Source: a virus. From it: a DNA stretch of 44,790 nucleotides. Position 1 is the stretch's first letter. The number at the start of each line of letters is the position of its first letter. The notes beneath the pieces are model-generated. The model saw nothing but the letters and a program-made list of their open reading frames with translations. It ran no database searches and was not told where the DNA came from. The translations under genes and the position numbers were made by a program. The stretch is from positions 1-44,790 of IMG/VR virus record IMGVR_UViG_3300012001_000018. The stretch is one strand, 5' to 3'. Below are positions 1 to 44,790 of the stretch, one piece after another.

Positions 1-270
1 TGCGTCGGCGTACTTCTCGTCGACCTCGGCCGATGCCAGTCGGGCCCCCGTGTACGCCAGCCACCCCGTCAGGCTCGTGAACAACATCATCAGTTGGCTG
101 TCGTCCAGGTCCGTCGGATCGGCCGGGAGTGCGGGGATGGTCTCGTCGGGGCGTGCCGGTAGGTCGATGTCCTGCGCCCTCAGACGTTCCGCCGCTCCGG
201 CCGAGGGGCCTACCAGATCCCAGTTGCTTCCCGCCTTCGGCTTCTGGCGGCGTGTCACTTGGCGGCTCAT
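1..270 (-). CDS. Hypothetical phage protein, N-terminal part (cut by window edge)
   Basis: The ATG at 270 opens 90 codons that run off the left edge. The N-terminus is basic (MSRQVTRRQKPK) and is followed by an acidic, Pro/Ala-rich stretch and then a plausible helix (DSQLMMLFTSLTGWLAY). I do not recognise a family. The composition looks like a real protein, whereas the competing frame in the same DNA gives a Gly/Arg/Pro-rich translation. The start lies directly behind the CxxCx5C end of the Cas4-like nuclease, as expected for the next gene of the operon. No stop of the upstream gene overlaps this start, which is odd here because most other junctions overlap by a few bases. Confidence 0.7.
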   Translation of the reverse strand, partial: MSRQVTRRQKPKAGSNWDLVGPSAGAAERLRAQDIDLPARPDETIPALPADPTDLDDSQLMMLFTSLTGWLAYTGARLASAEVDEKYADA

Positions 271-1216
271 TCTGGTAGCACGCGGTTCGATACGGACAGC
301 CCTTGCATGTCTTGCTCTCCTCAGTTAGTTCGGGTGGCCGAGAGACAACCAGCCCCTTGCTCAGCGCGTACTTGATGTCCAAAGCCTTGTCAAGCAGAGG
401 CTCGGCAATACGTGGGTTGTACTTTATGTTGAACTCTTTGGTCAACTGGTTTGACTTGTATTCGTAGATGAAGATCACCCGGTCATACGGGAGGCCCATC
501 ATCTCTTTGGCCAAGGCGAGGTAGATAGCCGTCTGCCTGATGTGTCCTGGCAGAGGTCTCTTCAGGTCCCTCCAGATACCATCAAGGTCGTAGATTTTCT
601 TGCCGTCGACGGTTTCCTTGTGGTAGTCCCTCAGCAGGCCCGGATCCTCCAGTCGAAGCGTCCCCTGGCCTATTGACTTTATTTCTACCAGCGCGTTGAG
701 ATCGGGGATGGCCCCATCCTCGTGGCCAGCGATGAGGTACTTATCCTCACCATCGAGAGGTACCTCCTTATACTTAAGGAAGGTCTTTGGCCCCCCGCAT
801 CCCGGGCAACTAGTGGGTGAGGTAGCAAACCACGAATGAAGACAGTAGACGCACTTCCACCGTCCCCATAGCCTGCCCATATCCCATAGGCGCCGCTGCC
901 ACTTGTCATGGATGGTGTGGCCCTCGTCGAATATGTTCTCCAGCACGTGGCTATGGGCCTTCTGCGGGTTCGTCTCCTTGGCCCCAGCCAAACGGTAGTT
1001 CGACTGCCGGGGGCACCAGTCCGAATGGGCCATCTCCGAGGGGTGTAATACGTCCTGGCGACGATCAGAGGGCTGGTCGATACGATCGATCAGGAACTTC
1101 TGGACGTCACGCAGCAGAATCGAAGGGCTCTTGTTGATCTCCGCTAAGTCCAGCAGCCTTCCTTGCGGCTTGACGAGTCTCGATTTCTTCGAGGACGAAC
1201 TCAAGGGGCGGGGCAC
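1..1216 (-). CDS. Cas4-like PD-(D/E)XK exonuclease with zinc ribbon insert
   Basis: This is a RecB/Cas4-type nuclease. The GTG at 1216 is chosen because GGAG lies 8 bases upstream; no ATG precedes the conserved HPSEMAHSDWCPR segment. Visible signatures are Cys68 (SDWCPR), a four-Cys zinc ribbon (C122, C125, C137, C140), the catalytic GHEDG (164-168) and EIK (178-180), and CKGCPYRTAC (C304, C307, C313). Cys68 plus the last three match the [4Fe-4S] cluster of Cas4/AddB-type exonucleases. The zinc ribbon between Cys68 and the catalytic core is extra. The start lies about 110 bases inside the WhiB gene. The frame stays open to the left edge without a stop, although the likely protein end is near 271 where the next gene starts; the tail is therefore either a very long overlap or the mark of a frameshift. 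The role is probably phage DNA recombination or end processing. Confidence 0.8.
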   Translation of the reverse strand, partial: MPRPLSSSSKKSRLVKPQGRLLDLAEINKSPSILLRDVQKFLIDRIDQPSDRRQDVLHPSEMAHSDWCPRQSNYRLAGAKETNPQKAHSHVLENIFDEGHTIHDKWQRRLWDMGRLWGRWKCVYCLHSWFATSPTSCPGCGGPKTFLKYKEVPLDGEDKYLIAGHEDGAIPDLNALVEIKSIGQGTLRLEDPGLLRDYHKETVDGKKIYDLDGIWRDLKRPLPGHIRQTAIYLALAKEMMGLPYDRVIFIYEYKSNQLTKEFNIKYNPRIAEPLLDKALDIKYALSKGLVVSRPPELTEESKTCKGCPYRTACYQNEPPSDTPPEAEGGKQLGSGRPLGRSGGTSEGAGHRPTGTPRRDHPRTPGRSDGPGRQPTDDVVHEPDGVAGVHGGPTGIGRGRREVRRR

Positions 1217-1514
1217 TCTCGAAACTCCATTCTGCTCTGGGCACGTTCCTTCTCATCCAATGTCGCTGCTCGGAATACAGGCCACCCCATATCCCGTAGT
1301 GCTCATTGTTTACTGCCGCGAACAACAGACACTGGTGCCTTAGCGGGCAGATAATCCCGTCGTTGTCTCCGTTACAAACCTGCTTCGACTCATCCATGTC
1401 ATTGAACCAGGGGTCGCGTTCCTCGGAGCCCGGAAATCTTAGGCACTTAGCAGCCTTTTTGGGGCGCCCACCCCCGTCCCAGTGAGGCGCGCGAACGCGC
1501 AAATGCATGACCAC
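1107..1514 (-). CDS. WhiB-family transcriptional regulator
   Basis: This 135-residue protein starts with GTG at 1514, overlapping the upstream TAG (TAGTG); an in-frame ATG follows two codons later at 1508. Four cysteines (C24, C47, C56, C62) would bind the [4Fe-4S] cluster, and GIWGGLYSEQR (74-84) is the family's G(V/I)WGG turn followed by a basic patch (HWMRR). WhiB proteins bind the primary sigma factor region 4 and adjust transcription; phage versions can block host WhiB function or superinfection (family knowledge). Here C47 and C56 are eight residues apart instead of the usual two, with NGDNDG as extra residues. It sits late in the replication and recombination operon, after an HNH gene. 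Confidence 0.9.
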   Translation of the reverse strand: MVMHLRVRAPHWDGGGRPKKAAKCLRFPGSEERDPWFNDMDESKQVCNGDNDGIICPLRHQCLLFAAVNNEHYGIWGGLYSEQRHWMRRNVPRAEWSFESAPPLEFVLEEIETRQAARKAAGLSGDQQEPFDSAA

Positions 1515-1975
1515 TAGATCACACCCACTTCAGCCAAGGACGCAGAGCGCTCGTGAGTCCGGATACGATGGCAGTTAGCACAAACTACCTCGCACTTAGC
1601 GATTTCTGCCTCTATTTTCTCTCGGGACCATCTCAGGGCAACGGCCACCGATATACCAATATCCTTGGTGAACTGAGGAAGCTGATCAAAGTCCATGACG
1701 TAATGGGGGTACCACAGACCACAGTCAGTGCAGGGGGTTCCCTCCTTAATATCACGAAGCCACGCTACTGTCCGCGCCCTCGTCGCATTTTGTGCGTCAC
1801 AATGTTTACGCTCCAGGGCTTCATAGTGTTCAGGGTGACTGATCTTGTACTCCTGGCGGTAGGAATGCTGGCATCCTTTACACCGATTTTGATAACCGTT
1901 GCCGCTTTTGTGGAATTCTGATATCAACTGCCAGTGCTTGCCGTAGGAGCACCATTTTGCATCTTGGTAAGCCAT
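1514..1975 (-). CDS. HNH endonuclease-like protein
   Basis: This 153-residue protein has an N-terminal Cys cluster (WCSYGKHW, RCKGCQ) and a C-terminal HNH-type zinc fold: CTDC (82-85), DFDQL (95-99), then KCEVVCANCHRIRTHER (from about 127). The arrangement matches small actinophage HNH proteins, which normally carry DFDH; here the usual His is Gln98, so catalysis may be weak or absent. The ATG at 1975 is directly next to the TAA of the resolvase-like gene, and the TAG overlaps the WhiB start. It could be a homing-type nuclease, a nickase, or a domesticated DNA-binding protein. Confidence 0.85.
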   Translation of the reverse strand: MAYQDAKWCSYGKHWQLISEFHKSGNGYQNRCKGCQHSYRQEYKISHPEHYEALERKHCDAQNATRARTVAWLRDIKEGTPCTDCGLWYPHYVMDFDQLPQFTKDIGISVAVALRWSREKIEAEIAKCEVVCANCHRIRTHERSASLAEVGVI

Positions 1976-2320
1976 TTACTGACTCTTCAATTCATGGGTC
2001 TCGCGTAAGGCTTCCAGTTCACTCCGCTGCTCTCGGTAATCCACTTCACGAACTAAGACGAACTCTTGGCCGCTGAATGAAATTGTGAAGATGATGTCCC
2101 GCCCATCCATGAGTGCAATCTTCTCGGCCTTGAGCAGGTCATCCAACTTCAGGCTGTATGACTTGGCGTCGGTGTACTTGGCCTCAATGCTGAGAGTGGG
2201 TGTCTTGACATCGTTCTTGTGTACCCAGCCGTTTCCACTGCCCGGAGTTACTCGCCCGCCATACCACTTGGCAAGCCGAGCCTCCTGCTTCTGGGACTTC
2301 TTCAGACTGCTTATGCTCAC
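1976..2320 (-). CDS. Holliday junction resolvase-like PD-(D/E)XK nuclease
   Basis: This 114-residue protein has the compact core of phage and archaeal Hjc-like resolvases: an early Glu (QEARLAKWYGG, E13), GSGN, an acidic residue in KNDVKT (D37) and EAK (46-48), followed by a helix with KLDDLLKAEKIAL. Such enzymes resolve branched recombination or replication intermediates before packaging. The gene overlaps the MazG-like gene by four bases (ATGA) and sits two genes downstream of recA, which supports a recombination role. The family call rests on motif spacing alone, so the activity is inferred. Confidence 0.75.
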   Translation of the reverse strand: MSISSLKKSQKQEARLAKWYGGRVTPGSGNGWVHKNDVKTPTLSIEAKYTDAKSYSLKLDDLLKAEKIALMDGRDIIFTISFSGQEFVLVREVDYREQRSELEALRETHELKSQ

Positions 2321-2673
2321 GAGTCATCCCGGCGATCAATGGCCTCAACCCACGCAGAGGCCACGGCAGCAACCTGAAGCAACTCGGTGCGCAACTTACG
2401 GGGGTCATACTCAGCGAATGCTTCCTGGACCTCTTCGTCCAAAATGTCCCGCCATGTGACTGTGCCCGCCTTTGCATGCGCGTCCGTCAGCCACCTCGCG
2501 GTGTTGGCGTTGTGGACGTTCTGATCGCGGCCGTCCGTCCCGTTCGGGTGATTCTGCTCATGCCACTTGGCATTCTGCGCGCGCCGCTCTTCGAGCACCT
2601 CGCTGGCGACCGTGTAGGTCTCAGGAGCCAGGATCCTGCCCTCCAGGGCCGTCACGTAGGTCGATTCACTCAT
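2317..2673 (-). CDS. MazG-like nucleoside triphosphate pyrophosphohydrolase-type protein
   Basis: This 118-residue protein ends in the helical pattern of MazG/all-alpha NTP-PPase relatives: DILDEEVQEAFAEYDPRKLRTEL (about 76-98) gives the paired acidic motif (E80/E81, E84) that would hold Mg2+, followed by LLQVAAVASAWVEAI. The N-terminal part has ERRAQNAKWHEQNHPNG, common in actinophage members. The likely role is hydrolysis of non-canonical or signalling NTPs during infection. The gene overlaps the recA stop by four bases. Substrate specificity cannot be read from the sequence. Confidence 0.7.
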   Translation of the reverse strand: MSESTYVTALEGRILAPETYTVASEVLEERRAQNAKWHEQNHPNGTDGRDQNVHNANTARWLTDAHAKAGTVTWRDILDEEVQEAFAEYDPRKLRTELLQVAAVASAWVEAIDRRDDS

Positions 2674-3845
2674 TGCTTCTGCTCCTCGTTTGTTTTCCTG
2701 CGGCGTGTGACCTTCTTGACACCCGCAGTCTCAGCAGCCACAACATCATCGTCGGTTAGGTCTCGCTGGATCTTTGGGTCTTTCAGCGCGGCGTAAACAG
2801 CGGTGGTAACCTGTTCCTGTAGGTCTACATCGGAATACAAAGCCTCATCCATGTCAGCGTTTCCCTGCCACCGATAGAGAGGCTTTCCTTTCTCATCCAC
2901 CTGACCATTCTCGAAAGAGAAGTAGGCCCCCCGGCGTTTGATCACGTCAAACAGGATGCCCATGATCTTGATTTCCTTGATCGCGTCATAGTCTCCACGT
3001 TTGAATCCCCTGACCGGGGCGTCACGGAAGTAGAAGTCCACACTGGCTGTCTGCTGAGGGGCTGATGACTTGTTCTTGATCGTCTTTACCTTGATGGTCT
3101 GCCCCACATTGACCTTCAGGTCTTTACCGGGAACAGCCTCCTGTATCCATTCGGCTCGGCGGACGTCGACAATGACATAGAAGGCATAGTTCTTGGCCTT
3201 TCCACCGGGTGTAGTCTGCGGGGTTCCCTGAGGTGCCCAGACTCCTATCGCGTCGCGATACTGGTTGATGAAGAACCCGATGAAGGGTCTCTCGGTCTCG
3301 TCGGTGAGCGATCGCCTTGCAGCCCCGGCCTTGCGGAAGAACTTTCCAGTGAGACGAGCGCCAACCGCAACAACGGCGTCGTCCATGCCCTTCTCGGCCT
3401 CCTCATCGGCCACCAAAGCCGGGTAGGAGTCGAGCACGATGGCATCCACACTCTTGGACTGGGCAAACAGCAGCATCGTCTCGTAGGCCTCTTCCATGCC
3501 CTGTGTGGGATGGACTATGACCCGGGAGTTGTCGACACCAAGGGCCTCGGCCTGATCTGTGTCATAGTGCTCGGCTGCGATCCACAGCGTCGTGAAGTTC
3601 GGGTCAAGGGCTTGGTTGGCCGCTAGGGTCTTGTAGACAATCGCGGACTTGCCGTGGCTCTCGTGGCCCCGTACTTCTATCCACTGGTTGGCTGGCCAGC
3701 CACCGCCAAGGGCCACATCCAACGACAGGGAGCCGGAGGGAAATCGCTTAGCGATCTTGATGTCAGACCCGAGGATAATGGCCCCCGCGCCATACTCCTT
3801 GTTGACAGCCGAAATCAGAGCACGGGCATCAGAATTGATCGTCAT
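2670..3845 (-). CDS. recA: RecA-like DNA recombinase
   Basis: This 391-residue protein is a RecA homologue. Residues 60-67 (GHESHGKS) form the Walker A loop, AIVLDS (135-140) the Walker B strand, and AAEHYDTDQAEALGVD corresponds to the RecA segment with the catalytic Glu. The C-terminal core (KEIKIMGILFDVIKRRGAYFSF) matches the end of the RecA fold and is followed by a charged tail (VTRRRKTNEEQKQ). It would form filaments on ssDNA and drive strand exchange for phage recombination or replication restart. Walker A differs from bacterial GPESSGKT. It overlaps the upstream small gene by four bases and the MazG-like gene by four bases. Confidence 0.92.
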   Translation of the reverse strand: MTINSDARALISAVNKEYGAGAIILGSDIKIAKRFPSGSLSLDVALGGGWPANQWIEVRGHESHGKSAIVYKTLAANQALDPNFTTLWIAAEHYDTDQAEALGVDNSRVIVHPTQGMEEAYETMLLFAQSKSVDAIVLDSYPALVADEEAEKGMDDAVVAVGARLTGKFFRKAGAARRSLTDETERPFIGFFINQYRDAIGVWAPQGTPQTTPGGKAKNYAFYVIVDVRRAEWIQEAVPGKDLKVNVGQTIKVKTIKNKSSAPQQTASVDFYFRDAPVRGFKRGDYDAIKEIKIMGILFDVIKRRGAYFSFENGQVDEKGKPLYRWQGNADMDEALYSDVDLQEQVTTAVYAALKDPKIQRDLTDDDVVAAETAGVKKVTRRRKTNEEQKQ

Positions 3846-4042
3846 ACCGTCCCAGAGAGCCGGTCGCCCGGGTCGATGGTGACCGTGACGATCTCGGGGC
3901 TGCCCATGTCGGCCCAGTCGTCAGCGCGGATCAGGAGCCAGCGTGGGTTGACTGGTTCGCTGAACGACTCAGCGAACTTGGCATCCTCAACGTTCGCGCG
4001 GATCAAGTGCATGATGACGCGCTGACGTGTCAGTATGGGCAA
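3842..4042 (-). CDS. Small hypothetical protein upstream of recA
   Basis: This is a 66-codon gene starting with TTG at 4042. AGGAGA lies five bases upstream, which decides this start over the internal ATG at 4012. The stop overlaps the recA ATG (ATGA), so it is translationally coupled to recA. The protein is mixed charged with a WLLIRADDWADMG stretch; I recognise no domain. A promoter matching two others in the window lies about 35 bases upstream of the start, so this appears to be the first gene of the recA transcript. Confidence 0.75.
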   Translation of the reverse strand: MPILTRQRVIMHLIRANVEDAKFAESFSEPVNPRWLLIRADDWADMGSPEIVTVTIDPGDRLSGTV

Positions 4043-4076
4043 GATGTTCTCCTAGGGTAGAAACCAGAACATAGAA

Positions 4077-4106
4077 ACCGTATCTTGCCAAGCGCTTCCA
4101 TGTCCA
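4077..4106 (-). promoter_or_regulatory. Promoter P1 upstream of the recA transcript
   Basis: On the minus strand the -10 is TACGGT (4082-4077), preceded by GA. The 17-base spacer begins with GGAA. The -35 region reads TGGACA one base off the ideal spacing. The layout is shared with the sites at 10125-10153 and 18832-18860. It lies in the 93-base gap (4043-4135) between the peptidoglycan-binding-like gene and the 66-codon gene. Confidence 0.55.
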
Positions 4107-4135
4107 GTGGAGTATCAACTACCCCAGGATGTTTC

Positions 4136-4336
4136 TCAGAGCCTGCTAGCCGTGACGGTGTCGACCATCCCAGTTACCGGTAGAGAGCACTGCTGCTGGG
4201 CCGACACCACGAGCGCCTGGGTCTCCCGGTCATAGGTACCGGTCACCCGCCCCTTCAACTTGCGCTGCACTAGTTCCACGTCAGTCCCCATGCTGCCAAC
4301 GGTTAGGATGCGCTGAAACCAGCCGTAATCACTCAA
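4136..4336 (-). CDS. Single-domain peptidoglycan-binding-like protein
   Basis: This 66-residue protein starts with TTG at 4336. Nearly the whole chain is a PG_binding_1-type three-helix domain: GSMGTDVELVQRKLKG, then VTGTYDRETQALVVSAQQQ, then LPVTGMVDTVTASRL. It matches the pattern G..G.dV..lQ..L ... G.yd..T..av...Q ... tG.vd. Such domains usually tether cell wall hydrolases, but here no catalytic domain or signal peptide is attached and the neighbours are replication genes. It may be a free wall-binding module, or a reused fold with another ligand. The start lacks a strong ribosome binding site. Confidence 0.7.
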   Translation of the reverse strand: MSDYGWFQRILTVGSMGTDVELVQRKLKGRVTGTYDRETQALVVSAQQQCSLPVTGMVDTVTASRL

Positions 4337-4370
4337 TGTCTATGTACCGCTTTCTTGGGTCAGTAAGTTG

Positions 4371-4793
4371 CTAAATATGGGCGATGAAGGTCTTGGGGTG
4401 GAAGTTATTGATGCTTCCTTTTCCGCCGCCTGAGGCCACCTGCATGGTGGGCGCTGCGGGGGCCGCTCCCGAGGGAATTCCCGCTCCAGCCAAGGCTTGC
4501 TCGAAACGACTATTATATCCGCATTCAAAGCAGCGCTCGTAGTTGTTGCTGGGCCCAGTGCGGCCGTAGTTCCCCCCGCCGCAGTCCGGACACGTGCCAG
4601 CGTTTCTTGACGCTAGAGGCTTCCTGGTATTTACCTCCACCGGCTGCTCGGTCTGCACAACCGCTGCGGGCTGCTGCTGGCCATTCAGGAGCGGGTTGGA
4701 GAACCATGCGCCCTGAACCTGCAAGGGCACCGCAGGGGTCTCCACGGGGGCCTGCGGGGGCCCCCCGGCCAGACGGGTAGCCCAGAAGTTCAT
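4371..4793 (-). CDS. Zinc-ribbon protein with Pro/Gln-rich N-terminus
   Basis: This 140-residue protein starts with the ATG at 4793, chosen because it overlaps the upstream TGA (ATGA); a longer reading from 4916 would run through the upstream gene. A low-complexity region rich in Pro, Gln, Val and Ala is followed by a zinc ribbon with two CxxC pairs (C68/C71 and C88/C91) and then a Gly/Ala/Pro-rich tail. This is a typical nucleic-acid or protein adaptor layout in phage replication operons; the partner is unknown. Confidence 0.78.
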   Translation of the reverse strand: MNFWATRLAGGPPQAPVETPAVPLQVQGAWFSNPLLNGQQQPAAVVQTEQPVEVNTRKPLASRNAGTCPDCGGGNYGRTGPSNNYERCFECGYNSRFEQALAGAGIPSGAAPAAPTMQVASGGGKGSINNFHPKTFIAHI

Positions 4794-5209
4794 GGCAGTG
4801 TTCCTTCCACAACGCCTCGGCCGGTCTTGAGGATTCCAAGGTCGAGCATCTGCACGATCACCGATCGGGTAACCGCTAGGTTTGCCGAGGTCATAGAGCC
4901 AAGCGGGACCATACACGCATCGTCGGCGGACCAGCCCCCATGGAGCATGATAGTCTGCTGCACGAGGTCGGATGCTAATGCGGTGAACAAGTCGATCGAG
5001 GGCAGCAGCGTCCGTGCGTTCCCCCTCCGCTCCTCCCCAGCGGCCTTCTCCATGGCCGCGACCTCTTCTGACCCGGGGAGCATACCCAGGCTACCGAACC
5101 ACACATTGTGCTTGTCGGCCGGAACAAGATCCTCGGCCATTCTGGTTCGCAGCATAGGTATACTAAGGTACTCGGTACCCATATTCTCGGCCACGGTTTC
5201 TCCACTCAT
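4790..5209 (-). CDS. Conserved-looking hypothetical protein of the polymerase operon
   Basis: This 139-residue protein starts with the ATG at 5209, which overlaps the TGA of the 27-codon gene, and ends with TGA overlapping the next ATG. It has an N-terminal segment with MLRTRMAEDLVPADKHN, a central segment PSIDLFTALASDLVQQTI and a helical C-terminal half. I recognise no family. Tight coupling on both sides and ordinary codon use argue it is real and works with the polymerase and zinc-ribbon genes. Confidence 0.8.
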   Translation of the reverse strand: MSGETVAENMGTEYLSIPMLRTRMAEDLVPADKHNVWFGSLGMLPGSEEVAAMEKAAGEERRGNARTLLPSIDLFTALASDLVQQTIMLHGGWSADDACMVPLGSMTSANLAVTRSVIVQMLDLGILKTGRGVVEGTLP

Positions 5210-5289
5210 TTGGTCAGAGCCTCTTTGGCTCGCTTACGCAAGTACCCTTCTCGGGCACGTCTCGTGAACCAACCATAAATGATAATCAC
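5206..5289 (-). CDS. Coupled 27-codon basic peptide gene
   Basis: GTG at 5289 opens a 27-residue reading frame (MIIIYGWFTRRAREGYLRKR... then AKEALTK). The start overlaps the polymerase stop as GTGA and the stop overlaps the next start as ATGA, so it fills the space between the two larger genes exactly. The peptide has a short hydrophobic start and then a strongly basic amphipathic helix with about eight Arg/Lys. It could bind nucleic acid or a replisome protein. There is no homologue I can name; the case rests on fit and coupling. Confidence 0.55.
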   Translation of the reverse strand: MIIIYGWFTRRAREGYLRKRAKEALTK

Positions 5290-7199
5290 TTGGCATCAGC
5301 CCAACGCTTTACGACAGATAGATCTATGGTCATCGGTACTGACAGCAAGGCCTGTATCTCCTCACCCAGCATTGCCTCTCGCATAAGGCGGGAGCCTTCC
5401 TCCACCATACCGTCCGGGCAGGTCATAACAAGTTCGTCATGAACGGACAGGATCAACTTCATCTCCGGTGGCAGGCTGGCATGAAGCCGGATCATGGCGA
5501 GTTTGATCAAGTCGGCGGCGCTCCCCTGAATCAGGGAGTTAAAGGCTTGTCGCTCGGCAGCCATACGCTGACCCCTATCCGCACGGAACAACGCGGGTAT
5601 ACGGCGCTTACGGCCGAGCAGTGTCCGCAGGTGCGCCGGTCTCCTAGACTTGGCCACCCGGATCACAGCCTCCTTGAACGTATAGATCTCGGGGAACTCC
5701 CGCTGGTGAATAGCCAGGAACCTCTTGGCCTCCTTCACCGTGATGCCCGCCATAGATGCAACCTTGTCTGCACCACTGCCGTATATCACCGCGAAAGAAC
5801 AGCCCTTAGCCACAGCACGCATAGGCTTGGTCACCTCTGCGAAAGGGACACCGTAGAGTTTGCTAGCCGTCAACGTGTGGGCATCTACACCTGCAGCGAA
5901 CCCATCTACCAAAGCCTTCGCATGACAGAAGTGCGCCGTGATCACAACCTCTATCTGGCCATAGTCAGCGACGATGTCACTCTCACCCTCGGGAGAGACA
6001 AACAGTCCTCGAACTCTACGGCCAAGATCAGTACCTGCGGTCGGTATGTTCTGAAGGTTCGGAGTCCTGCAGGAGAAGCGGCCAGTCACAGTTCCATACT
6101 GAACCAGATCGGCATGGATGCGCCCGTCATGTATCCGGCAGGGCTTATCTTTGTCCTCCGGATCCCCAAGATAACCAATGACGTAGGTATTGAGCAGCGT
6201 GGAGATTCCCTGGAAGTCGCCAAGTGCCTTAACCACAGGATTGTGGGGGAAGTGTTCGAGTGCTTCCGCGTCGGTAGAGGGTTGTTTGGTAGGCGTGAAC
6301 TTCTTTGGCTTAAGGCCTTGCCCACCATTCTCCTTTGAGGAGAATAGAACCTTAACCTTCTGCTGGGGTGAGTTGATGTTGAATCTCTGACCCGCAGCCT
6401 TGTAAACATCAGCCTCAAAACCAACAAGCCGCTCCGAAAGGTCTTCCTTCAGAGCCAGCAACGCATCTACATCGACCCGGGCCCCCTCCATATTCATATC
6501 ACACAGGACTGGGAGCAAGTCCATCTCTAAGGCGTATATCTGGTCGAGGTTATCCGCCGTTATCATTGGCGTAAATTTCTTCCACAAGAGGTAGGTGAAC
6601 TTCGCATCGAGGTAGGCATACCTAGCCACCTTGTTGAACCCGTGGATCTCGACACACGTACCTACGTTCTCCTTGTCATAGTCGGCCCCGTAGTACTTCT
6701 TTACCATCTCTTTCAGTTTCTTCGACTTAATGTTCTCGTCGAGGAGCCACTGCATGACGATGGTGTCCGCGTACGGTCCTGGAGCAATCGCACCCCCGAA
6801 GTACTTTGCGGTGACAACTAGGTCGAAGGTGGCATTCTGGGTGATCTTGATCTTGTCCGACATGAAGAGAGGTTTGACGATGCCCCAGACCTCGCTGGGG
6901 CGCATCTGCGGCGGTGGGGCGTCCCACACGGCCGGGAACTGGTCGAACTTCCCGGTGACCTTGTTCTTCTTGCGGGTAGCACGTGAGATCAGACGGGATC
7001 CGTTGGGGTGGCCCATAGGGACGGATACGGCCATCCCATCCGTGGCCAAGGACAGCCAGGAGACGGGTGCGAGAACCGGGACGCCTCGGTTGGGCCCCGT
7101 CGTTTCCGTATCGAATGCATAGGCCTCCTGCTGCATAAAATAGTCAACAACAGAATGAAGATGCTCTGGAGTAGTAACAGTATTGCTACTTTGTCTCAC
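5286..7199 (-). CDS. Family A DNA polymerase with 3'-5' exonuclease
   Basis: This 637-residue protein has GTG at 7199 as start, with GAAGG about nine bases upstream. The exonuclease domain has FDTETTG (29-35), NATFD (122-126) and YAYLD (194-198). The polymerase domain has motif A DYGQIE near 412, motif B RAVAKGCSFAVIYG, and motif C SVHDELVM near 588. The Phe in KGCSF occupies the Klenow Phe762 position. There is no 5' nuclease domain. Motif A reads QIEVV where most relatives have QIELR, so the conserved Arg is missing. It is the phage replicative polymerase and works with the helicase, primase and SSB encoded upstream. Confidence 0.95.
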   Translation of the reverse strand: MRQSSNTVTTPEHLHSVVDYFMQQEAYAFDTETTGPNRGVPVLAPVSWLSLATDGMAVSVPMGHPNGSRLISRATRKKNKVTGKFDQFPAVWDAPPPQMRPSEVWGIVKPLFMSDKIKITQNATFDLVVTAKYFGGAIAPGPYADTIVMQWLLDENIKSKKLKEMVKKYYGADYDKENVGTCVEIHGFNKVARYAYLDAKFTYLLWKKFTPMITADNLDQIYALEMDLLPVLCDMNMEGARVDVDALLALKEDLSERLVGFEADVYKAAGQRFNINSPQQKVKVLFSSKENGGQGLKPKKFTPTKQPSTDAEALEHFPHNPVVKALGDFQGISTLLNTYVIGYLGDPEDKDKPCRIHDGRIHADLVQYGTVTGRFSCRTPNLQNIPTAGTDLGRRVRGLFVSPEGESDIVADYGQIEVVITAHFCHAKALVDGFAAGVDAHTLTASKLYGVPFAEVTKPMRAVAKGCSFAVIYGSGADKVASMAGITVKEAKRFLAIHQREFPEIYTFKEAVIRVAKSRRPAHLRTLLGRKRRIPALFRADRGQRMAAERQAFNSLIQGSAADLIKLAMIRLHASLPPEMKLILSVHDELVMTCPDGMVEEGSRLMREAMLGEEIQALLSVPMTIDLSVVKRWADAK

Positions 7200-7224
7200 A
7201 GCGCGGGCCCTTCATGTCAGAGAA

Positions 7225-7263
7225 CACCACCCGCCCGGACAGTCAGGGGACAGGCGGGTGGTG
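7225..7263 (-). terminator. Hairpin between the SSB and polymerase genes
   Basis: A perfect 11-bp inverted repeat (7225-7235 with 7253-7263, CACCACCCGCC) encloses a 17-base loop in the 122-base gap before the polymerase. Read leftward it is followed by TTCTCT, which is not a strong U-tract, so it may attenuate rather than stop transcription, or protect the mRNA end. Confidence 0.5.
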
Positions 7264-7321
7264 CTTGCCTAATAGTCCCCGCACCTCAACCGCCTGATCT
7301 GCGACTGAGATGAGGGGCGCT

Positions 7322-8059
7322 TCAGTCGCCGAGAATTTCGTCAGCGATCTCAGTCAGTTGGTTCTTGCTGTGGTACTCCACGACGTCCGACCCGTATGCC
7401 TTCGCATCGAATCCGTCGATCTCCTCCTTCGACAGAGGCTCAATGTCCCAGTCCGCCTCGACATCGCGCTCCTTGACTGGGGTGACCACGTAGACAGTCT
7501 TGGTTCCCTTTCCGGACTTGGAGACTGAGAAGTAGATGTCGTCCCGGTTTATCGGGCCGACCTTCTTGTCCTTGTTGAGGTTCTTCAAGGTGGTGGCCAC
7601 CCGGCTGCCTACCGTCCAGAGCACGTTTACCGGCTTGTCAGGCTCGGTGAAGTCAACGACGTTGAAGAGGATCTTGGCGCTGGGCGGATCCCCGATGTCC
7701 TCACACAGGGGGCACCCATCACCGAGGCAGATCCAGGACTTCTTTCCCTTGCGCTCGACCCAGTGCTGCTTGTAGACGGCAAAGGGCGCCTCGTCGAGGA
7801 AGTGGAGCAGAATTGCCTCGTCGGTAACTTCGAGTTCATCCGGGAAGTCGTCGCTCTTGGCCGCGTCTGCGGCGTCCCAGCCGCTAGCCACCTTGGGCTT
7901 TACCGGCTTGTCCTTGGGCGCAGCCGTCCGCCGACGGGCTCGTGGGGCGCTGTCTTCGGAGTCCTCAGGGGTGGGGGTACTAGCAACATCATCCACAGGC
8001 TCATACTTCTTCGCCGTAGCGGAGTCGGCGGAACGACGACGGACAAGGGCTCGTGCCAT
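7322..8059 (-). CDS. Phage single-stranded DNA-binding protein (T4 gp32-like zinc type)
   Basis: This 245-residue protein has a basic, low-complexity N-terminal 70 residues (RARRRTAAPKDKP), then a core with HFLDEAPFAVYKQHW and a Cys cluster C111, C116, C119 (CLGDGCPLCEDIG) followed by AKILFNVVDFT, a pattern of actinophage ssDNA-binding proteins with a zinc-containing OB-like core. The C-terminus is acidic (LTEIADEILGD), as expected for partner docking. It would coat ssDNA at the fork. It ends just upstream of the hairpin and the polymerase gene. Confidence 0.75.
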   Translation of the reverse strand: MARALVRRRSADSATAKKYEPVDDVASTPTPEDSEDSAPRARRRTAAPKDKPVKPKVASGWDAADAAKSDDFPDELEVTDEAILLHFLDEAPFAVYKQHWVERKGKKSWICLGDGCPLCEDIGDPPSAKILFNVVDFTEPDKPVNVLWTVGSRVATTLKNLNKDKKVGPINRDDIYFSVSKSGKGTKTVYVVTPVKERDVEADWDIEPLSKEEIDGFDAKAYGSDVVEYHSKNQLTEIADEILGD

Positions 8060-8066
8060 AGTGGTC

Positions 8067-8294
8067 TTATTCTCCTGTGTAGCGGTAATCGGCGATGAAT
8101 GAACCGCCTTGGGTGGCGGCTGCGGCTTCGGTCATCTCGTCTTCGAGAAGACGGTCGAGCGTTTGGTTGGCGAATTCTTCCAACGGCATGCCTGTTGGTG
8201 CATCAGCAGCAGTGAACTCAATATCGGCCCCGAACGTGATGTTCTCGTACTTCCGAGGCTGGACCGAGAGATGGCGGGAACGGCGAATGATCAT
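8067..8294 (-). CDS. Small hypothetical protein
   Basis: This 75-residue acidic protein starts with ATG at 8294, overlapping the previous stop (ATGA). The first third is basic (MIIRRSRHLSVQPRKYE), followed by an acidic helical stretch (EEFANQTLDRLLEDEMTEAAAA). I recognise no domain. Position between the regulator and SSB genes and tight coupling suggest a replication accessory role. Confidence 0.72.
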   Translation of the reverse strand: MIIRRSRHLSVQPRKYENITFGADIEFTAADAPTGMPLEEFANQTLDRLLEDEMTEAAAATQGGSFIADYRYTGE

Positions 8295-8494
8295 CCGGCA
8301 GCCTCGGCCCGCCCCTGCATACGCACGATGGAGGCGGCATCGAGAAGGGTCTTCGGGTCGAACACGAGCAACTTGGTGAGCACATCGGTGACGGTGTAGC
8401 CGTTGTTGACCTCAGCGGCGATGGCTTCTCCGAGGATCAGCCCCTGCTGATGGTTGTTCCGTGTGTCAACCTGCTGGTTGGGGTTAGATAGCAC
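8291..8494 (-). CDS. Small hypothetical helical protein
   Basis: This 67-residue protein starts with GTG at 8494, inside the last codons of the MerR-like gene (11-base overlap). The sequence is Asn/Gln-rich at first (NPNQQVDTRNNHQQG), then predicted helical (LGEAIAAEVNNGYTVTDVLTKLL, DPKTLLDAASIVRM). I do not recognise it. Overlaps on both sides support it as a real member of the operon. Confidence 0.7.
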   Translation of the reverse strand: MLSNPNQQVDTRNNHQQGLILGEAIAAEVNNGYTVTDVLTKLLVFDPKTLLDAASIVRMQGRAEAAG

Positions 8495-8924
8495 TGGTTC
8501 CTCCTGCTAGTTTCTTGAACAGTTCAATTGACCGTGCGGTGAACTGCGTCCCGCCAATTGCGCGTTGGTGACTTATGAGGATCCCTTCCTCAACCGCCAA
8601 CTTAACCAAGCCTTCTACCTGTTCCCTGGAGTACAGGCGCCTCCGGCCATTCTTGCTTTCCGAATTGATCTGATAGGTCGCCTTCGGAATAATCCCCTCC
8701 CGCTCCCACAAACGCAGGGTAACGGGACGACGGCCAAGGGCCAGGGCGAGGTGACCAATGGTGAAGAACTCGCGCTCAACCCCATTGACCTGATACTTAC
8801 GGGGATGCCTGTCCCACTCGGGGTCAATGCCGATGTGGTGCGTCCGGCTATCCACCGAAGGGTGGTTAGAGTGCCGCACGATCGGATGGCTGGAGCCAGG
8901 ATAGAACTCCGTGCTGGTGGTCAT
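8484..8924 (-). CDS. MerR-like helix-turn-helix DNA-binding protein
   Basis: This 146-residue protein starts with ATG at 8924 (ATGA overlap with the upstream stop); a longer frame from 9047 only reads through the previous gene. The HTH is FFTIGHLALALGRRPVTLRLWEREGIIP (53-80), followed by a wing with RRRLYSREQVEGLVKL, the MerR-type winged helix. There is no C-terminal effector or dimerisation coiled coil of classic MerR length, so it may be an excisionase-like or operon-specific regulator. It is a candidate to act on the promoters of this region. Confidence 0.8.
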   Translation of the reverse strand: MTTSTEFYPGSSHPIVRHSNHPSVDSRTHHIGIDPEWDRHPRKYQVNGVEREFFTIGHLALALGRRPVTLRLWEREGIIPKATYQINSESKNGRRRLYSREQVEGLVKLAVEEGILISHQRAIGGTQFTARSIELFKKLAGGTSAI

Positions 8925-9151
8925 CGGCGTACTACCGTCAACTGGAAGTCCCCGCCTACGTGAGCGAGCGAGTCCAGGTAGTCCCGGACCTTCTCCGAAA
9001 CGTCGTGCTCGGCCAGCATTAGGACGCACCCGCCGACACCGCCGCACACATTCCTGTCCGGGTGGACCGCGTCGTGGGCCACGACTATCTCAATGTAGTC
9101 GAGCACCGCGAGTGACGCGTTCTCTTCCAGAAGCCCTGGAGTGGTGCTCAT
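8921..9151 (-). CDS. Small hypothetical protein
   Basis: This 76-residue protein starts with ATG at 9151, overlapping the upstream stop by one base (TGATG); a TTG one codon earlier is possible. The chain has ENASLAVLDYIEIVVAHD, a Gly/Cys-rich turn (NVCGGVGGCVLML) and a helical end. The two Cys are five residues apart. I recognise no family. The end couples to the MerR-like gene. Confidence 0.7.
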   Translation of the reverse strand: MSTTPGLLEENASLAVLDYIEIVVAHDAVHPDRNVCGGVGGCVLMLAEHDVSEKVRDYLDSLAHVGGDFQLTVVRR

Positions 9152-9744
9152 CAAGAGGCCAAAGGTTTGTATGCATAGGTCTCATGCTCGACAAAGAGTG
9201 AGTCGAGTTCATAGTCGGTGATGAGTTCCTGCTGGTTCAGGACGTAGACCTCGTTCTGGTCTAGCACTGTGACCCAGGAGACAACGGCCTCAGGAACGAC
9301 GTGGGACTTGCTGTCATCAGTGAAGAGGCGGACGTCGTGCCCACCCCCACCTACGCCGAACCTAGACTCGGTTGGCATCGTTGAGTTGATGGTCACGATC
9401 GTGCGCTGCACTCTGGACAGCAGACCCTTGGGGCTGAGCAGTGCTTCAGCAGCCTCCTCGTCGAATGAGGTGGACACCCTGCGCTCACGCTTGACGCTGC
9501 CGAACTCCTTGCCCGCTACCACGACAGGAGTCGGGAGGGCAAGCGTCTTGTGGCCCTTCTCATCCACCTCACCATGCTTGTCGAGGTAGGCCAGGATCTC
9601 ATCACGAAGGTGCTCGTAGCGTGTCTTGAGGGCTTCGGACTCCGCCTTGCATACGAGGTGCTGAGTGATCTTTCCGAAAATTCCAGCGGCGTTGCGCGGG
9701 CGGGTGGTCCGCCGGGACACGGTACGGGTCGTGGTGTTAGGCAC
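9151..9744 (-). CDS. Hypothetical protein of the replication operon
   Basis: This 197-residue protein starts with GTG at 9744. It has a basic Thr/Arg-rich start (TTTRTVSRRTTRPRN), a helical segment rich in Lys/Glu (ESEALKTRYEHLRDEILAYLDKHGE), then mixed strands with VTINSTMPTESRFGVGGGG and a C-terminal VLNQQELITDYELDSLFVEHE. It is an ordinary soluble protein with no motif I can assign. It overlaps the DUF4258-like gene by eight bases. Confidence 0.78.
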   Translation of the reverse strand: MPNTTTRTVSRRTTRPRNAAGIFGKITQHLVCKAESEALKTRYEHLRDEILAYLDKHGEVDEKGHKTLALPTPVVVAGKEFGSVKRERRVSTSFDEEAAEALLSPKGLLSRVQRTIVTINSTMPTESRFGVGGGGHDVRLFTDDSKSHVVPEAVVSWVTVLDQNEVYVLNQQELITDYELDSLFVEHETYAYKPLAS

Positions 9745-10087
9745 TTCTCTCCTTCAATCTCGCTCCGTAGGAAAGAGCGTCATGGTCTGTCTGGTCCGGG
9801 CGCAGGCCCGTCTCCTTGGTGTTCTCATAGACGGTGATGATGGTCATGGCCCCCGGATCACACACGGTCACGATGCCCCCACGGATCCTGCGCAGTTGGC
9901 CGGGGAACCTGAGACTCTCGTAGGAGATGCTCGGGTTGTTAGCAGCCTCAAGCACGCCTTCGAAGGAGAATCTCTTGGATTCGGTCTGCCTCTTGGCGTG
10001 GGGGCTCAGTGAGTAGTAGTCGGGGCGCTCTTTCACAGGAGTGGTGGGCTTGCGCTGTGGCATCTGACTAGGTGACGGTGCAGGCAT
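9737..10087 (-). CDS. DUF4258-like (RelE/BrnT-type fold candidate) protein
   Basis: This 116-residue protein starts with ATG at 10087, chosen for AGGGAGGGT nine bases upstream and for the promoter at 10125-10153, which rules out the earlier TTG at 10153 because that lies within the -35. After a Pro-rich start, LSPHAKRQTESKRFSFEGVL and then IRGGIVTVCDPGAMTIITVY fit the H..R..R layout of DUF4258-like proteins, relatives of small RNase toxins. No antitoxin gene is adjacent, so a toxin role is only a possibility; it could equally be a structural or regulatory reuse of the fold. Confidence 0.68.
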   Translation of the reverse strand: MPAPSPSQMPQRKPTTPVKERPDYYSLSPHAKRQTESKRFSFEGVLEAANNPSISYESLRFPGQLRRIRGGIVTVCDPGAMTIITVYENTKETGLRPDQTDHDALSYGARLKERSA

Positions 10088-10124
10088 CCGAGTCGACCCT
10101 CCCTTTGGTGTGGTGTGTTCACCA

Positions 10125-10153
10125 ACCGTATCGGAAGAACCGGTTCCATGCAA
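10125..10153 (-). promoter_or_regulatory. Promoter P2 in the replication operon
   Basis: On the minus strand: -35 TTGCAT (10153-10148), a 17-base spacer starting GGAACCGG and ending GA, and -10 TACGGT (10130-10125). It lies in the 69-base gap after the SNF2 helicase gene and 38 bases before the ATG at 10087. AACCGGTT in the spacer is palindromic and could be an operator. Confidence 0.65.
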
Positions 10154-10156
10154 CCG

Positions 10157-11809
10157 CTACGTACCAAGTGCTCCCAGCAGGTGCTCGGTCAGGGAGCCCA
10201 CCTCGTTGATGACCCGTCCCTTGTCATCGGCCCCCTCGTTGTCGAGGATTGCTGATCCGACCCGCCTCTTGTGGGCGATGAGTTCGTACTTGCGGGGCTC
10301 AGTGGTGCCTCGGGTGATCAGGTTGCGGACGTAGATGTTCTCGAAGGTGGAGGCTGCCCGACTATGCCTCGCGTTGATCTGGTCAACTTTTCCGGATGAC
10401 CATGCGAGGTCGTAGTTGTAGAGGTAGTTCGCCATGAATAGATCCGTGCCGAAGGCTCCAGCGTGGCTGCAGATGAAGAGCCTGCAGTTAGGGTCGTCTC
10501 GGAACTTGGCCACCGCACCAGCCTTGGCGGCAGCGTTCATGCCCCCGTGGTACTGCACCGACCCAGCCAGGGATCCCAAAGCCTCATCAATGGCATCCAG
10601 CGCGTGCCTAAAGAAACTGAAGATGATGATCTTGTTCTCAGGATCATCGAGCAGCACATCCTGGACATCCTCCTTCAGCACCGCCAACTTAGGGCTGTGT
10701 AGCAGGTCATCTAAGAGCCCGGACTGCCACACCTCATAGCAGTACTTGGACCCCTGCCAGTTGGCCCGTGCAACCCCCGCCTCCTGCTGCTCCAGGGACT
10801 CCTCATAGTCCATGCCGGAGGCAACTATGAGGTCCGGGTGGTCGAGAAGCATGTCCAGGGCCTGCATTCGGGCCATGATTCGCCCCTGCTGTGAGTTCTC
10901 ATTCTGCTGCTGGCCGCTGTAGTAGGCTGTCAGGTCGAACTCTGTAACCTGCCCGGGCTTCTGCAACTCGGTAAGGAGTTCTTTAGAGAGCGTGTTATAT
11001 ACGTTACGGCTCTTCTTGTCGAGGTCGACGTAGAGGTTGGACTCCTGTGTCTTGGGCAGGTACTTGGCCACCTCGGGGTCACGACGTGTCTTTCGTACCA
11101 TCACCTCGGCCAGTTTCGCGTGGAGCACCGGCAGATTCTTGTACCTCTGCACTCCCCCGTAACCATTCCTCACGATATAGGTGTTGTCGAAGAGGTCGAA
11201 TCTCCCAAGAACTTCCGGGTCAACCCACTGCATGATCGAGTACAACTCCTCAGGCTTCCCGTTCTCTACAGGAGTTCCAGTAAGGCCGAAGCGGTAGGGG
11301 GCACTTAGTCGCTTGATCTTGCGGGCTCTCTGCGCCTTGAAGGTCTTGATGGCTGTTATCTCGTCAAGAAATATGGCCTCTGGCTTAATGCGCCGGACGT
11401 TGTTCCAGTCGTTTACCACATTCTCATATCCGAGGATGATGTAGTCGGGGCGATTATCCTTGATGAATTCATACTGCGCCGCTCGTTTTGCTTTAGATCC
11501 ATCAATGACAATTGCATGCTCATCAATTGGAACTATAATTTCCTGCTTAATACCCTCTAGAGTTAGTTTCTTTACGCAGGTATCCACATCAACAGCCCGG
11601 GCAACCTGCTGAGCCCATTGCCATTTAAGCGAGGAGGGAACCACAAGAAAACATGTCTCTACTCCAGCGTTGGCAATTAGTTCCTCCATAATTGCCAGCG
11701 CTATTATACTCTTACCCAGCCCCATGCTGTAGGCAATCAGCAGGTTGCCTCTCGCTAGGGCGCTATCTACAGCGCCCTCCTGGAATGGGTAAAGATCTAC
11801 GCTTAACAT
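10157..11809 (-). CDS. SNF2/DEAD-type DNA helicase
   Basis: This 550-residue superfamily 2 ATPase has the Q-like start LYPFQ, Walker A SMGLGKS (28-34), Walker B LDEIT near 148, motif III LTGTPVENG near 175, and in the second RecA lobe IIIFSFF and QINARHSR (motif VI). The layout is SNF2-like. Phage versions remodel or unwind DNA during replication, recombination or repair. The gene starts one base after the primase stop, and promoter P2 follows its end. Confidence 0.88.
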   Translation of the reverse strand: MLSVDLYPFQEGAVDSALARGNLLIAYSMGLGKSIIALAIMEELIANAGVETCFLVVPSSLKWQWAQQVARAVDVDTCVKKLTLEGIKQEIIVPIDEHAIVIDGSKAKRAAQYEFIKDNRPDYIILGYENVVNDWNNVRRIKPEAIFLDEITAIKTFKAQRARKIKRLSAPYRFGLTGTPVENGKPEELYSIMQWVDPEVLGRFDLFDNTYIVRNGYGGVQRYKNLPVLHAKLAEVMVRKTRRDPEVAKYLPKTQESNLYVDLDKKSRNVYNTLSKELLTELQKPGQVTEFDLTAYYSGQQQNENSQQGRIMARMQALDMLLDHPDLIVASGMDYEESLEQQEAGVARANWQGSKYCYEVWQSGLLDDLLHSPKLAVLKEDVQDVLLDDPENKIIIFSFFRHALDAIDEALGSLAGSVQYHGGMNAAAKAGAVAKFRDDPNCRLFICSHAGAFGTDLFMANYLYNYDLAWSSGKVDQINARHSRAASTFENIYVRNLITRGTTEPRKYELIAHKRRVGSAILDNEGADDKGRVINEVGSLTEHLLGALGT

Positions 11810-11810
11810 G

Positions 11811-12794
11811 TCAGAATCGCACCAGCGTACTTGAAATAGCAGTGTCTACGCTGTGTAGAATCTGCTCATCCGTCATGTTACCGGGGTCTTTTATGCCCTC
11901 ATCAAAGTCTGCGTAGTTGAGGAACCTTAGGATCATGCTCTTGCCATAGGTGTCATTCAGCCAGCGAGAGTAGGTCGTACCATCCTTGTCGTTGTCAAGG
12001 CCAACAATGCACTCATCGGTAATCGCCTGTATGATCTTCATCTGGGCTTCAGACACGCCAGCACCAAAAGAGGACAGCCCTCCCTCTACACCGGCTGTGA
12101 ATATGCGTGGGACATCCAGAGGAGACTCAATAATGATCGCCGGGCCCTCCACGAACTGCTCCAAACCAAAGAGAGTCTTGGACTTCGTAACCTCCTTTGG
12201 GAAGTTGCGGAAGTACCGCTCGTTCTTTGCCTGCCAGCCCCAGAGTTTCCCGGTGTTAGGATCCCGGATGGGTGTGATCCAGTGTTCCTTGGCCGAGTCC
12301 CAGAGGATCCCGTAGTGCTGAACGGATGCCAGTGACAGACCCCGCTTGGCCAGGGCCTCGGCCGGGGGGTCAACGAAGAGTGCCAGTGAAGCCTCGTTGA
12401 TCTGCAGGGTGGTGTCTCGGGTCAGTAGCCTCAGGCCCTTGGACTCGTCGAGTGTGCGCTTTACCCTCTCGATCCCTCCCCGGGCGCGGATCCACCCGAC
12501 AGCCTCATCTCGGCCACACTTGAGCATGTACTCCACGAGGAGAACGAAGGGTCCTCGATACCCGCAACTAAAACAGTTGAAAACTGATTCGGACACATTG
12601 ACGCTGAAGGAGGGGTGCCCGTCTTCCTTGCCGGTTCGCTCTAGGTGGGCGGGGCACTTGGCCAGGGCCTCGTCCCCGGTGACCCGGAGCACCTCGACTC
12701 CCAGTTCCTCCAGAGCAGAGAGCACATCTCCAGGTATTGGGGTATCCTCCCAATCGTGAGTTTCCTTGCGCTTAGAAGGTCGTCTTCGAGTCAT
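11811..12794 (-). CDS. DnaG-type DNA primase
   Basis: This 327-residue protein has a CHC2 zinc finger (C47, H50, C74, C77) and a Toprim domain with the catalytic Glu in IIESPLD near 223 and the DND metal motif in GLDNDKDG near 265. ATG at 12794 with AGGTGA upstream is chosen; a longer frame from 12911 only reads through the helicase gene. It overlaps dnaB by 22 bases, which fits primase and helicase being made together. It would synthesise RNA primers at the phage fork. It is shorter than bacterial DnaG and lacks an obvious helicase-binding C-terminal domain. Confidence 0.9.
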   Translation of the reverse strand: MTRRRPSKRKETHDWEDTPIPGDVLSALEELGVEVLRVTGDEALAKCPAHLERTGKEDGHPSFSVNVSESVFNCFSCGYRGPFVLLVEYMLKCGRDEAVGWIRARGGIERVKRTLDESKGLRLLTRDTTLQINEASLALFVDPPAEALAKRGLSLASVQHYGILWDSAKEHWITPIRDPNTGKLWGWQAKNERYFRNFPKEVTKSKTLFGLEQFVEGPAIIIESPLDVPRIFTAGVEGGLSSFGAGVSEAQMKIIQAITDECIVGLDNDKDGTTYSRWLNDTYGKSMILRFLNYADFDEGIKDPGNMTDEQILHSVDTAISSTLVRF

Positions 12795-14037
12795 CCCAGT
12801 CACCTGTTCCCGCGTCCGCGAATGGGTCACCCTGAAGTTCCTCGAACACCCCCAATTCCCAGTTCCACTGGATGAACACCTCCATCGGTGGGCAGTTACG
12901 CGACAGCACAACCTTGAGTTTGTTGATCAGGCCGTCATCCGTAGGCTCAATGCCAATGACGGTGTCTGAGTCCTGAGCAAAACTACTAGAATATCCAATC
13001 GAATTAGAGGTGATCCCCTTCTTCTTATCCATTTTCCATTCCAGAACCTGTGAGGAAATGACAGTGGGGATCTCTTTGTTCTGTGCCAACTTCTTGAACC
13101 CACGGGTTAAGTTAGTCAGTGACTGCGAGGTGTTATGCTCCCCTGTTATCTCATCCATCATCAGGTAAATACCATCGACGAAAAGGGCCTCCGGCTTAAT
13201 CTTGTCGACCTTTGCCGCGATTCCGGACAGGGTGGAGGCCCCCATGGAGTCAGCCGAGAACCAGAAGGGCGGCATGCTCTCGATCTGGCGCATCATCTTC
13301 TCCAACTTGTCCCACTCGTCCTTCTTCAGACGACCAGTGCGAAGTCGGGTGTTTGAGATTCCTGCCTTGAACGCGTCGAAGCGCTCTGCCATCTGATCAT
13401 TGCTCATCTCGAAGGTGAACATCAGAACAGTAAACCCGTGAACCCAGGCAGCCATTGCCATGAGAAGCATAACGGTACTTTTGCCCGCCTTGGGCGGTCC
13501 TACGATGGTGACTAGGTGTTCCTTCTGCAGCCCCTGCGTAGCCCTGTCGATCGCGTGGAACCCTGTGGGAGCACCGAGCAGGAAGTCAGGGTTGTCCTGC
13601 AGTTCTCGGTACCGCTTCATGCGTTCCATGCCGGTCTCAGTGAGGTCGACGTCACGGCCTGTTGGGATATCTGTGGAAATCTGGTTGATGGCGTCCAGTA
13701 GCACCCCCACGGCGGTGTCTGGGTCGCGGGCCTCATAGGCCTCTACTGCACCCGACAGACCCCCCTCCAGCAGCGACAGAGAATGCTTCCTCTGGATCTC
13801 CTCGATGAGGAACGAGAGCGGCTCTGCTGCCTTGACGAACTTGTACTCGGGGAAGTCCATCTTCAAGACGGAGACTGTCGGTACCGCCCCGTGCCGAGCG
13901 TTGAACTCGACGATGGTGTCAAATACGCTGCGGTCCTTAGGGTCCAGGAAGAACTTGCTGGTGATACCGGCTTCTGCTACTAGCCCTAGATCCTTGTCAG
14001 CAAGGATGCGTGAGATCAAAAGACGTTCAGCGTCCAT
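12772..14037 (-). CDS. dnaB: Replicative DNA helicase (DnaB-like)
   Basis: This 421-residue protein has an N-terminal helical domain (about 1-110), a linker, and a RecA-like ATPase with Walker A GPPKAGKST (180-188), the FTFEMS segment after it, Walker B around LFVDGIYLMMD, and a C-terminal QSLTNLTRGFKKLAQ/ISSQVLEW pattern typical of DnaB motif 3. It would form the hexameric fork helicase, loaded by the DnaC-like product encoded upstream. The stop overlaps the primase gene. The acidic C-terminal tail (GDWDDSKTTF) may dock partners. Confidence 0.92.
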   Translation of the reverse strand: MDAERLLISRILADKDLGLVAEAGITSKFFLDPKDRSVFDTIVEFNARHGAVPTVSVLKMDFPEYKFVKAAEPLSFLIEEIQRKHSLSLLEGGLSGAVEAYEARDPDTAVGVLLDAINQISTDIPTGRDVDLTETGMERMKRYRELQDNPDFLLGAPTGFHAIDRATQGLQKEHLVTIVGPPKAGKSTVMLLMAMAAWVHGFTVLMFTFEMSNDQMAERFDAFKAGISNTRLRTGRLKKDEWDKLEKMMRQIESMPPFWFSADSMGASTLSGIAAKVDKIKPEALFVDGIYLMMDEITGEHNTSQSLTNLTRGFKKLAQNKEIPTVISSQVLEWKMDKKKGITSNSIGYSSSFAQDSDTVIGIEPTDDGLINKLKVVLSRNCPPMEVFIQWNWELGVFEELQGDPFADAGTGDWDDSKTTF

Positions 14038-14497
14038 GTCGTCCGAGGGCTCCCATCAGGATTGGGTTACTTGGGTCTACCGCGTAACCCTTGGAGCCAA
14101 AGGTGAAGTCTGGATGGGTGGCAGCGGGATAGAATACCCCAGCCACATCGAGCCGGTAGTTTAAGGATCGAGCCAGCAGCAACCTATCGGTGTAGGTGAC
14201 ATGCCCTATCGGAAGTCCCTGCTCATCGATAAGGTCCCTAAGGGGGTCCACCAGTTTCGCGCCAAGGAAGGTCACCACATCAACGGCGTAGTTAAACCTT
14301 CCGTATGTGACATCCCAGATAACCCGCTGCAGTTGCTCGTTCAATTCAAATGTCCTGATGGCAGCCCCATACCGGTGGAGTTTCATCGCGGCCGAGTACT
14401 TCGCCCTTGCCCTGGCATCTGCGTGGATTCCCAGGAGGCCTTCGAACACCACGAGCAGCCGGGGCTCAACCTGACTACTTATGTCACCGCCGCGCAC
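14027..14497 (-). CDS. Conserved-type phage protein of unknown function
   Basis: This 156-residue protein has the GTG at 14497 as its best start (AAGAG six bases upstream); a TTG at 14503 is an alternative. It begins with a hydrophobic strand (PRLLVVFEGLLGIHAD), has a middle part DVTYGRFNYAVDVVTFLGAKL, and ends FGSKGYAVDPSNPILMG. The first strand and the later segments faintly recall HAD-like or deoxynucleotidase folds, but the expected DxD is absent. It sits between the helicase loader and dnaB genes and overlaps both, so a replisome link is likely. Confidence 0.75.
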   Translation of the reverse strand: MRGGDISSQVEPRLLVVFEGLLGIHADARARAKYSAAMKLHRYGAAIRTFELNEQLQRVIWDVTYGRFNYAVDVVTFLGAKLVDPLRDLIDEQGLPIGHVTYTDRLLLARSLNYRLDVAGVFYPAATHPDFTFGSKGYAVDPSNPILMGALGRHGR

Positions 14498-15218
14498 GGT
14501 CAACTCTTTTCGGTCGCTCGGATCTATCGGTCATCTTCCATCCGGCCGAACCCACACGGCGATCCTCTGTGGTCATCGTGATGAGCCCGAAAGCCTCTTG
14601 CACAAAGGAGCCCATGGACTCGTTGTACACCGCGTTCCAGTCACCAAAGCCCACGTTGGTGGTCATCAAGGTTGGGAGGGCATCGCGGTGTCGCTGGCGC
14701 AGTAGAAGATCCAACTCTTTGGAAGCGAACCCACTCGCACCGTCATGCTCCTTTCCAACGTCATCGAGCAGCAGAACCGGAACACTACGCACTCCGTCGA
14801 TGACCTGCTGAATCTCACTCCAGCGGTCCTCATAGCCTTTCTTGTTCTGGAGGGACCACTGCTCTTTGCGCATTGAGATGTAGTCGGCATAGGCGACAAA
14901 CAGCACTGGAGTCTCCCAGTTGTCACGTAGTTCTGGATAGGTGTAGTAGACCTCCAGCAGTGTCTTGGTTGCCTCCGTGGTCTTCCCGGTACCTGCTGCC
15001 CCAACCCAGGCCAGACCTTGCCCAATCCCCACCATCGGTGGGTAGTCAGCGAGTTCCCGGTTCTCGCTCACAAGGTGGTCGGACAGATGCTTCACGAAGT
15101 GGAGGGCAGCAGGAGATTCATTATCACTCTGGCCTAGGCGGAGCGTCTGCAGGCGCTTTGGAATCCTGCACTCTCCCAGGCGGATCCGATGTACCCGAGG
15201 GTCTATGCTGACGGACAT
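14484..15218 (-). CDS. DnaC/IstB-like AAA+ helicase loader
   Basis: This 244-residue protein, with ATG at 15218, is AAA+: Walker A GAAGTGKT (73-80), Walker B VLLLDDVGKE (148-157) and a sensor-1 region PTLMTTN. The layout matches DnaC, phage P-type loaders and IstB. It should open and load the DnaB ring at the origin; no transposase gene is near, which excludes an IS21 partner. A TTG eight codons earlier is possible. The N-terminus is short compared with DnaC. It overlaps the following unknown gene by 14 bases. Confidence 0.85.
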   Translation of the reverse strand: MSVSIDPRVHRIRLGECRIPKRLQTLRLGQSDNESPAALHFVKHLSDHLVSENRELADYPPMVGIGQGLAWVGAAGTGKTTEATKTLLEVYYTYPELRDNWETPVLFVAYADYISMRKEQWSLQNKKGYEDRWSEIQQVIDGVRSVPVLLLDDVGKEHDGASGFASKELDLLLRQRHRDALPTLMTTNVGFGDWNAVYNESMGSFVQEAFGLITMTTEDRRVGSAGWKMTDRSERPKRVDRARR

Positions 15219-15439
15219 CCGACCACCCGTCGTGAGCGCCAATAGTGCTCACATCCGCCGCATTCCATCTCAACTCGCACCGGGTCACCGACCTCGAATA
15301 AGAACGGGCCAGCGGGGAGGATCACGCCGCCGTTCACCTCGTGTTGAGCGAAGTCCGTCCAGCCCGACCCCTCGTGCGTCTCAAGGATCGACAGGTAGGT
15401 GCTCCCGCACTTAGGGCACTTGGCATAGGGTATATTCAT
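15203..15439 (-). CDS. Small zinc-ribbon protein
   Basis: This 78-residue protein has two CxxC knuckles (C8/C11 in KCPKCGS and C60/C63 in ECGGCEHYW) flanking a beta-rich middle (GGVILPAGPFLFEVGDPVRVEM). This is a complete zinc ribbon of the type found in transcription and replication accessory proteins. The ATG at 15439 overlaps the phosphatase stop (ATGA), and the end overlaps the loader gene. Confidence 0.8.
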   Translation of the reverse strand: MNIPYAKCPKCGSTYLSILETHEGSGWTDFAQHEVNGGVILPAGPFLFEVGDPVRVEMECGGCEHYWRSRRVVGCPSA

Positions 15440-15978
15440 GCTGCTGCCGGAGGAGTCTGCTCCAGCAGGTACTCCTCGAAGGCCTTGTTGCAGAGGACAA
15501 GAGCATGTCGCTTCTCGCGGAGAAGCCTGATGGCGTCCTCTGGTCCTAGGCCACCCTTGATCAGGACCAATGCGGAGATGAGGCCAGATCGATTCAAGCC
15601 AGCCTGACAGTGAATTAGGGTCTTACCCTGCTGCACACACTGGAGCGCATAGCGTACGACGCTTCCCAGTGTGTGCTCTTCGGGAATCCCCGCACCATCG
15701 TAGAGCCGGAACTCAACCCGGTCGGTGGTCTCGGGGTTCAGGGTGTATTTCTCCCACGGGTATAGCGAGACCACATGCTTGAAGTCGTTATCCAGCCGGA
15801 CACCGTCGATGCAGCCACCCATCCAGAGGTTGCCCACGATGTGGGAGATCAGGGGGACGTCGAAGTGTGAACTCTCGGGGTCACCCCGGTCGAAGACAGC
15901 GGCGGCGTAGCCCTCGATGTGGTGGGTCTGAAGGTCTGCGGAAGGGGGTACTCTGTCGCAGTCGCGGTAGGCGCTCAT
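15436..15978 (-). CDS. Dual-specificity / tyrosine phosphatase-like protein
   Basis: This 180-residue protein carries the complete PTP loop HCQAGLNRSG, with Cys124 and Arg130, preceded by the DSP start strand GNLWMGG (49-55) and a candidate general acid in LYDGAGIPE (Asp94). All catalytic residues are present, so an active cysteine phosphatase is expected. Substrates could be host phosphoproteins or nucleotides. It is second in the replication operon after the initiator-like gene, an unusual place for such an enzyme. TAGGAGAACCGT precedes the ATG. Confidence 0.88.
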   Translation of the reverse strand: MSAYRDCDRVPPSADLQTHHIEGYAAAVFDRGDPESSHFDVPLISHIVGNLWMGGCIDGVRLDNDFKHVVSLYPWEKYTLNPETTDRVEFRLYDGAGIPEEHTLGSVVRYALQCVQQGKTLIHCQAGLNRSGLISALVLIKGGLGPEDAIRLLREKRHALVLCNKAFEEYLLEQTPPAAA

Positions 15979-16027
15979 ACGGTTCTCCTAAAGCGGTTGT
16001 GGTGTATTGAAATGGTAGCAGGCCTGT

Positions 16028-17128
16028 TCAAGTCCAGTACCCGGGGTTGTGGCGGTTGGCCTCAACCTCTTCAGCCTTGAACCGGCGCTCCAACTGGGCA
16101 TGGATCTTGTCCTGATTCGCCAGGAAGTCGCGCCATGCGTCGGCGGAGAGGTTTCTCCGATAAGATCCATGCCAAAATTCGTCGATCATGTCCCGGATGT
16201 GTCCGTCGCTGACACCATCCCTTCGCCAAGCCGCGAAGTTCTTTGCCATGGCTGCGGCGTTGAACCTCCCTGCAGGCTCCTCAGGGCCCGCGTCAGTCGC
16301 CTCCAGGGCGAAGTAGTCGGCTAGGGCTGCAGCAGGCCCTACAGGCCGCTTAGCACGCTGGGTGAGTATCCTCTGGCGTCTTGCATTCGCCCGTCCCAGA
16401 TCTGTCGTTGGCAGCATCCCAGCGCCCTCGCAGGCAATCGTGTCGACGGGAGCCTCGCCAATCAGGTCGACCTCGAAGGGGTCCGTGGCCTCCGCCGCAG
16501 CCTTGGCCGCTGCTGCTCGGCGGGCCCTCTTGCTTTCCCGCTTGGGCTTTCCATCAGGGACAGCATCCCAGCCTCCGGATATCGCACGAGCCGGAGGCGC
16601 GGGCGGGAGATACGAAGTATCTCTGCTTACAGACTCACAACTAGAACTAGTAGTTGTACAACTAAGGAAGCCTGGAAATCCGTCTTCGGTAGTAGTTGAT
16701 ATATCCGGCGTGTCGCAGTGCTTTTCCCGGCGTGTCGAGGGGGTAGTTACTAGGTCACTTACCGAAGACGGGTTTCCAGGCGATATAGAACCTACCGAAG
16801 ACGGGTTTTCAGGGCTCGGTAATGGGACGTCACTGACGACCGTTTCCCAGGCCCACAAGGAGCGCCCTCGGTCATCCTGATAGGGGTAGCGGGTCTGCCG
16901 GACATAGGAGAACTCCCGCAGTTCAGCCAGGGCTGTGCGGAGGGCGTCCCGCCCCTCAGTACCGTGGCTGGACAGGTCGGCTGTGGAGATGAGTGTCTCA
17001 TTGTCATAGGTCAGCAGGAGGGCCAGAACTCCGCGCGCGCGGAAGGACAGGCGAGCATCCTGCAGCGTCGCTATAGGAATCACCACACTGGTCGACGGAG
17101 CGCGCCGGATCAAGATCACTTCGTTCAT
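16028..17128 (-). CDS. Replication initiator-like winged-helix protein
   Basis: This 366-residue protein starts with ATG at 17128 (GGAAG nine bases upstream; an upstream TTG is less likely). Residues about 10-65 form a winged helix (FRARGVLALLLTYDN, TEGRDALRTALAELREF). A Ser/Thr/Pro-rich linker (about 95-175) is encoded by the repeat cluster, followed by a basic tract (KPKRESKRARRAAAAK) and a helical C-terminal domain with FNAAAMAKNFAAWRRDG and FLANQDKIHAQLERRF. The N-HTH/linker/C-domain order and the first place in an operon with loader, helicase and primase fit an origin-binding initiator of the lambda O type. This is inference; no catalytic motif is present. Confidence 0.7.
   Translation of the reverse strand: MNEVILIRRAPSTSVVIPIATLQDARLSFRARGVLALLLTYDNETLISTADLSSHGTEGRDALRTALAELREFSYVRQTRYPYQDDRGRSLWAWETVVSDVPLPSPENPSSVGSISPGNPSSVSDLVTTPSTRREKHCDTPDISTTTEDGFPGFLSCTTTSSSCESVSRDTSYLPPAPPARAISGGWDAVPDGKPKRESKRARRAAAAKAAAEATDPFEVDLIGEAPVDTIACEGAGMLPTTDLGRANARRQRILTQRAKRPVGPAAALADYFALEATDAGPEEPAGRFNAAAMAKNFAAWRRDGVSDGHIRDMIDEFWHGSYRRNLSADAWRDFLANQDKIHAQLERRFKAEEVEANRHNPGYWT
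16609..16813. repeat. Iteron-like 21-bp repeats and palindromes inside the initiator gene (candidate origin)
   Basis: Two direct copies of a 21-bp unit (16760-16780 and 16793-16813; TACCGAAGACGGGTTTCCAG plus G, one mismatch between them) and one inverted copy (16671-16691, one mismatch) lie within 145 bases. The left end has a perfect 14-bp palindrome, TAGTTGTACAACTA (16651-16664), further copies of its half-site at 16637-16643, and the inverted repeat GATAC-GAA-GTATC (16609-16621). The stretch 16609-16705 is clearly richer in A/T than its surroundings. It encodes the linker of the initiator-like protein, a place where sequence is free to carry a DNA function. Confidence 0.65.
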
Positions 17129-17304
17129 GCCGTGCAACTTCCTACTCGTAAGACACTTCAGGTCACTCTCTCCGTAGCCTCAGGCGAGGACCGGGGGTGG
17201 TGTACTGAATAGCCTATCGCAAACCGGTTCGTGTACGCTCATTTAGAGAAAGACCTTGTCGGCACACTTCAAGGCTGTGGTGGCCTACTTCTCCCGACAA
17301 GAAG
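17129..17304. other. Non-coding leader before the replication operon
   Basis: No gene fits here. It contains an 8-bp inverted repeat (CTTGTCGG 17255-17262 with CCGACAAG 17294-17301) with a 31-base interior, and AACCGGTT at 17223-17230, the same palindrome seen in promoter P2. A promoter for the initiator gene must lie here or upstream, but I could not fix clear -35 and -10 boxes; TAGGCT at 17217-17212 is the best -10 candidate. Confidence 0.4.
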
Positions 17305-17370
17305 GAAGAAGCCCCTGACATAGAGGCGGTAGAGGTTCTCGTCCCTCCCGCTGTTGTCAGGGGCTTCTTC
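17305..17370 (-). terminator. Long hairpin, probable terminator after the AT-hook gene
   Basis: A perfect 16-bp stem (17305-17320 with 17355-17370) carries a second inner stem (17326-17329 with 17348-17351 and 17332-17335 with 17344-17347) and an 8-base loop. It starts 12 bases after the stop of the gene ending at 17382. Leftward it is followed by CTTCTTGTC, only partly U-rich. It could terminate the AT-hook transcript or form part of a stable small RNA. Confidence 0.7.
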
Positions 17371-17381
17371 GCATGCCGAAA

Positions 17382-18779
17382 TCAGTCGTTGTCTAGCAGA
17401 CCGGCTTTGGTCTTGGTCTCAACCTCCAGGGCCGTCAGTTCGACGCGGGTCTCACCACTACGTGGACGCCCGCGAGTGGCTACACGGATGATCCCGTCAC
17501 CGTCCTCGAAGTAGGCCGTCGTGTCACTCTCGTCTGGCTCCTTACGGGGCCGTCCACGCCCGCGCTTTGGGGCCTCCTCCACTGCTGGGAAGGTGATGCC
17601 TACCTCCAGGGCCTCCATAGCCTCACGCACAGCCGTGGCCAGCGGGACCTCCACAAGGGGCTCACCGAGGGTGGCCAACGACACCATCTCAGACTGCTTG
17701 GTGAAGTACAGGTAGACGGACGACAGGGTTCCCTTGATCAGTTCAAGAGAGGCGAAGACCGGAGGGCGACCAGCAAGGACACCGTTGCTCACGATCTCCT
17801 GCTCGGCGCGCTGGACCTTCTCCTCACCTACTTCTCCCACAGCCTCCTCCCTTGCCTCTGCCAGACCCGCCTGGGCCTCGGCCGCAGCGAGGCGTTCCCA
17901 GTAGTCCGTGGTTGCTGCCACGGCTGCGGTGTCCCTTTGCTCGGCGGCAGCGCGCTCATCGCTTTCGATCTGCGCCTTCGTCCGGCGAGACCTCCGCGCA
18001 GGCTTGGCAGGCTCCTCAGCCGCCGTCTCGTCGACCAGGGGCTCCTCGGGCTGTACCAGAGGCTCCTCTGCCTTGCGGCTGCGGCCACGACGTGCAGGCT
18101 TCTCGTCTTGCGCGGCCTGGAGTGCTTCGGTGTCATCGGTAACCCCATCACCGACTGCAGCACGTCGGGAGCCTCGACGGGCTGGCTTCTCGGGCTCCGG
18201 CTCAGTCTCAGCCTTGGCGGCGGAGCGGCGTGAGCGGCGAGCAGGTGCGGGCGCAGGTTCGGGTTCCGGTGCAGGCTCCTCATCAGCGAAGGTCATGTCG
18301 TCGAGACCTGCAGTCAGGTCGACCACCTTGACATTTTCGGCCAGCGCGAGATCAAGGAGCATCTCAGTGTCCTCGTCCCCCGCGTCATCGCCCTCGCCCC
18401 AGAGCAGCACCAGGACGCCCTCGCCCTTGGCATGCGAGAGCAGGTCGACGATCTCGGCGTTGACGTTAACAGCCGGGATCCTCTCAACGGCTTCATTGCG
18501 GTACTCACTGGTTGCGTCGCTGTACAGTTCGGCCTTGGGGATGACAGCCGTGTAGGGCAGGTCCGCGTAGGCCGACCACGCCAGGACGTTCTGCAGGCCC
18601 TGTGAGAGGTGGTCCTTTTGGATCGGGAAGATCAACTCGATCTCCCGGTCGGAGGGGGTGGGGTACCCGTCAGCGTCATCGGGCCCGAAGCCGAGGTAGT
18701 CGTTGAGGAGTGCCTTGATGGCCTCCGGTGTCACGTCAGCCGGTCCGGCGAACGCTACGGTGATTGGAGTTTCAGACAA
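17382..18779 (-). CDS. Large basic/acidic AT-hook protein, nucleoid-associated candidate
   Basis: This 465-residue protein starts with TTG at 18779 (GGAG eight bases upstream). Residues 1-160 look globular (ITVAFAGPADVTPEAIKALL, LVLLWGEGDD), possibly Rossmann-like. The middle is low complexity with four near-repeats (PARRSRRSA, PARRGSRRA, PARRGRSRK, PARRSRRTK) separated by acidic Glu/Pro runs. The C-terminal region has two AT-hook cores, GRGRPRK near 410 and TRGRPRS near 437. AT hooks bind the minor groove of A/T-rich DNA, so it may compact phage DNA or act at the A/T-rich repeats in the next operon. It has its own promoter (P3) and is followed by a strong hairpin. Confidence 0.75.
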   Translation of the reverse strand: MSETPITVAFAGPADVTPEAIKALLNDYLGFGPDDADGYPTPSDREIELIFPIQKDHLSQGLQNVLAWSAYADLPYTAVIPKAELYSDATSEYRNEAVERIPAVNVNAEIVDLLSHAKGEGVLVLLWGEGDDAGDEDTEMLLDLALAENVKVVDLTAGLDDMTFADEEPAPEPEPAPAPARRSRRSAAKAETEPEPEKPARRGSRRAAVGDGVTDDTEALQAAQDEKPARRGRSRKAEEPLVQPEEPLVDETAAEEPAKPARRSRRTKAQIESDERAAAEQRDTAAVAATTDYWERLAAAEAQAGLAEAREEAVGEVGEEKVQRAEQEIVSNGVLAGRPPVFASLELIKGTLSSVYLYFTKQSEMVSLATLGEPLVEVPLATAVREAMEALEVGITFPAVEEAPKRGRGRPRKEPDESDTTAYFEDGDGIIRVATRGRPRSGETRVELTALEVETKTKAGLLDND

Positions 18780-18831
18780 GAGGAACGCTCCAGAGCAGTA
18801 GGGGGTGCCCGCAACAATGCGGTTCTACGCA

Positions 18832-18860
18832 ACCGTATCAATAACTCCGGTTCCGGTCAA
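18832..18860 (-). promoter_or_regulatory. Promoter P3 upstream of the AT-hook gene
   Basis: On the minus strand: -35 TTGACC (18860-18855), a 17-base spacer starting GGAACCGG and ending GA, and -10 TACGGT (18837-18832). This is the best match to a housekeeping sigma-70 promoter among the three shared sites. It overlaps the last codons of the HNH gene and lies 53 bases before the TTG start at 18779. Confidence 0.7.
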
Positions 18861-19537
18861 GCGGCTAGGATGCGTGGTGGTTGCAGGTAGTCAGTCTTCC
18901 CGCCCTTGCGAAGATTACATGCCGCGCGGCTTGGCCGGATATTCTCGGTGGAGTGTGGGCCACCATTGACGAGGGCAATCACATGCTCCATATGGAGATC
19001 GGCTTTGGTCAGAATCTCTAGGCCGCAGATGTGGCAGACCATGCCGAACTCTTCCAAAATCGCGGCGTAGTCAGGAAGCGGGAGACCAATTGAGTTCCCC
19101 AGTTTCCTTGCCCGCCGGAGGCCGCAGGCCGCGTTGACCTTCTCAGGGTTATCCTTGGCATAAGCAACCTTGTAGGCAGTGATCTCCTCGCGGTGAGAGG
19201 CCTGGTAGGCAGCCTGGTAGGCCGCGCGCTCCTCACGGTGCACCACGTAGTAGGCTGCCCTCTTAGCCAAGATCTCATCGCGGTGAGTGGCACGGTAAGC
19301 AGCCATAGAGGCTGCGTGTTCCTCGCGGTGAGCCTCGTAGTAAGCAGCCGACTGAGCCGCCTCCTCTTCGGGATGGTCGGCGCGCCATGCTTGGCTTCGG
19401 GCAATGGTCTCCTCGCGGTGCTCCTGATAGTGGGCAGCGTCATAGGCAGCCAACTCCTCGCGGTGAGCGGCTCGGTAGGAAGCATTAGAGGCAGCCACCT
19501 TCTCGCGGTTCGCGGACCGGTAAGCAGCAGTAGACAT
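18857..19537 (-). CDS. HNH endonuclease with nine N-terminal 15-residue repeats
   Basis: This 226-residue protein ends in an HNH module: CHICGLEI, LHMEHVIALVNGG, then STENIRPSRAACNLRKG, giving the Cys pair, the HxxH-like catalytic segment and the Asn/Cys end. Residues 6-139 are nine tandem units of about 15 residues, consensus YxAxHREExAAxxAA, that should form a long charged helix. It is probably a homing-type or host/phage DNA nicking enzyme, with the repeat arm serving to bind DNA or act as a spacer. The ATG at 19537 is preceded by AAAGGACAC. It lies between the lysis candidates and the AT-hook gene, a typical free-standing HNH position. Confidence 0.88.
   Translation of the reverse strand: MSTAAYRSANREKVAASNASYRAAHREELAAYDAAHYQEHREETIARSQAWRADHPEEEAAQSAAYYEAHREEHAASMAAYRATHRDEILAKRAAYYVVHREERAAYQAAYQASHREEITAYKVAYAKDNPEKVNAACGLRRARKLGNSIGLPLPDYAAILEEFGMVCHICGLEILTKADLHMEHVIALVNGGPHSTENIRPSRAACNLRKGGKTDYLQPPRILAA
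19121..19522 (-). repeat. Tandem 45-bp coding repeats (nine units)
   Basis: The units encode the 15-residue repeats of the HNH protein and show as recurring CTCCTCGCGGTG-like words on the plus strand. They keep frame throughout and are diverged, so they are an old coding expansion, not a recent slippage array. Confidence 0.85.
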
Positions 19538-19556
19538 GGTGTGTCCTTTTCAACCG

Positions 19557-19838
19557 CTAAGGCAGTGGAGGCACCCTGCTCCTACGACCGAAGCGTCTCC
19601 GGGGAAGGTGAGCGGGCGGCTTCTGGCCATCAGAGGTTCCGACTAGCAGGTGCAGGATACCCACAGCAGAGGCCGCAGAAGTCAGCATGAGCCACCAAAC
19701 GGGGACGAAGGACCAACCGAACGCCAAAGCCAGGACGAGCCCGCTATGGGCCAGCGAGGGAAGACGGACCGGTAGGGTCTCCCTGACCATCTCCCACGAG
19801 AAGAAGGTGGCCAGGACCATCAGCAGGAGGTGGAACAA
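19557..19838 (-). CDS. Small membrane protein, holin candidate
   Basis: This 93-residue protein starts with TTG at 19838, four bases after the previous stop and nine after AAGG; an ATG at 19820 is an alternative. It has a hydrophobic N-terminus (FHLLLMVLATFFSW), two likely membrane segments (HSGLVLALAFGWSFVPVWWL and MLTSAASAVGILHLLVG) and a strongly basic tail (RRRFGRRSR). Size and topology fit a holin, but no endolysin gene is adjacent in this window, so the call stays tentative. Confidence 0.65.
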   Translation of the reverse strand: MFHLLLMVLATFFSWEMVRETLPVRLPSLAHSGLVLALAFGWSFVPVWWLMLTSAASAVGILHLLVGTSDGQKPPAHLPRRRFGRRSRVPPLP

Positions 19839-19841
19839 AGG

Positions 19842-20105
19842 TCAGACCTTCTCAGGTGGTGCCACGACTGCCTTGTACTGAGGAGCACCGACCTTGCCCA
19901 GCAGCCAGCCCCACCTGGGGCCAACATTGGCCTCCAGCCAACGAGCACCTGCGTAGTAGAGTGCTGTCACACCGACAGTGACCTCGCTGGTGAGCGCGTC
20001 GTCCGTGAAGTGCAGCCCGACCTTTGCCCCTTCGGCGACGAGGAGACCGACGACCACGGGGACTACCGTGCGGACGACACTTGCGAGAATCTTATCTTCA
20101 GCCAT
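19842..20105 (-). CDS. Small membrane-associated protein, holin candidate
   Basis: This 87-residue protein has one clear hydrophobic helix (VVRTVVPVVVGLLVAEGA), a second weaker one (VTVGVTALYYAGARWLE), and a C-terminus (GWLLGKVGAPQYKAVV) of a type seen in actinophage proteins near the lysis genes. It is followed after four bases by the other membrane protein, so the two may act as holin and partner. It lies directly downstream of the tail fibre genes. No signal sequence for export is seen. Confidence 0.7.
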   Translation of the reverse strand: MAEDKILASVVRTVVPVVVGLLVAEGAKVGLHFTDDALTSEVTVGVTALYYAGARWLEANVGPRWGWLLGKVGAPQYKAVVAPPEKV

Positions 20106-20114
20106 TGGTCAACC

Positions 20115-21314
20115 TTACTGAGTAGGGAGAACCCCGAACTGGGGGACTCCGGGAGTTACTCCCAAGGGACAATTCTCCGCCAGCAACTGGGAGATGAGGT
20201 AACTTCGGTTGATGCGATCCGGGTAGTAGAAGGACGCCGAAGCGTTCGCAGCCCCACCCCAGACGTAGTCCGGGCCGGAGGCACCGTCGAAGTAGGCGTT
20301 GAGGGTAGCGGCTTCTTCGAGCAATACGTCATCGACGTAGAAGACCGTTGGTGTATGTACTGCGTAAATTCTCACCGCTGCCTGAGTGGTCGTAGCACCA
20401 GCCGGAGCAACGGCAGTCGCGCTGATCCGTGTCCATGTGTTTACCGGTGGAGTTACCACACTCGTAAAGGTTGCTACTAAGGTATTCGTCGCATCGCGGA
20501 AGTAGTGAAATAGTGTGACTGGTATGGCTATTGTTGCGTAAACCCAGCATGACGCGGTGTACGTATGCCCAACAATAATTGTAGGATATGCGGAACCGCT
20601 ATTGGTCGCGCCGTCGCCGAAGGTACCTATGGTGGTAACAGCAAGGGAGGCCGTTCCACTGTGAGCCCTAACAGTAGATCGGGCCACAGTCGCAGTAGTG
20701 GTTCCAGTCCATGGACTGGAACTAGTCTCAAAGTTCGGGTTCACGAGCAGGTTTACTCGCTTAGGAACAACAACGCAGTTAAGAGCGCGAGCCGACTGAT
20801 AGGCGACGGGTGCAGTGGCGGCATACTTGGCGACCTCGAACTGAGCACCATCAATGAACTGATACCCTGCGTTAACCAGCCCTTTGAACTTCAGGCCGAT
20901 GCTGGCATAGGCAGCCCGGGACCATGCCTTCTTGCCTCCGGAAACAGGGTAATCCAACGGGGGGGAAGCAATCGCGTAGAAGCGGCGGTAGCCTGACGTC
21001 TGGGTGACATCAGAGGTTGTAGCCCCACCGTTGTGGCTGCGTACCAGCACCATGGCGGGGTCTAGCGCGTTGATCTGGTAGTGCGCGAAGTCACGGAAGG
21101 AGCCATACGGCTCATTTAGGTACCCGTGGGCGGTTCCGTGCAGTGGCAAGAACCCAAAGGGTACTGAGGCGGTTTTGGTGGCCGGGGTTCTCGCTGCAGC
21201 AGCGGAAAGTAGCCGCAGCGTTCCCGTAGCCGAACCAGGGTTGGGGCGTAGCACCATTCCGCGCGCGCGCGCGGCAAGCCTAAGTAGTGAGGATCCTGAT
21301 GCTAACTGGGTCAT
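20115..21314 (-). CDS. Minor tail protein with carbohydrate-binding module
   Basis: This 399-residue protein starts with ATG at 21314, preceded by AAGGACGC. Residues about 60-185 look like a fibre domain, and about 190-340 form a CBM4/9/22-like jelly roll: NLLVNPNFETSSSPW, RAHSGTASLAVT, GHTYTASCWVYA, TWTRISATAVAPAG and VFYVDDVLLEE. This pattern is common in phage adhesins that bind wall or surface polysaccharides. It is the last tail gene before the holin candidates, so it is probably a receptor-binding or decorating fibre. Confidence 0.82.
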   Translation of the reverse strand: MTQLASGSSLLRLAARARGMVLRPNPGSATGTLRLLSAAAARTPATKTASVPFGFLPLHGTAHGYLNEPYGSFRDFAHYQINALDPAMVLVRSHNGGATTSDVTQTSGYRRFYAIASPPLDYPVSGGKKAWSRAAYASIGLKFKGLVNAGYQFIDGAQFEVAKYAATAPVAYQSARALNCVVVPKRVNLLVNPNFETSSSPWTGTTTATVARSTVRAHSGTASLAVTTIGTFGDGATNSGSAYPTIIVGHTYTASCWVYATIAIPVTLFHYFRDATNTLVATFTSVVTPPVNTWTRISATAVAPAGATTTQAAVRIYAVHTPTVFYVDDVLLEEAATLNAYFDGASGPDYVWGGAANASASFYYPDRINRSYLISQLLAENCPLGVTPGVPQFGVLPTQ

Positions 21315-21374
21315 GCGTCCTTACCTTTGGGGGTGCTTATCTGGTTGCGCGCCTATCCGGCACTTCTGGGCGGG

Positions 21375-22545
21375 TCAGACGGTGGTACCGGTCGCGTCTT
21401 TCCAGACGGTCCCGTTTGACCAGATCGGCTTACCCAACGTGGTGTCGAAAACTGTCGCGCCAGCACCGGCGTACGCCGCCGTGATGGGCGTCGCGGGTGC
21501 TGGTCGTCATGGACGGCCAACCGTTGGTTTGCACCGTCCTCTGCCCCAGGTCGGAAACCGTGTAACTGCCGAACTTATGAGGGAAACTGATGGCGGTGTC
21601 ACGGGCCAGTGCCGTTGTCTCCCATGCCGTGGTGTTGGTCTCAAACCGGCAGTGGTCCATCGCGTTGTAGTCGGCCAGCGCGGCTGTAGTGCTCTCGATG
21701 TGGGCCCCGACGGTGTTCGTCTCGATCTGGCAGGACTTGAGGGTGTTGTCGTTGGAGTCCACGATCTTCACGCCCGTGGTGCAGGCGCACAACCGGCAAC
21801 CCTCCACCGTGGTCGCGTTGGAACCGCTGGCCTCGATCGACAGGCCGATGCCGCAACTGATGAGCGTGGAGTAGGTGATCCGGTTGTAGACCGCGCCGCC
21901 GTTGACCGCGGAGCGGATACGAACCCCTGTGGCAAACTGCTCAACCCGCAAGTCTTGGAGGTGAGCCATCGACACGGAATCGAGATCAATCCCGACCGTG
22001 GCCCCGCCGCTGCCGGGGCCGCTGAGTAGGAACCCAGACATCTGCCAGTAGTAGGTACGCACGCCGGGCTGAGCGGAAGTGAACACGGTGCCGGTGCCGG
22101 TGTAGTTGATCGTCGTGACCCCTGTGCCCGCACCACGAATAACGGTCCCACCGGGCAGCGCGTGGGTTGCTGCCGTGGTGATCGTCCCCGCGCCGATCTG
22201 GATAACTCCAGCATTCCCGCCGAGAGCGGTCAGGGCTGCCGTGATGGTCGCCTTCGCGCTCTTGGGGGTGAGCCCGTCGCTAGCGTCATCACCTCGCGGC
22301 GTGACGAACACGACCAGCTCGGCGGCGACAGGCAGACGCCCATAGGTGGAATTAAGTACCGCCGCCTGAGCGGTCACAGGCAACCTGGCGTCAGCCACGG
22401 TGCCTGACGTCAGGTTGCTGGCGTTACGAGCCAGGACAGCCTCCGCAGTGAGGTTGGTGGCGTTGTTGTTGATGCCGTTGTCGCGAAGGTTGTCGTCGGC
22501 CGTTGCTCCGGGATCACCAACGACGTGGGTACCTGTTAGCGCCAT
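21375..22545 (-). pseudogene. Beta-helix tail fibre with a frameshift before its C-terminal tail
   Basis: The ATG at 22545 (GGAGG upstream) opens 371 codons ending at 21430. The protein has an N-terminal VGDPGATADDNLRDNGINN segment, then a right-handed beta-helix region with short parallel repeats (GVKIVDSNDNTLKSCQIE) like pectate-lyase-type fibres. The last 24 residues in this frame do not look natural. In the +1 frame from about 21500 to 21375 the DNA encodes the standard fibre ending ITAAYAGAGATVFDTTLGKP then IWSNGTVWKDATGTTV and TGA. One extra base near the CCC at 21495-21497 would explain this. It is therefore a real frameshift, a programmed +1 event or a sequence error; the coordinates give the restored gene. 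Confidence 0.72.
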
Positions 22546-22566
22546 AAGGCTGCCTCCTTCAGTTCT

Positions 22567-24912
22567 TTAGTAGAGCAGGGTGTAGAGATCCCCATAGGTA
22601 GAGACAACTCCGAGCCCGTGCAAGGTAGACGTCTGGTTTACAGTGGAGGTAACGCCCAGGACTGATACCCCGTTTCTGCTTACCGTAATTGCGGTTCCTA
22701 CAAAGTTTACCGTGATTCGGTCTTTGTCGGAGAACGGAGTGGAGTAGGTGCCTAGTGCTGTATACGTTCCGTTGAGGTTTGAGTACAGGGCCTTAGTAGT
22801 GGCCAGCAAAAACGAGGTCGCTGTTGCCCCTCGGAAGGCTACGAACTGAATTTGGTTGGTCGATGCGGCCGTATCGAACGTCGCGGATATGTTCCCGTCG
22901 GCCGTTCCAGGAATAGTAATCAGCCCCTCACCCAGGGGCCTGGCTACTCCCCCGTCTAGGTCGGAGACCGCCCAGGTCCCACTCTGCACCGTCCACGCCA
23001 CTGCTCCCGTGTCCAGCGTACGCCCCACCAGAGTTCCATAGCGGCTACCGAACGAGTCGAACGTAGGACCAGAGGCGGCTTCCTTCTCGGTGTCGACGGT
23101 GGCCACCAGCGCGCCTAACCCATCGAAGAACTCTATGACTGGGTAGGCTGGGATAACGAAGCCGGTGCCCGCTTTGGCGTGTAGGGAAAGGGCGAGGTTG
23201 ACCCGGTCGTCAAGACCAATGATCTCCCAGTTTACGTCGTCGACCAGCCCCCCATTTGGCGCGACCCCCATGACCTCTTTGAGGGCCCGATAAACCTTGC
23301 CGTCGAAGTTTACGAGGGTGTCCCTCTGGTAGTTGTCAGCCGCCAGCCAGGGTAGGGGCAGCGGGATCGGCGCACCGAACTTGAAGACCTGACCACGGTC
23401 TGTCGTCGTCTCCCCGAGGCGCTTGGCAACGGAACGGGCCCCAAGATCAGCAGGCAAACCTGTGGCGTTGGAGACCTTCAAGGCGTTGGCCGTCAGGTCG
23501 GTGGAACTCTGGAATGACTGAACGCCCAGTGCCAGCACCAACACAGGATCTGCAGCCCCGGAGTAGTGCGTTGGCTCCCAGCCAGCAATGGCCCCGTCTG
23601 CATCGACTAGGGTCCCGTCCGTGGTGTTCGCAAGATTCGTCCACCACGTGTTGCTCGCCTGCGTACCGGGAGGTGCCTGTGCCTGCCCGTACGCCCCACC
23701 GCTAAAACCTTGGGTCGTCGTAGCAATCGTCACCGTGCCACCGGTGAGTCCTGTCGGAGTGGCTGTGATCTCTGCGACGTTGATCCCCGCAAGAGTGCCA
23801 CCGAAGGTGAGGGTCAGAACGCCGGGCCAGGGGCCGCCCGTGACAGTTACGTTGCCGACACCGATAGTGCTCAGCGCCTGAAGCGCAGCCTGAACAGTGG
23901 CAGCAGTTGCGGTGTAGGCAATGGCTGTCGTGGTCTGACCGGCGTAGGTTATCGTGACCGTACCGGCCGTTGCCGCACCGAGCCCGATCGTCTGAACCTC
24001 GTTGGTTGGGGTCTTGCACTGGTATACATAGCCGTTGAACCGGACACGCTCCCCGGACGCGTAGTTGAGGAAGATGGTGTACAGCGGGTAGACCGGGTGG
24101 GCAAAGCGTGCCGCATCGTCGTTAACCATGCGGTTCGGGCTAAGGGACAACTCAACATCCAGAGACGTCGTCATGGATATCAGCGACTGTATTTGCTCCA
24201 GCGTTCCCTTCTCCCGGCCGAGCACAGCCGCGCTGCCTACGCGCTGCCGGAAAAGCCCGCTAGGGGCTGAGGCCTCGTAGGGGACACCGAGTTGGTTAGC
24301 CAAACATGCGAGGTCACTGACGTGGTTTCGCAGTGGGTCGTTGAGAAACTTGAGCGAGTCGAAGTTAGTCTTGACAGAGTCGAGCCCCCAACCGAGGACA
24401 TTGAGAAACTTCTTTAGCGTCTCATTCTCAATGGGGCTGCCGTTGGCGTCAGTTCCACTGCTCTGGTGATAGGTAGGCAGGTTGTCAAAGAGGCGCTGGC
24501 CATACCCATGGCCGACCACCATTAGAGCCGAGGATCCGCCTACGCGCTGCCACACTCCTGCCGACTTTACGAAGAGCGTGTAGTAGTGCCATGCTCCGGG
24601 ACGAACACCAGAGTCAATCAGGCTGTGGTCGGGTGCTGTAACATCCAGCAGGATCTCTCCGTCAGTTTCATTGACGGAGTAGCCGGTGAAGTTCTTTAGG
24701 ACGCGGAGGCCCGTCCATGTACCGCTGGGGCTCTGCCACGTAAGTGAGATGAGATCATAGCCCATAGGCTCGGCGACAATTGGGTCGACTTTGAAGTCAA
24801 CGAACTTTGCCGTTAGTGGGAGGTTGTTTCCCGTTGCACCATAGAGAGACCAGTCAATGACGACGGGCCCATACTTCTCAGTGCCGTAGCGGGTGTACTT
24901 GTAGATCGCCAT
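22567..24912 (-). CDS. Baseplate tail protein I fused to carbohydrate-binding modules
   Basis: This 781-residue protein has an FN3-like N-terminus (about 40-135), then a P2 gpI-like domain (about 140-260: LFDNLPTYHQ, LKKFLNVLGWGLD, DPLRNHVSDLACLANQLG, FRQRV, KGTLEQIQSLI). Two CBM5/12-like modules follow; the first (GERVRFNGYVYQCKT ... NTWWTNL) is split by an inserted domain (about 306-403), and the second is TLVNFDGKVYRALKE ... NWEIIG. The C-terminal third resembles a LamG/ConA-like domain. It should link the baseplate wedge to host glycan binding. It follows the J and fibre genes. Confidence 0.82.
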   Translation of the reverse strand: MAIYKYTRYGTEKYGPVVIDWSLYGATGNNLPLTAKFVDFKVDPIVAEPMGYDLISLTWQSPSGTWTGLRVLKNFTGYSVNETDGEILLDVTAPDHSLIDSGVRPGAWHYYTLFVKSAGVWQRVGGSSALMVVGHGYGQRLFDNLPTYHQSSGTDANGSPIENETLKKFLNVLGWGLDSVKTNFDSLKFLNDPLRNHVSDLACLANQLGVPYEASAPSGLFRQRVGSAAVLGREKGTLEQIQSLISMTTSLDVELSLSPNRMVNDDAARFAHPVYPLYTIFLNYASGERVRFNGYVYQCKTPTNEVQTIGLGAATAGTVTITYAGQTTTAIAYTATAATVQAALQALSTIGVGNVTVTGGPWPGVLTLTFGGTLAGINVAEITATPTGLTGGTVTIATTTQGFSGGAYGQAQAPPGTQASNTWWTNLANTTDGTLVDADGAIAGWEPTHYSGAADPVLVLALGVQSFQSSTDLTANALKVSNATGLPADLGARSVAKRLGETTTDRGQVFKFGAPIPLPLPWLAADNYQRDTLVNFDGKVYRALKEVMGVAPNGGLVDDVNWEIIGLDDRVNLALSLHAKAGTGFVIPAYPVIEFFDGLGALVATVDTEKEAASGPTFDSFGSRYGTLVGRTLDTGAVAWTVQSGTWAVSDLDGGVARPLGEGLITIPGTADGNISATFDTAASTNQIQFVAFRGATATSFLLATTKALYSNLNGTYTALGTYSTPFSDKDRITVNFVGTAITVSRNGVSVLGVTSTVNQTSTLHGLGVVSTYGDLYTLLY

Positions 24913-24914
24913 GG

Positions 24915-25532
24915 TTACACTGCTCTAATAAACGCACCGGACAGTCGGGGCTGCCGGACGATCTGCACCGAGCCGACTTGGTGGGTCACATTTACCTCCA
25001 GCGTGGTCCCTGCCGTTAGAATCCCGACCCAGGACAAGTTCCCGTAATGCCAAGCGATACCCTTAGACTCCGCAAGGTGGTCTTCACTTGTAAGAATCAT
25101 ACCGCCCCCAATCAGCATAGTCCGACGGTATCCTAGAGCCGGACTCGCTGTCCACAGAGCGCTGGCATTGACCGTGTACCATCCAGTCAGGCCAATCTTG
25201 AACCCATTGACTCCGTTGAACCACTTGAATGGATCACTGGTAGCGCTCGGCCGAATGAACGGAAGGCTAACTGACACCGGAGGATCCCAGTTGGGCACCC
25301 TTGTGCTACTGCTGGAGTTGGATGCTTGAAATACCGGCCTTGTCTTCCCATTCTCCAAATCGGCTAGACGCGCAGCAATGCTCACATTTGGCAGTTGCGG
25401 ATTGATGCCTAAGGTTCTCTCCAGAGCCGAAACCTCGTCCTGCAGGTCATTTACGTGAGCGGCCATGACATCGTCGGTATAGTCATGACGGGTGAGGAAC
25501 GCTTTGATTGCTCTTGGGTATACTGCGGACAT
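24915..25532 (-). CDS. Tail fibre protein with C1q-like C-terminus
   Basis: This 205-residue protein starts with ATG at 25532 overlapping the J stop (TAATG). The N-terminus has an attachment helix (YTDDVMAAHVNDLQDEVSAL) seen in short phage fibres, and the C-terminal 110 residues form a C1q/TNF-like jelly roll (GLTGWYTVNASALW, GYRRTMLIGGG, VGILTAGTTLEVNVTH, LSGAFIRAV). It likely forms a trimer that binds the host surface. It is wedged between baseplate J and gpI. Confidence 0.78.
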   Translation of the reverse strand: MSAVYPRAIKAFLTRHDYTDDVMAAHVNDLQDEVSALERTLGINPQLPNVSIAARLADLENGKTRPVFQASNSSSSTRVPNWDPPVSVSLPFIRPSATSDPFKWFNGVNGFKIGLTGWYTVNASALWTASPALGYRRTMLIGGGMILTSEDHLAESKGIAWHYGNLSWVGILTAGTTLEVNVTHQVGSVQIVRQPRLSGAFIRAV

Positions 25533-27019
25533 TAGGAGGCCCCTCCGGAGGCAGTGACGACGAGAGTACCGAGCACAGGGAGTTCCCAGTCACGGAAGAT
25601 CATGTCAGATGTTCCAGACTGGGCGGCGTCGGATCGTACGACAATCGGGATGGTGACGTACTGAACGCCCTCCACACTCATGATGGCCGCATAGAAGTCC
25701 GATACGGTAAGGCGCATGCCGAAGTCGACGGAAGTAAGACCAAGCATTGTGCGTATCGCCTGCTGGACGTTGTAAAGAACTGCGGACTGTTTGTAGCGAC
25801 CGTATACCTGCACAGCAATTGGGGTTGCGACTGCTCCTACGTTAACGCTGATGAAGGCGGGACTAGAAACAGAGATGGAGCACCCAGTCAGGGCCTTCCC
25901 GGCCAGCACCTTCTGGACGTTTGAGATCAAGAGCGCATTTGGTGCTGCCCCATTTGCCCCGACCACGAACACGGTGACGGAGGTGAAGGATCCCGCGACG
26001 GCGTTGGCTCGCAGGACGCCTGGGACGGAAATGGTTGCGTCGATGAAGTCCTGAAGGGTAACCGCCCGGTTCTGCGTCCGGAAGGCGCGGGGTGCGTTCG
26101 CGCGGATCTGGTCGGTACTCTCCGGGTCAGTCCCAGAGATCATGGCACTCGACTTACTTTTGCCAGCGGTATCAAGGGAGATGCTAACGCCAGACACCGA
26201 GGGGTCGGCGATGTTTATTACCTGATTCGCGCCGATGTTTCCGACCGCGCCGCCGCCGATTCGGTAGGTTCCATAGATGTTCAACTGATTGTTTGGGATT
26301 GCCCCGTTGAGGCTATCCCCGAAGGAGACCCAGGTTGCCCCGGCCTCATCATTGAAGGTAGCGAAAGACTTATCATTGGCGTCCGCGTCAACCAAGTAGA
26401 GTATCTCGGTCCACTCTTCGGTCGTCTCGTTTCCCTGCGTGTCATACCCAGTAGAGACGAATAGTTGCACGGAGTCTTTGATGACTGGCTGCTCGTTAAT
26501 CCGGTACTGCTGTGAGGCAAGGCCTGTCGACGTACCCAGCAGAACCTTTGAGCGTGTCTGGCCCTGGGTTACAGGGACCGTGACCTCACCTCCGGCAACA
26601 GTGATGGAGGCTTCAGTGTCCGTCTCGTAGACGATAGAGTCATCAAGGCTCTCGATGTAGTCGGTTACAACTGCTGTTCTGGCAGGAATCACTGCGGTCG
26701 CTGGACCTGGGTTAGCGGAGATGAAGGTTACGGTACCAACAGCGGGAATAGCACTGGAGGGAACATACCCGAGGAGTTCAGCGATCTGCAGGATGCTCAG
26801 TCGCTGGGTAGCGGTGGACAGGTATGCCTCGGCCTGTAGACGGTCACCATAGTAGGACAGGATGTCCCCCATGTAGGCGAGCAACTCCACGAGGACAACA
26901 CCAAAGTCCCCCTCGGAGCGGCTCTCCCACTCGGGGAACTGCCTGCTGGCGTAGTCAAGCAGGGAGGCCTTGAACCCAGCGAAGTCCTTGGACGTGTAGT
27001 CAATCGCCGGAACGCTCAT
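25532..27019 (-). CDS. Baseplate J-like protein
   Basis: This 495-residue protein matches the baseplate J family (P2 gpJ, T4 gp6): IDYTSKDFAGFKASLLDYAS and GDFGVVLVELLAYMGDILSYYGDRLQAEAYL at the N-terminus, a central sandwich, then GTDPESTDQIRANAPRAFRTQNRAVTLQDF and a C-terminal IPIVVRSD/LPVLGTL region. It forms the baseplate wedge ring that triggers sheath contraction. It overlaps the gp25 gene by four bases. Confidence 0.92.
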   Translation of the reverse strand: MSVPAIDYTSKDFAGFKASLLDYASRQFPEWESRSEGDFGVVLVELLAYMGDILSYYGDRLQAEAYLSTATQRLSILQIAELLGYVPSSAIPAVGTVTFISANPGPATAVIPARTAVVTDYIESLDDSIVYETDTEASITVAGGEVTVPVTQGQTRSKVLLGTSTGLASQQYRINEQPVIKDSVQLFVSTGYDTQGNETTEEWTEILYLVDADANDKSFATFNDEAGATWVSFGDSLNGAIPNNQLNIYGTYRIGGGAVGNIGANQVINIADPSVSGVSISLDTAGKSKSSAMISGTDPESTDQIRANAPRAFRTQNRAVTLQDFIDATISVPGVLRANAVAGSFTSVTVFVVGANGAAPNALLISNVQKVLAGKALTGCSISVSSPAFISVNVGAVATPIAVQVYGRYKQSAVLYNVQQAIRTMLGLTSVDFGMRLTVSDFYAAIMSVEGVQYVTIPIVVRSDAAQSGTSDMIFRDWELPVLGTLVVTASGGAS

Positions 27020-27444
27020 CCGCGTATAACCTCGCTAACATGGCCACCGACCGAGAGGACGGCAGTGTTGGTGTTCTTTGACAGCGACGATGCCGTAGAG
27101 GCGCTCTCCCTGCGGACGTAGTCCACGGTAATCTCTGCGACCCCAGAGCCCCCCGGGTGGAAGATGGGCACCACCCTCTGCAGGAACACCCCGGGCTCAT
27201 ACCTGCCCAGCGCGTCTTTCGCGCGGGTAGCAATACTCTCCGCCACCAACTCGTCATCCGGCTGGAAAAGCATCCCCTGGGTAGGCACCCCGTAGTCCGC
27301 AAGCACCACGCGCTCCCCGGGCTCCGTGCTGACCAGTGCGTGGACGTGCTGGCTGATCTGCTTATCTGGGTCAGTTATAGATGCAACGGACCCACCGGGG
27401 CCGATCGCGAAGGGGTGAAGCAGTTCAGTAGGCATGTTCCTCAT
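27016..27444 (-). CDS. Baseplate gp25-like (gpW/gp25) wedge protein
   Basis: This 142-residue protein has the gp25 core: HPFAIGPGGSVASITDPDKQ, then ISQHVHALVSTEPGERV and LADYGVPTQGMLFQPDD, and AESIATRAKDALGRYEPGVFLQRV. In contractile tails this protein initiates wedge and sheath assembly. The start may be 27444 or the ATG three codons later at 27435. The 74 bases after the spike gene (27445-27518) hold nothing I recognise. Confidence 0.88.
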   Translation of the reverse strand: MRNMPTELLHPFAIGPGGSVASITDPDKQISQHVHALVSTEPGERVVLADYGVPTQGMLFQPDDELVAESIATRAKDALGRYEPGVFLQRVVPIFHPGGSGVAEITVDYVRRESASTASSLSKNTNTAVLSVGGHVSEVIRG

Positions 27445-27518
27445 TCTCCCAGTTCAAGAAAGGTGAGAGTTAGTGCAGGATCCGGGTCGCGGGAAGAGGC
27501 GCTCCGGGTACTCCAGTC

Positions 27519-30281
27519 CTAGGCTGGTCCGATGTCTTCTATCTTGATGTTACCTATGGTGGACACAGAACAAGTGCAGTGAACTGATCCGCCAGATTGG
27601 CTTAAGTAGCCTCCTTGATAGGTGTGCGAGCCAGAGGAAGGAGCGATGAGGATTATCTCAAGGTAAACAGACATCGCAAACCCAGCAACCTGTGTGTAGA
27701 GGTACGTGCCGCATATCTGTGTGCCGCTCTCCAGGATCGCCCCGACCAAGCGGGCATTGGCGACCGTGGTGTTCTGCAAAAAAAGCAACGCGCTAAGTTT
27801 GTATCGCCTCTTGACGCTGAGTACGGGTGAGATGGACAACCCGGTGATGGCCGTCATAACGGCACTGTTGGAACTGGCTACGTCAGTCGTGATCTGGGCA
27901 TAGTCACCCGAGGCCCGCATGCCAAGCGGAAGGGTCGACGCCTCATCACCACTGAGTGACCACATCGGGACAGAGTTCAACTGAGCACTTGAAACGATAT
28001 TCCCAGGTGTTGATGCTGGGAACGTAGTTGATGCGACCGGGTTCGTGCCCGAAAACAGCACTTCCAGGAACGTACCAACGCCGGAGTTATAGGCGCCCAC
28101 ACTGTTCCACATCGCATCGATGGTCGGCTCAGTGGTGCCCCTTCCTAAGTAGAACTTAACCGAGTCAACCGCTCCACCAGGAAGTGGAGATCCCGACACT
28201 ATGAGCCAACCTCGCTTAAGCAAGGTGATCTTCTTCTTGGTGCTCTGAACAGTCTGATAGGCGTTCGCAACTATGGCGAGCGCTCCACCAGTGAGTCCGG
28301 TCGGTGTCGCCGTTATGGCCGTGGGAGTTGAGTTGGCGTATACCTGAGCAAAGTTCAGCGTCACGACACCTGGGAACGGACCGCCCGACGCAATTATGTC
28401 CCCCGGCGCCACGTTCGACAGATTATCCAGCGCTGTCTGAATGGTGGTCAAAGTAGCATCGAACGCAATGGTCCCCGTTGTCTGGCCCATGAAGGTGATC
28501 GTAATTGAGCCTGCGGATGCGGCTCCCAGCCCGAGGGTCTGGCGTTTCTGATACCAGGCGGCGCTGACCCAGTAAGTACCATCAGCAGCCGCAGTCCACT
28601 TGATCTTGGAGAACCTGTAGATGTAAGGACTACTCGCATTGGCGAGAGACTTCTCAGTAGTCCCGTAGAAATAAGTTCCATCCCACATCAATGTTCTGGC
28701 AGACTGCCCGTTCTGAAGAACCCATGACTCATTCACCTGTAGCGTCAGCGTCGAGCCAGCGAGGCTGTACGAGTAAGTGGTGTATGGGTACTTTGACGTC
28801 ACGATAATATAGCGAGTCGCACCATAGTCAAATGTGCCGGATACAACGGCCACCGGAGCCTGATTGAACGGGTTGCCCGCAGCAGTGGCTGTGTACGTGG
28901 CTGAGTTGACACCCGCCGTGGTGTATCTGCGTATAATAATCTGGTTTGACGATGTGCTGGCAGCCAGCAAGTCCGTGCCATCTGTGCCAATGGCTCCACC
29001 AGTTTCGCTACTCGGGCCGAGCGTGAATATTAGACCCTGACCGACCCCGGTCGTGCCGTCGTACTTGTAACAGCACCAAAGCCCGGTGGAAACCCTCTGT
29101 GCAAGAACGTAGTAATACGCGCCGACCATCGTAACAGAAATTTTAGACCAAGTAGAGGATCCGAAGCCACCGTCAGTAGTAATGTTGGCTCCGGGGTTAC
29201 CGGCCAAGTCGAACTGCTGAATGCCCACTTGAGTGGCTGACCACCAAGGGACGTGGAACTGGCCTCCGACGTATACTCCTCCGGTCGCTGCGTTGTTCGG
29301 TAGAACACCCAGCATGGGTATACCGCCCAGCGTCGAGGACACTGTAGGTATAGCAGGAGCCGACACACCGGCTCCGATTATGACCTGAGAACCAGAAGCG
29401 ACCTCATTCGTGGTTCCGTAGATCTTCATGTTTCCAGCCACGGTCAGCGAATCCGCACTGACCTCCCCGTTAAACGTCGATGACGCCTGCGGGTCAGTCG
29501 GGAAGTTCGTGTCAATGCTGCCGTCATCGCCATAAACCCTCATCCCGTCCTGGTCGATGACAACACGCTTACCAGAAGCCGCTGTCTGAATTACCGGGCC
29601 AGTGATCATCATGTCGTCAATACCACCGGCCTGGACCGAACCTGCCGTAACAGAGTTACCAGGATTAGGTGTCGTCGTAGGCACGATGGCCGTGGCAACG
29701 CTGGCATTTCCTCCTTTATCGAAGGCGACCACGCTAACTTGCACAGGCACATTTGGCGTCAGGTTGTGTATCGTCCACATTGGTGATGTTGCGTAGGAGC
29801 CACCCGACCAATTGATGCCGTCATACGACCACGTGACGATATAGCCTTGAAGATCAATTAGGGCTGAATCACCTACGTTCTCGGTTGGGGCAATCCATGT
29901 AATCACCAAGTCCGCAGAGCCAACGCCTTCTGGGGTGAAGACGAGTGTTGATACTGCAGCAAGCCCGGTTGGGCCCTTTGGGACCGTTGTATCCCTCAAG
30001 CCTCCCGACACCACGGAATCTATGGTCGACTGAAGGGAGGTAGATAGTTGACGCAACCCGGTAGCCACGTAAACGGGCTTGGCAACATCCCCGCCTGCGA
30101 ACTGAACCCAGACGGTCTCCCCGGGTTTGGGGACCACACTGGTGGGATCAGAGGGTTCCGCCCATTCACTTTCGGCTGTACCCAAAACTTGTGGGATCCG
30201 CAGCAACAAACGCTGCGATGAACGTGGGTCATTATTATGTAGCACGATTGCCTTGTACATTCCGAGTATTTGACTAGACAC
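27519..30281 (-). CDS. OB-fold baseplate spike fused to FN3 and fibre domains
   Basis: This 920-residue protein starts with GTG at 30281 (GGAGG six bases upstream). Residues 1-75 fit the gp5/VgrG OB fold (MYKAIVLHNNDP, LLLRIPQVLG, KPGETVWVQFAGGDVAKPVYVA). Residues about 105-215 are an FN3 domain. A fibre-like region follows with a short repeat-like beta stretch, then an inserted domain (about 581-676) also found in the tail protein I gene, and a C-terminal adhesin-like end. In other contractile tails the spike is short or followed by a needle; here it carries large surface domains. Confidence 0.78.
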   Translation of the reverse strand: MSSQILGMYKAIVLHNNDPRSSQRLLLRIPQVLGTAESEWAEPSDPTSVVPKPGETVWVQFAGGDVAKPVYVATGLRQLSTSLQSTIDSVVSGGLRDTTVPKGPTGLAAVSTLVFTPEGVGSADLVITWIAPTENVGDSALIDLQGYIVTWSYDGINWSGGSYATSPMWTIHNLTPNVPVQVSVVAFDKGGNASVATAIVPTTTPNPGNSVTAGSVQAGGIDDMMITGPVIQTAASGKRVVIDQDGMRVYGDDGSIDTNFPTDPQASSTFNGEVSADSLTVAGNMKIYGTTNEVASGSQVIIGAGVSAPAIPTVSSTLGGIPMLGVLPNNAATGGVYVGGQFHVPWWSATQVGIQQFDLAGNPGANITTDGGFGSSTWSKISVTMVGAYYYVLAQRVSTGLWCCYKYDGTTGVGQGLIFTLGPSSETGGAIGTDGTDLLAASTSSNQIIIRRYTTAGVNSATYTATAAGNPFNQAPVAVVSGTFDYGATRYIIVTSKYPYTTYSYSLAGSTLTLQVNESWVLQNGQSARTLMWDGTYFYGTTEKSLANASSPYIYRFSKIKWTAAADGTYWVSAAWYQKRQTLGLGAASAGSITITFMGQTTGTIAFDATLTTIQTALDNLSNVAPGDIIASGGPFPGVVTLNFAQVYANSTPTAITATPTGLTGGALAIVANAYQTVQSTKKKITLLKRGWLIVSGSPLPGGAVDSVKFYLGRGTTEPTIDAMWNSVGAYNSGVGTFLEVLFSGTNPVASTTFPASTPGNIVSSAQLNSVPMWSLSGDEASTLPLGMRASGDYAQITTDVASSNSAVMTAITGLSISPVLSVKRRYKLSALLFLQNTTVANARLVGAILESGTQICGTYLYTQVAGFAMSVYLEIILIAPSSGSHTYQGGYLSQSGGSVHCTCSVSTIGNIKIEDIGPA

Positions 30282-31425
30282 GGATGTCCTCCAGGAATTC
30301 TGCCACCCAAATGTTAGCGCCTCGCAGGGTCATGCTAATAGCATCGCTGGTGTTGGTCACTGGCGCGATTCTGTCGAAGGTTGCCGAGTACACTTGGTCG
30401 CGTTCCAGGGCAAGCGACGTCGTGAACATGTCCTTAGTCCGCTGGGCATAGGTATCGAACAGATGAGTGACTCCCCTAATAAGCCACAGCCCTACGTTGT
30501 CCGTAGCAACAGCAGAACCCGTAACATCAATGAGGTCGCCAGGGTTCAATGCTGCGTTACCGTTGATATCTGCCCGCGCCGTGAGCCACCCCTGTGTAGT
30601 AAGCGCCCCAGCGCCAGCCAGAGACTGGGCCACCGAGAAGTCGTCCACAGCCTTTGTGCTGAGCACCTGATGCAGCATCCCGTCGCCCGCAGTTCCAGTA
30701 GCATGCAATGTCTTTCCGGAGCGCTTATCAACTCCGAATACCACAGCCTGCTTAGTCTGGCCGGTATCTCGGGGCACCATTCGCCCGGTGATCATCTCGA
30801 AGTTGAGGAGTGTCGATATGGAGTTTCGTCCACTGTCCTGCCGGTAGGACGGGATCCCGTGTGACAGTGGGCTGCTCAGCAGGGTTCGCGGGTTGAAGAA
30901 TGCTCCCGTCGGGCCATCAATGAAGAGTCGGTACCCCGTCTCCTGCGCGAGCCCCTGCAACAGGGAAAAGTCACTTATCCCTGGTTGCGCCCAGTAAGGA
31001 AGAACTCTAGGATGAACCGAGGTGATGGTACGCAGCCCATGCTCTCGGAAGACCCGTCGCGCCAAGGCTGAGGCGGATATGCTACGCCACGACCTAGTCT
31101 GCTCTTCATTCATGGGCCCGGATGTCCCTATGAGAACGTACTGAAGGATTGTCCCCTTGGTACCGGCCGTATTTGCTAGCACGGTGTGGTGATGCACATA
31201 GCCATACCAGGGAACTACAGAGTCGAAGCGACGACCGAAGTCAACTGTAGCCGGTGTCCACTCTGGCCACAGAGGCGTTGCCGTACCGGTACCGAATGTC
31301 CCGCCTACCTGAAGGTCTATGATGGCAAGGCTGTGGACCCCAAAGGCCTTCCGTATTTCGCACCGACTTATGGCAGCCTTTTGAACTTCGCCGCCAATCG
31401 TAAGGTACAGATAGGAGTCAGCCAC
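30274..31425 (-). CDS. Baseplate hub protein (gpD/gp27-like)
   Basis: This 383-residue protein starts with GTG at 31425, within the end of the LysM gene; a longer frame from 31536 only overlaps it. The sequence shows the late-control-D/hub pattern: a first tube-like domain (EVQKAAISRCEIRKAF), SASALARRVFREHGL, FSLLQGLAQETGYRLFIDG, and a second tube domain ending LDLI-type LNPGDLIDVTG and GLWLIRGVTHLFD. It forms the trimeric hub between tube and spike. No strong ribosome binding site is seen, so translation is probably coupled. Confidence 0.82.
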   Translation of the reverse strand: MADSYLYLTIGGEVQKAAISRCEIRKAFGVHSLAIIDLQVGGTFGTGTATPLWPEWTPATVDFGRRFDSVVPWYGYVHHHTVLANTAGTKGTILQYVLIGTSGPMNEEQTRSWRSISASALARRVFREHGLRTITSVHPRVLPYWAQPGISDFSLLQGLAQETGYRLFIDGPTGAFFNPRTLLSSPLSHGIPSYRQDSGRNSISTLLNFEMITGRMVPRDTGQTKQAVVFGVDKRSGKTLHATGTAGDGMLHQVLSTKAVDDFSVAQSLAGAGALTTQGWLTARADINGNAALNPGDLIDVTGSAVATDNVGLWLIRGVTHLFDTYAQRTKDMFTTSLALERDQVYSATFDRIAPVTNTSDAISMTLRGANIWVAEFLEDIRV

Positions 31426-31690
31426 TGGGAAGTCGCAGGATCGTGCCGACAGTAATCTCGGTCCAGTCAAGGATCTCAGGATTGGCATCAGCGATCTTCC
31501 ACCACAGTGACCCATCTCCATACAGATCCGTGGCAAGTAGGTCGAGCCGGTCCCCGTCCTTCATGCTGTAGTAGGTGAAGGAGAAGCCCCAGGGGGTCTG
31601 TCGGCTAGGAACGACGGTCATCCGGGCCCCACTGGGGCCATTTACAACTGTGGTCTTAGAACCGCTGTATCTAGATCGGCTGTCAATCAT
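31418..31690 (-). CDS. LysM-domain tail protein
   Basis: This 90-residue protein has a C-terminal LysM: YYSMKDGDRLDLLATDLYGDGSLWWKIADANPEI then VGTILRLPSG. In contractile tails and injection systems such proteins join hub and tube and do not bind peptidoglycan outside. The ATG overlaps the CIS-tube-like gene stop (ATGA) and the end overlaps the hub start, so the three are coupled. Confidence 0.9.
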   Translation of the reverse strand: MIDSRSRYSGSKTTVVNGPSGARMTVVPSRQTPWGFSFTYYSMKDGDRLDLLATDLYGDGSLWWKIADANPEILDWTEITVGTILRLPSG

Positions 31691-32484
31691 CGTCCACCTC
31701 GTCCTGACGCCGCCGCCGGAGTCCCCGGAGCCCTCGGTGCAGGTGCCGCTGGTTCAGGTGCTGGCCCGTCGGGGGCGAAGGGAAACAACTGCATTACCAG
31801 CGCCACTGAACAGCGATTAGGGATCATCCTCTGAGTAAAGTGAGTGTACGTCACAGTCGCAGTATTGATCACACCATGGTAAGTCATGTCTCTTCCGAAC
31901 ATGGCGATAACTTGAACGTACTGCATGAACGAGCGAGGAGACGGATCTTCTATCTTGCTGATGTCGACCACAGCGGCCAGGGCTGCAGCCTTACCCGCGT
32001 CACCTGATTCAGTCGTCATAGGCTTCCCCGTGGTGTTGTGCCCCAGTGTAAAGGGAGTAGAGTCGCCCATAATTCCTAGCATCGCGTAGAGTGCCTTTAT
32101 ATCAGACAGAACACCAAGACGGCTAGCCTCCTTGCTCGGGTCGTACACCCAGGTTTCATAGGTTCGGTCGAATAGAAGAGAGAAAGAAATGGTCTGCGAC
32201 ATAGGCATCAGGAAAGTACTCACGTCCCCCGCGTCCATTACCTGGGAGTCGCCTATGACGTTCGTGTCAACCTCACCATGCCACTCTAGCCCCGAAGGAT
32301 TATACAGGAAGTTGAGTTGTCGATAGTAACCATTGACCTTTTCCTTGGACTGAATCCTCCCCCGGAATAGTGTGCTTCCAAGGTCCGTGAAGGAGTCGTC
32401 TTTGGCTACCCCGAATATCCCTCGTATCCTTGGATCAAAGGGGGGGTTTGTCGTGTAGACGTCCCCCCGCTCAGGGCGGGGCAT
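31687..32484 (-). CDS. CIS-tube-like tail adaptor protein
   Basis: This 265-residue protein has QLNFLYNPSGLEWHGEV near 57-73 and MPMSQTISFSLLFDRTYETWVYD, then a second strand group FGRDMTYHGVINTATVTYTHF and CSVALVMQLFPF. This is the pattern of contractile-injection-system tube-initiator (CIS_tube-like) proteins that sit between LysM/hub and tube. The C-terminal tail is Pro/Ala-rich (PAPEPAAPAPRAPGTPAAAS). ATG overlaps the tape measure stop by one base. Confidence 0.78.
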   Translation of the reverse strand: MPRPERGDVYTTNPPFDPRIRGIFGVAKDDSFTDLGSTLFRGRIQSKEKVNGYYRQLNFLYNPSGLEWHGEVDTNVIGDSQVMDAGDVSTFLMPMSQTISFSLLFDRTYETWVYDPSKEASRLGVLSDIKALYAMLGIMGDSTPFTLGHNTTGKPMTTESGDAGKAAALAAVVDISKIEDPSPRSFMQYVQVIAMFGRDMTYHGVINTATVTYTHFTQRMIPNRCSVALVMQLFPFAPDGPAPEPAAPAPRAPGTPAAASGRGGR

Positions 32485-35400
32485 TACACACCCCTCGCGA
32501 TGTCGGCAAGCCGCTTATCGTTAACGATAGTGTCCACAATCTGACGGCCAACCTTAGTACCCATGGAAGACGTTACACCTGTCCCTAGAATGATCTTTAT
32601 CGACTCTTTTTCAAAAGTGATCTGCACCCCTTTGCCGCCCAACCCAGTAACTGTAGATATGGGGTTGTTCCCTGCAAGAGCCTGACGAACAGCCTCCGCC
32701 TGATGGGCTGGGATGATGATCTCGCCCTTGTGAACGCGCGCGTCTTGATCCACATCAATGTTAGTGGATCCGACGGCGTAACTCTTCTTCTTACCACCAT
32801 ACTGAGAGAGCGCAGCCCCGGCATACTTGAAGCGTGCTGCCATATTAGGGGTCCCAGCAGCCTCCATAGAAGTTTCGAAGTAAGATGTCGCTGCGTTGAC
32901 ATCGGTCATGCCCTTTAGTTTTCCGGTAACACCAGCGGCGTTCATCTCTTTCATCATGAAGCCTACCTGGGTATCCAGCGACCGAGGGTTTTTCTTACCA
33001 GCCCACTTGATCAAAGACGCCCAGCGTTGATCTACCGTCCACTGCATGATGCCCCGGCCTGGGCCACCGCCGCCTTGGTGAGAGTTCGGGTCGACCCCGG
33101 ACTCCTGCATTAGGTTCCCAATGACACCGGCTGCAGCCTGCGTGGTGAACCCCTGCCCCACCAAGGTGTTGAAGACCTTCTGGGCATTGCCACTGCCTCC
33201 GGCAAGTGCCGGACCACCGTTCCCACCCGTGCCACCAGCAGCCTTCGCCGTGTCCTTAGCCGTGTCCTTGGTTGCCCCACTGCCTTTTCCAAACGCGCTG
33301 GTAGACCCAAGGAAAGACCCGAGTGCCCCGGCGAGCGTGTCCATCTCGTTGAGCGCGTTAGCAAAGAAGGCGGATGCGAACGAGGTACCTGCGCTTGACC
33401 CACTACCCGTTTTGGAACTAGCACCGTCCGTGTTGGCCACGGCGTCCGTCGACATGCTCCCCATCGACCCGAGGAAGCGGCCAACCGTGGAGACCTCATC
33501 CATGCTGAACGAGCGAATGCGGACTTTGGTTCCTGTGTGTGCCGCCTCAATGACCTGACTGGAAGAGACCATGAGGGCTACGTGGTGGGCTCCACCAGTC
33601 TTTGCGTTGCCACCGAAGAACACTAGGTCACCGGGCTGGGCGTCCTTTTTGTTCACAGGCTTCCCGGCTGTCTGCTGAGCCTGGGCGGTCCGTGGCATGT
33701 TGACACCCACCTGCTTGAATACATACTGCGTAAGACCAGCGCAGTCAAATCCTTGCTGAGGGCTAGTCCCTCCGTAGTGGTAGGGAACACCCAGATACTG
33801 CTTAGCGATGGCTATGACATTCGCTGCCGTCTTGCCCGAACCGACAGTTCCAGTGGCCTTAGCGGCTGCCCCGCTGGCCCTGTCCTGGCCGGTACCCGCG
33901 CCTCCGTCCTGTCCCGAACTGGCTTGATTATCCCAACCCTGGCTACCTGTGCCTTTAGACTCCATCTTGTCCGTTAGACCGAAGGTCAAGGTGTTCAGAA
34001 GGGCAGCCGCATAGGTGTTTGGGCCATCGAACAGACCAGACGAGCCTCCGTTGTTCGCCTTGGAAGCCGCCATCCGGGCGCTGTGCTCACCTTGGTTGAG
34101 TGCTGCATCTACTGCTGAGTAGGCTAACGCCGCTGGCCCAGCCTTCGCGGCTACCCGTCCAGCCAGGCGCGCGCCTGTGACAACCTTAGACACCAATGAG
34201 GGGCTCTCAGCGACGGGCTTTCCCGCTGCCCTGGCAGCAATCTTCTGCGCCAGTCTGACCCCTCCGTAAGTGACAGCAGCCTGCTGGACTCCTCCACTGA
34301 TCTTCCCAGCAGTAGTTCCAACACCGCCACCCAGGAAACCTTGAGAGGCCCCAAGAGCCGAACCGGCCCAGGTACTAAGAATTCCGGTAAGCGCTTTGGA
34401 AAACTGGTCCAACAGACCCGTGGCAGTTTGTAGACCATCACTAAATGGTTTGTTGTTGGCGTCCAACTGGTTCATCTTCTGGCCCTGCTGTGCCATTTGG
34501 GCTTGCGCGTCCGTTGGTTTAAGTCCAAGAGCAGTTAGAGCAGCCTTGGCTTCTCTCCCCTCGGCGGTGGGAGCAAATGGGTCTTTGTTGGCATACTTAT
34601 TCATCGTCGCTGAGTACTGGTCGTAGGACTTTCCCTTCAATCCAGCAGTTAGTTGTGCCCTCATCTCACCGGTTACTTGATCGGCTGTGTTCTGGTCCAG
34701 CATTCCCCTGGACACCATGGCACTAAGGCTCTGACCGAAGCGGCTCTTCTGGCCTAGTGATGCCTCAACCTCGGCGCCTGTAGTGGGCTTTCTCGCACTA
34801 AAGACCTTGGCAATGAACTGGTGTGCGAGATCCCGGGGGCTTACTGGTTTCCCACCCGGCCCGATGGTGGATATCCCGAACATGCGAAGGGTGTTGAAGG
34901 TGTTCCCCGTCTGCAGATTAGCCGAGGCTGCAGCAGCCTGCGTCTGGGTAGTGTTGGGATCCACCAACCCAGCCGTTCGGTTGTAGTTAGTGGCTGCAGC
35001 GTAGCCACTGGTACCGTACGCAAAGCCCATGCTCTGCACAGTTTTCTGGGCATTCACCACGTCCGCGCCACCGTGGGAGGTGAAGTTGTCCTGGAACATC
35101 GAACGGGAGCCGCTACCCTTGACGGCGGTGCGGTCCAGCATGGAGGTTGTGGTGTTCATGAGGACTCGGTCGTCCAACTGGCTCATGCCAGACGCCGTCA
35201 CGTATAGCGCAGCAGCCCCCACAACGCGCCCTGCGCCTCGAATCTTGGAGTGTCCACCGTTTCCTACCGGGGCATCCGCATCGTCGCCCCTAGAGCCACC
35301 CCTAGAGCCACCTCCAAGGAGTTCGTCCCTGTAGGCTTTGCCCCGGGGCTGCGGTGGCGGTGGAGCGGAGCCACCACCGTTGGGTGTACCGGGCCGGTTG

Positions 35401-35624
35401 CTTTCGGCGTTCCAGTCCTTGCCAGCCCAACCGAGCGTTCGGTCCTTCCACCCGCCCTGAACCGGGGCGCCCCCGCTCTTCCCCTGTAGCCAGGTGCTCT
35501 TCCCCTGTGAGTAGGCTGTGGTGAGTGACTGGACACTCTTGTTCAGGGTATCCAGCGCGCGCTGAAGAGATGCCGTACCGAGGAGCGTTCCGGTTCCCCC
35601 GATGGTGCTCTCTTCTTTAGCCAC
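32484..35624 (-). CDS. Tape measure protein with NlpC/P60 and phage lysozyme domains
   Basis: This 1046-residue protein starts with GTG at 35624 (GAGGTG upstream). The N-terminal half is Gly/Ser/Ala-rich and helical with hydrophobic segments. Residues about 600-725 form an NlpC/P60 domain with Cys628 in FDCAGLTQYVF, His in AHHVALMV and a further polar residue, cleaving peptide stems. Residues about 811-941 form a phage tail lysozyme domain with a Glu in NLMQESGVDPNS and GRGIMQW. Tape measures set tail length and are ejected, so both enzymes would open the host wall on entry. The end has a short VDQDARVHKGEIIIPAHQAEAV motif common in such proteins. Confidence 0.92.
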   Translation of the reverse strand: MAKEESTIGGTGTLLGTASLQRALDTLNKSVQSLTTAYSQGKSTWLQGKSGGAPVQGGWKDRTLGWAGKDWNAESNRPGTPNGGGSAPPPPQPRGKAYRDELLGGGSRGGSRGDDADAPVGNGGHSKIRGAGRVVGAAALYVTASGMSQLDDRVLMNTTTSMLDRTAVKGSGSRSMFQDNFTSHGGADVVNAQKTVQSMGFAYGTSGYAAATNYNRTAGLVDPNTTQTQAAAASANLQTGNTFNTLRMFGISTIGPGGKPVSPRDLAHQFIAKVFSARKPTTGAEVEASLGQKSRFGQSLSAMVSRGMLDQNTADQVTGEMRAQLTAGLKGKSYDQYSATMNKYANKDPFAPTAEGREAKAALTALGLKPTDAQAQMAQQGQKMNQLDANNKPFSDGLQTATGLLDQFSKALTGILSTWAGSALGASQGFLGGGVGTTAGKISGGVQQAAVTYGGVRLAQKIAARAAGKPVAESPSLVSKVVTGARLAGRVAAKAGPAALAYSAVDAALNQGEHSARMAASKANNGGSSGLFDGPNTYAAALLNTLTFGLTDKMESKGTGSQGWDNQASSGQDGGAGTGQDRASGAAAKATGTVGSGKTAANVIAIAKQYLGVPYHYGGTSPQQGFDCAGLTQYVFKQVGVNMPRTAQAQQTAGKPVNKKDAQPGDLVFFGGNAKTGGAHHVALMVSSSQVIEAAHTGTKVRIRSFSMDEVSTVGRFLGSMGSMSTDAVANTDGASSKTGSGSSAGTSFASAFFANALNEMDTLAGALGSFLGSTSAFGKGSGATKDTAKDTAKAAGGTGGNGGPALAGGSGNAQKVFNTLVGQGFTTQAAAGVIGNLMQESGVDPNSHQGGGGPGRGIMQWTVDQRWASLIKWAGKKNPRSLDTQVGFMMKEMNAAGVTGKLKGMTDVNAATSYFETSMEAAGTPNMAARFKYAGAALSQYGGKKKSYAVGSTNIDVDQDARVHKGEIIIPAHQAEAVRQALAGNNPISTVTGLGGKGVQITFEKESIKIILGTGVTSSMGTKVGRQIVDTIVNDKRLADIARGV

Positions 35625-35862
35625 TGCTTATCACCTCAGATGCTCGTGCGGAGTGCCATTTGAACCAGGAGAACCAATGCCTGCGTTCTCTTACTGTCAA
35701 CCGGCGTATTTCACTGAGGCTCCAAGCCGGGTTTACTGCGACTATTTGTTCGAATTCGAAATATGTATCGTGAAGATTACAGACCGAGAAACAAATCCCA
35801 GATCGGCAAAGCGAAATGGACCTCCTGCTCACACGCGTCGTGCGTGTAGGTAACATCATCAA
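35617..35862 (-). CDS. Second frame of the tail assembly gene (candidate frameshift product)
   Basis: This frame overlaps the end of the 284-residue gene by 86 bases in the +1 frame (equivalently -2) and runs to TAA at 35617, eight bases inside the tape measure gene. Its useful part, after the upstream stop, encodes DTYFEFEQIVAVNPAWSLSE and RRLTVRERRHWFSWFKWH, which looks like the second half of a tail chaperone. No convincing independent start is visible except ATG codons near 35860 behind GAGG. The usual way to make this part is a programmed frameshift from the upstream gene. Confidence 0.7.
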   Translation of the reverse strand: MMMLPTRTTRVSRRSISLCRSGICFSVCNLHDTYFEFEQIVAVNPAWSLSEIRRLTVRERRHWFSWFKWHSARASEVISSG

Positions 35863-36631
35863 ACCTCGGCCCAGGCTGACGGTCTGTGATCTCTCTAAGT
35901 AACTTCGCCCGATCTGGGATGGACAGAGCCTTTACCGGGCCGGTCTGGTTGGCTACGATGTCAACCGCGCCCTTGGCGTCAGTAATGCTGATGACACATA
36001 GGGACAGCAGAAGCGTGTTCTGTTCAGCCGAGTTCAGATCCAGCGAAGACGTAAGGGTGTCCCTATCGCTCCCGACGGGGAGCCGAACAACGGCAGACCC
36101 GCCCTTTCTAAGGGAGACCTCAAAAGTGCGATCACTGGACGACTTGAGGGAGCGAACTGGGATATCGTCTACTGTCAGCGTGAGGTTGTACTGCTCATTG
36201 CAGTTGGGACAGGTTAGGTCGTTGAACTCAATCTCGTCACCATAGGTAGCACGACGAATTTCACGGATTAGATAGTCCGCATCCCCGATCAGTAGGGCTC
36301 CCAGCATTTCCTTGTTGGCAGGAACTCCGCCAATGGAGACAGTTCCGCACGCAAGAATCGCATTATAGAACTTATCCATCCGGCCCGACTGACGAGCCTT
36401 ACTGATCTGTTCCTCATGCATACCGTTCAGTTCCTGAACCTCGGCCTCGTATTTTACATCAGCCTCGTCCAGCCCAAGGACCAACCCTCCTGGCAGCCGG
36501 GTGAAGGGGTCTAACGGAAGCGTTGCCACGGGCTTTGGGCCCGCCGCTGACTCACTCTTGATAAGAGCCGCGATGTCAGCATTGGCAGCACTGGGGTTTT
36601 GCAGTGGGTCGATGAATTCGTTGTCAGCCAC
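35777..36631 (-). CDS. Tail assembly / baseplate chaperone (T4 baseplate family-like)
   Basis: This 284-residue protein starts with GTG at 36631 (CAGGAGAACAAC upstream). The middle has a single zinc-like knuckle (DLTCPNCNEQYNLTLTVDD) and the C-terminal part (SIPDRAKLLREITDRQPGPR, then EVHFALPIWDLFLG). The CPNC plus helical layout matches the T4 baseplate-type family that acts as tail assembly chaperone in many myoviruses. Its position between tube and tape measure is the classic chaperone place. Confidence 0.72.
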   Translation of the reverse strand: MADNEFIDPLQNPSAANADIAALIKSESAAGPKPVATLPLDPFTRLPGGLVLGLDEADVKYEAEVQELNGMHEEQISKARQSGRMDKFYNAILACGTVSIGGVPANKEMLGALLIGDADYLIREIRRATYGDEIEFNDLTCPNCNEQYNLTLTVDDIPVRSLKSSSDRTFEVSLRKGGSAVVRLPVGSDRDTLTSSLDLNSAEQNTLLLSLCVISITDAKGAVDIVANQTGPVKALSIPDRAKLLREITDRQPGPRFDDVTYTHDACEQEVHFALPIWDLFLGL

Positions 36632-36664
36632 GGGTTGTTCTCCTGATTAGATTTCGAATAGGCT

Positions 36665-37222
36665 CTACGAAGTGAACTTGGCCTCAGTCGGCCCAATCTT
36701 GGCAGCCAACTTGTAGTCGAAGCCCTCGTGAGCGAGGGTCATCTGTTGGACCAGGATCGCGTTAGCGCCAGCATCAAGATCTGAGAATGCGATGGCGGTA
36801 GGCCATGCGTTGTAGACCTTGAACACTGCTTTCACCGGAACGTTCCCCTTGGTTACGGGGTGGTCGAGAACCTTGATCTGTATGTTGGCACGGAAGTCCA
36901 TACCTGCAGTATTGATGCCGGTGCCCTGCTGCACGGTAAACAACTGCCGCATCCAGAGGAGCATCTTTTCGTTACCAACAATAACTCCTTTTGAAAGGGT
37001 GATGGCCGCAAAGTCTGACTGCCCAGGCATCTTCTGCGTGGTGGTGTTCATACCACCTTCACGATACGGGATAACCTCCGTATTGATGTTCAGTCCTGAT
37101 ACTGACATGAACCCCATACTCCCCCCGCCCAACGCTTTGTTCGGGTGGTGGATGTCTACGCGGAACTTGAAGTTCCTTAGTGGGTCGGTCGCGAGGTGAC
37201 CAATGCTGCTCGTAGTTGCCAT
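36665..37222 (-). CDS. Tail tube protein
   Basis: This 185-residue protein matches the T4 gp19/tube family: DPLRNFKFRVDI near the N-terminus, GFMSVSGLNINTEVIPYREGG, ITLSKGVIVGNEKMLLWM, and the C-terminal KVYNAWPTAIAFSDLDAGAN ... MTLAHEGFDY. Its hexamers stack to the inner tube. It lies 20 bases after the sheath gene, the typical order. The high expression expected for a tube is consistent with a good ribosome binding site (TAGGAGCACC). Confidence 0.95.
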   Translation of the reverse strand: MATTSSIGHLATDPLRNFKFRVDIHHPNKALGGGSMGFMSVSGLNINTEVIPYREGGMNTTTQKMPGQSDFAAITLSKGVIVGNEKMLLWMRQLFTVQQGTGINTAGMDFRANIQIKVLDHPVTKGNVPVKAVFKVYNAWPTAIAFSDLDAGANAILVQQMTLAHEGFDYKLAAKIGPTEAKFTS

Positions 37223-37242
37223 GATTAAGGTGCTCCTAAACC

Positions 37243-38745
37243 TTAGACATCCTGAGAGCCGAGAAGGCTCTGGCCGATGTTGATGACGATGTACTCGGCG
37301 GGAGACGAGAGGGCCAAGCCGATCTCGATGTTAACTATTCCTGCGTCAGCGGTCGCCGGGGGGTTGTTCTCGGCATCACACTTTATGTAGAACGCCGCTG
37401 CAGGAGAAGACCCCTTAAGCACCCCTACCTGCCACTGGGTCTGCAGGAACTGTGAGATTACCTGGGTCAAGTAGTCCCAGAGATCCTCGTCGTTATTCTC
37501 GAAGAGGGCAGGCCGAGAAAGTTCGGTCAATGCGTATTTCAGATAAATGAGTGTTCTGCGAACCGAGATGTACCGGTCCGGCATACTTTGCTTAGTCGTC
37601 CGCGCGCCCCAGAGACACAGGCCCGCACCGGGGGTGGTTCGAATGACGTTTACTCCGATAGGGTTGAGGACGTCCAAGTCGGCCGTGGCGTAGCGGAACT
37701 TGGGAGCCAGGGCCCCACGGAGCGTGGTAGTGGTCCCGGCGGGGGCCTTCTCGACACCCTTGACAGCGTCCGAACGGGCATACTGGCCGAGGACGAAGCC
37801 GCCTGGAGGAAGGTAGCGCTGTGCCCCGGGTACCGTAGTGCTGGGGTCGTCAGTGTTGATCCAGGGTGCGTACAGAGACAGAGTCGAAGACGCTGTCAGG
37901 GCGGAGCCTCCGGTGAGCAGCGCGGCCTGCGCCGCCGCGTTCGTCGCAGCGGTGTCAGCATCCGCTCCCTGGACGCCGTCGACAACTAGGAAGACGTTGC
38001 CCTGCGTTTCCGCCCACGCGACAAGTGGGTTGATAATCGTCGAGGAGTACACCCCAGGAAGGTTGACATCCAGAGGTGTGATAACGCTCTCCAGAGTCTG
38101 CGCGGCGACGGCGAGGTCCGGGGTGCCTGTACCCTCAGATCCGCTGATCAATGCCGCAGCCGTCTGCACTGTGGGGGCGTTCACCGTGCTGTACACGGCA
38201 GGCCCCATGTAGGTCACCGTGACGAGTGAGGAACCAGAGACGGGGGAGTTGACCACGTTTACTGCACTTCGGCTGTCTGCGGGGTCCAGAGACAGATCAT
38301 TGAATCGCTCGACGGTGCTGCCCCTCGCAAGGATCAGGTCGAACCGGCCAGCCGAAGCCACGATATCCACCAAGATCGAGTTTCCCCACACACCTGGAGC
38401 AATGGCGGTAACCTTCAGAGTGTCTGCGGGGGTGACCGGTGTGGAGTCCTTGAAGGTCTTACTCGCGGATACAGCGTTGGAATTTACGCCTCGGACTACA
38501 AGGCAGCCGGAGCCGCCGTTGTTGAAGTACTCGTAGACCGCGTATGGAAGCAGGTCGGATCCGTCGCCGAAGCCACCGAACTTGGTCACATATTGGCTCC
38601 ACGAGGTCACAAAGGTAGGAAGAATGGGCCCGCCCTGCTTGGTGGTTCCGACGAATGCCGCAGTAGAACTACCGGACATGTCAACACTCGGGGCGAGCGG
38701 GGTGAGCGTCTCATTTATGTAGACACCTGGGCGCTTGTAGGCCAT
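37243..38745 (-). CDS. Tail sheath protein
   Basis: This 500-residue protein begins with the sheath signature AYKRPGVYINET, has AAFVGTTKQGG and GSGCLVVRGV early, and ends with the conserved C-terminal domain (MPDRYISVRRTLIYLKYALT, ELSRPALFENNDEDLW, LALSSPAEYIVINI). It is the contractile sheath; the N- and C-terminal arms link subunits into the mesh. AAGGAGCAACCCC precedes the ATG. The 72-base gap upstream (38746-38817) has nothing else recognisable. Confidence 0.96.
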   Translation of the reverse strand: MAYKRPGVYINETLTPLAPSVDMSGSSTAAFVGTTKQGGPILPTFVTSWSQYVTKFGGFGDGSDLLPYAVYEYFNNGGSGCLVVRGVNSNAVSASKTFKDSTPVTPADTLKVTAIAPGVWGNSILVDIVASAGRFDLILARGSTVERFNDLSLDPADSRSAVNVVNSPVSGSSLVTVTYMGPAVYSTVNAPTVQTAAALISGSEGTGTPDLAVAAQTLESVITPLDVNLPGVYSSTIINPLVAWAETQGNVFLVVDGVQGADADTAATNAAAQAALLTGGSALTASSTLSLYAPWINTDDPSTTVPGAQRYLPPGGFVLGQYARSDAVKGVEKAPAGTTTTLRGALAPKFRYATADLDVLNPIGVNVIRTTPGAGLCLWGARTTKQSMPDRYISVRRTLIYLKYALTELSRPALFENNDEDLWDYLTQVISQFLQTQWQVGVLKGSSPAAAFYIKCDAENNPPATADAGIVNIEIGLALSSPAEYIVINIGQSLLGSQDV

Positions 38746-38817
38746 GGGGTTGCTCCTTGGTTAGGTATGTGGTTCCTTGGGCTGCAGATAGGCGCTGCGA
38801 AGGGTGCGACTAATTGA

Positions 38818-39435
38818 CTACATGGTTGGTACTTTGAGATACAGGTGCTGGTTGATCTGGGTCACTGCTACGAATGCAGCGACGGTCGGAGGAAGTTCAG
38901 TAGCGACGCGGACGACATAATGAGTCCTGTAGATGCGCTTTCCGTCAGCATCTTTTGCGGACTCGAATTCTGGGCCACCCTCAAGGAAAAGGCTGCGAAC
39001 CGTCCCATCCTCCGGAATTTCCAGATAGCCGAAGCGCGCGGGGAGCAGTTCCTGCTGCGCCAACTGCCCAACGAGTTCGATATTGTGCTGCTCTTTGCGA
39101 GAGTAGGCAGTGACCGCGTAGTTGATGTTGTACGGGATCGGAAAATCAACGTTGTACGGGGAGGTGTCGTAGTCCTCCACCAGGGCATTCCACGCACCTA
39201 CTGACTCTGGCGTGTACATCAGTCGGGTCTTACCACGGTGCTCTCGCTCGTCGTCCTTGAGGATGTTCTGGCGCGCGATGACGATCATCGGAAACGTCGC
39301 GGTAGCGAACTCGGTTTCGGGCATTCGATAACGACACAGTACAGGCCGCGCTCCGGCCCCCGCGTTGGTGTCGGACACACTGAGACCTGTCAACTTGGCC
39401 TTGAGCGCAGCGTCCTCGTTCAGAAGCCAGGGCAT
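38818..39435 (-). CDS. Tail terminator / neck protein candidate
   Basis: This 205-residue protein starts with ATG at 39435, overlapping the 57-codon gene stop (TGATG). It has ATFPMIVIARQNILKDDERE, then PYNINYAVTAYSRKEQHNIELVGQLAQQ and ARFGYLEIPEDGTVR. A soluble alpha/beta protein just before the sheath gene is most often the tail terminator that caps tube and sheath. The identification is by order and size; I see no diagnostic motif. Confidence 0.7.
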   Translation of the reverse strand: MPWLLNEDAALKAKLTGLSVSDTNAGAGARPVLCRYRMPETEFATATFPMIVIARQNILKDDEREHRGKTRLMYTPESVGAWNALVEDYDTSPYNVDFPIPYNINYAVTAYSRKEQHNIELVGQLAQQELLPARFGYLEIPEDGTVRSLFLEGGPEFESAKDADGKRIYRTHYVVRVATELPPTVAAFVAVTQINQHLYLKVPTM

Positions 39436-39608
39436 CAACGCCGCCCCCTACTACGAGCGTAGCGGAGAAGTGCACTAGAGATGATCAGGGGAGACACGGC
39501 GACAGCGAGGGACTTCAACTCTCTGGCCTGAAAGCCTCTTACGAACTCTTGCAGGGAGGCCGTATTCGCAGCATGTCCCGCTGCAATGTCACGCCGTTTT
39601 GCGGGCAT
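39435..39608 (-). CDS. Small 57-codon gene of the neck module
   Basis: ATG at 39608 follows GAGGTGA at four bases, and TGA overlaps the next ATG (TGATG), so the gene is coupled to the terminator-like gene. The 57 residues start basic (MPAKRRDIAAGH), have a helical middle (SLQEFVRGFQARELK) and a hydrophobic end (SLAVAVSPLIISSALLRYA) followed by RSRGRR. It may be a small connector or a membrane-interacting peptide. No family is recognised. Confidence 0.75.
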   Translation of the reverse strand: MPAKRRDIAAGHAANTASLQEFVRGFQARELKSLAVAVSPLIISSALLRYARSRGRR

Positions 39609-39713
39609 GGTTCACCTCACTGATTGAGACCGTATAGGCAGTTGTAAATCTCTGGGATGGATCGCATTCTCAGTCTACGGGGAGCGATGAAAGTCAAGGT
39701 AATCGGCAGCGCG
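39609..39713. other. Gap with promoter-like elements before the 57-codon gene
   Basis: These 105 bases have no gene. On the minus strand there is a TATACGGT near 39637-39629, reminiscent of the -10 of the shared promoters, but the GGAA spacer start and a TTG-type -35 are missing. A TTGACT lies further upstream at about 39690. A weak promoter for the tail genes is possible. Confidence 0.35.
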
Positions 39714-40223
39714 TTAGTCGGAGTACTTGGCGAACTGTGAGTCGAAGACCAACTCGTCACCGCGCACCTGGGTAGCCTCAATTGAGACGACGATGTCTCT
39801 CCTCTGGATCTGCCCGAGGACGTTGATTTTCATGACGCGGAAGACTTTGTTGTCGTAGACAATCCGGTCCCGAAGGTAGTCAGCGGTAGTCAAATCGGGG
39901 TGAGGGAATCCAGCCCTCTCATACGCCTTGAATCCCAAGGTGACGTGCAGGTCGTCGTTGTAGTAGAAACCGGTGTCGTTGTCTTCGTTACCGGCCTCCT
40001 CGTGGATAACCTGCAGACAAGGAAGATCAATTGGACCGTTGTAGACTCGGCCACCCTTAGTTCCTTCGTCGTAGATGTCATGAACCGTGGAGGACTCGCG
40101 CAGGAACCGGTAGTACTCGATGTGGTCTCCGTAGCCTTCCGTGTACCCGCGAAAGCCTTCTTCGATCTCATTGACCTCAAGATCCGGAGAGAATCTTCCG
40201 CGCTTCCAGTCGAGCCTAGACAT
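39714..40223 (-). CDS. Head-tail completion protein candidate
   Basis: This 169-residue protein starts with ATG at 40223, overlapping the upstream TGA by one base; a longer TTG start at 40241 is possible. It is acidic, with RFLRESSTVHDIYDEG, VYNGPIDLPCLQVIHEEAG and KVFRVMKINVLGQIQRRDIVVSIEAT. The pattern resembles head completion or connector proteins of actinophages. Context between connector and terminator supports a neck role. Confidence 0.68.
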   Translation of the reverse strand: MSRLDWKRGRFSPDLEVNEIEEGFRGYTEGYGDHIEYYRFLRESSTVHDIYDEGTKGGRVYNGPIDLPCLQVIHEEAGNEDNDTGFYYNDDLHVTLGFKAYERAGFPHPDLTTADYLRDRIVYDNKVFRVMKINVLGQIQRRDIVVSIEATQVRGDELVFDSQFAKYSD

Positions 40224-40558
40224 CAGGTAGGCCCGGTCCAAGGACCGTGATGCTTTAGCCGATTCAGTAGAGGCTCACCATCATGACCGATGCCTACCTG
40301 CTCGCCGGAGACGACATGGGCAGGCTCGGCACCCCTGCGCCAGCGAGTGACACGGGCTCTCATGCCGGCTCCGGTGTCACCGTTGTCGGACTCACCGTAA
40401 GGGTCGGGGTCCATTGGCATGTTGTTGTGAGGATGAATCTCGTACACGCTGACGCCTGCTTCTTTCCAGCCCTCGGCGTGGTTCCGAGAACGCTCGTCGG
40501 TTGGCCAGTCACCAAAGCGGAGGAATTGTTGCTCGTTGAGGTGATCTGAGGCAGCCAT
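40223..40558 (-). CDS. Hypothetical protein of the neck module
   Basis: This 111-residue protein starts with ATG at 40558, two bases after the connector gene stop. It is rich in Asp/Gly/His/Pro (NNMPMDPDPYGESDNGDTG) with a basic RARVTRWRRG stretch. It has no motif I can name. Gene order and coupling suggest a small virion or assembly protein. Confidence 0.72.
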   Translation of the reverse strand: MAASDHLNEQQFLRFGDWPTDERSRNHAEGWKEAGVSVYEIHPHNNMPMDPDPYGESDNGDTGAGMRARVTRWRRGAEPAHVVSGEQVGIGHDGEPLLNRLKHHGPWTGPT

Positions 40559-40560
40559 GA

Positions 40561-41376
40561 TTAGTAGAACCCGGCCCAGGCAGGACTAGGAATACCACTC
40601 TCATCGGCATTACGTTCGTCGATCGGGGGGAGCAGGCGCTGTGGAAGCGTGTAGTCGTCGAACTCGCGCTCCTTGTATATCGGGACCAGCCTGCCTGTGG
40701 TACGGGAAACTCGGCGAAGGGTGGACATCTCGATGCGGTGGATACCCACATTCAGGGCCGCGCAGAGGGTGTCATACTTGTCGGTGAGAACATCGATCTG
40801 GTTGCGCATCTGCAGGTACCGCTGAGACCGGCCAATATGGGTACCATCGGCGGTCGTGATGTCAATATCGGTGCTCGCATCAGTAGTCAACGCCCAGAGG
40901 CACTCGATCTCCACAAGGAGGGTGACCAACTGATCCTCGACGGGTGGAAGGTCTGCCATCGTCAGGGGGATGTCGACGTAGGAGACGAACCCCTCAACCG
41001 TTCGCATGCGCTTAGACACTGTCCGGCCGCTGGCATGCTGCAGGAACGCGTCGTTGATGTAGTCGGTTAGTTCCTCGTCGGTGAACATCCCGGCAGTCTT
41101 CCCGTTGACGATCAGCGTGGTACCAACAGGCAGAGGGTTGTACGCGCCGAACAGGAACAACCGACCATCAACCGCGTCGATGGCGTAGTGGGTAGTCTCC
41201 GTCAAGCGGAGCATGCCAACGTTATTCACCGCATCGACGGTGACCAAGGTTACGCGGGTTTGGGTCAGGTCGTAGTCACCCGCCTGCCCCGTACCCGTGA
41301 ACGAGTCACGAAAGGGCTGGCCGAAGTCCCCGAGTTCTCGTCGAGCCCGGGCTACGAGACTCACGACATCAGCCAT
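40561..41376 (-). CDS. Head-to-tail connector / adaptor protein
   Basis: This 271-residue protein begins MADVVSLVARARRELGDFGQPFRD, a start common in phage head-tail adaptors. It then has LIVNGKTAGMFTDEELTDYINDAFLQHA, a helical stretch with LVTLLVEIECLWALTTDA, and RSQRYLQMRNQIDVLTDKYD. It would bind beneath the portal or complete the head neck. Assignment rests on the N-terminal pattern and on position after the head genes. Confidence 0.75.
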   Translation of the reverse strand: MADVVSLVARARRELGDFGQPFRDSFTGTGQAGDYDLTQTRVTLVTVDAVNNVGMLRLTETTHYAIDAVDGRLFLFGAYNPLPVGTTLIVNGKTAGMFTDEELTDYINDAFLQHASGRTVSKRMRTVEGFVSYVDIPLTMADLPPVEDQLVTLLVEIECLWALTTDASTDIDITTADGTHIGRSQRYLQMRNQIDVLTDKYDTLCAALNVGIHRIEMSTLRRVSRTTGRLVPIYKEREFDDYTLPQRLLPPIDERNADESGIPSPAWAGFY

Positions 41377-41382
41377 CTTTTC

Positions 41383-42057
41383 TTACCAGCCCAAGGCCAA
41401 AGACGCTGCCGGGAACTGGATGCTCTCACCGACAGCAGCCTGCAGCACCGTATCCAGCATCCACACGTATCGAACCTTCCCGGTCGTGCCCGTAGCAGCC
41501 TCCACAAGGGCGGCGTAGGCGGCACCAGAGGCCATCCCTGCCGTGAAGGGCCCGTAGGTGAACAAGGCACTGTTCGAGGTGCCACGGGGGCTCTGGGATG
41601 GGACCAGATGGGACACCAGTTGACGGGCATACCCGGCATCTACGATCTCGACCAGGGAGGCCATCGTCGCGTCATCGCCGGGATCCTCACTGAGCAGCAC
41701 AAGATAGGTGCTGCCGGTGTATGTGTTACCCGACACCTTTGTGATCGAGATCGAGGATCCTGCCGACGTTGTGACTATCGCCGCGCCGTCAACTGTCGCT
41801 GACAGAGTCAAGGTAGTCGTGGTTGGAACGGACTGGACGTAGTAGGTAGTACCCGCCACCAGGGGGGCGCCAGTAGTCATCGTCCCCAGCACAACCGCCT
41901 CGTTTACGAGAAGGTTGTGGGCTGCTGACACCGTCAGGACGCCCGTAGTGATGGCTACGGTAACCGTCCCTAGGCTGGCGGGGGTCCACACGTATGGTGA
42001 GCGGTTGGTGATGAAGTCCAGAACCGTGCCAGCGAAAGTATCGGGCAGTCCAGGCAT
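41383..42057 (-). CDS. Virion protein with embedded Ig-like domain
   Basis: This 224-residue protein has the frame of a known actinophage structural family: AGTVLDFITNRSPYVWTP, then YLVLLSEDPGDDATMASLVE and VDAGYARQLVSHLVPSQSPR, with KVRYVWMLDTVLQAAVG near the end. Between the first two, about 75 residues form an Ig-like insert (LTVSAAHNLLVNEAVVLGTM, VAGTTYYVQSVPTTTTLTLS). Such inserts bind glycans or add surface decoration. ATG follows the TAA of the 85-codon gene's neighbour closely. It may decorate the head or neck. Confidence 0.72.
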   Translation of the reverse strand: MPGLPDTFAGTVLDFITNRSPYVWTPASLGTVTVAITTGVLTVSAAHNLLVNEAVVLGTMTTGAPLVAGTTYYVQSVPTTTTLTLSATVDGAAIVTTSAGSSISITKVSGNTYTGSTYLVLLSEDPGDDATMASLVEIVDAGYARQLVSHLVPSQSPRGTSNSALFTYGPFTAGMASGAAYAALVEAATGTTGKVRYVWMLDTVLQAAVGESIQFPAASLALGW

Positions 42058-42315
42058 TTACTTACCAACCTTCTCGAACAGCCGAAGGAAGTGCTCCATC
42101 GGAAGATGCGCCGCGCGTCGATTGGCCGAGTCTTCTGGAACCCACGAGAACAGGACACCTTCACTGCCCCCGACACCGGGAACCGGCTTGGTATGAATGA
42201 GGTCGATGGAAACCTGGGTACCCGCAGGCACGGTGCCGATACCGGCTCCATGTCCCTCGGGTGCAGCCAGCGCGAATGTGTCGCCTGGCTTGGGCCTGCT
42301 CTTCGTGACAGCCAC
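42058..42315 (-). CDS. Small hypothetical virion-region protein
   Basis: GTG at 42315 is chosen because AAAGG lies seven bases upstream and the reading then starts just after the previous gene stops; longer frames from 42387 or 42426 would overlap it by 44 or more bases. The 85 residues have GDTFALAAPEGHGAGIGTV, LIHTKPVPGVGG and HLPMEHFLRLFEKVGK. It is followed immediately by the ATG-started virion gene on the left. Function unknown. Confidence 0.65.
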   Translation of the reverse strand: MAVTKSRPKPGDTFALAAPEGHGAGIGTVPAGTQVSIDLIHTKPVPGVGGSEGVLFSWVPEDSANRRAAHLPMEHFLRLFEKVGK

Positions 42316-42343
42316 AGAGGTGCCTTTCTTAGCCGGAAATCGA

Positions 42344-42718
42344 TCAGTGCCAGACGTACCCGAGTTCGTCAAGTCGGTCGTAGACATGCTTCTTGGCACG
42401 GTAGGTACGGCCCTCTTCGAAGTCATACAGGTTTCCGTGACCGACGGTCATGTTCTCGATCTTGGTGTTGACCCTGAACTCGCGAACAGGCTCCTCTACC
42501 TCAACGTCCTGAACCTCTTCGACGACCGGAACCTCAACCCTTCTCGGCTCGGTGAGATCAATGACCACGTTCTCTTTCTCCTCAGCCGCTGCGGCGTTGA
42601 GAAGAGAGATCTCTCCTTCGCGAAGACGAACAGCCTCTGCATTGTCGTCGGCCAACTGGGCCTTGCGACGGCCGGTCATATCGGCAGGGGACTTGCGGGA
42701 AACGGATGCAGCGGACAT
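42344..42718 (-). CDS. Hypothetical head-module protein
   Basis: This 124-residue protein has a charged helical N-terminal half with many Glu/Arg (GRRKAQLADDNAEAVRLREG, PVVEEVQDVEVEEPV) and a compact C-terminus (IENMTVGHGNLYDFEEGRTY, KKHVYDRLDELGYVWH) of a type repeated in actinophage head modules. CAGGAGAACAAT precedes the ATG. It lies directly downstream of the terminator after the decoration gene. Confidence 0.75.
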   Translation of the reverse strand: MSAASVSRKSPADMTGRRKAQLADDNAEAVRLREGEISLLNAAAAEEKENVVIDLTEPRRVEVPVVEEVQDVEVEEPVREFRVNTKIENMTVGHGNLYDFEEGRTYRAKKHVYDRLDELGYVWH

Positions 42719-42776
42719 ATTGTTCTCCTGAATAGGGCACGAGTGTTTTGGTCTTACTTAGAACAGCGTAATGAAA

Positions 42777-42806
42777 AAGACCCCCGACATGTGAGTCAAG
42801 GGTCTT
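42777..42806 (-). terminator. Intrinsic terminator after the capsid/decoration genes
   Basis: Minus strand: stem AAGACCC (42806-42800) with GGGTCTT (42783-42777), a 16-base interior with a possible 3-bp inner pairing, followed by TTTTT and CATT. It would reduce read-through from the highly expressed capsid genes into the neck and tail genes. Confidence 0.75.
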
Positions 42807-42844
42807 CTACATGAGTCTAAGGATTCACCCTGTTTGAGCGGGCC

Positions 42845-43213
42845 TTAGGTGGCGATGTACTGCACGGTCACATCAAGGTTAGAACCGGTAGTGGTGGTCC
42901 CAACAGAAGTGAGGGACAGCGACAGAACGTCCCCGACCACAAACTTCGTGACGTCGGGTCGGAGGGCTTGGTTAGCAGCAGAGGAGATCAGGGCCCCGGC
43001 GAGCACCGTCGGCCTGTTGGCTGCCGTGGTGTAGATGGACACACCATTCTTGAGCAGGTCGCAGACGATGTTCGTGGTCGCACCAGCGATGGTCACCTGG
43101 GCAGCGGCATTGACGATCTCCCCGTTGAAGGGCAGCACCGCCTGATCCAGGAGCGTCCCGGTGGCGAGAGCGCCGAGAACTTCGAACTTAAGCAAATTTC
43201 GGGTATCGGGCAT
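42845..43213 (-). CDS. Capsid decoration-like / head fibre protein
   Basis: This 122-residue protein starts with ATG at 43213 (GAGGAG seven bases upstream); a longer frame from 43321 reads into the capsid gene and is rejected. It is beta-rich and almost free of charges: PFNGEIVNAAAQVTIAGATT, IYTTAANRPTVLAGALISSA, VVGDVLSLSLTSVGTTTTGS. This is typical of small capsid decoration or head fibre proteins encoded right after the major capsid gene. It is probably expressed in high copy. Confidence 0.78.
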   Translation of the reverse strand: MPDTRNLLKFEVLGALATGTLLDQAVLPFNGEIVNAAAQVTIAGATTNIVCDLLKNGVSIYTTAANRPTVLAGALISSAANQALRPDVTKFVVGDVLSLSLTSVGTTTTGSNLDVTVQYIAT

Positions 43214-43254
43214 ATCTTCGCTCCTCAGCGATAGTAACGAAGGTGTTTGGTATC

Positions 43255-44241
43255 CTAATTTGTCTCTATTGTGAGCGTGGCTTGGTCCGTTATCATCCCA
43301 AGGCCCCAGATCGCATACCATGCCAGAGCGTGCTCGCGGCCGAAGTCGAGAATACCGCCGTCGCGCAGTTCGACGGGGAGGGAGATCGCGTGACCGAAAG
43401 CGTTGTCACCGATGATGCTGGCCTGATAGACCGTCTTCGCAGTCGAGTTCAGAACCTGCTTGACCTGCGTGGTCTCGATGAACACGACGTCGTTCAGTCG
43501 GCCAATCTCGCCCAACATGAAGTTGCCGGGAGCCGCGTACTTGGTGACCTCGATGAACTCCGGGTCGTCACGCAACTTGCGGCTCTGGTGCGGGTGGAGG
43601 AAGCACACGTAGGTCTCGCCCAAGCGCGGGACGTTCTTCGTGGCCAGGGTCTCGACAGCATCCTTGGTGACCGCAGCAGTGAAGTCGAAGCCGCCGGTCA
43701 GGGTGTCTCGGGTCGTCGCGGCAGCACCGTGGTCATACGGGGACAGGCTGGAGATGGTCGTGGGAGCCGAGAACTTGTTGTAACCGTAGATGACCGACGT
43801 CGCCTGAAGCAGGGTGTCGCGAGCAGATCCGTCGAGGTACAGGGCCATGTTGCGGCCGAGCAGACGAGAGGAGGAGGCCATGACGTCATCGAAGGAGGCA
43901 TTCAACAGCAACTCGGAGACGGCCACGGCGTACCCGTGCTCGGCAACGGTGATGGAGAACTGCGACGCAGACAGCGCGTTGGTCTGCATGCGAACGCCTT
44001 CAACGAGTTGGCTTGCGGCCCCCAGGTTGTTGTATCGCATGAAGTTGATGGTCAGCCCTGGCTGAACGCCCAATTCGGTCTTTTTCACGGCAAACTGCTC
44101 ATACCGGAGAATTGGCATCGACTGGAAAAGGATCTCTTTCGACCAGATGACCTGAATGGCCTGACCCAGTTGGCTGTTGGCACCTGAGTACGCAGTCGGA
44201 GCAGCCGACAGCGCTGTGGAACCGGTAATGGCAGATGCCAT
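43255..44241 (-). CDS. Major capsid protein (N4-gp56 family)
   Basis: This 328-residue protein matches the N4-gp56 capsid family: QAIQVIWSKEILFQSMPIL, GLTINFMRYNNLGAASQLVE, FSITVAEHGYAVAVSELLL, a spine helix, then TYVCFLHPHQSRKLRDDPEF and a C-terminal FGHAISLPVELRDGG. It has the HK97-like fold by family. TAGGAGACACC precedes the ATG. No protease-like segment is present, so maturation may not involve cleavage. Confidence 0.92.
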   Translation of the reverse strand: MASAITGSTALSAAPTAYSGANSQLGQAIQVIWSKEILFQSMPILRYEQFAVKKTELGVQPGLTINFMRYNNLGAASQLVEGVRMQTNALSASQFSITVAEHGYAVAVSELLLNASFDDVMASSSRLLGRNMALYLDGSARDTLLQATSVIYGYNKFSAPTTISSLSPYDHGAAATTRDTLTGGFDFTAAVTKDAVETLATKNVPRLGETYVCFLHPHQSRKLRDDPEFIEVTKYAAPGNFMLGEIGRLNDVVFIETTQVKQVLNSTAKTVYQASIIGDNAFGHAISLPVELRDGGILDFGREHALAWYAIWGLGMITDQATLTIETN

Positions 44242-44277
44242 GGTGTCTCCTATTTACGTTATGGTGTCCGGCCTTTG

Positions 44278-44790
44278 TCAGCCGAACATTCCGCGATCGT
44301 GTCCCGACTTCACTGCCGCGCCAAGCAGAGCCTGACGATTAGCGGTGTACTCTTCAATGCTCATGTTCTGGATGTCCTGAGCGGTGTACGTCTTGTGCGA
44401 CGAGTCACCATCCATCGGACCAACTGGTGCATACCCTGTGGGGGAAACGCCTCGCGGTGTAACTGGTGGAACTGGTGGTGCTGTAGCAGCGGCAATACTT
44501 GCGAGAAGACTCTCAGTTGTTGCCTTTACTCTCACAAGGCTAGCGTCGATTTCTTGGGTATTGTTACCACTGACATAGCCAACAAGTTCCGGAGCAATTT
44601 CATTGGCCTCAACGGCCTCAGAAACCTTCGCCTGTGCGTAGTCACGAAGTTCAGTAAAGGAACGCTCCTTAGCGAAGGTCTCGCGCTCAAGCGCGTTCTG
44701 CTCCGCCATCGCAGCCAACTTATTCTCGAACTCGGCGCGCACATCGGCGACCAAAGTTTTCGAGTCGTTCTCTTCCCAGCGCTTAGCGGC
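44278..44790 (-). CDS. Scaffold-like head assembly protein, C-terminal part
   Basis: The frame is open to the right edge, so the start is outside the window; the TTG at 44754 is not needed. The visible 170 residues begin with a charged coiled coil (RWEENDSKTL, VRAEFENKLAAMAEQN, LERETFAKERSFTELRDYAQ), a mixed Pro/Ala linker, and a C-terminal helix (QNMSIEEYTANRQALLG) ending RGMFG. Coiled coil plus short C-terminal capsid-binding helix directly before the capsid gene is the usual scaffold layout. Confidence 0.75.
   Translation of the reverse strand, partial: AAKRWEENDSKTLVADVRAEFENKLAAMAEQNALERETFAKERSFTELRDYAQAKVSEAVEANEIAPELVGYVSGNNTQEIDASLVRVKATTESLLASIAAATAPPVPPVTPRGVSPTGYAPVGPMDGDSSHKTYTAQDIQNMSIEEYTANRQALLGAAVKSGHDRGMFG

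Follow-up and report, generated by a model that had tools for sequence, protein, structure and literature searches.

A putative phage replication origin inside its own initiator gene, built on a DNA word that recurs in related initiators

The initiator gene and its neighbours

The window analysed here is the whole 44,790-base virus record IMGVR_UViG_3300012001_000018, which matches to tail sheath and baseplate proteins identify as that of a contractile-tailed bacterial virus. Its initiator gene lies on the minus strand at 16028-17137 and encodes a winged-helix N-terminus, a disordered Ser/Thr/Pro linker and a helical C-terminus, with matches to PHROG replication-initiation families at E-values of 1e-6 to 1e-5. 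As a start, the ATG at 17128 (366 aa) is better than the TTG at 17137 (369 aa), a choice on which both the AGGAAG upstream of that ATG and the N-termini of relatives bear. The protein has no Pfam family at E <= 0.01, and its winged helix finds no match in the PDB by sequence; compared by fold, the winged helix is closest in the PDB to two replication proteins, a Geobacillus primosomal DnaB protein and RctB (domain 1), an initiator of Vibrio, at weak E-values of about 0.01. An earlier sequence-only reading of this DNA had placed the repeats described below in a low-complexity linker between a winged helix and a helical C-terminal domain, and the AlphaFold model agrees, with a pLDDT of 84.8 for the winged helix and about 31 for residues 105-198, the linker.

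Downstream of the initiator, in the same operon and on the same strand, are genes for a DnaC-like helicase loader (14484-15242; phrog_50, E = 1.7e-18), a DnaB-like replicative helicase (12772-14037; Pfam DnaB_C, E = 1.2e-31; phrog_19, E = 7e-58) and a DNA primase with a CHC2 zinc ribbon and a Toprim domain (11811-12911), as well as an SNF2-type helicase (10157-11809) that is conserved in the relative L219. The order loader, helicase, primase and SNF2 helicase recurs in one relative. Of the replication functions that had been assigned to this operon, loader, helicase and primase are thus borne out, whereas a single-stranded DNA-binding protein is matched only weakly (7322-8059; phrog_14578, E = 1.4e-4). 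A dual-specificity phosphatase gene on the minus strand (15436-15978; DSPc, E = 9e-9; phrog_10650, E = 2e-38) separates the initiator from the loader; in L219 no gene stands between the two. Just past the gene upstream of the initiator is a long inverted repeat, AAGAAGCCCCTGACA...TGTCAGGGGCTTCTT (17305-17370), which probably serves as an inter-operon terminator. An HNH/endonuclease VII-like gene at 18857-19537 contains tandem repeats of 90 and 45 bp (19181-19349 and 19444-19534). No Rfam match or tRNA was found, and a DNA search of phage records with the 5-kb region gave no match.

Repeats, presumed melting tract and hairpins

Three 21-bp repeats, which we call iterons, occupy codons about 108-156 of the 366/369-aa gene, roughly 320-470 nt inside it. 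Iteron 1 (16793-16813, minus strand) is CCTGAAAACCCGTCTTCGGTA, read as PENPSSV; iteron 2 (16760-16780, minus strand), 33 bp from it, is CCTGGAAACCCGTCTTCGGTA, read as PGNPSSV; and iteron 3 (16671-16691, plus strand) is CCTGGAAATCCGTCTTCGGTA, where the coding strand reads TEDGFPG. The two direct copies and one inverted copy that had been noticed by eye are therefore real, with one to two mismatches between copies. Since the direct copies read PENPSSV and PGNPSSV and the inverted one TEDGFPG, a protein repeat cannot explain the set. No further 21-bp copy exists in the whole record at up to three mismatches, and across the 44.8 kb these iterons alone form inverted 21-mer pairs that lie no more than 300 nt apart and differ at two positions or fewer. 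A pattern search with the 21-mer also returned three viral contigs (L005-L007), which are unrelated and match by chance. Between the iterons there is a second direct repeat, CCGGCGTGTCG, at 16705-16715 and 16727-16737, its copies 22 bp (two helical turns) apart; it was not seen in the relatives.

An A/T-rich, presumed unwinding region spans 16606-16706, between iteron 3 and hairpin 1 (see below) and just beyond iteron 3. It carries repeated YAACTA/TAGTTR half-sites, including a perfect 14-bp palindrome at 16651-16664 and an inverted repeat at 16637-16657, and it shares GGATATATCAACT with the relatives L040 and L041. The repeat region had been described as A/T-richer than its flanks, and its G+C indeed falls to 0.50, compared with 0.61-0.69 alongside, while by A/T content it ranks only sixth among the 60-nt stretches of the window. 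By nearest-neighbour energy 16606-16705 is within the top 0.03% of least stable 100-bp stretches of the record, and its counterpart in two relatives is less stable than any other 100 bp in the 35.8 kb and 39.0 kb surrounding the gene, so that on duplex stability an easily melted region adjoins the repeats. The palindrome, which had been counted among the signs of an origin, does exist; since the window holds seven such palindromes where 2.8 are expected, it is not significant on its own.

The two smaller inverted repeats of the sequence-only reading correspond to that at 16637-16657 (stem 7, loop 7) and hairpin 1 at 16607-16623 (stem 7, loop 3), which on the coding strand is GAGATAC-TTC-GTATCTC and in relatives, at the same codons, GAGAAGAC-TAC-GTCTTCTC. 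Hairpin 2 (16571-16598; GCCTCCGG-12 nt-CCGGAGGC) falls outside the interval first proposed, 16609-16813. In the relatives CCGCGCCG-NN-CGGCGCGG adjoins hairpin 1; within the codon-aligned clade the loop of hairpin 2 varies and three relatives carry one mismatch. The order is thus the least stable stretch, immediately followed by hairpin 1 and then by hairpin 2. In the linker of the relative L034, at about 440-455 of the gene, the A/T-rich tract contains a run of TAG triplets, CTACTAGTAGTAGTAG, resembling DnaA-trios, which may be simply serine codons.

The cumulative GC skew, suggested as a check on an origin at this place, has its minimum at 18.4 kb, within about 2 kb of the site, in a window record that is incomplete, and the range of the skew has P = 0.03 (block permutation). 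In two relatives the skew, once detrended, reaches its minimum no more than 2 kb from the site. The skew speaks for an origin here, though weakly.

Conservation of the DNA word in relatives

A first search for relatives of the initiator returned only a C-terminal fragment, while an alignment-based search yielded eleven full-length relatives (L034-L044), eight of them distinct, with 38-40% identity over the alignment. At the start of the linker the relatives carry a sense CCTGAAAACCCG that is codon-aligned with iteron 1 in seven of the eight, one of these seven (L042) having diverged to CCTGAGAAACCG; in L043 the first site is flipped in orientation. In mid-linker, where the window holds the sense copy that is iteron 2, they have an antisense ACGGATTCCCAG, and a further antisense copy, TCCGAAGACGGGTTTTCAGG, is codon-aligned with iteron 3. 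One and the same word is thus read in three strand and frame settings, as PENP, TDSQ and EDGFSG. In the records of six relatives (about 256 kb) it occurs at the initiator locus only.

From just past the middle site through hairpin 1 the eight relatives show an identity at synonymous codons of 0.90-0.97; the overall value is 0.75, and the blocks that directly follow the high stretch have 0.55-0.70. The sequence-only reading had pointed out that an origin here would be doubtful if relatives preserved the protein sequence without the DNA repeats; we found the opposite, the DNA word being near-identical at a protein identity of about 38%. It had also asked whether the word persists at synonymous sites while the linker varies, and it does, in varied frames and orientations. 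The repeated sites inside the initiator gene are under selection at the DNA level.

In a wider sample of 80 non-redundant genes that share the winged helix, the 8- and 10-base words with the strongest enrichment in linkers are for the most part fragments of this single word, and outside the linkers the genes have few or none of them. For its core, TGRAAAHCCG, we counted 48 linker occurrences and none in the parts of the genes that encode the winged helix or the C-terminus, whereas synonymous shuffles give a mean of 4.4 and a maximum of 9; without the window's clade 32 occurrences remain, against 4.0 in shuffles (maximum 11). Because the members are related, such counts are not fully independent. 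Hairpins of at least seven pairs are also enriched in the family linkers (25 versus 6.0 and 39 versus 13.8) and not in the winged-helix part (10 versus 10.7). The word is common rather than universal, as the exact core is present in only 29 of the 80 members and the rest have variants or none. The core is present, among others, in the Arthrobacter phages Kitkat and Wheelbite and in contigs whose titles name Synechococcus, Rhodanobacter and Rhodococcus, and looser variants are visible by eye in the Staphylococcus phages 80alpha and CNPH82 and the Lactobacillus phage LL-H.

These observations lead us to favour, with some reserve, the view that a winged-helix initiator family of phages and prophages from several bacterial phyla shares a linker word close to CCTGRAAAYCCGTCnnCGG, and that the peptide sequence of the linker is for the most part incidental to a DNA origin, deeply conserved, that consists of iterons, unwinding tract and hairpins. 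If so, sequence alone could suffice to call origins in hundreds of uncultured phages. In searches of open papers, covering part of the literature, the titles and abstracts that came up contain no report of such a shared family-wide word. It is this conserved word that is new, the arrangement itself being already known from 80alpha, SPP1 and lambda.

A probable origin, its alternatives and known systems

We read 16571-16813 as a phage replication origin within its own initiator gene, with a probability of roughly 0.88. In the most likely mechanism, the gene product would first bind the three 21-bp sites through its winged-helix N-terminus and, once bound, melt the A/T-rich YAACTA tract next to iteron 3; the C-terminal region of the initiator would then recruit the DnaC-like loader, and the loader would place the phage DnaB helicase, leading to theta replication. 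The hairpins belong to the conserved element; once the strand is open, they might form structures on it that help loading or priming. The origin role proposed by the sequence-only reading gains support from the retention of the DNA word in relatives and from the 80alpha homologue, which carries an origin; that replication initiates at this very site is what we infer from them.

One may also consider other explanations for the cluster. The repeats could mainly be sites, acting as operator or roadblock, through which the initiator regulates its own operon while replication starts elsewhere; iteron-binding initiators of plasmids often autoregulate, and winged-helix proteins can be repressors. We regard this as unlikely, since the sites are some 320-470 nt into the gene rather than at a promoter, they adjoin the least stable DNA and conserved hairpins, and the 80alpha homologue carries the origin. 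Attachment, partition and packaging sites, too, can show inverted and direct repeats in A/T-rich DNA, and the cluster might be a cis site of that sort, unrelated to initiation. Against this, it is tied to one initiator family across many phages, and among the window proteins scanned, which represent part of the open reading frames, no partition or integrase gene was recognised; such a site appears quite improbable. Less probable still, and only barely credible, is selection on repeated linker peptides rather than on DNA: ENP- and GNP-like peptides do recur in family linkers, but the word stands in three strand and frame settings and flips orientation, its main settings all exceed the synonymous shuffles, and synonymous sites are conserved.

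The origin reading suggests a conserved pairing of initiator and site across distant phages. It would offer a testable way to locate origins in uncultured actinophage-like genomes by sequence, and the locus is a clear case of one DNA stretch that is strongly selected as presumed protein-binding sites while coding for protein.

The closest comparison is 80alpha, where the origin is annotated inside the homologous gene, ORF20. ORF20-21 suffice for autonomous replication of a plasmid; ORF20 is an essential gene whose loss, in contrast to that of ORF21, cannot be complemented from outside (PMC5499656). The gene is the best-supported seat of the 80alpha origin, and for this homologue the experiments show in part what an origin of this kind would require, namely a gene product that binds the repeats and a segment that replicates in cis (PMC5499656). 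Homology covers the winged-helix N-terminus (tblastn, E = 2e-4), with BLAST aligning residues 3-105 only; the C-terminus is not alignable, its helices and YW tail being alike by eye. At the same place in the gene 80alpha has GGAAAA/CCG repeats followed by an A/T-rich tract and a short hairpin, and a DnaC-like loader comes next. In contrast to the window, its word has extra A spacing, and it uses the host helicase, whereas the window phage encodes a helicase and a primase.

A further comparison is with actinophage initiators, the RepA-like proteins of the mycobacteriophages Miko and Jeeves, for which the origin is believed to be located within or next to the gene (PMC7157519); these differ in that the region searched held no repeated motifs (PMC7157519), the initiator is another one, and it occurs with parABS. 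In SPP1, oriL lies inside gene 38 (G38P) and comprises repeats and an A/T-rich region, with a phage loader and a DnaB helicase (PMC6316719). By description, SPP1 thus resembles the window in having an origin of this composition in the initiator gene, and differs in its second origin, oriR, the window record showing no second repeat cluster.

The sequence-only reading had compared the locus with lambda, and as an analogy this stands. Iterons and an A/T-rich region lie inside the lambda O initiator gene, as described for ori-lambda (PMC6022878). By sequence the comparison fails: the window initiator lacks any Pfam match (E <= 0.01) and is not a member of the lambda O family, and lambda O has been called unrelated to 80alpha ORF20 (PMC5499656). 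The protein belongs instead with the 80alpha-type winged-helix initiators.
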